The notes: generated by a model from the sequence alone, not told the origin. A stretch of 43,394 nucleotides of DNA from an uncultured Dehalococcoidia bacterium (GCA_903844685.1 CAIMUM010000152.1:1-43394), one strand, 5' to 3'; counted from the stretch's first letter, positions 1 through 43,394 are shown. Numbers and translations are program-made.

Positions 1-700
1 CGGCATGCGGGTCGCTCTCCAGCAGCACGCGGTCCATAAAGGCCCCCGGGTCCCCCTCGTCGGCGTTGCAGATAACATACTTAGTTTTGCTTTTAGCTTG
101 CGAGCACGCTGCCCACTTGGCTGCCGTGGGAAATCCCGCCCCGCCACGGCCGCGTAGTCCCGACTTTTCAAGCTTCTGTATAATCTGCGCCGGCTTCATC
201 TCCAGCGTACTGGACAACCCCCGGTACCCGCCGCAGGCGGTATATTGATCTATCTCCAGAGGAGAATTGTAGCCGCAGTTGCGCAGCAGCACCCTCACCT
301 GGTGTTTGAACAAGTCGAGCTCGGGGATGTAAACCGCTTCATCACCACCCCCCGCCACCGTACCCAGCGCCAGGTCCAGGCAGGGGTCATCGCCCCTGAC
401 GTAGCCTTCCACCAATTGCGGCACTATCCGCGGCGTGACATGATGGTAACAGACTGAAAAGCCGCCGGGCTTGACGATGACCACCAAAGGCTCGTACGAG
501 CACAACCCCATACAGCCGACCTCCGAGACCCGGGCCTTGCCCTCCAGCCCTGCGATTTCACGCCGGAAAGCCTCAAGGACAGCCATCGAGCCGGCAGCGC
601 GCCCGCAGGTAGCAGTGCCCACTAAAATATGAATGATTTCGCCGTTATATAGGGATTGCCAGTTCTGCCTGGACACATGGTAAATTTTCCTAAAGGTCAT
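1..700 (-). CDS. NuoF/HydB-type NADH-binding flavoprotein subunit (3' end cut off)
   Basis: FMN- and NAD(P)-binding subunit of a soluble hydrogenase, formate dehydrogenase or complex I-like enzyme. The frame starts at ATG 700 and stays open for 233 codons to the window edge, so the C-terminal half is missing. Residues 1-90 form a thioredoxin-like [2Fe-2S] domain with Cys32 (TATCGRAAG), Cys63 and Cys67 (GCMGLC). The FMN-binding region follows, with GRGGAGFPT at 184-192 and [13 protein letters not shown] at 212-224. The N-terminal ferredoxin domain is typical of HydB/HndC subunits and absent from classical complex I NuoF, so a cytoplasmic hydrogenase or NAD-linked dehydrogenase is more likely than complex I. 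It lies 16 bases after the NuoE-type gene and is probably translated with it. The catalytic partner is outside the window. Confidence 0.9.
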
Positions 701-716
701 TAGTGTTAACCTATGC

Positions 717-1196
717 TTAGTCCTTGTGAGCCGACGGGGGATTCAATTCTACCATTACTTCTTCCACCTTTGGAGGCGTCATCTTCGGAAAAACATCCTG
801 CCCGATAGTGACCACAGGGGCAAGGGCGCAGCAGCCTATGCAGGCGACGCGGTCAAGGTCGAATTCGTGGTCTTCCGTTATCCCGCCTACCTCGATTTTT
901 AGTTCACGCGCCACCGCTTCCAGTACCAGTTGGCCGCCGGCCAGGTGGCAGGCTGTGCCCAGGCAAACTCGCACGGGCCTTTTTCCCGGCGGGGTGAAGC
1001 GGAACTGGTTATAAAAGGTTGCCACGCCCCAGACCGTTGCTGAAGACATATCGAGGAATTTTGCCACCTCAAGCATGGCTTCATTGGAAAGATATCCCTC
1101 CCGGGATTGTATTTCCTGTAATATCGCTATCAGGTAGCGCGGATGGCGGTGGTTATGGTTCAGAATTGACGAAAGATCCGATTCCTTTGTATTCAT
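717..1196 (-). CDS. NuoE/HydA-type thioredoxin-like [2Fe-2S] subunit
   Basis: 159 residues, the usual length of the NuoE/HndA (24 kDa) family. It relays electrons between the NuoF-type FMN site and the rest of the complex. The N-terminal helical part (about 1-70) contains the conserved [13 protein letters not shown] stretch. The [2Fe-2S] ligands are Cys78, Cys83, Cys119 and Cys123, in CLGTAC and CIGCC, with the family spacing. Cys122 is an extra neighbour. The next gene encodes the NuoF partner, 16 bases away. Upstream are a palindromic repeat and acsC, so the pair probably belongs to the same transcript as acsC. This suggests that NAD(P)H-linked redox chemistry is expressed together with the C1 pathway, which is an inference from position only. 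Confidence 0.92.
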
Positions 1197-1216
1197 CTTT
1201 GTCTTTGCCTTGATCA

Positions 1217-1249
1217 GATTGCTTCGTCACTCCGTTCCTCGCAATGACG
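1217..1249 (-). repeat. Dispersed palindromic (REP-like) repeat, copy 1
   Basis: A 33-base element in the 64-base gap between acsC and nuoE. It has the form GATTGCTTCGTCAC, a short middle, then CTCGCAATGACG. The ends GATTGC and GCAATGACG are partly inverted copies. The same core recurs at 2693-2726, 2750-2782, 23291-23323 and 25203-25231, always between genes. Function is not evident; such elements may fold in mRNA or mark transposase-mobilised REP sequences. Confidence 0.75.
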
Positions 1250-1260
1250 TTTTCATACGG

Positions 1261-2628
1261 TTATCCTTTCCAGCTTTTGACCAGCGCCGGCAAATAGGCG
1301 GGAATCTCGTTGGCATCGCCCGGGCCGACTATTATCTGCCAGTCGGGCAGGGCCTCGCTGAGCTCGTTGCGTATGCGGGCGACCTTACCGGGTATGACCA
1401 GCCGCCTGTGATTGACCATTCCCTCGACGCCGCATTTCCTGATGAAGGGGGCGATGTTGTCCCCGCTGAACTTGCCGGCCGCCCAGGCGGTAAGCACGCC
1501 CAGTCCACCGGACTCCTTGACGCACAGCCAGGCAGGCACTTTACTGGCCTCGACCTCGGAGGCAACGATGAAATAGGTCAGCGCCCAGTTGGTGGTTATC
1601 AGCACCGGCGAGCCGGCATTCGGGTTGTTGATGGGATAGACCTTTTCCTCCATGGCCATAGGGATGCGCGGGTCGGTGTATATATTCAGCCTCTGCACCA
1701 GCAGAGGCAGGAGTGTGTGCTCATCGATATCTGAGAGGACGATAACGGCGGCATATTTGGGTATAAACATCGCGGCCAGCAGCATCTCGCGCCGCTTATC
1801 GGCAGTCATGAAGCAGGGGAAGGCGACGGTGGGATAGCCCAGCGCCCTGAAACCCTGCTTCAGTGCCGCCCTGCGTATCAGTGTCTGGTCGCGCACGGCC
1901 GACTGCAGGTCCTTCGAGCCCGGGTCCAGCAGGACGTCCTCGATGCCCGCCTCCTTGAGCCGGCTGGTCAGGTGCACCAGCGATTCAACACCGGCCCCTT
2001 TAACGGCTACCACGGCCGGGTTTTGCTTCACTGCGCTGATGACTTTCTCCAGGTTTTGCGCGGTGACGGGGTAAAGAACAGGCTTCCTCCCCTCGCATAA
2101 GGCGTGCGCGTTGAGAAGGGTATCCGTGTCTTCGCAAATAAGCATCAGCGGGCAGTCCGCCGCGGTAAGCGCTTTCTTAACCATCGCCCCGTATTTCGCA
2201 GGGTCGCCCGATTTATACTGCAGGGCCAGCAGGTCAGCCCTCAGCGTCTTGCCAACCCAGCTGAAATGCAGTTCCCTTAACTTCCTGATCTTGTCCTCGA
2301 CTACCTCGCCAAGTTCATCGTCCGCAATAAGCACACCTATGCCGGGCTGATGCACGAAGGTCTTCTCGTGACGGTAGAGCACGGTTTCATCGCCCACTAC
2401 CAGCGCACAGGCACCCCTGCCGATAGTGACGGGCCTGATGGGCGGGGCCAGCGCGTCCTCCAGTTCCCTGCTGACCTCAGGCGAGATATAGGGACACTTC
2501 TCAACAGCAATGCCGCCCGATGCCAGCTTCATGGCAAAGGCGAAGCAGGTGGGCAGGCCACATTCCTTGCAGTTCTTCTTGCCGCCCTCCGGCAGCCGCT
2601 TGACTATTTCCGTGCCTTTGATCGCCAA
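1261..2628 (-). CDS. acsC: Corrinoid iron-sulfur protein, large subunit
   Basis: Large subunit (CdhE/gamma) of the corrinoid iron-sulfur protein. It carries the cobamide that shuttles a methyl group between methyltetrahydrofolate (via AcsE) and the acetyl-CoA synthase A-cluster. 455 residues matches the family. The N-terminal [4Fe-4S] domain has Cys20-x2-Cys23-x4-Cys28-x16-Cys45, the spacing of the known corrinoid protein. The central part is a TIM-barrel-like region and the C-terminal third is the cobalamin-binding region. A good ribosome site (AAGGAG) lies about 7 bases before the ATG. The gene follows acsB after a 214-base gap that holds a pair of palindromic repeats, and precedes the NuoE/NuoF pair. 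AcsD, its partner, is encoded at 6260-7165. Confidence 0.95.
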   Translation of the reverse strand: MAIKGTEIVKRLPEGGKKNCKECGLPTCFAFAMKLASGGIAVEKCPYISPEVSRELEDALAPPIRPVTIGRGACALVVGDETVLYRHEKTFVHQPGIGVLIADDELGEVVEDKIRKLRELHFSWVGKTLRADLLALQYKSGDPAKYGAMVKKALTAADCPLMLICEDTDTLLNAHALCEGRKPVLYPVTAQNLEKVISAVKQNPAVVAVKGAGVESLVHLTSRLKEAGIEDVLLDPGSKDLQSAVRDQTLIRRAALKQGFRALGYPTVAFPCFMTADKRREMLLAAMFIPKYAAVIVLSDIDEHTLLPLLVQRLNIYTDPRIPMAMEEKVYPINNPNAGSPVLITTNWALTYFIVASEVEASKVPAWLCVKESGGLGVLTAWAAGKFSGDNIAPFIRKCGVEGMVNHRRLVIPGKVARIRNELSEALPDWQIIVGPGDANEIPAYLPALVKSWKG

Positions 2629-2692
2629 ATCAATCTCCTTTTATCACACGCCATTGCGAGCCCGTTATCTCCTGTTGCGGGCCCTCTTTAAC

Positions 2693-2782
2693 CTCGTCAT
2701 TGCGAGCCCGAAGGGCGCGGCAATCCTTTTGCCTGACACGACGCTACAAGATTGCTTCGTCGCTACGCTCCTCGCAATGACG
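2693..2782. repeat. Inverted pair of REP-like repeats (copies 2 and 3)
   Basis: Copy 2 (2693-2726) reads CGTCATTGCGAGCCCG with ends GGCAATCC. Copy 3 (2750-2782) is in the opposite orientation, GATTGCTTCGTCGC to CTCGCAATGACG. Facing each other across 23 bases, they could fold into one long stem-loop in the acsB-acsC intergenic mRNA. A weaker partial match, CCATTGCGAGCCCG, sits near 2651. The structure may attenuate transcription or protect mRNA ends. No gene is visible in this 214-base gap. Confidence 0.75.
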
Positions 2783-2842
2783 TTCTGCAGTGGTTCCTTG
2801 CAGTGACGGGCTAAACAAGCGCCGCTCAATGACAAAATAATA

Positions 2843-4072
2843 TTACACTGGGAGTTTTACCTCACCTTTGACCCAGGGATGGCCGGCGCGGTCGAGGAAA
2901 GCAACCAGCTCATCAACATTAGTTACATCGTTCTCCGTGGCTATTTTTCCATGCAAATCCATGGGGCAGGCGTCCCTGTACATCTCCTGTATTACCCGCG
3001 GCATCCAGACGATGCGGTACCAGCCGCCGTCCGCCTTGAGGAAGCTGGGGGAGCGCAGGTACTCCAGCGCAATGCCCAGGAAACCCTCAACCTGCCGTCC
3101 CCCGCTGGTATCCCCGGCCATCTCGGTGAAGGGCGACCCGATCACTGTGTCTCCCTCGAAATCGCGGTTAACGATGCCGAAGGCGTCCGCCTCGGGTATG
3201 TAAAAACAGATAGCCTGGAAGCAGCCGCAGGAGGTATGCGGGTAGCCGAAGGCGCTGTGCAAGAAGACCCTGTCGTAAGTGCCCATGGACTTCTCCAGAG
3301 CCAGCCTATCGGCGCCCCGGTACTCTCCCCTCACCGGGTCAATGATATCGCCCTTGGGCACGGCCTGGATGGGCCCCTCGGGGTCCATCTGGTAGGCGGC
3401 CTTTCCGTCGAACCAGTTGATGGCGCCGCAGTTGGCGATGCGCTCAGGTGTAATACAGCAGATATGGGTGGGAGCGAAGCTCTGGCAGAGGGCGCAACTG
3501 TAAAACTCCTCCACGTCGGCCTCGCGCAGGCCGCGTATCTTCTCGTCGCGCGAACGGTAAACCTCCACGGCTTTAGGCAACAACTCCTCAATTTTAACCG
3601 GGTCGGTTATAAAGGTGACCTGTATCTTCTCAATGATATCTATCTCGGAAGTGTAAAGGAATATCAATATCTCGCCCAGCGACCTCAGGGATTTCAGCCC
3701 CTTGCCGAAGGATGCCTTGTTCAGCCGCATCCAGACGTCCTGGCGCTGGTTCATATGGTAAAAGCCCTCTATATAGTTCAGGTAAAGGTGCAGCCGGCGC
3801 TCCAGGACGGGCTCGATATCCCGTTCCAGCCTTGCCCCGGCTACGTCCACAATCAAGGCGATGGGCTGGCTACTGCCCTCCGGGAGAACGTCAATGTCCG
3901 GCCCGATGACCTCCACCTTCTCGTGTGTGACACCGTCAGGGGGTTTAATGGAGACCAGCTCAAATTTGGTGCGCACGTTGGGGCCACCGAACTCCACGCG
4001 CATGTCGGCCTTGCGGATGACCTCGCCTTCGTACTGTGGACCGATGTCTACCGGGAATATTCCGTCAGCCAT
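2843..4072 (-). CDS. acsB: Acetyl-CoA synthase catalytic subunit (CdhC-length AcsB)
   Basis: Makes or cleaves acetyl-CoA at the nickel-iron-sulfur A-cluster, using CO, CoA and the methyl group from the corrinoid protein. The [4Fe-4S] part of the A-cluster is bound by Cys193, Cys196, Cys205 and Cys215; these offsets (3, 12 and 22) match the known AcsB ligands. The nickel site is the Cys-Gly-Cys motif at 282-284 (SCGCFQA). At 409 residues it lacks the roughly 300-residue N-terminal domain of acetogen AcsB that docks CODH, and so resembles archaeal CdhC. ATG 4072 follows a GGGAG ribosome site at about 5 bases. A promoter and dyad lie just upstream at 4125-4166, so it can be transcribed apart from the upstream genes. 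All A-cluster ligands are intact, so catalysis is expected. Confidence 0.94.
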   Translation of the reverse strand: MADGIFPVDIGPQYEGEVIRKADMRVEFGGPNVRTKFELVSIKPPDGVTHEKVEVIGPDIDVLPEGSSQPIALIVDVAGARLERDIEPVLERRLHLYLNYIEGFYHMNQRQDVWMRLNKASFGKGLKSLRSLGEILIFLYTSEIDIIEKIQVTFITDPVKIEELLPKAVEVYRSRDEKIRGLREADVEEFYSCALCQSFAPTHICCITPERIANCGAINWFDGKAAYQMDPEGPIQAVPKGDIIDPVRGEYRGADRLALEKSMGTYDRVFLHSAFGYPHTSCGCFQAICFYIPEADAFGIVNRDFEGDTVIGSPFTEMAGDTSGGRQVEGFLGIALEYLRSPSFLKADGGWYRIVWMPRVIQEMYRDACPMDLHGKIATENDVTNVDELVAFLDRAGHPWVKGEVKLPV

Positions 4073-4124
4073 AAATCTCCCGCCTTATCTCAATAATCAA
4101 CTGCGCCATATGACCTAATATTAT

Positions 4125-4166
4125 ATCCGTATAAACGGATCATACCCTAATGCGTTCCCGCGTCAA
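4125..4166 (-). promoter_or_regulatory. Promoter with overlapping dyad before acsB
   Basis: On the minus strand, TTGACG (4166-4161), 16 bases and TATGAT (4144-4139) form a good sigma70-type promoter. A perfect dyad, ATCCGT-TTAT-ACGGAT (4140-4125), overlaps the -10 box and the expected start site, the place a repressor would bind. A second TATAAT follows at 4124-4119. The -35 box overlaps the stop codon of the cdhA-like gene. Promoter function and operator role are inferred from sequence only. Confidence 0.55.
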
Positions 4167-6250
4167 TGCACCACATCGTCGAGCGTAACCTGCGAGCGGT
4201 AGGTGCCGACCAGGGTGGGAAGGGACAGCACCGGCTTCTCCTGCCAGCCGCTCTCACCAAGCTGCGCCTGCAATTCCTTCTTGAAGAAGATGGGTATATC
4301 CGAAGCCCTTCTGATAAACAGATGGGCGTCAGCGGGCAACTTGCCGAAATACTGCCTGTGCAGGCCAATGTAATGGGTAAGCTTGGTGGCCCTGCCCTGC
4401 GGTGTATCGTTCTTGCGCATGCATAATTTGGCCAGCGCCACGATAACTGCGCCCTTATCGGCCAGCAGGTTGACCAGGTGCTCGGGGGATGGTTCGCCCG
4501 TATCCACAACTTGCTTAGAGCGGCCGTCCATAACGCTCCAATCGGTTTCGCCCGGCTTGCTGAGGTAGAGCCTTCCGTATTTAATGCAGCGCGGGCCGAC
4601 GATGACCGGTATGCCCAGCCGGTTGCAGCCGGTGGCCAGGGCTAATTCCTCCTCGCCGCAGGCGCCCCAGGCCAGCCCGCAGGCGCCCACCCGGTTGAGT
4701 ATATAGTCCGCCACAACCTCGTAATTAGCCCTCAGCGGCAGAGCAGCGAAGATGCTGGCGATCTTTATAGCGGCGCCGCTGATATGCGCGGAGGAGACGC
4801 CCGGACCCATATTTATCACGCCGCCGGCATCGAAGTCAGGTGGGTACCTCTCATAGATCGACTTCCCCTCATTATCCGTCTTGAGCGCAGCGGCGATAGC
4901 CGAGTCCCCGGCCAGCACTACGATGTATTTGCGTTTAGCGAACTCCTCGGCTATATCGGCGATATCGCCGGGTGAACCCGGGTAATTAGAACCTCCCACG
5001 ATGGCAATAACCCCCGGGATGGTGCCCAGCACCAGCGGCGCTCCTACTTTCCTTATCTCGGTATCCATGACCGGTCCGCGGCCTACCCGCATCTTGCCCG
5101 CTTCATGCTGGCCAGAACTTTCCGGCGGCGGCGCCTTGCTGCGGGAGGCCGAGAGCTTAAGCGCAGCCTCCACAGCTACGGCGGCGGCTTTGCTGGGGTC
5201 GGGCAGCAGTATACTTTTCTCCCTGAGCAGTTCAATTAAAATCTCCTCGGTATTATCAGATGATATGTCCTCCAGGCCACATGCCGTACCGGCATCGGTG
5301 GCTATGAAAGCCGCCCCGGCCGCCCGGGTTTCGGACAATAAATCTGTCAACAGGTTACCCCCTCCGCACATCACGACGTCCGCGATGCCACTGCGCAGGA
5401 CAAAGGGTAACGCTGAAAGCGGTCCGGCTATTTTGGCCGTGGGGCAATAGCGCACCAGGTCATGGGCAACCGGACCCATACCAACTACTTCAATCTTGCC
5501 CTCCAATCCACTGTGCCTGAGGTAATCCACCAGGCAGACGGCAGAGACCGTGTCATCGCCTACCAGCAGGATAACCGGCTTCTTCGTATCCACCGCTGCC
5601 AATCCTACATCAATCAGCGCGGTATCTGCCTTAGAAGAGGGGAAAGCGAAGCCGGTGATGGCCGCCAGGTCTGCGGCTTCCATCACAGTGTGGGTCAGCA
5701 TCGAGGCATGCATGGCCTTGGATTCCAAATCTGAAACCGCCGCTTCAAAACCTGTATTAGCGGAGGCCAGCAGCAAGGCAAGCTGATCCTCGATGTAACA
5801 TAATATCCTTTCCAGGTCGCCCAGGGACGCAGGCTTTATCCCCAGCACCGTCCTGATATGCGGCGCCTCTATACCGATCTTATCACCCAAATCTACAGGC
5901 AACTCCCGGCCTTTAACCTCCACCAGGTAATCGATGAGCCTGCGCGCCTGTGCCAGTATTTTCGCCAGGCCTTCGCAGCAAGTCCGCAGCGTAAGCCGCG
6001 CTTGCATAGCCGATGAATCCACTCCACAGGAACCCCTGCGGCCTTCTGAGAGATCGCATTCCCCATACGTGCAGAGGCTACATTTGTCCGTGACCGGGAC
6101 GTAAAACGGTTTCCAGGTCTGCAGGAGCCGACGGTCCCAGTTCCTCAGTTCCAGGATGCCGGGCAGGGGCGTATGCCCGACCGGTTCCCAGCTATCGCCG
6201 GCGCGGATAAAGTCATTTGCCTCCCTCGTCTGCCTCTCGTTCCTTGCCAC
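4163..6250 (-). CDS. Degenerate CODH alpha-subunit (CdhA-like) protein lacking C-cluster ligands
   Basis: 695 residues aligning along its length with archaeal-type CdhA. The N-terminal cluster motif is kept: Cys57-x2-Cys60-x4-Cys65-x9-Cys75 (CSLCTYGECDL then GRRGSCG). Compared with CODH motifs recalled from the family, every C-cluster ligand is replaced: the His of the GHN motif is Asp232; the GLCC cysteine lies in GMGP (257-260); the next cysteine is Asn299; the VGC cysteine is Gly420; the SGCAA cysteine is Asp449; the GSCVS cysteine is Gly484. The histidine relay near residues 90-105 is also gone. So are the two ferredoxin-like clusters of archaeal CdhA, which would explain the shorter length. 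It starts at GTG 6250 with AGGAGG upstream and lies 9 bases after acsD. It is probably a structural or electron-transfer partner of AcsB, not a CO oxidase. The loss of ligands is inferred without a computed alignment. Confidence 0.85.
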   Translation of the reverse strand: MARNERQTREANDFIRAGDSWEPVGHTPLPGILELRNWDRRLLQTWKPFYVPVTDKCSLCTYGECDLSEGRRGSCGVDSSAMQARLTLRTCCEGLAKILAQARRLIDYLVEVKGRELPVDLGDKIGIEAPHIRTVLGIKPASLGDLERILCYIEDQLALLLASANTGFEAAVSDLESKAMHASMLTHTVMEAADLAAITGFAFPSSKADTALIDVGLAAVDTKKPVILLVGDDTVSAVCLVDYLRHSGLEGKIEVVGMGPVAHDLVRYCPTAKIAGPLSALPFVLRSGIADVVMCGGGNLLTDLLSETRAAGAAFIATDAGTACGLEDISSDNTEEILIELLREKSILLPDPSKAAAVAVEAALKLSASRSKAPPPESSGQHEAGKMRVGRGPVMDTEIRKVGAPLVLGTIPGVIAIVGGSNYPGSPGDIADIAEEFAKRKYIVVLAGDSAIAAALKTDNEGKSIYERYPPDFDAGGVINMGPGVSSAHISGAAIKIASIFAALPLRANYEVVADYILNRVGACGLAWGACGEEELALATGCNRLGIPVIVGPRCIKYGRLYLSKPGETDWSVMDGRSKQVVDTGEPSPEHLVNLLADKGAVIVALAKLCMRKNDTPQGRATKLTHYIGLHRQYFGKLPADAHLFIRRASDIPIFFKKELQAQLGESGWQEKPVLSLPTLVGTYRSQVTLDDVVH

Positions 6251-6259
6251 AGCAGCCTC

Positions 6260-7165
6260 CTATAATTTGCCTTCGATGGCTTCCTTGAGTAGCCTGCAAT
6301 TATCCGGATGGCGCAGCACCAGTATATCGGCGCCGGCCAGCAGCAGGCTTATGGCCGTGATGCTTTCCCAGAGCATGCCCTGTTCAGCATCGGCCCTGGC
6401 CTGGTTGATCTTCCAGCACTCACGGCCAAGGTCGGCGATGATGGGCATCTGCATGGCCATGTCGCCGTAGACCACCCCGACCTGGCGGCTGCGCTCCATG
6501 ATAGTGAAGCTGTATTCCATACCGTAACCCAGCGCCGAGCTGAGCGGGTCGATGACTATCTTCTCGGGAGGTAGCTGTTTGAGCAGCTTAACGTTGAGCT
6601 CTTTCTCAAGATTTATATCTATGGGCGTTTGGGCAATGATGCAATGCCCGTTCTCCGCTACCGCGCGGGCTATAGCTTCGTAATTCTCCTTGACCACCGG
6701 GCCTATCAGCAGGTTGTCTCCTTTGCATGCTTCAGCCACTGCGGTCAGAACCTCGATATCTTTCTTATCGTCACCACAACCATAAACCACCAGGGGCGCA
6801 TCCAATCCCCCTGTAATCTCCTTCACCAGCGCAGCAGCTTCTGCTGCAGGCTTGTTGGACCCCTGGGGATCGGTGCCTTCCAGGTGCAGGCAGACCAGGT
6901 CGGCTCCCATCTCCATGCACCTTTTCGCCCATTTTAGCGGGTCGTTCACAACATCCCTGAACGGTCCTGCCACATGCCCGGCCCAGCCGGCAGCGCCGTT
7001 GTCGTCCACCTCGAGCGCAACCACGCAGCGGTTGGCGGCAGCACCCTCAAAATAGTGCAGCGGCAGGATATTCTGTCCCCCGATCCTGACCGCTTTCCGC
7101 CCGCTGCCGATGGTGACCTCTTTCAACCTGCCTGTATATGTTTCCAGGGGCGCCTTGTATTGCAT
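6260..7165 (-). CDS. acsD: Corrinoid iron-sulfur protein, small subunit
   Basis: Small (delta, CdhD) subunit of the corrinoid iron-sulfur protein, forming a heterodimer with AcsC and helping to cap the cobamide. 301 residues is close to the usual bacterial length. It is a TIM-barrel protein of the AcsD/CdhD family: the N-terminal part contains GGQNILPLHYFEG and an acidic VALEVDD strand, and later segments include LVCLHLEGTDP and VIDPLSSALGYG, all recognisable for the family. It sits 13 bases after acsE and 9 bases before the cdhA-like gene, so the three are one translationally spaced operon. Its partner acsC is separated from it by two genes and an internal promoter, an unusual order for two subunits needed in equal amounts. 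Confidence 0.93.
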   Translation of the reverse strand: MQYKAPLETYTGRLKEVTIGSGRKAVRIGGQNILPLHYFEGAAANRCVVALEVDDNGAAGWAGHVAGPFRDVVNDPLKWAKRCMEMGADLVCLHLEGTDPQGSNKPAAEAAALVKEITGGLDAPLVVYGCGDDKKDIEVLTAVAEACKGDNLLIGPVVKENYEAIARAVAENGHCIIAQTPIDINLEKELNVKLLKQLPPEKIVIDPLSSALGYGMEYSFTIMERSRQVGVVYGDMAMQMPIIADLGRECWKINQARADAEQGMLWESITAISLLLAGADILVLRHPDNCRLLKEAIEGKL

Positions 7166-7178
7166 AAACCTACCTCAA

Positions 7179-8057
7179 TTAAGATTCCAACCAGGCGTGG
7201 GAATAGAGCGCATCACCCATCAGTACCCTTGCCGTCTTAACATAATCTCTGGCTTTTTCCGGCAACCCGGATGTTTCAACCTGCTCGCCTTCCATCACCC
7301 CGTGTATAAGTTCCCTGATATCCTTAATTCCACCTCTGTTGAGCCCTACCAGTTCGGGATCGAGGACATCCGCGATAGCCGAATACAGGCCATACTTTTC
7401 CAGCATCACCATATAGGTGCGGTTAAGTATGCCTCGCAGGTGGGCCGGCGTACCGTTTGAAACGTTGGAGAGGCCGACCACCGACCTGACTCCCGGCAGC
7501 AGGTCCGCCAATATCCTGACAAATTCCAGCGCCTCGCGCACCTGCTTCTGGTCGGCGCTGACCGGCAGAATAATCGGGTCAACAAATATGTCCTCATTAC
7601 TGATACCAAGGCCGTTGGCATAGGCAACGGTTTCCATAATACTTTCTACACGGGCATCGACGTCGGGCGGGCAACCCAGGTCGGTGATAACCGAGATAAT
7701 GACCTGCGTATTGTACTTGACCGCCAGCGGCATCATGAGCTCTTTGCTCTCGGCCTTGCCGGACGCAGAATTCAATATCGGCCGTGTTTTACACAGCGCG
7801 AGCCCTGCCTCCATGGCAGCCGGGTTCATCGTATCCAGTGAAATGGGCAAATCGGTCACTTCCTGCACCGTATTGACCAGCCAGGAGCCGACCTCTTCGG
7901 GGTCCCTGCGGGCAGGGCCCAGGTTCAGGTCGAGGTAATCAGCACCGGCTTGAGCCTGTGCCGTGGCCAGCGCCTGGATGGCGGCGGCGTCCCTGTTCCT
8001 GACAGCCTCACTGACCACCTTGGAGATAATGTGGATGTTCTCGCCAATTAAAATCAT
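7179..8057 (-). CDS. acsE: Methyltetrahydrofolate:corrinoid iron-sulfur protein methyltransferase
   Basis: Transfers the methyl group between N5-methyltetrahydrofolate and the cobalt of AcsCD, linking folate C1 metabolism to acetyl-CoA chemistry. 292 residues, slightly longer than the roughly 262 of the Moorella enzyme. It belongs to the pterin-binding TIM-barrel family: GENIHIIS at the N-terminus, DLNLGPARRDPEE, the SLDT strand, and GLSNVSNG, which holds the asparagine known to assist methyl transfer. It is the first gene of the minus-strand C1 operon. A promoter with an extended -10 lies about 30 bases upstream. No clear ribosome site is visible before ATG 8057. Confidence 0.94.
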   Translation of the reverse strand: MILIGENIHIISKVVSEAVRNRDAAAIQALATAQAQAGADYLDLNLGPARRDPEEVGSWLVNTVQEVTDLPISLDTMNPAAMEAGLALCKTRPILNSASGKAESKELMMPLAVKYNTQVIISVITDLGCPPDVDARVESIMETVAYANGLGISNEDIFVDPIILPVSADQKQVREALEFVRILADLLPGVRSVVGLSNVSNGTPAHLRGILNRTYMVMLEKYGLYSAIADVLDPELVGLNRGGIKDIRELIHGVMEGEQVETSGLPEKARDYVKTARVLMGDALYSHAWLES

Positions 8058-8087
8058 GTCGTGCGGAAAGACGGTTAAATCAGGGGA

Positions 8088-8117
8088 ATTCTATCATCGA
8101 TTGCCGCGCAGGGGCAA
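8088..8117 (-). promoter_or_regulatory. Promoter of the acsE-acsD-cdhA-like operon
   Basis: On the minus strand, TTGCCC (8117-8112), 18 bases and TAGAAT (8093-8088), with an extended -10 (TGATAGAAT). The expected start near 8081 leaves a leader of about 24 bases before acsE. Only one candidate of this quality is seen in the acsE-rnhA gap. Confidence 0.5.
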
Positions 8118-8153
8118 GGAAAAAAATCCCGGCCGGCAAGCCCTGAAATAGCG

Positions 8154-8159
8154 TATAAT
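8154..8159 (+). promoter_or_regulatory. Possible -10 box giving leaderless rnhA mRNA
   Basis: A perfect TATAAT ends 5 bases before ATG 8165. If used, transcription would start at about the A of the start codon, and no Shine-Dalgarno sequence is seen. No good -35 hexamer is visible, so this is only a candidate. Confidence 0.35.
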
Positions 8160-8164
8160 TGGCC

Positions 8165-8632
8165 ATGGTTGCCAGGGACAACATAATCATCTATTGCGAT
8201 GGAGCCTGCTCGGGCAACCAATACCTCTCCAACGCCGGCGGATGGGGCGCTATCCTCAAACACGGAGACCTGTTGAAGGAGATCCACGGAGGGGAGCTTA
8301 ACACTACCAACCAGCGCATGGAGCTTACCGCCTGCATTAAGGCCCTGGAACAACTCAAGTCAGGCAAATATGACGTCGCAGTCTATACCGACAGCGCCTA
8401 CCTGGTAAATTGTATACATAATAAATGGTATACCGCCTGGCGGAAGAACGGCTGGAAGAACGCCGCGAAAAAGCCTGTTGAGAACCGCGGCCTGTGGGAG
8501 AGGCTGCTCAAGCTCTTATCGTTGTACACGGTGGTTTTTATCAAGGTGGCGGGACATTCCGGGAATAAGTTGAACGAGCGGGCCGACGAACTGGCCCGGC
8601 AGGGCATCGCGAAGGTAAAAAAAGCCGTCTGA
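8165..8632 (+). CDS. rnhA: Ribonuclease HI
   Basis: Cuts the RNA strand of RNA-DNA hybrids, removing primers and R-loops during replication. 155 residues from ATG 8165, the normal bacterial RNase HI length; a TTG at 8159 would add two residues. The four metal-binding acidic residues are present: Asp12 (YCDGACSGN), Glu53 (NQRMELTA), Asp76 (VYTDSAYL) and Asp141 (NERADELA), with the catalytic-loop His131 in AGHSGN. It stands alone on the plus strand, divergent from acsE, with gyrB 159 bases downstream. A TATAAT directly before the start codon and the lack of a ribosome site suggest a leaderless transcript. Confidence 0.95.
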   Translation: MVARDNIIIYCDGACSGNQYLSNAGGWGAILKHGDLLKEIHGGELNTTNQRMELTACIKALEQLKSGKYDVAVYTDSAYLVNCIHNKWYTAWRKNGWKNAAKKPVENRGLWERLLKLLSLYTVVFIKVAGHSGNKLNERADELARQGIAKVKKAV

Positions 8633-8659
8633 ACTGATGCATTTCCCTCCCAAATATGC

Positions 8660-8728
8660 TATAATGTTTCTTGAAATTGCAAGTACTTGTATGCGCTGAT
8701 TAAGCAAACACAATATATTGTGATGCTT
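8660..8728 (+). promoter_or_regulatory. gyrB upstream region: -10 box and dyad sequences
   Basis: The 159-base gap between rnhA and gyrB holds a TATAAT at 8660-8665 and three symmetric sequences: CTTG-N6-CAAG (8670-8683), the perfect palindrome CAAGTACTTG (8680-8689), and CACAATATATTGTG (8709-8722), flanked by AAGCA (8702-8706) and TGCTT (8724-8728). The last could form an mRNA stem or an operator in the gyrB leader. No strong -35 box is recognised. Regulatory use, for example supercoiling-dependent control of gyrase, is a guess. Confidence 0.4.
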
Positions 8729-8791
8729 GTCTTTGATTACTCGCTTAAGGGCGGGCATAGGACGGGCGTAATCCAGCGGAAGTAATATAGC

Positions 8792-10711
8792 ATGACCCCT
8801 GAACAAATCAACCATCCCAACAATGGCGATTACAACGCAGAAAATATCCGCGTGCTCGACGGGTTGGAAGCGGTGCGCATGCGCCCCGGCATGTACATCG
8901 GCGATACCGGCAAGGACGGCCTGCACCACCTGGTGTACGAGATCGTTTACAACAGCATTGACGAGGCTATGGCCGGCTGCTGCGACCTGATACAGGTCAT
9001 AGTACATGCCGACAATTCCCTCACCGTTATCGACAACGGCCGCGGCATACCGGTAGATATACACCCCGAAAAGGGCGTCTCCGCCCTTGAGGTTGTGATG
9101 ACCACCCTGCACGCCGGCGGCAAGTTCGGCGACGGCGCCTACAGTGTTTCCTCAGGTTTGCACGGCGTGGGCGCTTCGGTCGTCAGCGCGCTGTCAGCCT
9201 GGATGCGCGCCGAAGTCAGGCGCAATGGCAAAATCTGGCGGCAGGATTACAAGGTTGGCATACGTCAGGACGATGTGAAAGCGGTGGGTAAGACCGACCA
9301 TACAGGCACCACGATCACTTTTATGGCCGACCCAGATATCTTCGGAGAGATCAGCTACGATTTTAACCTGCTAACAGAGCGCCTGCGGGAGTTGGCCTTC
9401 CTCAACAAGGGCGTGGAGATAAGCCTCAGGGACGAGCGGAATGACCGCGAGGCCACCTATTTCTTCGAGGGCGGGATAGCCAGCCTGGTGCGGCGCATCA
9501 ACAAGAATCGCCAGGTGCTGGACAAATCCATCTATATCAGCGGCAGGGTAAACAGCACCGCCGTCGAGATCGCCATACAGTACAATGATGGCTACTCGGA
9601 GAACGTTACGGCCTTTGCCAACTGCGTCAACACCAAGGAAGGCGGCACACACATGACCGGGTTCCGCGCTGCGCTGACCCGCGTGCTGAACGACTACGCC
9701 CGCAAGAACAAGTACCTCAAGGATAATGACCCTAACCTATCAGGTGAAGATATCCGCGACGGCTTGACCGCCGTAATCAGCGTCAAGGTGGGGTCTCCCC
9801 AATTCGAAGGCCAGACCAAGGCCAAGCTGGGGAACCCGGAAGTGAAAGGACAGGTAGAGTCGGTGGCTAGCGACGGGCTGAACGAGTACCTGGAAAAGCA
9901 CCCCGACGAGGGCAAATCGATAATCGACAAGTGCCTGCTGGCAGCCAAGGCCCGTGAAGCAGCGCGCAAGGCGCGCGACCTCATCCTCAAAAAGACAGGG
10001 CTTGAGTTCGGCACGCTGCCAGGCAAGCTTGCCGACTGCGCCAGCAACAACCCGAAGGACTGCGAACTTTACATAGTGGAAGGCGATTCCGCGGGCGGTT
10101 CAGCCAAGCAGGGGCGCGACCGCAATTTCCAGGCCATCCTGCCCCTCAAAGGTAAAATACTCAATGTGGAGAAAGCGGCCAAGGACAAGATATTTGACCA
10201 CGAAGAGATCAGGGCGCTGATCACAGCACTGGGCACCGGCATCAGCGAGGCCTACGACTATTCCAAGCTGCGCTACCACCAGATAATCATCATGACTGAT
10301 GCTGACGTGGACGGCGCGCATATCCGCACCCTTCTGCTGACATTCTTTTACCGGAATATGGCCGACCTGATACAAAACGGCCATCTCTTCATCGCCCAAC
10401 CTCCTCTCTACAGGTTATCAGCCGGCAAACAACAGCACTGGGTCTATTCCGACGCTGAGAAGGATGCCAAGATGGCCGGTCTGAAGAACAGCAAGGTGGA
10501 AATCCAGCGCTATAAAGGTCTCGGCGAGATGAGCCCCGGACAACTCTGGGATACTACCATGAATCCCGCTACCCGTACACTTTTAAAAGTGCAGGTCGAC
10601 GACGCCATGAAAGCCGACGAGATATTCCATATATTGATGGGCAGCGATGTCCCGCCGCGCAAATCCTTTATCCAGGCACATGCCCGCAGCGTCAAAAACC
10701 TGGATATTTAG
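8792..10711 (+). CDS. gyrB: DNA gyrase subunit B
   Basis: ATPase subunit of DNA gyrase, which introduces negative supercoils together with GyrA. 639 residues, typical of the short GyrB form. The GHKL ATPase domain shows Glu50 and Asn54 (YEIVYNSIDEAMAG) and the ATP lid with GLHGVGASVVSAL. The transducer follows. The TOPRIM domain begins at ELYIVEGDSAGGSA, with metal-binding residues in MTDADVDGAHIRTLL. The C-terminus has RYKGLGEMSPGQLWDTTM. ATG 8792 is preceded by a weak CGGAAG site. gyrA lies about 10 kb away, so the two are not in one operon. Next to dnaA and rnhA it supports an origin-proximal location. Confidence 0.97.
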   Translation: MTPEQINHPNNGDYNAENIRVLDGLEAVRMRPGMYIGDTGKDGLHHLVYEIVYNSIDEAMAGCCDLIQVIVHADNSLTVIDNGRGIPVDIHPEKGVSALEVVMTTLHAGGKFGDGAYSVSSGLHGVGASVVSALSAWMRAEVRRNGKIWRQDYKVGIRQDDVKAVGKTDHTGTTITFMADPDIFGEISYDFNLLTERLRELAFLNKGVEISLRDERNDREATYFFEGGIASLVRRINKNRQVLDKSIYISGRVNSTAVEIAIQYNDGYSENVTAFANCVNTKEGGTHMTGFRAALTRVLNDYARKNKYLKDNDPNLSGEDIRDGLTAVISVKVGSPQFEGQTKAKLGNPEVKGQVESVASDGLNEYLEKHPDEGKSIIDKCLLAAKAREAARKARDLILKKTGLEFGTLPGKLADCASNNPKDCELYIVEGDSAGGSAKQGRDRNFQAILPLKGKILNVEKAAKDKIFDHEEIRALITALGTGISEAYDYSKLRYHQIIIMTDADVDGAHIRTLLLTFFYRNMADLIQNGHLFIAQPPLYRLSAGKQQHWVYSDAEKDAKMAGLKNSKVEIQRYKGLGEMSPGQLWDTTMNPATRTLLKVQVDDAMKADEIFHILMGSDVPPRKSFIQAHARSVKNLDI

Positions 10712-10742
10712 CGGCGCTCCGCATCAGAAAACTTTCCCGATA

Positions 10743-11345
10743 TCAGGCTATATACAATTTGTTCTGGTTAATATATTCGCCGACAGCGTCGGGCACCAGG
10801 TAGCGCACCGATTGCCCGCCCGCAACTCTCTGTCTGATACCGGTTGAACTAACCCCCAGATAAGGTTCATCAAGGACCATTATTCTTTCAGCAATGCCAG
10901 GCATAGACTTTTCCAACTTCGTTATATCGGGAGCCTGGAAGCCCGGACGGGGAAAGGCTACAACCGTGGCCATCCTGGAGATACGGTAAGGGGCCTTCCA
11001 GGCCGTCAGTTCGGCCACGCTATCCCAGCCTAAAAGCAGGAACAGTTGCGTATCGTAGCCAAGCTCCCCCCACAGTTGTTCAAGCGTATCGACCGTATAG
11101 GTCGGGCCGGGACGTTCTACCTCAATAAGCGAAAGGCTGAAAGCCGGGTTTGACGATATGGCCAGCTTGACCATCCCCACCCTGTGCTCCGCCCCGCTAA
11201 CCATATGTTCCGATTTCATCCAGGGGTTACCCGCCGGTATGAAGATCACCCGGTCGAGCGCAAGGCGGGTCCTGGCTTCCTCGGCAATGATCAGGTGCGC
11301 GACATGGATGGGGTCGAAGGTGCCGCCCATAATCCCGACTTTCAT
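10743..11345 (-). CDS. nadD: Nicotinate-nucleotide adenylyltransferase
   Basis: Adenylates nicotinate mononucleotide to deamido-NAD, a late step of NAD synthesis. I use ATG 11345 (200 residues), because the protein then begins with the family's MKVGIMGGTFDPIHVAH nucleotide-binding motif. A longer frame upstream would lie wholly inside obgE. The second signature, SSTGIRQRV, is near the C-terminus. The start codon is separated from the obgE stop by one base (TGA-T-ATG), so translation is probably coupled. obgE-nadD neighbourhoods are common in bacteria. Gene end faces the 3' end of gyrB with a 31-base gap and no obvious terminator. Confidence 0.94.
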   Translation of the reverse strand: MKVGIMGGTFDPIHVAHLIIAEEARTRLALDRVIFIPAGNPWMKSEHMVSGAEHRVGMVKLAISSNPAFSLSLIEVERPGPTYTVDTLEQLWGELGYDTQLFLLLGWDSVAELTAWKAPYRISRMATVVAFPRPGFQAPDITKLEKSMPGIAERIMVLDEPYLGVSSTGIRQRVAGGQSVRYLVPDAVGEYINQNKLYIA

Positions 11346-11346
11346 A

Positions 11347-12408
11347 TCAATCGCGCAGGTCCACCGGCCTCGGCCTAAAAACCATCTCCGGACCCATCTC
11401 CACAATCGATCGTTTTTTTTGTTCACTGACAAGTTTATGTACAGCCGAGATCAGTTCCGGAATGCCCGTATTCAGCGCCGCGGAAATCGCATAAACCGGT
11501 AAACCCGTATCTTCCAGCTTCTCTTTAATAGCAGCAAGCTCTACGGCGTCTTCAATCAGGTCTGTCTTATTAATTGCGATTATGCTGCTTTTCTCCGCCA
11601 GTTGCAGGTCGAATGCCTTTATTTCTTCCTTCAACCGGACAAATTCCTCTGCTATGCCGGACGAGCCTGCATCCAGCAGGTAAACCAGCACTGCCGCTCT
11701 TTCTGCGTGGACCAGGAAGCTGTTGCCAAAACCTTTTCCCTGTCCCGACCCTTTAACTATGGCTGGCAGCTCTGCCCAGATATATTTTTGTGTGCCATCA
11801 TCCACAACACCAAGAACAGGATACTTTGTTGTAAAGGGATAGTCCGCAATCTGTGGACGAGCTGCGGACACGGCTGATAACAGTGTAGACTTGCCGCTGT
11901 TGGGATATCCAATAATGCAAACATCTGTTATCAATTTCATCCTTAATGTTATGTCAAACTGCTCGCCTTCCTCACCCGGTTGGAATATCTCCGGAGCTTT
12001 ACGGGTTGCAGTGGCATAATGCACATTGCCCTTACCGCCCCTTCCACCTTTCGCCACCTGCAATTTTTTCCCCTTGCCCTGCAGGTCTGCCACCAGTTGT
12101 TCCTCCCCGTCCTTCTTTACATAAGCGGCGGTCCCTACCGGCACTTTTATCAACAGGTCTACCCCGTTAATGCCATGTTTCTTGTTAGTCCCACCCCTTT
12201 CCCCATTGCCGGCTTTAAAGATAAGCCTGTGTTTATACGCTGCGAGGTCCTGCATATCTGCGTCGGCAACCAGATATATATCACCTCCCCTGCCTCCATC
12301 GCCACCATCAGGTCCTCCAAAGGGCAAAAACTTCTCACGCCTGAAACTGGCAAGCCCGTTGCCTCCGTTGCCAGCCCTGACCTTTATTTCTACATTATCA
12401 ACAAACAT
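11347..12408 (-). CDS. obgE: Obg-family GTPase with altered switch II motif
   Basis: GTPase associated with the large ribosomal subunit and with stringent response and DNA replication control. 353 residues: glycine-rich Obg fold (1-158, including GGPDGGDGGRGG), then the G domain with G1 GYPNSGKS (167-174), G2 PFTTKYP, G4 NKTD (280-283) and G5 ISA. The family's optional C-terminal domain is absent. The unusual point is G3: Obg proteins normally have D-x-P-G (ADIPGLIEGA), whereas this one reads AELPAIVKG, with Glu213 and Ala216. Both the magnesium-coordinating Asp and the gamma-phosphate-sensing Gly are changed, so hydrolysis or switching may differ. The neighbouring G motifs look normal, so this is not a general decay. 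Confidence 0.93.
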   Translation of the reverse strand: MFVDNVEIKVRAGNGGNGLASFRREKFLPFGGPDGGDGGRGGDIYLVADADMQDLAAYKHRLIFKAGNGERGGTNKKHGINGVDLLIKVPVGTAAYVKKDGEEQLVADLQGKGKKLQVAKGGRGGKGNVHYATATRKAPEIFQPGEEGEQFDITLRMKLITDVCIIGYPNSGKSTLLSAVSAARPQIADYPFTTKYPVLGVVDDGTQKYIWAELPAIVKGSGQGKGFGNSFLVHAERAAVLVYLLDAGSSGIAEEFVRLKEEIKAFDLQLAEKSSIIAINKTDLIEDAVELAAIKEKLEDTGLPVYAISAALNTGIPELISAVHKLVSEQKKRSIVEMGPEMVFRPRPVDLRD

Positions 12409-12600
12409 ATTCTATTTAATAATCCATAGTCTATATATTTTGAATGGTGATATCATCATACTAATTATAAGCTGGTTGACGTTGTGGATGATAGTTGCGG
12501 CGAGTACGATACCTGATTTTATACGTATTGAAGGATGTTTAAAGAGGGGAAGGAGTTATCAACAATGAGATGGGATTTTTGCACAAATTATCAGCAGCGC
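12395..12600. other. Candidate replication origin (oriC) between obgE and dnaA
   Basis: A 192-base, visibly AT-rich gap (plus the first codons of obgE) containing several 9-mers close to the DnaA box TTATNCACA: TTATCAACA at 12395-12403 and again at 12556-12564, TGTGGATGA at 12483-12491 (reverse strand), TTTTGCACA at 12577-12585 and TTATCAGCA at 12588-12596. The stretch 12409-12470 is especially AT-rich and could be the unwinding element. It lies next to dnaA, with gyrB, rnhA and gyrA nearby, and the prevailing gene strand changes from minus to plus close to here. None of the boxes is a perfect consensus. Confidence 0.5.
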
Positions 12601-13962
12601 TTAATTTGATCCGCGAGATTTTAACAGCGACCGGATATCTTCGATGGATTTGCTGAGCTGAGAGTCCGTGGAAATAGACGCCGTAATTTTTTCGCAACCG
12701 TGGATGACCGTTGAATGGTCCCTGTTACCGAGTATTTTGCCTATCTCTGACAGGTTTGTATGATTTTGCTGGCGTAGGATGTACATAACAACATGGCGCG
12801 CCCGCGAAGTCTCCCGGTCCCTCTTCTTACCCGTTATGTCATCAGGTGACAGGGAATAGTAGTCCGCCACCGCGTTGATGATTTGATTGGCCGGGAAATA
12901 ACCGCTGTTCTGGTTGGACACGGAAATCATATCGTTAAGCAACTTACGGGCAGTGCTGAGGTCTATGGGTGAACTGTCCAACCGCGCATAGGAAGCCAGC
13001 CGTATGAGCGCGCCCTCAAGTTCCCTTACATTGCTGTGGAAACTGGTTGCCAGGAAGTTGAGGATGGATGAGTCGAAGCTGGCTTTCGACAGCCGCGATT
13101 TCGACTCGAGAATAGACAGCCTTGTTTTATGGTCAGGAGCGTGCATATCGGCTACCAGTCCGCCTTCCAGACGGGAACGCAGGTGGATCTTGAGTGATTC
13201 GATCTCTTTGGGAGGGCGGTCGCACGATATGACAACCTGACGGTTATCTTCCAGGAAGTCGGTGAGTATGTGTAAAAAACTTTCCTGGGTCTGGGTCTTG
13301 CCGCTGAAAAACTGGATATCATCCAGCAATAAGACACTGGCCTCGTTGAATTTATCGCGGAATTCCTCATTTTTATTATTGCGGATAGACATAATGAACT
13401 CGTTGGTGAACTGCTCGGCACTCATGTAAATGGCGCATATTTCACGTGCCGCCAGTTCCTGGCCGATAGCGTGCAGCAGATGGGTCTTGCCGATGCCGGT
13501 GCCACCGTAAATGAAAAGAGGGTTAAATAACTCGCCGGGATTTCCCGAGATCTCCACCGCGGCCGTATAGGCGAGGCGGCTGCATTCACCTGAGACGAAA
13601 GTATTGAAAGTATACCGGGAGTTCAAGGAGCTGCTTTTACCCGACGGTTTTCGCATTTTCAGGCTGACACCGCCGTCGGCGACCGGCAGAGGTTTTGTCG
13701 CTGATACAGAGGGAGCGGACGCAAGTACCTGGAACGCGACATCGACGTTCTGCCCGGTGATGGAGCAAAGTATTCTGCAGACCGTGGAAAGCAGCCGGCT
13801 CTTCAGCCATTCCGCGATGAAAGCGGTAGGAACGGCAACGGTGAAAATACCTTTAACATAGGCTATTCCCCGCGAATCCTTCAGCCAGGTGTCATAATTA
13901 GCTTTACTAACCTGGAGTTGCAGCTCACCCAGAGCCGCCTCCCATATCTTATCAGCTTGCAT
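12601..13962 (-). CDS. dnaA: Chromosomal replication initiator protein DnaA
   Basis: AAA+ protein that binds DnaA boxes and melts oriC. I choose ATG 13962 (453 residues, starting MQADKIWEAAL), because domain I normally begins this way and AAGAGG lies just upstream; an in-frame ATG 51 bases earlier is possible. Domain I spans about 1-80 and a variable linker about 85-115. The AAA+ domain has Walker A GGTGIGKTH (153-161) and Walker B LLLDDIQFF. Domain IV ends with the DnaA signature, including SRARHVVMYILR and GNRDHSTVIHGCEKI. A TATAAT at 13983-13978 is a possible -10 box. The 3' end abuts the candidate origin. Confidence 0.97.
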   Translation of the reverse strand: MQADKIWEAALGELQLQVSKANYDTWLKDSRGIAYVKGIFTVAVPTAFIAEWLKSRLLSTVCRILCSITGQNVDVAFQVLASAPSVSATKPLPVADGGVSLKMRKPSGKSSSLNSRYTFNTFVSGECSRLAYTAAVEISGNPGELFNPLFIYGGTGIGKTHLLHAIGQELAAREICAIYMSAEQFTNEFIMSIRNNKNEEFRDKFNEASVLLLDDIQFFSGKTQTQESFLHILTDFLEDNRQVVISCDRPPKEIESLKIHLRSRLEGGLVADMHAPDHKTRLSILESKSRLSKASFDSSILNFLATSFHSNVRELEGALIRLASYARLDSSPIDLSTARKLLNDMISVSNQNSGYFPANQIINAVADYYSLSPDDITGKKRDRETSRARHVVMYILRQQNHTNLSEIGKILGNRDHSTVIHGCEKITASISTDSQLSKSIEDIRSLLKSRGSN

Positions 13963-14099
13963 TTGCCTCTTATCCGTATTATATTTTGTCGGCGGGTACC
14001 GTAAAAAGGGCAAAAACTTCCCCCATAGGAACGAAAAATGCCGACTTTCAGTTTAGGTTGCTTAAAAAAATCGGTTGCTGGGAATGTCTGCCCGGTTTA

Positions 14100-14138
14100 C
14101 CGTGGTACCCCTCCCGAAACATAGATAGATTACCACGG
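14100..14138. promoter_or_regulatory. Inverted repeat in the dnaA-fmt gap
   Basis: CCGTGGTA (14100-14107) and TACCACGG (14131-14138) are perfect 8-base inverted copies around a 23-base spacer. The repeat lies roughly midway between the divergent dnaA and fmt starts. It could be an operator for either gene or a transcript hairpin. No T-tract follows, so a terminator is unlikely. Confidence 0.4.
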
Positions 14139-14151
14139 GGGTCTTCAGACC

Positions 14152-14193
14152 TGTCAATGGTTATTTTGACATAACGGCGAAAAACTTTAGTAC
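14152..14193 (+). promoter_or_regulatory. Candidate fmt promoter with dyad over the -35 box
   Basis: TTGACA (14166-14171), 16 bases, then TAGTAC (14188-14193). The -35 hexamer is one arm of the inverted repeat TGTCAA-N8-TTGACA (14152-14171), an arrangement seen at repressor-controlled promoters. The -10 box is weak, so confidence is moderate. Confidence 0.4.
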
Positions 14194-14205
14194 CGAGAGT
14201 ATACG

Positions 14206-15141
14206 ATGATAACCGTATTTATGGGCTCCCCCGATTTTGCACTGCCGGCCTTGCAGTCACTTATGTCAAACCAGTATGACATAAGGGCTGTTTATACGCA
14301 GCCCGACAAGCGCACGGGACGGGGCCAGCAGGTTATGGCCTGCCCGGTCAAGCGGTTTGCCTTATCGCAGGGTATGCGAGTCATCCAGCCGGTGTCGTTT
14401 GAAGACCCCGGGGAGATCGAGGTGCTGGCCTCGTTGAAGCCGGACATAATCATTGTGGCAGCTTACGGCCGGATATTGCCCGCTGATGTGCTGGAGATCC
14501 CGCGATATAAATGTATCAATATCCATCCTTCATTGCTGCCGCGTTACCGCGGACCCTCGCCGCTGGCGGCCCCCATACTCAACGGTGACCCGGTCACCGG
14601 CGTTACTATTATGCTAATCGAACGCAAGGTCGACAGCGGTCCCATCCTTAGCCAGGTGGAGCTGAGCATTTCAGATGAAGATACAGCTGAATCGCTATCC
14701 GAACGGCTGGCTGAAATGGGGGCCCGGGAGCTGTCCAGTATATTGCCCGCCTGGGTTGAAGGGAAAATCGAACCGAGGCCGCAGGATGACAGCCGTGCCA
14801 GCTATACGAGGATGGAGGTAAAAGAGGACGGTCTGCTTGATTGGAAGCTGCCGGCTGTTGCTCTCTGGCGGCGGGTAAGGGCTTATCAGCCCTGGCCCGG
14901 CTGCTATTTTGACTGGAAAGGCATCAGGATAAAGGTGATGAAGGCGATTGCTCTGCACGACCCGCAAGGTGGAGAGATGGGCAGAGTAGTCGCGTTACCC
15001 CGCACGGCGCCTGCCCGCGTGGCGGTGAGGACGGTGGACGGCCTGCTCGGTCTGATAAGAGTCCAGCCGGAGGGCAAGCGCGAGATGCCGGCGGCCGATT
15101 TCAGCGCCGGGCACAGGGACTTTGACGGCAGCGTGCTTTGA
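14206..15141 (+). CDS. fmt: Methionyl-tRNA formyltransferase
   Basis: Formylates initiator Met-tRNA using 10-formyltetrahydrofolate. 311 residues, normal for the family. The N-terminal formyltransferase domain begins MITVFMGSPDFALPAL and carries the catalytic and folate-binding segment NIHPSLLPRYRGPSPL, with the GVTIM strand after it. The C-terminal tRNA-binding domain (about 205-311) has the usual ALWRRVRAYQPWPG. ATG 14206 follows GAGAG at about 7 bases. It is divergent from dnaA and 62 bases before a membrane zinc peptidase gene. The folate donor ties it to the same C1 pool used by acsE. Confidence 0.96.
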   Translation: MITVFMGSPDFALPALQSLMSNQYDIRAVYTQPDKRTGRGQQVMACPVKRFALSQGMRVIQPVSFEDPGEIEVLASLKPDIIIVAAYGRILPADVLEIPRYKCINIHPSLLPRYRGPSPLAAPILNGDPVTGVTIMLIERKVDSGPILSQVELSISDEDTAESLSERLAEMGARELSSILPAWVEGKIEPRPQDDSRASYTRMEVKEDGLLDWKLPAVALWRRVRAYQPWPGCYFDWKGIRIKVMKAIALHDPQGGEMGRVVALPRTAPARVAVRTVDGLLGLIRVQPEGKREMPAADFSAGHRDFDGSVL

Positions 15142-15203
15142 CTTGCGACCCTCCTCGAAATAAACTAATAAAGTGCTAACAAGTACTTTGCGGAGCGCTT
15201 GAA

Positions 15204-15899
15204 ATGATTCTTTACCTTATATTAATGGCCCCGGCCCTGATATTCATGATCTATGCCCAGGTCAAGGTAAAATCTACCTACAGCAAGTACGCCAAGGTCT
15301 ATAATCATCGGGGCATCACCGGTGCGCAGGCCGCCTCACAGGTTTTGAAGGCCAATGGTTTGAGCGACGTCCCGGTGGAGATAGTAGAGGGAAAATTAAC
15401 CGACCATTATGATCCCGGTAAGCGGGTGCTAAGATTATCCCCGGAGGTTGCCGGGACCCCATCCGTGGCAGCGGTCGGCATAGCCCTGCACGAGGTTGGC
15501 CACGCGATGCAGCATAAAACCAAGTACGGCATGATGGGCCTTCGCTCCTCACTGGTACCGGCGGCCAATATCGGCAGCACATTCGGCTGGATACTGATAA
15601 TGGGAGGAGTGCTGCTCATGGGGTTGTCGCAGGCTCTGGGAGAGATGGTAGCTGTTGCCGGTATTTTCCTATTCTCAGCAGCTGTTTTATTTACGCTGGT
15701 GACATTGCCCGTGGAGTTCAACGCCAGCAGCCGTGCCAGGCAGATGATCAAGGATACCAGCCTGCTGGTGGGCCAGGAATACGATGGCGCCAGCGCGGTA
15801 TTGTCCGCCGCCGCCCTGACCTATGTGGCAGCCATGCTCCAGGCCGTGGCGCAACTCCTGTACTTCGTTTTCTTAGTATTTGGCTTAAGAAGGGATTAG
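15204..15899 (+). CDS. Membrane zinc metallopeptidase (YugP family)
   Basis: 231-residue protein of the PF04298 family of neutral zinc metallopeptidases, whose physiological role is poorly known. The zinc site is HEVGH at residues 96-100. An N-terminal membrane segment covers about 1-20 and two or three hydrophobic stretches lie around 115-175 and at the C-terminus, so it is an integral membrane protein. The family's conserved linker, AVGIALHEVGHAMQHK, is well preserved. ATG 15204 follows GGAGCG. A hairpin with a T-rich tail 22 bases after the stop ends the transcript, so it may be transcribed alone or with fmt. Confidence 0.9.
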   Translation: MILYLILMAPALIFMIYAQVKVKSTYSKYAKVYNHRGITGAQAASQVLKANGLSDVPVEIVEGKLTDHYDPGKRVLRLSPEVAGTPSVAAVGIALHEVGHAMQHKTKYGMMGLRSSLVPAANIGSTFGWILIMGGVLLMGLSQALGEMVAVAGIFLFSAAVLFTLVTLPVEFNASSRARQMIKDTSLLVGQEYDGASAVLSAAALTYVAAMLQAVAQLLYFVFLVFGLRRD

Positions 15900-15921
15900 G
15901 CCTGCGGAGGTCGAATTTCAG

Positions 15922-15953
15922 GCCAGCCGCAGACATGCCGGCTGGCTTTCTTT
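15922..15953 (+). terminator. Rho-independent terminator after the zinc peptidase gene
   Basis: A perfect 8-base stem, GCCAGCCG (15922-15929) and CGGCTGGC (15939-15946), with a 9-base loop, followed by TTTCTTT. Confidence 0.85.
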
Positions 15954-16005
15954 CATTTATAATGGTGGCAAATCTTAACTTTGATAAGTACCGGGATTGA
16001 CAGCG

Positions 16006-16803
16006 ATGAAAAAAGAGACACCTGAATTCAGTAACGAAGAGCTGGGCGAGTTCGAGACTTTCCGCAAGATAATACAGCGCCTGCGGGGTCCGGGCGGCTG
16101 CCCCTGGGACCGCCAGCAGACCCACGATTCGCTCAAGCCGTACCTGGTGGAGGAATGCTACGAGGTGCTGGAAACTATAGAAGATAACGACATGCCTGCT
16201 CTAAGTGAAGAGCTGGGAGATCTCTGGCTGCAGATAATGCTGCATGCTCGCATAGCTGAAGAATCCGGCGAATTTAAACTCGGGGATGTACTGCGTAATA
16301 TCAGCAGCAAAATGATAAAACGCCATCCCCACGTGTTTGGGGATACTAAAGTAAAGAACGCGGAGGAAGTCTCACTTAACTGGGAGGAGATCAAGGGACA
16401 GGAAAAGAACGGCTGCCGTTCATTATTAGACGGCATACCCAAAGGGCTGCCGTCGCTGGCGTGCAGCCAGGATATCGGGAGGCGCGTCGCCTCGGCAGGG
16501 TTCGACTGGGAGAAAGCGGATGATATCATTGACAAGCTGGTCGAGGAAGTGGGGGAATTGAAGAAGGCCTCTACGCATGAAGAGAAGGTGCATGAATTCG
16601 GCGATATACTGTTGGTGCTGGCCAACGCCGCCCGCCACATGGATATCGAGCTTGAGTCGGCTTTACGCCAGGCCAACGCGAGGTTCATCCGCCGCTTCCG
16701 TTACATTGAGGATGCCAGCCGGCAGAAAGGCATGGAAATCAAGTCGATGACGCTGGCCGAGATGGACCAACTCTGGGACGAGGCCAAAAAGGAATTAGGT
16801 TAG
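16006..16803 (+). CDS. mazG: Nucleoside triphosphate pyrophosphohydrolase
   Basis: Hydrolyses nucleoside triphosphates to monophosphates and pyrophosphate, removing non-canonical nucleotides and tempering stress signalling. 265 residues from ATG 16006; a TTG nine bases earlier is an alternative start. It contains two MazG domains, as in E. coli. The first starts at GCPWDRQQTHDSLKPY and has the acidic metal-binding motifs EECYEVLE and EELGDLWLQ. The second has EEVGELKKA and EFGDILLVLAN. A TATAAT at 15958-15963 may be its -10 box. The next feature, tRNA-Pro, is on the other strand with only 9 bases between. Confidence 0.95.
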   Translation: MKKETPEFSNEELGEFETFRKIIQRLRGPGGCPWDRQQTHDSLKPYLVEECYEVLETIEDNDMPALSEELGDLWLQIMLHARIAEESGEFKLGDVLRNISSKMIKRHPHVFGDTKVKNAEEVSLNWEEIKGQEKNGCRSLLDGIPKGLPSLACSQDIGRRVASAGFDWEKADDIIDKLVEEVGELKKASTHEEKVHEFGDILLVLANAARHMDIELESALRQANARFIRRFRYIEDASRQKGMEIKSMTLAEMDQLWDEAKKELG

Positions 16804-16812
16804 GAAGTGGAT

Positions 16813-16889
16813 TGGTCGGGGAGAGAGGACTCGAACCTCCGGCCTCAGCGTCCCGAACGCTGCGCGCTAACCAACTGCGCTACTCCCCG
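16813..16889 (-). tRNA. tRNA-Pro (anticodon CGG)
   Basis: Full cloverleaf on the minus strand. The acceptor stem CGGGGAG pairs with CTCCCCG, with an A discriminator and an encoded CCA (16815-16813). The anticodon stem CAGCG/CGCTG encloses loop TTCGGGA, giving anticodon CGG (Pro, codon CCG). The T arm contains GGTTCGAGTCC. Length 77 bases including CCA. It has its own promoter. Confidence 0.97.
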
Positions 16890-16901
16890 CACGGGATAGT
16901 T

Positions 16902-16930
16902 ATTATAGTCGGCTTTAACTTTTAGGGCAA
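16902..16930 (-). promoter_or_regulatory. Promoter of tRNA-Pro
   Basis: On the minus strand, TTGCCC (16930-16925), 17 bases and a perfect TATAAT (16907-16902), 12 bases before the mature tRNA 5' end. Position and spacing fit a tRNA promoter very well. Confidence 0.75.
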
Positions 16931-16950
16931 CAATTGTAAACTTACTGGCT

Positions 16951-18138
16951 ATGAAATTTTGCGTTGTGATAGCGGACGGCGCCTCCGGCTGGCCGCTTCC
17001 CGACCGGGATAACAAGACCTGCCTGGAACTGGCCGTCACCCCCAACCTGGACAGGATGGCAGGACAGGGCTACGAGGGTATGTCTGTTACCGTTCCTCCC
17101 GGTATGGAGCCCGGCAGCGCCCCGGCCTGCATGTCGGTGCTCGGCTATGACCCGGTTGTATATTATAAAGGTAGAAGCGCCATTGAAGCGCGCAGCGTGG
17201 GAGTCCCCATAAATAAAGGTGAAGTGACCTTCCGCTGCAACCTGGTGACCGTGCTGGAGGGCAAAATGGTCAGCCACAGCGCCGGCCATATATCGACCCA
17301 GGAAGCGGACGCCATCATCGGGACTTTGAATGAAGAACTCGGCTCGCAGGAGGTCAGGTTTTATACCGGCATCAGCTACCGCCATATCTGCAAAATGGAG
17401 GGACATGAGGAAACACTAAAGGCCATTTGCACGCCGCCACATGATATTACCGACCAGCCTGTAGCGGGATACCTGCCGCACGGCGAAGGCAGCGGTTTTC
17501 TCAGGGAGCTGATGAAAAAGTCCGTGCCGTTGCTGGCCAACCACCCTGTCAATATAGAAAGGAAAAAGGCCGGAAGGCTGCCTGTCACAACCATCTGGCT
17601 ATTCTGGGCCAGCGGCCAGGTGCCGGAGATGCCCGCCTTTCAGCAGGCCTTCGGATTGAAAGCGGCGCTTACCTCGGGGGTAGATTTATTGCGTGGCCTG
17701 GGCATGATGGCGGGTATGGAGATACTCCACATAGAGGGTGTGACCGACAACCTGGATAACGATTTCGCCGCGCAGGTGAGCGGGGCGCTGGAGTCGCTGG
17801 ATCGAAATGACGTCGCGGTCATCCATATCGAGGCGCCTGACGAGATGGGGCACCGCGGCGCCGCTGACGATAAGATTAAGGCCATCGAGATGATCGATAA
17901 AGAGGTCATGGGCAGGCTGATGGCCTGGAAAGGTGGGGATCTCAGGGTGCTGGTGATGCCCGACCATCCCACACCGGTCAAGCTCAAGACGCACTGTGCC
18001 GAACCCGTTCCCTTCCTCATCTGGGGCAGAGGGGTAAAAGCCAACGGGGCAGCCCGCTTTACCGAGCTGGAGGCGGGCAGGACCGGGGTCATGATCGAAC
18101 CCGGATACAGGCTGATGAAAATTTTTCTTGAAGGTTAA
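16951..18138 (+). CDS. ApgM-family phosphomutase-like enzyme, possible homoserine kinase
   Basis: 395-residue metal-dependent enzyme of the alkaline phosphatase superfamily, related to archaeal-type cofactor-independent phosphoglycerate mutase (ApgM). Visible family motifs: VIADGASGWPL at the start (metal-binding Asp), TPNLDRMA, the nucleophile region PGSAPACMSVLGYDP, and near the C-terminus HIEAPDEMGHRG and VMPDHPTPVKLKTH. In ApgM the nucleophile motif usually reads GSD; here it is GSA. A subfamily of these proteins has been proposed to act as homoserine kinase because it sits beside aspartate kinase genes. This gene is 25 bases before lysC, which supports that reading. No classical thrB is visible here. 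Enzyme family is well supported; the substrate is an inference. Confidence 0.85.
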   Translation: MKFCVVIADGASGWPLPDRDNKTCLELAVTPNLDRMAGQGYEGMSVTVPPGMEPGSAPACMSVLGYDPVVYYKGRSAIEARSVGVPINKGEVTFRCNLVTVLEGKMVSHSAGHISTQEADAIIGTLNEELGSQEVRFYTGISYRHICKMEGHEETLKAICTPPHDITDQPVAGYLPHGEGSGFLRELMKKSVPLLANHPVNIERKKAGRLPVTTIWLFWASGQVPEMPAFQQAFGLKAALTSGVDLLRGLGMMAGMEILHIEGVTDNLDNDFAAQVSGALESLDRNDVAVIHIEAPDEMGHRGAADDKIKAIEMIDKEVMGRLMAWKGGDLRVLVMPDHPTPVKLKTHCAEPVPFLIWGRGVKANGAARFTELEAGRTGVMIEPGYRLMKIFLEG

Positions 18139-18163
18139 ATATGATGAGCAGGCGGCGACAGAT

Positions 18164-19381
18164 ATGGCGATAGTAGTGCAGAAATACGGCGGCAGTTCAG
18201 TAGCCAACGCCGATAAGATCCGTAATGTGGCAATAAGGGTTTCAGAAAGCTTTAAAAAGGGCAATAAAGTGGTTGTGGTCGTTTCAGCTATGGGTGATAC
18301 CACCGACGACCTGATAGAGTTAGCGGGAAAGGTAAACCCCAACCCCGAGCCGCGCGAGATGGACCTCCTGCTATCAACGGGAGAGATAGTGTCCAGCACC
18401 CTCCTGTCCATGGCGCTACATGCCATGGGCTTCCGGGCTATAGCTTTAAGCGGCCCCCAGGCCGGTATTTCAACCGATTCGGCCTTCAGCCGCGCCAGGA
18501 TTACCGGCATCGAGCCCAGGAGGATAGTTAACGAGCTGAAAAAGGGTAACATTGTTATCGTGGCTGGCTTCCAGGGGCTGACCTCCGATAACGATATTGC
18601 CACCCTTGGCAGGGGCGGGTCCGATACCACGGCCGTAGCCCTGGCGGCCAGCCTTAAGGCTAAAATCTGCGAGATTTATACCGATGTAGATGGTGTTTAC
18701 ACTGCCGACCCGCGCATTGTGCCGGATGCGCAAAAGCTCAATGAGATAGGCTACGAAGAGATGCTGGAGATGGCCACCTCCGGCGCGCGGGTTATGCACC
18801 ACCGCTCGGTAGAGTTGGGGCAGGTCTTCAATATGCCCATATTGGTTGCGTCCAGCCTGGCTGACAGGCCCGGCACTATGATTCACGGAGGGAAGAATAT
18901 GGAACAGAGAAATAAAGTCAGGGGCATCGCCCATGATATGGATGTAGCCAAGATTACCGTCACCGGCGTACCGGACCGTCCCGGTATCGCGGCCGCGATT
19001 TTCATGCCGCTGGCTAAAGCCGGTATCAGCGTTGATACCATCGTGCAGAACGCCGGCGCTAACAATATCACCGACCTCACCTTCACCGTTACCAAGAATG
19101 ACCTTAACAGGGCCATGGATATTATCAGGCCGGTAGCCACTGAGATAGGCGCCAAAGAATGCCTGAGCGATTCCAGGCTGGGCAAGGTATCCATCATCGG
19201 GACCGGGATGCAGAATACCCCGGGTTACGCGGCCAAGATGTTCCAGACCCTGTTTACGCAGAACATCAACATCCTGCTGATTACTACGTCAGAGATACGC
19301 ATCACCTGCATAATCGCGGAGGACAAGGTCAAAGAAGCGGTCAGGACCCTGCATAAGGCCTTTGACCTGGACAAAGATTAA
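18164..19381 (+). CDS. lysC: Aspartate kinase
   Basis: Phosphorylates aspartate, the first step towards lysine, threonine, methionine and diaminopimelate. I use ATG 18164 (405 residues, MAIVVQKYGGSSV), since the usual family start is right at this kinase motif; the frame extends 12 codons further up, overlapping the previous gene. The kinase domain covers about 1-245 with GRGGSDTTAVALA. Two ACT domains at about 265-400 (TGVPDRPGIAAAIF and GTGMQNTPGYAAKMF) suggest feedback inhibition by lysine or threonine. It follows the ApgM-family gene in what looks like a two-gene operon, and converges on a NifU-domain gene 10 bases away. Confidence 0.96.
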   Translation: MAIVVQKYGGSSVANADKIRNVAIRVSESFKKGNKVVVVVSAMGDTTDDLIELAGKVNPNPEPREMDLLLSTGEIVSSTLLSMALHAMGFRAIALSGPQAGISTDSAFSRARITGIEPRRIVNELKKGNIVIVAGFQGLTSDNDIATLGRGGSDTTAVALAASLKAKICEIYTDVDGVYTADPRIVPDAQKLNEIGYEEMLEMATSGARVMHHRSVELGQVFNMPILVASSLADRPGTMIHGGKNMEQRNKVRGIAHDMDVAKITVTGVPDRPGIAAAIFMPLAKAGISVDTIVQNAGANNITDLTFTVTKNDLNRAMDIIRPVATEIGAKECLSDSRLGKVSIIGTGMQNTPGYAAKMFQTLFTQNINILLITTSEIRITCIIAEDKVKEAVRTLHKAFDLDKD

Positions 19382-19391
19382 AGCCCCTTAC

Positions 19392-19610
19392 CTATACGCC
19401 GACTACTTCTTTGACGGCCGGTAGCTTTTCCTTAATGAAGCGCTCGATACCTTTTTTCAGTGTCATAGTCGAATGTGGGCATCCAGCGCAGTGGCCCGTC
19501 AGTTTTACACTGACCACCCCGTCTTTAACGTCCACAAGCTCCACGTCGCCGCCGTCGGCCTGCAGGCTGGGGCGGATGATATTTAAGACTTCCTGAACCT
19601 GTTCTTTCAT
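19392..19610 (-). CDS. NifU C-terminal domain iron-sulfur scaffold protein
   Basis: 72-residue stand-alone NifU C-terminal (Nfu) domain, which carries a [4Fe-4S] cluster and passes it to target proteins. The cluster-binding Cys41-x2-Cys44 lies in GHCAGCPHS. The preceding SLQADGGDVELVDV is the family signature. Length is normal for the short form. ATG 19610 follows AAGAAGG at about 8 bases, and a promoter lies about 40 bases upstream. It is convergent with lysC. A cluster carrier is a reasonable need in an organism whose C1 pathway uses many iron-sulfur proteins, but no direct link is shown. Confidence 0.93.
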   Translation of the reverse strand: MKEQVQEVLNIIRPSLQADGGDVELVDVKDGVVSVKLTGHCAGCPHSTMTLKKGIERFIKEKLPAVKEVVGV

Positions 19611-19649
19611 AAAAACACCTTCTTGTTGACTTAATTTAAGTTACGTGGT

Positions 19650-19679
19650 AATTTAGCACCGCTTAAAAAGCCCTGTCAA
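19650..19679 (-). promoter_or_regulatory. Promoter of the NifU-domain gene
   Basis: On the minus strand, a perfect TTGACA (19679-19674), 18 bases, then TAAATT (19655-19650). The expected start is about 30 bases before ATG 19610. Confidence 0.55.
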
Positions 19680-19814
19680 ATCACCGTCACCTGTGTGTGA
19701 GTTTATCAGTTTCAGGGAGGTAAATAAACGACTAAAATCACACAGGCTCTGCTGATAAGGGAAATGCGGGCGACAGATTTGTCTTTGCGGACGATTTGGT
19801 ATTAAATAAAATAC

Positions 19815-19842
19815 TTGCACAAATGATATTAATTGTTATGAT
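19815..19842 (+). promoter_or_regulatory. Promoter of the TPR gene and gyrA
   Basis: TTGCAC (19815-19820), 16 bases, TATGAT (19837-19842). The expected start near 19849 leaves a leader of about 14 bases with the AGAGGT ribosome site. It probably drives both the TPR gene and gyrA. Confidence 0.6.
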
Positions 19843-19862
19843 AGTAACAGAGGTTAAGCAGG

Positions 19863-20702
19863 ATGGCTGAGCGCGAAGAAGAAAAAGCGCGTATTTGGCG
19901 CGGCAAGATACAGGAGGCCATCAGGATGGCCACGGAGAACCGCTGGGAAGAGGCAGTGGCGGCCAACAAGAGTATAATAGAAGTGTTCCCCGCAGATGTG
20001 GACGCGTACAACAGGTTGGGCCGTGCCCACATGGAACTGGGAGAACATCAAAAAGCTAAAGAAGCGTATAGCAAAGCCCTTGAGCTGTCGCCCATCAACA
20101 GCATAGCCAGGAAAAACCTGGACCGGCTGGCCCTGCTCAAAGGCGTCAAAGTCACCAATGCGAAGCGGGAAAAGGCCAAGCCCAGTGATTTCATTGCCGA
20201 CGTGGGCAAATACGGCATTGTAAACCTGATGGAGCTGGCGCCCCAGGCTGTACTGGTCAAGATGTACCCCGGTGAGAAAGTGTTCCTCGATATCCGGAAC
20301 CAGGATACGGTGGTGAAGAACGACCGCGGCGAATTCCTGGGGATAATCGAGCCTGAGCATGGCCTTCGGCTGGCCAAGCTGATCAATGGAGGCAACAGGT
20401 ATATTGCGGCAATCGTCAGCCTGGACCATGAAAAAGTTAAGGTAATCATACGTGAGACCTTCCAGCACCCCAGCCAGGCCGGCAAGCTCTCGTTCCCCAT
20501 CAGGGTGACAGAAACCTACCCCGCGCATGTCAAGGACAACCTGCTCAGGCACAGCGCCGGCGAAGAGGAAGGCCTGGATGAGGCCGACTATGGTGAGTCG
20601 GAGGACACCGAGGCGGTGCCCGAAGGATTTTCGATATACGAAGGATACACATCTCAGGATGACCTGCAGCGCCTTGACCGCAGCTTCGGAGATGAGGAGT
20701 AG
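19863..20702 (+). CDS. TPR-repeat protein of unknown function, coupled to gyrA
   Basis: 279 residues with no enzymatic motif that I recognise. Residues about 14-95 form two tetratricopeptide repeats ([19 protein letters not shown], then [20 protein letters not shown]). Residues about 110-215 form a globular beta-rich region ([37 protein letters not shown]) that I cannot assign. The C-terminal 60 residues are acidic. There is no signal peptide or membrane segment, so it should be cytoplasmic. Its stop is two bases before the gyrA start codon, so the two genes are translated together; a role with gyrase or DNA topology is possible but unproven. ATG 19863 has AGAGGT at 7 bases. Confidence 0.88.
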
Positions 20703-20704
20703 AT

Positions 20705-23281
20705 ATGGAATTAGGACTTTCGATAAGGCCCGTTGGCATAGAAGAGGAGATGAAGCGTTCCTACCTCGATTATGCCATGAGCGTCATAGTTTCCCGGGCC
20801 CTGCCTGACGTGCGCGACGGGCTCAAGCCTGTGCACCGGCGCATCCTTTTTGCCATGCAGGACATGGGCATGCGCTACAACTCGCCCTATAAAAAGAGCG
20901 CCCGCATAGTCGGCGAAGTGCTTGGCAAGTACCACCCTCACGGCGACTCCTCCGTTTACGATGCCATGGTCAGGATGGCTCAGGATTTCTCCATGCGCTA
21001 CCGGCTGGTGGATGGCCAGGGCAACTTCGGCAGCGTCGATGATGACCCACCGGCGGCCATGCGTTATACCGAGGCGCGCTTAACCAGGATAGCCGATGAA
21101 CTGCTGCTGGACATCGATAAGGATACAGTTGACTTCGTACCTAACTTCGACGAGAGCCTCAAGGAGCCCTCCGTATTGCCTGCCAGGCTGCCCAACCTGC
21201 TCATCAACGGCTCGTCCGGTATCGCGGTCGGTATGGCCACCAACATACCGCCACACAACCTCACCGAGGTTTGCGATGCCCTGCATTTCCTGATTGAGAA
21301 TCCCGCGGCCTCGGTTGATGAGCTGATGGGCTTTGTCAAAGGCCCCGATTTCCCCACCGCCGGCATCATCTGCGGCGTGGAAGGCATCAAGAACGCCTAT
21401 GCTGCCGGCCAGGGCAAAGTAGTGCTGCGCGCCCGCGTGGTTGAAGAATCCACCAAAGCCGGCAAGATGCAGCTCGTGGTTACCGAGCTTCCCTACCAGA
21501 CCAACAAAGCCGACCTGGTCAAAAAGATAGCTGAACTGGCCAGGGACAAAAAGATAGAGGGCATCAGCGATGTCCGCGACGAATCCGACCGGCAGGGCAT
21601 GCGGCTGGTCATCGGGCTGCGCAAGGATGCCCACCCCGCCAAGGTGCAGAACAACCTCTTCAAATTCACCTCCATGCAGACCGCCTTTTTCATCAACATG
21701 ATCGCCCTGGTGGATGGCCAGCCGCGCGTGATCAACCTCAAGGACGCATTGCAGTGCCACATTACTTTCCGCACCGAGGTTATCACCCGCCGCACCAAGT
21801 TCGACCTTCAGAAAGCCAAGGAGCGGGCCCATATATTAGAGGGATTCAAGATAGCGCTCGACCACCTGGATGCCGTCATCAAGACTATCCGCGGATCGGA
21901 GACCGCCGAATCCGCGCGCGGCAACCTGATGACCGAATTCTCACTCAGCCAGATGCAGGCCCAGGCTATCCTCGATATGCAACTGCGCAGGCTGGCAAAT
22001 CTCGAGCGCAAGAAGATTTTAGACGAGTACCATGACATTTTGAAGACTATCAGCCATCTCGAGGACTTGCTGGCCAACCCCGGGAAGATACTCAAGCTCA
22101 TCCAGCAGGACGTGGCGGACCTCAAGGCCAAACACGGCGACAACCGCCGCACCGTAATCACCCACGATGAGGCTGGCCAGTTCCAGGTGGAGGACCTTAT
22201 ACCCCATATGGACGTCATTGTAACGCTCAGTGAGCAGGGCTATATCAAGCGCATCCCCGCCGACGTCTTCCGCAAGCAGTTACGCGGGGGCCGGGGTGTA
22301 AAGGGCATGGTCACCCGCGACAGCGACGATGTGATGAGCTCCATGACCGCCGACACGCATGACAACCTGCTGTTCTTCACCAACCGCGGCCGCGTCTTCA
22401 AGATGAAATGCCATGAGATACCGCAGGATATAGCCCGCACGACCAAGGGCATCAATATCATAAACTTGATCCCCATCGAGGCCAGGGAGAAGGTCACAGC
22501 CATGTTCGTGCCGGAGAAGACCGAACCAGGCTTTTTCATGCTGCTGGCCACTTCCAAGGGCATTGTTAAAAAGACCAGCCTGGACAACTTCTTCGATGTC
22601 CGCCGAAGCGGTCTCATCGCTATGAAGCTCAGGCCCGAGGAGGAGCTTATCGGTGTGGATGTGGTCAGTGAGGCGGATCAACTCATGCTGGTCAGCCGCA
22701 ACGGCCAGGCCGTCAAATTCGCCATCGCCCCGTTGCGCAACGCCTCCCGTACCAGCGGCGGTGTGCGGGGTATCAACCTCAATAAAGGCGACATCGTCGT
22801 CAGCATGGGCACGGTGCAGCCCGCCGCCGACCTCATCACCGTAACTGAGAATGGTTACGGCAAAAAGACCAAGGTAGAAAAATTCCCGCTGCACGGCCGT
22901 GGAGGCAAGGGCGTGCTGGCCCATAAGGTCAACAACAAGACCGGCAAAGTCATCGCCGCCAAGTTCGTCCCGCCCGGCTACGAGCTTTTCATCACCACCG
23001 CCAACGGGGTGCAACTGAGGATAAACGTTGACGTGGCTAGGGAGACCACGGTGGCCATTGAAGGCGGGAGGAAGAAGAGGCGCGAAGGCGTGCCCGTCAA
23101 GGGCAGGATAACCCAGGGCGTGATGCTATCCAGGCTTGATGAAGGCGACCGCGTCGTCTCCATTGCACTGGTGGAGAAAGAGAACCTCGAGGAGCAAGCC
23201 GCCCGGGAGACCCGTTCCGTCGCAGTTTCCCCGCCCAAGCCTATGGTGCCCGGACAGCATGAATTGCCCTTCGCCTCATAA
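20705..23281 (+). CDS. gyrA: DNA gyrase subunit A
   Basis: DNA breakage-reunion subunit of gyrase. 858 residues. The catalytic tyrosine is Tyr121 ([10 protein letters not shown]). The quinolone-resistance region [10 protein letters not shown] has Ser82 and Asp86, the residues equivalent to E. coli Ser83 and Asp87, so no classical resistance substitution is present. The C-terminal beta-propeller carries a GyrA box, QLRGGRG, which distinguishes it from ParC. It starts two bases after the TPR gene. A palindromic repeat and an alpha/beta hydrolase gene follow. Its start [23 protein letters not shown] is near the usual family N-terminus. Confidence 0.97.
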
Positions 23282-23290
23282 GTGCCCGAT

Positions 23291-23323
23291 CGTCGTTGCG
23301 AGGCCTGAAAGGCCGCGGCAATC
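23291..23323 (+). repeat. Dispersed palindromic (REP-like) repeat, copy 4
   Basis: CGTCGTTGCGAGGCCTGAAA followed by GGCCGCGGCAATC, in the 66-base gap between gyrA and the hydrolase gene. Core CGT(C/T)-TTGCGAG and GCAATC match the other copies. The inner AGGCCTGAAAGGCC can form a small hairpin of its own. Confidence 0.7.
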
Positions 23324-23347
23324 TTATCACCGTAGGGAGCTTATAAT

Positions 23348-24043
23348 ATGAAACTCATCTTCATTCACGGTTCAGGCGCCAACGGTAATGTCTGGCTGCT
23401 GCAAAAAAAACGCTTTCCTGATGCCGACGCCCCCGACCTGCCCGGCCATCCCGCGGGAAAAATCTGCACCAGCATTGAAGAATACTCCGGCTGGCTGCAC
23501 GGCTATATCGTGGAGAAAGACTATAAGGATGTTGTGCTGGCCGGGCATTCACTTGGGGGGGGCATCGCGCTCATGCATGCTGTCAAATACCCGGGGGACC
23601 TTAAGGGTATAATCCTGGTGGGCTCAGGGGCCCGGCTGAAAGTGCTGCCGCTCATTGTAGAGGCCATCTCCGGCAAGCTGGACGACCCCCAGGGCTGGCT
23701 CAAAGACCTGGTGATGCCCCTTTATGGCACGGTGGATGAGGCGACGCGCCGGGAGATAATGCCCGGCCTGGCCGCGGTCGGACCGGCCGCGCAGCTCAAC
23801 GACTTCCGCTGTTGCGATAATTTCGACATCATGGACAAAGTCCCTCAGATTGCACTCCCGGCTCATTGCATCGTGGGTGAACTGGACAATATGACCCCGC
23901 CCAAGTATTCCCAATATTTGGTCAAGAACATGCCGGCCTGCGGCATCAGCGTTATCGGGGGAGGCAGTCACCTGTGTTTCCTTGAGAAGCCCGGAGCGGT
24001 CAACGACGCTATTGCAGCCTTCCTTAAACAAGTGGGGGCCTGA
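23348..24043 (+). CDS. Alpha/beta hydrolase
   Basis: 231-residue cytoplasmic alpha/beta-hydrolase fold enzyme; substrate unknown. HGSGANG near the N-terminus forms the oxyanion loop. The nucleophile elbow is GHSLGGG, the acid is probably the Asp in GELDNMTPP, and the catalytic histidine is in GGGSHLCFLEKP. The order Ser-Asp-His fits a serine hydrolase (esterase or related C-C hydrolase). ATG 23348 has GGGAG about 9 bases upstream. The next gene, a site-2 protease, begins three bases after its stop, so the two form an operon, possibly together with gyrA. There is no signal sequence. Confidence 0.85.
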   Translation: MKLIFIHGSGANGNVWLLQKKRFPDADAPDLPGHPAGKICTSIEEYSGWLHGYIVEKDYKDVVLAGHSLGGGIALMHAVKYPGDLKGIILVGSGARLKVLPLIVEAISGKLDDPQGWLKDLVMPLYGTVDEATRREIMPGLAAVGPAAQLNDFRCCDNFDIMDKVPQIALPAHCIVGELDNMTPPKYSQYLVKNMPACGISVIGGGSHLCFLEKPGAVNDAIAAFLKQVGA

Positions 24044-24046
24044 CCG

Positions 24047-25168
24047 GTGATAAAGGGTTCGCTGCGCGTCGCACGTATTGCCGGCATCGATATCGGCATT
24101 CACTACACCTGGTTCATCATCTTTGTGCTGATAACCTGGTCACTGGCCGTGGGTTACTTCCCGGTCGAGTACCCGGGCTGGGGTGAATTGCTATACTGGC
24201 TGACCTCAGCCACCGCTGCCGTTCTGCTCTTCATCTCCGTGCTGATACATGAGCTGGCGCATTCCCTGGTGGCCAAATCGCGCGGCCTGCCGGTCAAGAG
24301 CATTACCTTATTCCTGCTGGGTGGGGTGAGCAACCTTGAGAACGAGCCCGAAAAGCCGGGTGTGGAGTTTGCCATCGCCATCGTGGGTCCCCTCACCAGC
24401 GTGGCGCTGGCCGGCCTTTTCTGGGCGGCCGCTATGCTCGGTTTTGCGCCTGACGGGCCGGTGAAGGCCATTGCCCTTTACATGTCCGAGGTAAACGTAC
24501 TGCTGGCAGCCTTCAACATACTGCCGGGATTTCCGCTGGATGGCGGGCGCGTGCTGAGAGCGCTTATCTGGGGCATGACCAACGATCTCAAGAAGGCTAC
24601 TGATATCGCCGCAGTGGTCGGGCAGGTATTCGGCTGGCTTATGATAGGGCTGGGCGTCTTCTGGGCGCTGGCCGGCAACCTCATGAACGGCATGTGGCTG
24701 GTCTTCATCGGCTGGTTCCTCAACGGCGCCGCAGAGTCCTCGCGGCGCGAGTTGGAGTTGCGGTCCCTCTGGCTGAATGTGCGCGTTGCCAATGTCATGG
24801 ACAATAGCCCGGAGACAGTCGGGCCCGCTTCCGCGGTGGAGGCGCTGGTCAACGAAGTTTATGTGAAAAAAGGCATACGTGTGGCGCCTGTGGTGGATGA
24901 TGGACGGCTGCTGGGTATAGTTTCGCTGGCTGATGTGAAGAAGCTGACACCCGGCGAATGGCGTAATACGCCGGTATCCAGGGTAATGACCCCCCTGCCG
25001 CTTAAGACCGTCGGTCCCGGGGATGACGTTAAGACCGCCGTGCAGTTGATGGCCGAGCACGGGCTGAACCAGCTGCCCGTGGTGGTGGAGGACAGGCTGG
25101 TGGGGTTGCTCAAACGTGCCGACATCATCCGCTACGTGCAGGTGCACCACGAGTTAGGCCGGCGTTAA
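24047..25168 (+). CDS. Site-2 protease family metalloprotease with CBS pair
   Basis: 373-residue intramembrane zinc metalloprotease of family M50 (SpoIVFB-like). HELAH at 68-72 gives two zinc ligands and the catalytic Glu, and LPGFPLDGG (159-167) supplies the third ligand Asp. Four to six membrane segments lie between about 15 and 240. The C-terminal region (about 258-370) is a CBS domain pair (RVANVMDNSPETV, VVDDGRLLGIVSLADV, PVSRVMTPLPLKTV), which binds adenine nucleotides and may make cleavage respond to cell energy state. The start is GTG 24047, three bases after the hydrolase stop. Substrate unknown; members of this family cut membrane-bound anti-sigma factors or spore proteins. Confidence 0.92.
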   Translation: MIKGSLRVARIAGIDIGIHYTWFIIFVLITWSLAVGYFPVEYPGWGELLYWLTSATAAVLLFISVLIHELAHSLVAKSRGLPVKSITLFLLGGVSNLENEPEKPGVEFAIAIVGPLTSVALAGLFWAAAMLGFAPDGPVKAIALYMSEVNVLLAAFNILPGFPLDGGRVLRALIWGMTNDLKKATDIAAVVGQVFGWLMIGLGVFWALAGNLMNGMWLVFIGWFLNGAAESSRRELELRSLWLNVRVANVMDNSPETVGPASAVEALVNEVYVKKGIRVAPVVDDGRLLGIVSLADVKKLTPGEWRNTPVSRVMTPLPLKTVGPGDDVKTAVQLMAEHGLNQLPVVVEDRLVGLLKRADIIRYVQVHHELGRR

Positions 25169-25202
25169 AAGAACAGGCAACGTTATTGCGGGCATAGATT
25201 AC

Positions 25203-25231
25203 CTCGTCATTGCGAGCGTAGCGAAGCAATC
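25203..25231 (+). repeat. Dispersed palindromic (REP-like) repeat, copy 5
   Basis: The shortest and cleanest copy: CTCGTCATTGCGAG, CGTAGCGAAG, CAATC. It lies in the gap where the site-2 protease and the universal stress gene converge, so it could act as a two-way transcript end. The arms ATTGCGAGCG and CGAAGCAAT can pair. Confidence 0.75.
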
Positions 25232-25252
25232 TGATGGATAGCCGCGTCTCGA

Positions 25253-25714
25253 CTATTTCACACCCGGTTTGCGGATGGTGAGCACCGGGCATGATGCCTG
25301 GCGGACTATATGCTCGGTGGTCGACCCCGAGATAAACCGCCTCCATCCCGAAAGGCCGTGCGTGGCTATCACGATCATATCGCAACCCTTCTCCGAGGCG
25401 TAGCGCATTACCTCGCCCGCGGCATTGCCGATGAGCACTTCGGTGAAAACTTTCAGCCCTTTGCTCACCTTTTGCTCCGAGAGGTTTTTAAGCGATTTCT
25501 CGGCCTGCCCCTCCAGTTCCTGCTGGTAAGAGGCCACGTTGAAGGAGGCCGATTCGACGCCGATGGGCGCTTCCACGATAGGCACCAGCGGCACCACGTT
25601 GACGATATGCAGCGCCGCGCCGAAATGCGAGGCTAATTCATCGGCAGCTTTGAGCGCCTCGTAAGACGGCTCGCTGAAATCTGTTGGGCAGAGTATATTC
25701 TTGATCGGCAGCAT
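25253..25714 (-). CDS. Universal stress protein (UspA family)
   Basis: 153 residues from ATG 25714, chosen because GAGGGGGA lies upstream and MLPIKNILCPTDFSE is the normal family start; the frame could extend eight codons further up. It is a single Usp domain with an ATP-binding signature, GLSGWRRFISGS (G-x2-G-x9-G-S), followed by TTEHIVRQASCPVLTIR, so it belongs to the nucleotide-binding class. Cytoplasmic, probably dimeric, function in stress survival not specified. It converges with the site-2 protease gene across a palindromic repeat and has no gene close behind it. Confidence 0.93.
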   Translation of the reverse strand: MLPIKNILCPTDFSEPSYEALKAADELASHFGAALHIVNVVPLVPIVEAPIGVESASFNVASYQQELEGQAEKSLKNLSEQKVSKGLKVFTEVLIGNAAGEVMRYASEKGCDMIVIATHGLSGWRRFISGSTTEHIVRQASCPVLTIRKPGVK

Positions 25715-26066
25715 CTCTTTAATCCCCCTCAGAAACATCCGCTTGGGCCTGACATCCGCCCGTGCAGCAGTTTATTTATGGTGCTATATTTACATCTATC
25801 GGGGCGTGTTTGTCAAGGAATCCTGTCGGCTTTTTCCCCGTCATGAATCACTTTGAGCATGCTGTAGACAATGGTCAGAGCTGCCAGCCCGTAGTTCCCT
25901 TTCCGAAGTGCTTTTTCGAGTGCTGATCACAGATTGCCATTGGATAGCTCATCTGGTCGCTGCCACGCTAACGCGGTCTTTTTCCCGGTTATGATTATAT
26001 CCTTTGCATATACTTTTCCCCCATCGCTATTGTATAATCGAGTAAACGGAAGATTATTTCGTATTT
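25715..26066. other. 352-base stretch without an intact gene
   Basis: Between the universal stress gene (minus) and the zinc-ribbon/TPR gene (plus). It holds the remnant of a small minus-strand coding region (25813-25926 and possibly on to about 26050) and a TATAAT at 26033-26038, about 29 bases before ATG 26067, which is a plausible -10 box for the plus-strand gene without a clear -35. Nothing else is recognised. Confidence 0.6.
25813..25926 (-). pseudogene. Probable decayed small gene
   Basis: A minus-strand frame with no start codon reads SALEKALRKGNYGLAALTIV, then YSMLKVIHDGEKADRIP and a stop at 25815-25813. The composition is protein-like (alternating charged and hydrophobic helix residues) and unlike random frames here. 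The same frame continues upstream of an in-frame TGA (25929-25927) as about 40 more open codons, with no ATG. This looks like the end of a small protein gene broken by a nonsense change and loss of its start. A real but non-canonical gene with readthrough cannot be excluded. Family not recognised. Confidence 0.35.
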
Positions 26067-27056
26067 ATGCAGCAGAGCTTTCTCTGTCCGCGGTGCAATA
26101 ACGTAGCCTTCCTGGGGCAGCGTTACTGCGGCTTCTGTGACCTGACCTTTCTGTATTCATGCAATTCCTGCGGCTCTGCGCTCATACCGGAAGCGGTCTT
26201 CTGCGGCAATTGCGGAACACAAATCGACTGGGAAGAGCCTGCGCTGCAACAAATTCAACCGGTATTGCCACAGGTCCCTGAGCCTGCAACCGCACCCGTG
26301 CAAGTGGAGCAGCCCGTGGATATAGGTCAGCCGGGCGCTCATCATCCTGCCCCATATGGAAATACAGGGCAGCTGGTTCTTCTCCAACCCGGGGGCCTAT
26401 CCCAGGAAACCCCGGAAGCAAGCCCGCCGGCGGAATCTCCCCCGGCCGCGGTGGTGGCACCGGTATATCCCGTACCCGCAGAGCATAAGGCGAAGGCGGC
26501 GGAGCATCACGAAAGGAGCCTGGCGCTGCTGAAGGATGGACACTATTCCCTGGCTATAGACGAATTAAGCAAAGCCCTGCAATACGATCCAAGTACAGCC
26601 ATTATCTACATGCTGAGGGGAGGCGCCCTGTATAAGAGCGGCGATCTCGATATGGCGCTGGCCGACCTTGATCGCGCCATTGAGCTGGACCCCAATTTGG
26701 CCGTGGCCTTCTACAACCGCGGCAACGTTTACTACTACAAGCAGGATTTCGACCGCGCCATTGCCGATTTCTCTCGAGCCATAGCTGTCGAAAATACGGA
26801 TGCGGCGGCCTTCCATAACCGCGGCTGCGCGTTAATGATGAAAGGGAAATTCTATGAAGCAATCGATGATATCAACCGGTCCATACAGCTCGACCCCAAG
26901 GACCCGAGGGTCTATTGCAGCCGGGGCAGCGCCTATACGCAGACGGGCCAAACCCAGAAGGCGGTTGAGGATTACCGGCAGGTAAAGGGCATGACCGCCG
27001 AACCGGCCATTATTCACAAGGCGGAGCAGGCGTTGAGGGATCTGGGGGAAGGGTAA
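26067..27056 (+). CDS. Double zinc-ribbon protein with TPR repeats
   Basis: 329 residues. Residues 1-50 form a double zinc ribbon with cysteine pairs Cys7/Cys10, Cys21/Cys24, Cys32/Cys35 and Cys46/Cys49. Residues about 57-145 are a Pro/Ala/Gln/Val-rich flexible linker. Residues about 150-325 contain four to five tetratricopeptide repeats, e.g. AKAAEHHERSLALLKDGHYS and GNVYYYKQDFDRAIADFSRA. There is no signal peptide or membrane segment. This is probably a scaffold for protein or nucleic-acid interactions; no specific function can be given. The last 47 bases overlap, tail to tail, with the 3' end of rmuC on the other strand. Confidence 0.88.
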   Translation: MQQSFLCPRCNNVAFLGQRYCGFCDLTFLYSCNSCGSALIPEAVFCGNCGTQIDWEEPALQQIQPVLPQVPEPATAPVQVEQPVDIGQPGAHHPAPYGNTGQLVLLQPGGLSQETPEASPPAESPPAAVVAPVYPVPAEHKAKAAEHHERSLALLKDGHYSLAIDELSKALQYDPSTAIIYMLRGGALYKSGDLDMALADLDRAIELDPNLAVAFYNRGNVYYYKQDFDRAIADFSRAIAVENTDAAAFHNRGCALMMKGKFYEAIDDINRSIQLDPKDPRVYCSRGSAYTQTGQTQKAVEDYRQVKGMTAEPAIIHKAEQALRDLGEG

Positions 27057-28209
27057 GCGGCGGTTCGGCGGGTTCCAGCTCTTCAATTTTGCTCTCGTGC
27101 CGTATCTCTTCAATCAGGTGCAGCGGCTTTTCCAGCGCGTTCTTGCGCGTGGTGTTGAGGTTTCCAAACTCAGTCTGGGCGTCCTGCAGCTTCTTGCCCA
27201 TCCTGTCCATACTATCGGTGAACTTCTGCCACTGCAGGTCGAATTGCTTTATCTGGGCGATGATCTCAGCCAGGCCTTTCTCCATCTTGAAATTCTTGAC
27301 GGCCTGGTTGATGAGCGCCAGCACGGCGTAAAGGGTGACCGGTGAGCAGAGCACGACCCTGGATTGGAGGGCGTAATCAAGGAGGCCGGGGTCGTTTTCG
27401 TTGATGAAGCGGTAAACCTGCTCGTTGGGTATCAGCACCAGGACGTAATCGAGAGTGCTTTCGGGGCTGATGTATTCGCGCCCGGTGACCTCTTTAACCC
27501 GCTGGCGGGAGTCTTTGAGGAAGGCCGCTTTGAAGGCTTCGCGGTCGGCCTCGGACTCGGTGTCTGTGTATTTCATGTAGTTGCCGAGGGGGAATTTTAC
27601 GTCCATATTGAGTACCAAACCATTGGGGAGAGGGAAGGTATAATCGGGGCGGGACCCGCCGGCGGGGTCAACCTGCTGCTTGCGGTAATTGACTCCTTCG
27701 ATGAAGCCGATGTTACGCAGTATATCATCGGCCATGCGCTCGCCCCATTGGCCCCTCACCTGTGTGTTGCCGAGGGCGGCCTGCAGCTTGCCGGTGGTTT
27801 CCGATAGCCTGAGGGTCTGCTCGGAGGCGGCCTTGAGCTGCGCGGCAAGATCACCGTAAGCCTGCGCGCGGTCCTTCTCAAGCCCGGCAATAAGGTCATT
27901 CACACCCTTGAGGTTGTCCCTCACTTCTTTGATGGACTGGTCGATGAGCGCCTTCTTGCCCTCAAGGCTCTGTTCGCTGAGCTGGGACTGGCCGCTGATG
28001 ACCTGGCCGGACATCTTGACCAGGTGGTCCACGGCGCTCTGGGTGGCGGCGTCAGTAAAGGCCGTCAGGTTTTTCTGTATCTCGCCGCCGATGGACAGCA
28101 CGTCCTGCCTGTAAAAGGGCTTATAAACTCGCGTAATGACGATGGTCACAATTACGCCGATGGCTATGCCGCCGAGCAGGACAATGCCGTAAAGAAGCAG
28201 GTCATTCAT
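27010..28209 (-). CDS. rmuC: DNA recombination protein RmuC
   Basis: 399 residues. RmuC-family proteins limit DNA rearrangements and contain a predicted endonuclease-like domain. The N-terminus is a membrane anchor (about 3-27, LLLYGIVLLGGIAIGVIVTI), followed by a long coiled coil (about 40-150) and the conserved RmuC core (about 150-370) with RGQWGERMADDILRNIGF, RPDYTFPLPNG, DVKFPLGNY and VLVLIPNEQVYRFI. A good ribosome site (AGGAGG) precedes ATG 28209 at 7 bases. It is the last gene of a three-gene minus-strand operon after two zinc-finger membrane proteins. Its C-terminal end overlaps the convergent TPR gene. Confidence 0.95.
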   Translation of the reverse strand: MNDLLLYGIVLLGGIAIGVIVTIVITRVYKPFYRQDVLSIGGEIQKNLTAFTDAATQSAVDHLVKMSGQVISGQSQLSEQSLEGKKALIDQSIKEVRDNLKGVNDLIAGLEKDRAQAYGDLAAQLKAASEQTLRLSETTGKLQAALGNTQVRGQWGERMADDILRNIGFIEGVNYRKQQVDPAGGSRPDYTFPLPNGLVLNMDVKFPLGNYMKYTDTESEADREAFKAAFLKDSRQRVKEVTGREYISPESTLDYVLVLIPNEQVYRFINENDPGLLDYALQSRVVLCSPVTLYAVLALINQAVKNFKMEKGLAEIIAQIKQFDLQWQKFTDSMDRMGKKLQDAQTEFGNLNTTRKNALEKPLHLIEEIRHESKIEELEPAEPPLTLPPDPSTPAPPCE

Positions 28210-28244
28210 GCTGCGCCTCCTTTTATGAAAGCGGGGTGCTCAAT

Positions 28245-28829
28245 TCAATACCGGGGAAGCAGTTGACGCCAGTCGAAGTTGCTCTTCGCCCCGCCGCTGG
28301 TTGCAATCATGATAAGCGAGATTACCAGTACTGCGATGCTTATCATGAGCAAAAGCTGCAGTACCAGCATGCCGACGCCCCACTTTATCCAGGTACGCTG
28401 GGTTTTCCTGAAGTGCTCGATGCTGTCCCATCTCTTTTTCTGCCAGGCCCATTCATTGCCGTGCACTCCGAGGACGATGGCCATCCCGATGCTGATTACC
28501 CAGCCTACGTAAGGGATAATGCCCGCCAGCGCAACCAGCGCTATCCAGACGTTGTTGCCGATGCCCCAGATCCAAGTGAGCAGGAAGGCGCCCCAGTTCC
28601 AGCCCCTCAGTTCGGGCGGCAGCTGGGATGTGGCGCCCAGTCCCGATACAGTGCCTGCTGCCAGGGGAGAGGATTGGCCGGGCCAGGCGCCTGTTTTCAG
28701 GTTGGCCTCCATGCAGGCGTTACAGTAAATCCGGTTATCAATACTGACCTTGCACTCCGGGCAGACAAACCGGCCGCAATTGCAGCAGCCGCCCACTGCC
28801 TCCCTGTCTGTATGTATCGCGCATTTCAT
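28245..28829 (-). CDS. Zinc-finger membrane protein (paralogue B)
   Basis: 194 residues. The N-terminal 40 residues form a B-box-like zinc finger with Cys3, His6, Cys15/16, Cys18, Cys23, Cys26, Cys36 and Cys39. A linker follows, then a membrane region with WNWGAFLLTWIWGIGNNVW (about 76-94), a hydrophobic segment to about 125, the polar motif EWAWQKKRWDSIEHF and a C-terminal membrane helix (about 150-175). It is clearly homologous to the gene just upstream, in the same order of parts. AGGAGG precedes ATG 28829. Function unknown; the zinc finger is likely cytoplasmic and may mediate protein contacts at the membrane. Confidence 0.85.
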   Translation of the reverse strand: MKCAIHTDREAVGGCCNCGRFVCPECKVSIDNRIYCNACMEANLKTGAWPGQSSPLAAGTVSGLGATSQLPPELRGWNWGAFLLTWIWGIGNNVWIALVALAGIIPYVGWVISIGMAIVLGVHGNEWAWQKKRWDSIEHFRKTQRTWIKWGVGMLVLQLLLMISIAVLVISLIMIATSGGAKSNFDWRQLLPRY

Positions 28830-28863
28830 CTCTAATCCTCCTGCCGTTGGCTTTCTGTTATGC

Positions 28864-29397
28864 TCAGTACCTTATCGTTCCGGACTGCCCGACACCCCAG
28901 ACGATGAGGCCTAAGACGAGCAGTAAAATGACGGCGATAATGATGGTCAGTGCAATGGATATCCACAGCCCCCAGAGCATCCAGGTACGTTGTACGCGTT
29001 TGAAATGCTCGAGACTCTCCCAGCGCCTGCTCTGCCAGGCCCACTCGTCGCCCTTGAAGGCCAGCACCCAGGGCATGACCATGAAGCCGAGGTAGGGAAC
29101 GAATACCAGGAATGACCACCAGACGCTGTTACCGATGCCCCAGATCCAGGTCAGCAGGAAGCCGCCCCAGTTCCATTCGCCCAGCCCCGGCGGAAGGGGC
29201 GCTTTGCTGCCCATACCCGAGGTGTTGCCGGCGGTGATTGCTGTTGCCGGCACAACACCGCCGGAAGCCATTTTCTCGATGCAGGAATTGCAGTAAACCT
29301 TTCCCCCGTATTCAACCTTGCATTCGGGACAGACGGCCTTGTTGCAGGCCACGCAGGCGCCTACCGCATCGCGGTCGGGGTGATGATAACAGTACAT
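28864..29397 (-). CDS. Zinc-finger membrane protein (paralogue A)
   Basis: 177 residues. B-box-like zinc finger in residues 1-40 (Cys3, His6, then four Cys pairs in ACVACNKAVCPEC and YCNSC). A Gly/Ala-rich linker leads to WNWGGFLLTWIWGIGNSVWW, further hydrophobic stretches, the motif EWAWQSRRWESLEHFKRVQR and a C-terminal membrane helix. It duplicates the downstream gene, with 34 bases between them. AAGGAGG lies before ATG 29397. The conserved WxWGxFxLTWIWGIGN block in both copies suggests a shared, constrained role. No known function recognised. It heads the operon with paralogue B and rmuC. Confidence 0.85.
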   Translation of the reverse strand: MYCYHHPDRDAVGACVACNKAVCPECKVEYGGKVYCNSCIEKMASGGVVPATAITAGNTSGMGSKAPLPPGLGEWNWGGFLLTWIWGIGNSVWWSFLVFVPYLGFMVMPWVLAFKGDEWAWQSRRWESLEHFKRVQRTWMLWGLWISIALTIIIAVILLLVLGLIVWGVGQSGTIRY

Positions 29398-29538
29398 TGC
29401 GGCCTCCTTCTCAACCGGCTGCGGCGTCAGTTCCGTCAGTTGAGTTTATCTTAATTAAAGTATATTTCATGTGAGCTTAACAAGCTACCCGTTGCCCGGA
29501 TGGGCAGGGCGGGAATATACTGGATCAGGGATTTTATC

Positions 29539-30000
29539 ATGAAGATAGGCGTAATCTCGGATACCCATGCCAGGCACTACTCCCAGCTTCCCCAGAACCT
29601 GTTAAAGGCACTGGAAAAGGTTGACCTGATCGTGCATGCCGGCGATATCGTCACGATGGATGTCATCCGTGGACTGGAGACGGTGGCTCCGGTAAAAGGT
29701 GTCTGCGGCAATATGGATTTGCCTGAAGTGAGGCTGGCCTTCCCGGAAAAACTGCTAATTGAGATTGGGGGCAGGAAAATCGGTGTAATGCATGGCAGCG
29801 GCGGCCCGGCAGGTCTGGAAAACCTGGTGACGCAGGCATTCGATGGCGTGGACATCATCATCTTCGGCCATAGCCATATCGCGGTGAATAAGGTCCTGGA
29901 TGGAATTAACCTGTTTAACCCGGGCAGCGCAGGTAACTCCTACGGTATACTGGAACTCGGAGAGAGAGTCAGCGGAAAGATAATCCGTGATTATTTTTAG
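29539..30000 (+). CDS. YfcE/MJ0936-type metallophosphoesterase
   Basis: 153-residue calcineurin-like phosphodiesterase. Metal-binding motifs in order: SDTHAR (Asp8, His10), HAGD, GNMD, MHGS and GHSH. It is the compact family size, with no extra domains, so a phosphodiesterase acting on small substrates is likely; the natural substrate is unknown. I use ATG 29539, which places the family start MKIGVISDTH first and has AGGGA about 9 bases upstream; the frame is open 13 codons further. The next gene, a hydrolase, begins 10 bases after its stop with its own GAGGTGG site, so the two form an operon. Confidence 0.93.
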   Translation: MKIGVISDTHARHYSQLPQNLLKALEKVDLIVHAGDIVTMDVIRGLETVAPVKGVCGNMDLPEVRLAFPEKLLIEIGGRKIGVMHGSGGPAGLENLVTQAFDGVDIIIFGHSHIAVNKVLDGINLFNPGSAGNSYGILELGERVSGKIIRDYF

Positions 30001-30009
30001 AGGTGGATT

Positions 30010-30804
30010 ATGAGCGAAAGCTGGCACGATTATAAAATACTCGACCACCCCGCGATATTGAATTTGATCTTCTATCCGCGCGCCGACGACTATGAACCGG
30101 CTGACACGGAGCGGTCCACGGGCTTTATGGTGCCCGTGGGAGGTGGCATACATATCTCCTGCCGCTTCTTCTTCGGAAAAAAAGATAATGTTAATATGCT
30201 GTTCTTTCATGGCAACGGGGAGTTGGCCGGGGAATATGAGGACATCGGGCTGGCCTACAATAACATAGGCATCAATCTGTTTGTGGCTGATTACCGCGGT
30301 TACGGCGGCAGCAGCGGGCGGCCGAAGGTGAGCAATATGATTAAGGATGCACACCCTGTTGCGAGCTGGTTCAACCGGTTCCTGGAAGATAAAGGCTATA
30401 CGGGAAGCTGTTTTATCATGGGGCGCTCGCTGGGCAGCGCTTCGGCCATCTATCTGGCAGCCGGCCACTCCGCCTGGTACAGGGGAGTGGTAATTGAGAG
30501 CGGATTCTGCGATATATCAGACCTGCTGGGCAGGCTGGGGCCGGCCCTGAACCCGCCCGGGCAGTTAGCCACGGCCTCGCCGGGATTCAGCAGGGTTATG
30601 AAAATAACCATGCCGGCGCTGATCATTCATGGCGAATACGACTCAATTGTGCCGCAGACCGAGGGTGAAAAAATCTACCGCAACATCGGGTCGGAGGAAA
30701 AAAGGCTGGTTATTGTGCCGGATGCCGACCACAATACTATCTTTGCCGAGGGCGCAGATCTGTATTTGCGTGAGCTGGCCAGTTTCGTAGATAAATACAG
30801 GTAA
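30010..30804 (+). CDS. Alpha/beta hydrolase (ABHD13/BEM46-like)
   Basis: 264-residue serine hydrolase of the alpha/beta fold, similar in layout to BEM46/ABHD13-like proteins. Oxyanion loop FFHGNGE, then YRGYGGSSGRP, nucleophile elbow GRSLGSAS, acid in GEYDSIVP and histidine in VPDADHNTI. No membrane segment is obvious. Substrate unknown; such proteins are usually thioesterases, lipases or peptidases. It follows the phosphodiesterase gene closely and ends in a strong two-way terminator shared with rplY. Unrelated in detail to the other hydrolase at 23348-24043. Confidence 0.86.
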   Translation: MSESWHDYKILDHPAILNLIFYPRADDYEPADTERSTGFMVPVGGGIHISCRFFFGKKDNVNMLFFHGNGELAGEYEDIGLAYNNIGINLFVADYRGYGGSSGRPKVSNMIKDAHPVASWFNRFLEDKGYTGSCFIMGRSLGSASAIYLAAGHSAWYRGVVIESGFCDISDLLGRLGPALNPPGQLATASPGFSRVMKITMPALIIHGEYDSIVPQTEGEKIYRNIGSEEKRLVIVPDADHNTIFAEGADLYLRELASFVDKYR

Positions 30805-30805
30805 T

Positions 30806-30837
30806 AAAAAAGCCCCCTCGCTACCGAGGGGGCTTTT
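30806..30837. terminator. Bidirectional Rho-independent terminator
   Basis: AAAAGCCCCCTCG (30808-30820), a four-base loop CTAC, and CGAGGGGGCTTTT (30825-30837): a 13-base perfect stem with A-tract and T-tract on the two sides. It ends both the plus-strand hydrolase operon and rplY on the minus strand. Confidence 0.95.
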
Positions 30838-30847
30838 GATATCAGGA

Positions 30848-31555
30848 CTACTTCTTTTCGGGTCTCTCAGGTCTCTCAGGTCTCTCGGCTTTCTCAGGTT
30901 TTTCAGCGTTCTCCGCGGCTTCCCCTTCCGGCTTCTCTCCTTCCACGGCTTCCTCGCCTTCGGCAGCAACTTCAGCCGGAACCTCTTCGACCACTTTGCG
31001 GACTTCAGCGACCTTGATAAGCATCTGGTCAGGGTCGGCAAGGATGGTGATTTTATCGCTGACCTTGAGGTCTTTTACATGAAGTGATTGCTCGGGCAGC
31101 GCCAGGCTGGAGATGTCTACCTCGATGTTGTGGGGCAGGTCGTCGGGTAACGCTTCAATCTGCAATGCATTCATAGCATGCAGCAGGGATACGTTTTTAA
31201 GCTTCAGTGCCGGCGCGTCGCCAATGAAAACCAGCGGCACCTCTGCCTTGAGCTTCTCGGCCATGTTCACCTGGTAAAAATCCACGTGGGTAGGCTCGCC
31301 CGTCATGATGTTGCGCTGCACGCCGCGTATGATCACCATGCTGGGTGAGGCTGAATCGGTGGTTTTGATCGAGATAAGGTCGGTGCCGCCCGCCTTTGTC
31401 AGTATGTGGGTGAGTTTGCGCACATCCACCTGTACAGGCTTCGATTCGATGCCTTGACCATAGATGTTACAGGGTATCAGTCCGCCCCTGCGCAGGAACC
31501 TCACTTTCTTTCCGGTTATTTCCCTTTTTAATACTTCAAGTTCAAGTCTTTTCAT
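30848..31555 (-). CDS. rplY: Ribosomal protein bL25 (CTC/TL5 type)
   Basis: 235 residues. It binds 5S rRNA in the large ribosomal subunit. The N-terminal bL25 domain (about 1-90) begins MKRLELEVLKREITGKKVRF and has the PCNIYGQG turn. The C-terminal TL5 domain (about 95-185) follows. The tail (about 190-235) is low-complexity, rich in Glu, Ala and Lys, and ends in ERPERPERPEKK, encoded by three 9-base tandem units at 30861-30887. Such an acidic tail is an extension beyond the core family. GGAG lies 8 bases before ATG 31555. The gene is downstream of the radical SAM gene on the same strand (gap 63 bases). Confidence 0.95.
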   Translation of the reverse strand: MKRLELEVLKREITGKKVRFLRRGGLIPCNIYGQGIESKPVQVDVRKLTHILTKAGGTDLISIKTTDSASPSMVIIRGVQRNIMTGEPTHVDFYQVNMAEKLKAEVPLVFIGDAPALKLKNVSLLHAMNALQIEALPDDLPHNIEVDISSLALPEQSLHVKDLKVSDKITILADPDQMLIKVAEVRKVVEEVPAEVAAEGEEAVEGEKPEGEAAENAEKPEKAERPERPERPEKK

Positions 31556-31618
31556 CGTCTTTCTCCAGAATTAGTAACAAAACATAAAGATTATCGGGTT
31601 TGAACCTGAAAGTCAAAT

Positions 31619-33454
31619 TTAGGGTTCAATATTTCGTTTTTGCGCCCTGGCGCGGCATGAGGCCTGGCTGCCCTGCAGGCCGCAGAGGTTGCAATCCTCC
31701 AACCGGCAGTCGTGGGTCAGGCGGCCGGAAAGCATATTCTGCTTCTCCGCTTTAAGGAAGGCACTGCTCACGCCCGAACTGATGTGGCTCCAGGGCAATA
31801 CCTCCCCTGTGTCGCGCTCACGGTGCGCGTAGAAGGCGGGGTCGATGCCGCATTCAGCGAAAGCCTGCTGCCACCTGGTGAAATCGAAGAACTCGCTCCA
31901 GGTATCCAACCGGCAGCCTTTCTTCCACGCGGTGTAGATAACCGCGCCCAGGCGCCTGTCGCCGCGCGCCAGCACGGCTTCCAGAAAGCTGATTTTGGGA
32001 TCGTGCCAGGATAGCAGAACACCGCTGCGGCGCAACTGGTTATGCAGCAGGGCGTGCTTTTCGTTGAGTGTATCCTCTTTATCCTGCGCCGACCATTGAC
32101 AGGGTGTATGGGGCTTGGGCACGAAGGATGAGACTGATATGCGCACACGGGGCGGCCTGCTGCGGATGGATTTGCCCAGCCGGCTGACTGAGTCTATAAG
32201 GCTGGCGATATCCCGCACATCATCCATGGTCTCAGTGGGCAGGCCTACCATAAAATAAAGCTTGAGGTTCATCCAGTCTTTTTCAAAAGCGGCGGCGAAG
32301 GTTTCCATCATGTCCTGCTGGGGTATCCATTTATTGACGGCTGCCCGCAATCGTTCACTGCCGGCCTCAGGAGCAAAGGTCAGCGTGGCCTTGCGGCCGG
32401 ATGGAAGGGAGCCCATCAGCTCGATGGATGATTTATCCAGGCGCAGGCTGGGAAGTGAGAGGGAAAGGCCGCGGCGGGCGTATTTGCCGGCCAGACTGGC
32501 GACCAGGTGGCTTATGCTGCTGTAATCTCCTGAACTGAGGGAGACGAGAGCCAGGGTATTATAGCCGCAGTTATCTACCAGGCAGCCGGCAGCTTTAATC
32601 ACCTGCTCCTCGGGCAGTTCACGGACAGGACGATACAGGGTCCCGGCCTGGCAGAAGCGGCAGCCTCGGGTGCAGCCGCGCTGTATCTCAACGGCGGCGC
32701 GGTCATGGATAACCTCGATATAGGGTACGACCGGCCTGACAACAGGCTTGAGCCGCTCCGCTATGACCCGCTCAATTGTGTCCGGCGCATTGCCATCGGT
32801 AGGAGGTGGGGCTGCCAGCGTGTTGTCCGCCAGGTAAGCAGGAGAGTAGAAACGCGGAATATAAAAGCCGGGCAGGCGAGCAAGCCTGCGCAGCAATTCC
32901 CCGCGCTCCTTTTTGCAGGACTGCATGGTTTGAGCGAGCCCGGCTATCGCTTCTTCCGCTTCGCCGGCGAAGAAAACGTCGATGAAGTCTGATAGAGGTT
33001 CGGGGTTCATAGCGCAGCTTCCGCCCGCCATAACCAGAGGGTAAGAGCCGTCGCGGTCCCGGCTGAAAACGGGTATGCCCGCGAGGTCGAGCATGTTAAG
33101 TACCGTGGTGCAGCTTAATTCATAGCCAAGCGAGAAGCCGATGATATCGAAATGGTGCAGCGGGCGGCGGGTTTCGAGTGTGAATAAAGGAAGGTTGTTG
33201 CGGCGCAACTGCTCTTCCATGTCAGGCCAGGGCGCGTAGGTACGCTCGGCCAGCACGCCCGGCAGGGAATTTAGCTGCTCGTAGAGTATAGGTATGGCCA
33301 TATTGGACATGCCCACCTCGTAGATATCTGGGAAGGCCAGCGCCACGCGTAGCGAGGCCGACTCCCAGTCTTTCGGCAACGAATTCCATTCACCCCCGGT
33401 GTACCTGGCCGGCTTCACCACGTTATGAAATAAGGTATCGTCAATCTTTAGCAT
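31619..33454 (-). CDS. B12-binding-domain radical SAM protein (TIGR03960-like)
   Basis: 611 residues. The N-terminal part (about 35-175) has the fold region usually annotated as cobalamin-binding in this family (VALAFPDIYEVGMSNMAI, GFSLGYELSCTTVLNMLDLA). The radical SAM core has RGCTRGCRFCQAG with Cys261, Cys265 and Cys268, which bind the SAM cluster. A C-terminal Cys-rich stretch, DCRLEDCNLCGLQG and SQASC (about 583-600), may hold a further cluster or zinc. Whole length matches the TIGR03960 family. Substrate unknown; in other genomes the gene often lies beside ribosomal protein L21/L27 or RNase G genes, and here it is beside rplY, so RNA or ribosome modification is a reasonable guess. Confidence 0.88.
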   Translation of the reverse strand: MLKIDDTLFHNVVKPARYTGGEWNSLPKDWESASLRVALAFPDIYEVGMSNMAIPILYEQLNSLPGVLAERTYAPWPDMEEQLRRNNLPLFTLETRRPLHHFDIIGFSLGYELSCTTVLNMLDLAGIPVFSRDRDGSYPLVMAGGSCAMNPEPLSDFIDVFFAGEAEEAIAGLAQTMQSCKKERGELLRRLARLPGFYIPRFYSPAYLADNTLAAPPPTDGNAPDTIERVIAERLKPVVRPVVPYIEVIHDRAAVEIQRGCTRGCRFCQAGTLYRPVRELPEEQVIKAAGCLVDNCGYNTLALVSLSSGDYSSISHLVASLAGKYARRGLSLSLPSLRLDKSSIELMGSLPSGRKATLTFAPEAGSERLRAAVNKWIPQQDMMETFAAAFEKDWMNLKLYFMVGLPTETMDDVRDIASLIDSVSRLGKSIRSRPPRVRISVSSFVPKPHTPCQWSAQDKEDTLNEKHALLHNQLRRSGVLLSWHDPKISFLEAVLARGDRRLGAVIYTAWKKGCRLDTWSEFFDFTRWQQAFAECGIDPAFYAHRERDTGEVLPWSHISSGVSSAFLKAEKQNMLSGRLTHDCRLEDCNLCGLQGSQASCRARAQKRNIEP

Positions 33455-33501
33455 ACCGGTTTAACCTTGACTTTAATTATCGCATGATTTGCCGGAAAGC
33501 G

Positions 33502-33531
33502 TTGACACTCCATAGCTGAAAAGAGTATAAA
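33502..33531 (+). promoter_or_regulatory. Strong promoter of the PAS/GAF sensor gene
   Basis: TTGACA (33502-33507), 18 bases, TATAAA (33526-33531). The expected start near 33538 gives a leader of about 135 bases before ATG 33674, longer than for most genes here. Confidence 0.6.
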
Positions 33532-33618
33532 TAGCTGTTCATGCATAGCGGATGAACCGTGCAGGGTAAGCTGAATTACATAAACATGGTGAGGGAAAAA
33601 AACGAGAAATAACGGTCA

Positions 33619-33653
33619 GCAGGCCAGCCTTGCAGGTATCGGTGCAAAGCCTG
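33619..33653 (+). promoter_or_regulatory. Imperfect hairpin in the PAS/GAF sensor mRNA leader
   Basis: CAGGC (33620-33624) pairs with GCCTG (33649-33653) and, inside it, TTGCA (33630-33634) pairs with TGCAA (33643-33647), around an 8-base loop. It lies about 20 bases before the start codon, so it could affect translation. It holds GTGCAAAGCC, slightly like the core of the c-di-GMP-I riboswitch, but other parts of that motif are missing. Confidence 0.35.
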
Positions 33654-33673
33654 TATTAAGGAAAAGCAGGGCA

Positions 33674-35953
33674 ATGCAGGGATATGGGGCCGGGCGGAAA
33701 CCGCAGGTGGAAGCGCAACATGCCAGTGAACTGCTCGGCAGCTTGAGCTCAGGCGTCTGCATATTCGACCGATACGGCGCCATTACCTACTGTAACACGC
33801 GTTTCGCAGAACTGGCGGGGCGGACTGTAAGAAAGCTGGTGGGAAGGAAGTTGCGGAAAAACACATTATGGGGATCGTGGGGGCAGAAGGATGAATTCAG
33901 GGAGCTGTTTGCCCGCGCTAAAGAATCGCGGCAGGCGGTGACCATGCGGGCGATGCCAGTAAACAAAGGGGGGACACGCTACTGGAACCTTGAGCTCAGG
34001 CCATATATTTCACGCAGGAAAAAATATGAGGGCATGAGCCTGCTGGTTGAGGATGTAACGCAGTTATTCGAGAAGGAAAATGCAGTTGAATTGCTGCGCC
34101 GCTATTATGCGGCCGCGCTTCTGCAGACTTCTCCGCAGGCGCTTCTGGATGAATCGGTCGGGTTGATCCGCGAATTCAGTGGTTGCCCATCGGTACAAAT
34201 CCTCGTACTTGACCGCTATAAGGGCAGCGTGATGAAAGCTGTCAGCGAACATAGCCCGGGGCTTTGGGACAGCGGGCATACCGTGACACAGGCTTTCATA
34301 GAGAGCCTTTTCGTCCTTCCGGAAAAGGGGCCGGACGTGTATAGCAAAGACGGTGGCTCTGTATACCTGGCGGACGTCAGCGCTCTGGAAAGCGGACTTA
34401 GCGGCAATTTGAAGGAACTGGTTGCCGACGCCTGTAACTCTTACGGGTTTAATTCAATTGCTCTTATACCGGTCCGACTGGAGGGGCGGGAAGCCGGATA
34501 CATCCAGCTTGCCAGTCCCCGCGTAAACGGAGTCACGAAAGAAACCGTGGAGGCGGTAGAAAGAATCGCCGGGCACTTGCAGGTGATATTGGAGCATGCC
34601 GGGCTTAAGGATGAATTGAGCAGGCAACGGCAGAATCTGCTCAAGCAGGTCTACGAAAGGTCAGCCCACCTCGAATCGCTGGGTGAGAGGCTCAAGCAGG
34701 AGGTGGCCGAACGTAAAAAGGCACAGGAAGAAATGCGGGTGCAGAGGGACCTGGCCATTTCGCTCAACGGCATCGAATCTATGGATGAAGCCTTGAACCT
34801 GTGCCTCGAAACGGCCATCACGGTATCGGGCATGGACAGCGGCGGCATCTACATAGCGGACCCGGTTGCGGGAGGATTTAAACTGGTCTGCGCAAGGGGG
34901 TTAAGCGAAGATTTCGTAAAGTTGGTTTCCTATCACAGCGCTGCTGAAAACAGCGGTAAATCGGTGATGGCGGGCAAAAGCATTTTCGGCAGGTACGGCG
35001 AACTGGATAAGGCATTAGACGAAGTGCGCGGGAAAGAAGGCCTTAAAGGCATTGGCATCGTACCGATAATTCACGGCGGTAAGACCGTGGCCTGCCTCAA
35101 CATCGCCTCCCATGTTTTTGAGGAGATACCGGTTAATGCGCGTAATGCCATTGAGGCTATCTGCGCGGTGCTGGGCACTTTTATAGCGCATGTCAGCGGC
35201 AGGGAGGAATTGATTGAGAGCGAGGAACGCTACCGTACGCTGTTTGCCAGGACCTCCAATCCAATTATGGTCATCGACAGCGAAGGCAATTATATAGACG
35301 GCAATGACGCCGCCCTGGCCTTCCTTGAATGTACGCGGGAAGAGTTACTGGCCATGAACGTGCGGGACACGCTGCCTCCTTACCTGGATGGCGGGTGGTT
35401 TGAGCGCCTTCGCAAAATATGGGAGTCGGGAGGTACGGTCGAGCGGGATTACTACGTCTGGGGCAAGATAAAGGTGCTGGAACTGACCGTTATCCCTTTG
35501 CAGGTAGCAGGCCGCAAGATAATCTCCGGCATTGGCAGGGATATCACCGAACGGAAAATAGTGGAGGCCGCCCTCCGGGAATCGGAGGAGAAATACCGGT
35601 CCCTTATTGAAGATGCGGGAGAAGCTATTTTCATCGTACAGGACGCGAAGATAAAGTTTGCCAATAAACGGAGCTTTGAACTGGTCCAATATACACCGGA
35701 TGAGCTTGCCGACAGGGCTTTCAGCGAATTCGTCTACCCGCCGGACCTGGAAATGGTTATGGAACGTTATGCAGCAAGGCTCAGCGGTCAAAGCGTAGAA
35801 CCCGTATACTCTTTCAGGTTTGTAGACAGGGACGGATCGGTAAAACGGGTAGAGATACGGGCAATACCTGTTCTGTGGGACAACAGGCCGGCCACACTCG
35901 CCTTGATGACGGATATCAGCGGCGGGGAAAGTCATGTTGTTGACAGAGATTGA
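33674..35953 (+). CDS. PAS/GAF multidomain sensor without output domain
   Basis: 759 residues. In order: PAS (about 15-135, SSGVCIFDRYGAITYCNTRF), GAF (about 150-310), a coiled coil (about 312-350, LKDELSRQRQNLLKQVYERS), GAF (about 360-510), PAS (about 515-630, SNPIMVIDSEGNYIDGNDAA) and PAS (about 640-755, GEAIFIVQDAKIKFANKRSF). There is no transmembrane segment, histidine kinase, GGDEF, EAL or DNA-binding domain. The frame ends right after the third PAS domain with a normal stop, and no continuing frame is seen in the next 200 bases. It may pass signals by partner binding, or be the sensory half of a kinase that lost its end. ATG 33674 has CAGGG close upstream. Confidence 0.85.
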   Translation: MQGYGAGRKPQVEAQHASELLGSLSSGVCIFDRYGAITYCNTRFAELAGRTVRKLVGRKLRKNTLWGSWGQKDEFRELFARAKESRQAVTMRAMPVNKGGTRYWNLELRPYISRRKKYEGMSLLVEDVTQLFEKENAVELLRRYYAAALLQTSPQALLDESVGLIREFSGCPSVQILVLDRYKGSVMKAVSEHSPGLWDSGHTVTQAFIESLFVLPEKGPDVYSKDGGSVYLADVSALESGLSGNLKELVADACNSYGFNSIALIPVRLEGREAGYIQLASPRVNGVTKETVEAVERIAGHLQVILEHAGLKDELSRQRQNLLKQVYERSAHLESLGERLKQEVAERKKAQEEMRVQRDLAISLNGIESMDEALNLCLETAITVSGMDSGGIYIADPVAGGFKLVCARGLSEDFVKLVSYHSAAENSGKSVMAGKSIFGRYGELDKALDEVRGKEGLKGIGIVPIIHGGKTVACLNIASHVFEEIPVNARNAIEAICAVLGTFIAHVSGREELIESEERYRTLFARTSNPIMVIDSEGNYIDGNDAALAFLECTREELLAMNVRDTLPPYLDGGWFERLRKIWESGGTVERDYYVWGKIKVLELTVIPLQVAGRKIISGIGRDITERKIVEAALRESEEKYRSLIEDAGEAIFIVQDAKIKFANKRSFELVQYTPDELADRAFSEFVYPPDLEMVMERYAARLSGQSVEPVYSFRFVDRDGSVKRVEIRAIPVLWDNRPATLALMTDISGGESHVVDRD

Positions 35954-36041
35954 ATAGATGTGATAATATTTCCATTTGTTGCAAACTTGCGCTAATATTA
36001 GTACGTTTAGCGCAGGCTATGCATTACCTGGATAGTTAATG

Positions 36042-36110
36042 AGCCGGCTGGTTGACCCGGGATGTGTGCCAGATCGGGAAGTAGTCCGGGGACAACTTAG
36101 CGGCTTTTTA
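36042..36110 (+). terminator. Long hairpin with T-tract before the str operon (terminator or attenuator)
   Basis: Outer stem AGCCG (36042-36046) with CGGCT (36101-36105), then GGTTG (36050-36054) with CAACT (36093-36097), then CCCGGGA (36056-36062) with TCCGGGG (36085-36091, one mismatch), closing a loop that contains CGGGAAG. TTTTT (36105-36109) follows directly. It may end the PAS sensor transcript or attenuate entry into rpsL, 45 bases downstream. A small RNA is also possible. No strong promoter is recognised in this gap. Confidence 0.5.
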
Positions 36111-36154
36111 ATTTGCCGAAAATTTGATAATAAAAATATGAGGAAGAGATTAGT

Positions 36155-36592
36155 ATGCCGACAGTAAACCAGCTGGTCAGAAAAGGCCGCCGCAAGGTGG
36201 GCAGGAAGACCAAGTCTCCCGCGTTGCAGGTAATATACAATACGCTGAAAAACAAGTCGCGCAAAGGTGTATGTTCACCCCAGAAGCGCGGGGTCTGTGT
36301 GCAGGTTAAAACCATGACCCCCAAAAAGCCGAACTCGGCGCTGCGTAAAATAGCCCGCGTAAGGCTGACCAACCACATCGAGGTCACGGCATATATCCCG
36401 GGCGAAGGGCATAATCTCCAGGAACACTCGGTCGTACTCATCCGCGGCGGCAGGGTAAAAGACCTGCCGGGCGTTCGCTACCATATTATCCGCGGCACGC
36501 TTGATGCTGCGGGTGTCGACAAGCGCAGGCAGGGACGCAGCAAATACGGCGCCAAGGCGCCCAAGAAAACTGCTGTGGCCAGCCCAGTTTAA
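36155..36592 (+). CDS. rpsL: Ribosomal protein uS12
   Basis: 145 residues. Small-subunit protein in the decoding centre. First gene of the str operon. It begins [12 protein letters not shown]; the streptomycin region is [12 protein letters not shown] with the sensitive lysines in place, and [17 protein letters not shown] follows. The C-terminal tail is slightly longer than in E. coli (about 20 residues). ATG 36155 follows GAGGAAGAG. Only 12 bases separate it from rpsG. Confidence 0.98.
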
Positions 36593-36604
36593 CGGGGAGA
36601 TAAT

Positions 36605-37075
36605 ATGTCAAGGCGAGCCAAATTTGTTAACAAGGAAGTCAGCCCGGACCCGAAATACGGGAGCGCGGTGGTTGCCAGGTTTATTAATAAGATAATGTAT
36701 AAGGGCAAGAAATCGACGGCCCAGGGCATTGTTTACGATGCCTTTGAGCGCATAACCAAACAGATGAAAACGGAGCCCCTCCAAATTTTTGAGCAGGCTA
36801 TGAAAAATGCCACCCCCATGCTGCAGGTCAAATCAAGGCGCGTGGGCGGTGCCACTTACCAGGTGCCCATTGAGGTCAGCCCTGAACGCGGCGAGTTCCT
36901 GGCGACCAAGTGGATCATTACTTATGCAAGGGACCGCAGCGGCAGGTCGATGGCTGAAAGGCTGGCCGCAGAATTGATGGATGCTGCCCAGGGGCAGGGC
37001 AATACCATTAAAAAGAGACAGGATACCCATAAGATGGCTGAGGCCAACAAGGCGTTTGCACACTACAGATGGTAA
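36605..37075 (+). CDS. rpsG: Ribosomal protein uS7
   Basis: 156 residues, the standard length. It initiates assembly of the 30S head by binding 16S rRNA. Family segments [36 protein letters not shown] and [20 protein letters not shown] are clear. GGGGAG lies 6 bases before ATG 36605. Its stop codon overlaps the presumed fusA start by seven bases, so translation of the two is coupled. Confidence 0.98.
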
Positions 37076-39204
37076 CAACTGGAATAAAGGAATCCCGGCC
37101 AAAATCAGGCCAGGCTGTTAATAAAGTGGCAAGATCATTTCAGCTGGATCATGTCCGGAATATCGGCATCATCGCTCATATCGATGCCGGTAAAACCACG
37201 ACCACTGAGCGGATACTTTTCTATACGGGCAGGACATATAAAGTCGGAGAGGTGCATGACGGCACTACTGTCATGGATTGGATGGTGCAGGAAAGGGAAC
37301 GCGGCATCACCATAACCTCCGCGGCTACCACCTGTCACTGGAACGAAAGACGGATTAATATTATTGATACCCCGGGCCATGTTGATTTCACTGCTGAAGT
37401 GGAACGCAGCCTTCGTGTGCTGGACGGTGGAGTGGTGGTGCTGGATGCGGTAGCCGGCGTCGAAGCGCAGTCTGAAACCGTTTGGCGACAGGCCGATAAG
37501 TACGGCGTGCCGCGGATATGCTTCATCAACAAGATGGACAGGGTGGGCGCAGATTATGAGCGTACCATCGGCATGATAGAAGAGCGCCTTAAGGCCAAAA
37601 CCGTTATGATACAGTTGCCGATCGGCAAGGAGAGCCTTTTCAGCGGTGTGGTTGACCTTGTGAGAAAAAAGGCCTGGTCTTTTCCCGATGAGGTAACCGA
37701 AGACCCGGCGGAAATCGAAATCCCGCTGGATTTGAGAGAAATGGTAGAACAGGCCAGGCACGATATGATCGAGAGGCTGGGGGAGCAAGACGACCAGCTT
37801 ATGCTCAAATATGTTGATAACAGTGAGATAAGTGAAGAGGACATCAAGGCAGCGCTCAGACGGCTTACGATCGCAAACCGGATCGTGCCTATTGTGTGCG
37901 GCAGCGCGCTGCGCAATAAAGGTATCCAGCTGGTGCTGGATGCCGTCGTAGATTACCTGCCTTCACCGCTGGATAAGCCGCCGCTGAAGGTTATGAATAC
38001 CGAAACCGGCGAGGAAGTGACGCGCCCGGCCAGTGATGATGCTCCTTTTACGGCACTGGCATTTAAAGTAGTGTCAGATCCTTTTGTCGGCAGGCTGGTC
38101 TATTTCAGGGTATACTCGGGCAGCATCAAGGTAGGCGCCCAGATTTACAATGCCAGCAGGCAAAACAGGGAAAGGCTGGGACGGCTGCTCCTCATGCATG
38201 CTAATAAGCGGGAGGAGATAGACGAGGTGGATACCGGGTGCATCGCCGCGACCCTCGGCCTGAAGAACACCTTCACAGGAGACACGCTCTGCGGGGCAGG
38301 GCAGTCTGTCTTGCTGGAGGATATAAAGTTTCCCGAGCCGGTTATCTCCATGGCGGTTGAGCCCAAGAGCAAGGCTGACCAGGATAAATTAGGCGATGCC
38401 ATGGGAAAGCTGGCCGAAGAGGACCCCACTTTCAAGATCCGAACCAACGAGGAGACTGGCCAGACAATTATATCGGGCATGGGTGAATTGCACCTCGAGG
38501 TCCTTATCGACCGTATGATGAGGGAGTTCGGAGTGCAGGTCAGCGTAGGGAATCCGCAGGTAGCATATAAGGAAACTATTACCATCCCGGTCGAGGCTGA
38601 AGGCCGCTTCATCCGGCAGACGGGCGGTCATGGGCAGTACGGACACTGCTGGCTTAAGCTCGAGCCGGGAGAGCGCAACAGCGGATTTATATTTGTTAAC
38701 GCCGTCCGTGGCGGCGATATCTCAAGGCAGTACATACCGGCTATCGAAGCAGGTGTGCGTGAAGCGCTTGACACAGGCGGTGTGAGCGGATACCCGCTCG
38801 TGGATATTAAGGTATCGGTATTCGACGGCAGTGAACACGACGTCGATTCCTCGGAGATGGCATTCAAGATGGCCGGTTCGATAGCCCTCAAAGAGGGTGT
38901 CGCCAAAGCCAAGCCTGTTATCCTGGAACCCATTATGCGCCTTGAATGCGTTACGCCGTCCTCTTTTATGGGTGAAGTCATCGGAGACTTGAATTCGAGG
39001 CGTGGGCAGATACAGGGAATTGAAACGCACGGCGAGACCTGCGTTATCCACTGCTTTATACCGCTGGCGGAATCTTTCGGCTATGCAACTACATTAAGGT
39101 CGCTGACACAGGGCAGGGCTACTTCTTCGATGGACTTCCAGCAGTACAGTGAAGTGCCCGCCAATATACGTGAAGAAATGTTAGCTAAATCAAAGGGTAG
39201 GTAA
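37069..39204 (+). CDS. fusA: Elongation factor G
   Basis: 711 residues; GTPase that drives ribosome translocation. G motifs: AHIDAGKTT (G1), [10 protein letters not shown] (G2), DTPGHVDF (G3), NKMDRVG (G4) and GSAL (G5). Domains II-V follow, ending [17 protein letters not shown]. The open frame begins at ATG 37069, overlapping the rpsG stop. A GTG at 37126 would give 692 residues starting [14 protein letters not shown], nearer the usual EF-G N-terminus, but neither start has a clear ribosome site. The gene runs directly into rpsJ (stop codon then ATG, no gap). There is no tuf gene between them. Confidence 0.96.
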
Positions 39205-39513
39205 ATGACCAAGCAGAAGATAAGAATTAAATTGCGGGGATACGATCACAGGCTGGTCGACCAGTCGGTCGGGCAGATTATCGACACTGCCATTAAATCA
39301 GGCGCCGAAGTGATAGGCCCGGTGCCGCTGCCGACCAGGATTGAGAAATTTTGTGTAATCAGGTCAAGTTTTATTGATAAGGATTCCCGTGAGCAGTTTG
39401 AAATACGCACTCACAAAAGGCTGATCGATATAGTCGGGCCGACCACAAAGACGATTGACGCTTTGACGCAATTGCAATTGCCGTCAGGCGTGGAAATTGA
39501 TATTAGATTGTAG
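39205..39513 (+). CDS. rpsJ: Ribosomal protein uS10
   Basis: 102 residues, standard length; also a transcription antitermination factor (NusE). It begins [19 protein letters not shown] and has [19 protein letters not shown]. Starts on the base after the fusA stop, so str and S10 operons are joined. Confidence 0.98.
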
Positions 39514-39524
39514 GAATTTAAGAT

Positions 39525-40133
39525 ATGGCTGGCATACTTGGCAGAAAAATAGGAATGACACAGTTATACAGGGAAAACGTGGAGATAGCCGTGACGGCCA
39601 TCGAAGCGGGTCCCTGCTGCGTTACACAGGTCAAGACTATCGAAAAGGACAAGTATAATGCTGTCCAGATAGGATTTGGTGAATCCAAGAAGCTCAACAA
39701 GGCTGAGAAGGGACATCTCAAGGAGAACGGTAATTACAGATACCTCCGCGAATTCCGTCTTGACGATGTAAAAGATTACCAGGTCGGGCAAAAAATCGAT
39801 GCCGGGATGTTCAAAGCCGGAGATATAGTCCAAATCGAAGGTGTCTCAAAGGGCAAGGGATTTGCCGGGGGCGTAAAGAGGCATCATTTCAAGGGTGGAC
39901 CGAAGACGCATGGCCAGTCCGACAGGCACCGCGCGCCCGGTTCCATAGGTTCCACCACCACCCCGGGCCGGGTTTTCAAGGGATTACGCATGGCCGGCCA
40001 TATGGGCGCCCGCAAGGTGACCGCACTTAACCTCGAAGTGGTCGAGGTCGATACCGCTAAAAATGTTGTGCTGCTGAAAGGTGCAGTTCCCGGCGCTAAA
40101 GGCGGGATACTGTTGATCGAGAAAGCATCGTAA
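39525..40133 (+). CDS. rplC: Ribosomal protein uL3
   Basis: 202 residues. Large-subunit protein near the peptidyl transferase centre. It begins MAGILGRKIGMTQLYREN; the central loop carries GGPKTHGQSDRHRAPGSIG, conserved in uL3. An AGGA site lies about 8 bases before ATG 39525. Follows rpsJ by 11 bases and precedes rplD by 12. Confidence 0.97.
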   Translation: MAGILGRKIGMTQLYRENVEIAVTAIEAGPCCVTQVKTIEKDKYNAVQIGFGESKKLNKAEKGHLKENGNYRYLREFRLDDVKDYQVGQKIDAGMFKAGDIVQIEGVSKGKGFAGGVKRHHFKGGPKTHGQSDRHRAPGSIGSTTTPGRVFKGLRMAGHMGARKVTALNLEVVEVDTAKNVVLLKGAVPGAKGGILLIEKAS

Positions 40134-40145
40134 AAGGTTATTACA

Positions 40146-40799
40146 GTGGAATTAGAAGTATTTGATTTAAAAGGCGAAAAAGCAGGCAAGATCAAGGTCA
40201 GCGATTACGTGTTTGGTGAGGCCGTCAATGAGGCGGTCGTACACCAGGCATTGCTGATGCAGTTAGCTAACCGCCGTCAGGGAACCGCCGATACGCAAAC
40301 GCGCTCGGATGTCAGCAGGAGCACCAAGAAGCAGTACGCGCAGAAACATACCGGCCGGGCCAGGCGCGGCGGGGCGAGTTCGCCCCTGATGAAAGGAGGC
40401 GGCGTCGTATTCGGCCCGCATCCCAGGAGCTACCGGCAGGATATGCCTAAAAAAATGCGCCGGTTGGCCCTGCGCAGTGTGCTTTCCGGCAAAATGCGCG
40501 ATGGTGAGATCAAGATTTTAAAGAAGTTGGAGCTTAGCGAGCCTAAAACTAAATTCATGTCGGAGATACTGGATGCCCTGGGCGTTGACAATACAGCCAT
40601 CATCGGCGTTGCGCTGGGCAACGATTACGTAACGATGGCGAGCTCAAACCTGACGGGCGTCAAAACCACCGCGGTTGCGATGCTCAATGTGGCAGACCTG
40701 CTTTCCTATAAAGTGCTGGTTCTCGACGTTGACGCCGTTCGACGTATTGAAGATCTTTGGGACAAGAAAGAGGCGAAAAGCAAGGGGAAGGCAGCCTAA
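40146..40799 (+). CDS. rplD: Ribosomal protein uL4
   Basis: 217 residues, starting at GTG 40146 (MELEVFDLKGEKAG) with AAAAGG upstream. The conserved loop reads KQYAQKHTGRARRGGASSPL and GGGVVFGPHPRSY, which lines the exit tunnel. In some bacteria uL4 also represses this operon; no evidence of that here. Confidence 0.97.
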   Translation: MELEVFDLKGEKAGKIKVSDYVFGEAVNEAVVHQALLMQLANRRQGTADTQTRSDVSRSTKKQYAQKHTGRARRGGASSPLMKGGGVVFGPHPRSYRQDMPKKMRRLALRSVLSGKMRDGEIKILKKLELSEPKTKFMSEILDALGVDNTAIIGVALGNDYVTMASSNLTGVKTTAVAMLNVADLLSYKVLVLDVDAVRRIEDLWDKKEAKSKGKAA

Positions 40800-40823
40800 G
40801 GCTCCGAGAGGATTATTAGCAAG

Positions 40824-41108
40824 ATGAATTTATATGAAGTTTTACGCAGGCCCCTGGTAACAGAAAAGAGCACCAGGCTCTCTGAAGGCAACAAATATGT
40901 TTTTGAAGTTGATAAAAGAGCTAACAAGGACCAGGTAAGGGAGGCCGTTGAGAAGGCCTTTAACGTGGGGGTGGTGGGCGTTAATATGATCAAGGTGCCC
41001 GGCGAAGTCAAACGCATGGGCAGGAGGGCGGTAGCCCACCCTTCATGGAAAAAAGCGATTGTTACACTCAAAGAAGGCGACAAAATACAGTTCTTTGAGG
41101 GAGTGTAA
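40824..41108 (+). CDS. rplW: Ribosomal protein uL23
   Basis: 94 residues; forms the docking site for SRP and trigger factor at the tunnel exit. It begins MNLYEVLRRPLVTEKST and has KYVFEVDKRANKDQVREAVE. GAGAGGA lies about 11 bases before ATG 40824. The next gene is the small basic ORF at 41126, 17 bases on. Confidence 0.97.
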   Translation: MNLYEVLRRPLVTEKSTRLSEGNKYVFEVDKRANKDQVREAVEKAFNVGVVGVNMIKVPGEVKRMGRRAVAHPSWKKAIVTLKEGDKIQFFEGV

Positions 41109-41125
41109 GATAACAGGAGTGTAAA

Positions 41126-41221
41126 TTGGGTTCTGTTATAAAGAAACGCAAAAAAAAGATGGCGAAACACAAGCATCGCAAGCTTCTGAGGAAGAGCCGA
41201 TGGCAAAGACGCCACGCTTAA
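41126..41221 (+). CDS. 31-residue basic protein of the bS22/AURKAIP1-COX24 type
   Basis: Small gene between rplW and rplB. It starts at TTG 41126 with a strong AGGAG site (41116-41120) five bases before it, and ends at TAA 41219-41221. The 31 residues begin MGSVIKKRKKKMAKHKHRK and continue LLRKSRWQRRHA; 17 are Lys or Arg, with 3 His. This matches what I know of bS22, the 32-33 residue actinobacterial ribosomal protein (GSVIKKRRKRM-, KKHRKLLR-), and the AURKAIP1/COX24 domain of mitochondrial mS38. Placement inside the S10 operon supports a ribosomal role, probably binding rRNA of the 30S subunit. It is easily missed by gene finders because of length and start codon. Confidence 0.85.
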   Translation: MGSVIKKRKKKMAKHKHRKLLRKSRWQRRHA

Positions 41222-41241
41222 TAATGTAGGAGTAATTAGAT

Positions 41242-42072
41242 TTGGCTTTAAAGACATTTCGCCCTACATCCCCCGGGCGCCGTGGAATGGTAAAGATATC
41301 GTTTGACGATATCACCAAAACGGTGCCGGAAAAAGCTCTGCTGGTACCCAAGAAAAGGAAAGCGGGTAGAAACAACAGGGGCGTGATAACAACGCGCCAC
41401 AGGGGTGGCGGCGCTAAACAGAAGACACGCATTATTGACTTCAAGCGGGATAAGCTCGGAGTACCCGGGAAAGTGGCCGCTGTCGAATATGATCCCGGCC
41501 GCACGGCACGCATCGCCTTGATCTTTTATGCTGACGGCGAGAAGCGCTATATGCTTTGCCCGCTCGGTCTGGGGGTTGGCGACACTGTTCAGGCCGGGGA
41601 AACCGCTGAGGTCAGGCCGGGCAATAACCTGCCCCTGGGTCTCATCCCCGCAGGTACCGCAGTGCATAACCTGGAATTTGAACCCAACAAGGGTGGCCAG
41701 ATCGTCAGGAGCGCGGGCACCTCGGCCCAGATACTGGGCAGGGAAGATAAATATACGATGGTCCGCCTGCCTTCCGGTGAAGTACGCCGCTTTATGAATG
41801 AATGCAGGGCTACCATCGGCCAGGTAGGAAACCTGGACCACCAGAATATTAAACACGGTAAAGCAGGACGGGTACGCTTGCTGGGACGACGGCCCAAGGT
41901 AAGGGGTTCCGCTATGAGCCCACGTGATCATCCGCATGGCGGCGGCGAAGGCCGGTCACCGCGCGGTATGCATCCCAAGACACCACAGGGCAAGCCGGCA
42001 TTGGGACACAGGACACGCTTGGGCAAAGTATCCGATAAATTGATCGTAAGGCGCCGCTACGCCGCGAAATAA
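41242..42072 (+). CDS. rplB: Ribosomal protein uL2
   Basis: 276 residues, starting at TTG 41242 (first residues [16 protein letters not shown]) with AGGAG about 9 bases upstream. Peptidyl transferase region: [20 protein letters not shown], with the essential histidine. Standard length. The TTG start is preferred because it places the family N-terminus correctly and no ATG is near. Confidence 0.97.
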
Positions 42073-42087
42073 AGAGGTAAATTAAGT

Positions 42088-42378
42088 ATGTCACGTTCAG
42101 CGAGAAAGGGCCCGTACTGTCATCCCAAGCTGCTGAAAAAAATTGAAGCGCTTAATAGGACAGGCGAGAAACAGGTAATCAAGACCTGGGCGAGGTCTTC
42201 TACCATAATGCCCGAAATGCTCGGCCACACAATCGGCGTGCATGACGGCAGGCGGCATGTGCCGATTTTTATAACTGAAAATATGGTCGGGCATAAACTG
42301 GGTGAGTTTGCCATGACACGGACGTTCCGCGGCCATGTCGGCAAAGCCACAGCGGCAGCGCCCATCAAGAAGAAATAA
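42088..42378 (+). CDS. rpsS: Ribosomal protein uS19
   Basis: 96 residues, begins [20 protein letters not shown]. The 30S head motif [20 protein letters not shown] and [14 protein letters not shown] are typical. AAAGAGG precedes ATG 42088. Follows rplB by 15 bases. Confidence 0.98.
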
Positions 42379-42389
42379 GCAGGTAAGAA

Positions 42390-42728
42390 ATGAGAGTTGG
42401 AGCAGTAGCTAAAGATATCGGAATACCGCCCCGCAAGATGCGGCTTGTGGTGGATATGGTGCGTGGCAAAAAAGTTGCAGATGCGCTTAATATACTTAAG
42501 TTCACGCCCACCCCTGCAGCCAAAGTTATTGCAAAGGTTATTAGATCCGCCTCTGCCAACGCGGAAAATAACTACCAACTGGATCCCGCTGAACTGAAGG
42601 TTGTTTATATAGTGGCCGATGAAGCACGCACGCTGAAGAGATACAGGCCACAATCCCGGGGCCGTTTCAGCCCTATATTGAAACGCGCTTCGCATATCAA
42701 GGTTTTCGTTTCCGAGGAGGGAAAATAA
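42390..42728 (+). CDS. rplV: Ribosomal protein uL22
   Basis: 112 residues, standard. Lines the exit tunnel. It begins MRVGAVAKDIGIPPRKMRLV; the beta-hairpin includes RYRPQSRGRFSPILKR. AGCAGG lies upstream of ATG 42390. Its stop codon is directly followed by the rpsC TTG. Confidence 0.97.
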   Translation: MRVGAVAKDIGIPPRKMRLVVDMVRGKKVADALNILKFTPTPAAKVIAKVIRSASANAENNYQLDPAELKVVYIVADEARTLKRYRPQSRGRFSPILKRASHIKVFVSEEGK

Positions 42729-43394
42729 TTGGGACATAAAGTTCACCCCTACGGTTTCAGAATCGGCATAATACGCGGCTGGAAGGCCAAGTGGTTTAAT
42801 GAGAAGCATTATCTGGAAACACTGCATGATGATCTCAAGCTGCGCAACGAGATAAAGCGAAGGTTGCGCGAGGGCGCAGTGGCCAGAGTTGAGCTCGACC
42901 GGCAGGGGAATGATATAGTTGTGACGATTTTCACCGCCCGTCCGGGCATCGTTATTGGCCGGGGAGGCCAGCGAGCCGAAGAATTGCGTTCGCAACTGGA
43001 GAAAATCTGCGGCAAGAAAGTCAAATTGTCCATTAAAGAAGTTGAGCAGCCTGAAACCGAGGCGGCGCTGGTGGCACGCAATATCGCTGATTCGCTGGAA
43101 AGGCGCGTGGCTTTCAGGCGCGCGATGAAACAGGCGGCTTTCAAGACCAGGCAGGCCGGCGCCAAGGGTGTCAGGATATGCTGCGCCGGCAGATTGGGAG
43201 GCGCCGAAATTGCCAGGCGTGAAACTGTCCGTGAAGGGCAGTTGCCGCTGCACACGCTTTGTGCGGATATCGATTATGGTGTGGCTGACGCCCATACAAC
43301 CATGGGCAACATTGGTGTCAAGGTATGGATTTACAAAGGCAACATTATTCCTGAAGTAAGGAGAGAAAGTGTTACAACCGAAACGAGTGAAGTA
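42729..43394 (+). CDS. rpsC: Ribosomal protein uS3 (3' end cut off)
   Basis: 222 codons visible, open to the window edge. Starts at TTG 42729 (MGHKVHPYGFRIGIIRGW), on the base after the rplV stop, with GAGGAGG inside the end of rplV. The KH domain shows RPGIVIGRGGQRAEELR, and the C-terminal domain GAKGVRICCAGRLGGAEIAR and DYGVADAHTTMGNIGVKVWI. The last codons are overlapped by the rplP start. Confidence 0.96.
   Translation, partial: MGHKVHPYGFRIGIIRGWKAKWFNEKHYLETLHDDLKLRNEIKRRLREGAVARVELDRQGNDIVVTIFTARPGIVIGRGGQRAEELRSQLEKICGKKVKLSIKEVEQPETEAALVARNIADSLERRVAFRRAMKQAAFKTRQAGAKGVRICCAGRLGGAEIARRETVREGQLPLHTLCADIDYGVADAHTTMGNIGVKVWIYKGNIIPEVRRESVTTETSEV
43369..43394 (+). CDS. rplP: Ribosomal protein uL16, first codons only
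   Basis: GTG 43369 opens a frame reading MLQPKRVK, the conserved uL16 N-terminus, in a different frame from rpsC. AAGGAG (43358-43363) lies five bases before it. It overlaps the end of rpsC by at least 26 bases, as in the usual S10 gene order. Only eight codons are visible. Confidence 0.85.

Follow-up and report, generated by a model that had tools for sequence, protein, structure and literature searches.

Results and Discussion

Carbon monoxide dehydrogenase (CODH) and acetyl-CoA synthase (ACS) are usually regarded as inseparable partners that stand at the root of carbon fixation. The locus presented here raises the question of why an ACS operon should keep a CODH α-subunit, CdhA, in which every ligand of the C-cluster has been replaced. 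It is located in a window of 43,394 nucleotides, the whole stretch of DNA that was analysed, from an uncultured Dehalococcoidia bacterium (GCA_903844685.1, CAIMUM010000152.1:1-43394). The evidence presented below suggests that the protein probably began as a CO dehydrogenase and now serves acetyl-CoA synthase as a partner subunit with no redox function. In the literature searched, a CdhA lacking all six C-cluster ligands appears to be new, while CdhA groups with two ligands lost have already been described (Inoue 2019, PMC6344411).

Identity and fold

The gene occupies positions 4163..6250 of the minus strand, with a GTG start and a stop codon at 4163-4165, and codes for 695 amino acid residues. 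The protein scores 752.5 bits against the NCBIfam model TIGR00314 (cdhA), which is below the equivalog cut-off of 781.3 bits, and also matches PF03063. The nearest solved structures are 8riu, 9c0q and 3cf4, the CdhA proteins of Ca. Ethanoperedens, M. thermophila and M. barkeri, respectively. The AlphaFold single-chain model (pLDDT 77, pTM 0.85) superimposes on solved CdhA structures with TM values of 0.88-0.89, and the kept fold proposed from the sequence is thus borne out. In the phylogenetic tree the protein is nested within canonical CdhA of the class Dehalococcoidia. It is therefore a member of the CdhA family (the α-subunit of CODH/ACS) by descent, fold and place in the operon. The chain is shorter than that of canonical CdhA (about 768 residues) because a ferredoxin insert of about 90 residues has been deleted.

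Lost and retained metal sites

The C-cluster ligand positions were assigned by alignment to M. barkeri CdhA and 32 canonical relatives, and correspond to residues 232, 260, 299, 420, 449 and 484 of the window protein. The canonical series His, Cys, Cys, Cys, Cys, Cys is replaced by Asp, Pro, Asn, Gly, Asp, Gly, leaving none of the six ligands and no cysteine at any of these positions. Asp232 (5555..5557, minus strand, as for all codons given here) stands where M. barkeri has the His ligand H250. The five cysteines Cys1 to Cys5 are replaced by Pro260 (5471..5473), Asn299 (5354..5356), Gly420 (4991..4993), Asp449 (4904..4906) and Gly484 (4799..4801), respectively. A misalignment hiding the ligands was ruled out, as the flanking motifs align to solved CdhA and to the 32 canonical relatives. 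The alignment also has no cysteine at the positions equivalent to the Fe-S-O cluster ligands of the hybrid cluster protein and CODH-V type.

The losses extend to the acid-base catalysts and to most of the other clusters. In canonical relatives the His relay helix has the sequence SAHGGHARH; here it is AKILAQARR. The helix of the catalytic Lys, canonically SQKAA, reads GEEEL. The B-cluster motif Cys57/60/65/75 is retained (6026..6082), while positions 54 and 58, which complete the D-cluster motif in canonical CdhA, are occupied by Thr and Ser. The deleted insert carries two ferredoxin-like clusters, E and F, in canonical CdhA; at its site there is only a short linker of residues 370-386 (5093..5143). 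The four B-cluster cysteines are the only cluster cysteines remaining. The sequence-only reading had proposed the loss of all six ligands, of the His relay and of both ferredoxin-like clusters, together with retention of Cys57/60/65/75, and the alignment agrees on each point; it gave no strand for the gene, which is the minus strand. Its further claim that the CO/CO2 site has been removed is supported by the loss of the ligands, the relay and the catalytic Lys. By descent the protein is a CdhA; by the features tested it is not a CODH.

It is important to compare this protein with its known relatives. Archaeal-type CdhA (Inoue clade A; 3cf4, 9c0q-t, 8riu) shares the orthologous place, the fold, the operon with CdhC, CdhD and CdhE, the B-cluster motif and the residues of the CO alcove discussed below, but has the C-cluster ligands, the D-cluster, the E/F domain, CdhB and the His/Lys acid-base catalysts, all of which are missing here. 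The bacterial, ACS-linked CdhA groups A-4 (D,P,C,C,C,C) and A-6 (N,S,C,C,C,C) have lost two ligands, and their CODH/ACS activity remained to be examined (Inoue 2019, PMC6344411). These groups keep four C-cluster cysteines and the E/F clusters, while the window protein keeps no ligand. CODH-V of C. hydrogenoformans (CooS-V, group D-1; 7b7q) is likewise a CODH-family protein with neither C-cluster nor CODH activity; however, it keeps cysteines, binds an Fe-S-O hybrid cluster and does not act as a partner of ACS. A recent survey filtered out sequences lacking C-cluster ligands. Our literature search, which was incomplete, gave no account of a CdhA lacking all six ligands, and neither its intermediates nor the 445-residue form described below turned up in it.

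Distribution and stepwise loss

Among the 84 genomes examined from the order of the window, 11 contain a CdhA without C-cluster ligands (C-less CdhA) and 41 others have a CdhA match. The expectation that the same substitutions would be found in relatives is thus confirmed, with ten genomes in addition to that of the window. The carriers are uncultured Dehalococcoidia metagenome-assembled genomes (MAGs), with named copies from Lake Pavin, Lake Alinen, a fen and other sites. An assembly artefact or chimera was ruled out by the recurrence in 11 genomes from several lakes and sites with intact frames.

When the columns of the ligands and the relay were left out of the alignment, the tree grouped the C-less proteins in a single clade with support of 100/100. 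Its sister is the protein of locus L059 (support 99/92), with the ligand series N,S,C,C,C,C. This A-6-like protein has lost just two of the six ligands; its His relay is partly broken, and its D-cluster cysteines and CdhB are kept. Within the C-less clade, genera g2 and g13 still have the ferredoxin insert, with one cysteine missing from the second cluster. The insert is deleted in g1, the genus of the window, and in g7; one single deletion common to both has an AU p of 0.057. These intermediates show that the loss was stepwise: the His and the first Cys were lost first, then all ligands and the D-cluster, and finally the E/F domain decayed and was deleted. The ligand positions themselves differ inside the clade, position 232 being D, N, S or C, position 299 N or S, position 420 G or S, and position 484 G or D.

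A second reduced protein is found in genome G123, which belongs to another family of the same order and is 94% complete. This CdhA of 445 residues (L100:5023-6360, G123:C19) is located between acsD and cdhC. It has lost the B/D-cluster motif, Rossmann fold 1, the ferredoxin insert and the Cys4 region, and retains one of the six C-cluster ligands together with the equivalents of R400, V407 and F501 of the window protein. Neither CdhB nor CooS was found in the G123 genome. A common origin with the C-less clade was rejected (AU p 0.003), the branch of G123 being long. The model of the mini-CdhA (pLDDT 69) matches CdhA structures best. Outside the CdhA family, the A1 domain of acetogen ACS comes next, with TM 0.70-0.73 when normalised to chains that consist of A1 only, and all CooS-type CODHs rank below it. 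No further case of this kind was found among 400 genomes of the phylum. As judged from its sequence, the G123 protein is an independent reduction towards an A1-like subunit.

Operon

The window CdhA is the third gene of a minus-strand operon. In the order of transcription, the genes code for an AcsE-like methyl-THF:CFeSP methyltransferase (7179..8057), AcsD/CdhD, the small (δ) subunit of the corrinoid Fe-S protein (CFeSP; 6260..7165), CdhA, CdhC (2843..4072), AcsC/CdhE, the large (γ) CFeSP subunit (1261..2628), a NuoE-like [2Fe-2S] subunit at the operon end (717..1196), and a NuoF-like flavoprotein whose gene runs off the contig, its first part being at 2..700. The methyltransferase, both CFeSP subunits and the NuoE-like subunit were assigned by profile matches. 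In relatives L043 and L063 a CooC-like ATPase comes after the NuoF-like gene, and in L043, the MAG from Lake Alinen, an isochorismatase-family gene (L043:6431-7072) is found between acsE and acsD.

In canonical relatives from the family of the window, genes for a DUF166 protein and CdhB (the ε-subunit) stand between cdhA and cdhC. In the C-less operon both have been deleted, and cdhA directly adjoins cdhC. No CdhB was found in the 11 C-less genomes. Among the 41 remaining genomes with a match to CdhA it is present in 37, and of the four cases without it three are fragments and one is G123. The DUF166 protein, present at L050:10330-11025 between cdhA and cdhB, was lost along with the C-cluster and may serve the maturation of the C-cluster or of CdhA. 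Locus L101, with two ligands lost, lacks DUF166 at that place and retains CdhB. The C-less operon has remained at the ancestral chromosomal site of the canonical one, beside obgE-nadD and gyrB, a neighbourhood also seen at the canonical locus L050. In the window (7179-14013) the operon adjoins gyrB, nadD, obgE and dnaA, near the likely replication origin.

Selection on the C-less proteins

The pairwise dN/dS of whole C-less CdhA proteins is about 0.07-0.14 and that of the neighbouring CdhC about 0.10, and none of the copies in the 11 genomes has an internal stop codon. The protein is under purifying selection, and a pseudogene is ruled out by these values. The earlier argument that an intact length speaks against decay stands as to decay, with dN/dS near 0.1, but not as to length, which is reduced. 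The constraint is unevenly distributed. In the C-terminal half (Rossmann fold 2 and the C-terminus) dN/dS is 0.03-0.08, compared with 0.02-0.06 in canonical CdhA, while in the N-terminal half it is 0.08-0.17 compared with 0.04-0.06, a two- to three-fold relaxation. The relaxed part is that which formerly held the His ligand, Cys1 and Cys2. Between C-less and canonical CdhA, helix αA is 85% and the segment of residues 504-530 is 90% identical, and the relay helix and Rossmann fold 1 are 39-42% identical. The pattern indicates that the ACS-facing side has been kept and the CO-oxidising side lost.

The ACS partner and the proposed role

The ACS subunit of M. thermophila lacks the A1 domain of acetogen ACS, and Rossmann fold 2 of CODH docks in its place (Biester 2024, PMC11474084). 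A hydrogen bond links CdhA Arg500 in this complex to a glycine of the A-cluster, and the residues that make up the CO alcove and channel gate are Leu504, Val507 and Phe601 (Biester 2024, PMC11474084). The literature evidence for this role of Rossmann fold 2 comes from M. thermophila only. The alignment shows that the window protein retains the equivalents of three of these residues, Arg400 (5051..5053), Val407 (5030..5032) and Phe501 (4748..4750), which are invariant across the C-less clade. Leu504 corresponds to Ala404, and Ala is also found in most canonical relatives. The three residues are conserved in active CdhA too, and their retention therefore indicates a constraint on this face rather than a new role. 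The partner CdhC is an archaeal-type ACS β-subunit of 409 residues with no A1 domain. Its A-cluster CxxC, Cys, Cys and CGC motifs align to chain E of 9c0s (9c0s_E) and the alcove Phe is kept, in agreement with the intact A-cluster read earlier from the sequence.

The opposite arrangement is found in relatives whose ACS has its own A1 domain, in which no CdhA was detected. G048 and G280, from the same order, have ACS proteins of 733 and 743 residues, G083 from a Dehalogenimonas-like family has one of 727 residues, and none of the three has a PF03063 protein. Such a distribution would be expected if the A1 function is what has to be preserved. The acetogen A1 domain (the N-terminal domain of AcsB; 6yua, 6x5k) is a homologous Rossmann domain with the same alcove role over the A-cluster, but it is fused to ACS, while here the role would be played by a separate, former CODH subunit.

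These observations allow us to propose that the window CdhA works like an A1 domain. CdhC, having no A1, would borrow Rossmann fold 2 of CODH as docking surface and CO alcove: the fold would dock onto CdhC, hydrogen-bond the A-cluster and form an alcove that opens and closes. The C-cluster, the His/Lys relay, the D- and E/F-cluster wiring and the ε-subunit could then be lost with the A1-like role retained. CdhA itself could not be deleted because CdhC would still need this surface, and the present protein would wall off and gate the A-cluster in the closed state. Methyl groups would pass between methyl-THF, CFeSP and the A-cluster, and acetyl-CoA would be formed or split by the complex while CO is taken up or given off as a free gas, with no conversion to CO2. 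The sequence-only reading offered no reason for keeping a dead CODH; the alcove role supplies one. The proposal draws on the ligand loss, the alcove retention, the selection, the co-loss of CdhB, the intermediates, the second reduction and a search that found no true Ni-CODH, all of them read from sequence; from this we infer docking on CdhC, activity of the complex and the involvement of free CO. The models are of single chains (pLDDT 77 for the window protein and 69 for G123), and the contact between CdhA and CdhC is a predicted one.

Other possible roles

Selection also acts on the N-terminal half with its B-cluster motif, for which a pure alcove role has no obvious need. It is possible, though improbable, that the former C-cluster cavity has been rebuilt as a new active or cofactor site, which would make the protein a new enzyme and not a scaffold. 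Residues fixed only in the C-less clade line the former C-cluster loops (D233, G259, V261, G296-G298, I452, G532 and E533-E535), C239, C531 and the B-cluster motif are invariant in the clade, and the helix 531-545 is 100% identical within it and 46% identical to canonical CdhA. A site composed of D233, GGG296-298, C531, E533-E535 and perhaps C239 might conceivably, at similarly low probability, handle CO, or some other ligand, as it moves towards or away from the A-cluster. If so, the complex would be a new kind of ACS complex and not an ACS on a dead scaffold. However, the ligand positions themselves vary within the clade, no gene for a substrate or partner has been added to the operon, and the independent G123 protein has dispensed with the greater part of this region, while the parts that face ACS remain. 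The invariant C-less-specific residues D233, GGG296-298, C531 and E533-E535 nevertheless suggest that something has also been rebuilt.

It is unlikely that a separate CODH makes CO for the ACS, giving a full Wood-Ljungdahl pathway by two uncoupled enzymes. CooS-family proteins are found in the window's own genome and in five other C-less genomes; in the family of the window they occur in 6 of 10 C-less genomes and 0 of 11 genomes with canonical CdhA (Fisher p 0.004, uncorrected for relatedness). The methyl-branch genes are also mostly present: MTHFR-family proteins occur in all 11 C-less genomes and FTHFS in 7 of 11. However, every CooS protein long enough to be judged has Glu in place of Cys295. 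One such gene is present in the own genome (G000:C36:9132-11015, L066:9129-11033), called anaerobic CODH by profile with 719 bits. Its best PDB match is 7b7q (CODH-V), and the Glu at Cys295 (IEAGQE), Tyr96 at the acid-base His and the type III D-cluster motif are features of Inoue group D-1. CODH-V contains an Fe-S-O cluster and lacks both the C-cluster and CODH activity. The search for a canonical cooS in the rest of the genome thus gave no six-ligand type but one CODH-V-like protein, and rescue by a canonical cooS in this genome is improbable. In five C-less genomes, four of them 92-98% complete, no CooS was found, and no true Ni-CODH was detected in any of these MAGs, that of the window being 77.8% complete, though one may have been missed in any single MAG. 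A protein of 279 residues with 4Fe-4S dicluster motifs precedes the CODH-V-like gene. Most C-less genomes of family f1 and genome G418 also contain a distinct high-scoring MTHFR-family protein (E about 1e-85; for example, G000:C186:4303-5151), for which the best score in the canonical-CdhA genomes searched is about 1e-49.

There is little reason to assign the protein to electron transfer, in which the B-cluster would relay electrons from NuoEF-like subunits for the reductive activation of the A-cluster or of the corrinoid protein. The B-cluster cysteines are invariant in the clade and NuoE and NuoF remain in the operon. The D-, E- and F-clusters are the known wires into and out of CODH, however, and the protein has lost them; NuoEF is found just as much next to canonical CdhA, and the G123 version has no B-cluster motif at all. 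Decay with no role after the loss of CODH, which the stepwise loss of ligands, clusters and domains and the relaxed N-terminal half might suggest, is highly improbable in view of the low dN/dS, the frames free of stops, a C-terminal half constrained about as in active enzymes, the new residues fixed across the clade and the operon place kept.

Relation to Dehalococcoides mccartyi

The sequence-only reading had connected the locus with the incomplete Wood-Ljungdahl pathway of D. mccartyi. Its fold, dead site, intact A-cluster, selection and shared substitutions all held, but this connection did not: the carriers are uncultured Dehalococcoidia MAGs, and Dehalococcoidaceae-like genomes, relatives of D. 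mccartyi, have an A1-bearing ACS and no CdhA, while the window CdhC has no A1. According to the account of Zhuang 2014 given in PMC7005905 and PMC6113397, D. mccartyi has no CODH, acsE or metF, and its ACS runs without CODH in the cleavage direction, with release of CO. The two organisms are similar, on this account, in having ACS in cells that appear to lack a working CODH, with CO released from acetyl-CoA cleavage in D. mccartyi. They differ in that D. mccartyi is described there as having no CODH at all and no acsE or metF, while the window organism has acsE, MTHFR genes and a gutted CdhA. The occurrence of MTHFR and FTHFS noted above therefore indicates that a methyl branch exists, unlike in D. 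mccartyi. As far as this account goes, the precedent shows that a CODH-less ACS can cleave acetyl-CoA and release CO.

Biological meaning

In the proposed partner-subunit role, the chemistry of CODH has been removed and the protein kept, and in a second lineage the protein has been pared back in the direction of the part that builds the ACS CO pocket in methanogens. This is independent support for the structural claim of 2024 that Rossmann fold 2 of CODH stands in for the A1 domain of ACS, and suggests how A1 and CODH may be related. It is important to note for annotation that such genomes would score as having CdhA and CooS, although, from their sequences, neither appears able to turn over CO. 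The locus may offer a CODH-free, two-subunit ACS in which free CO would be used or released, and thus a natural test of what ACS needs from its partner.
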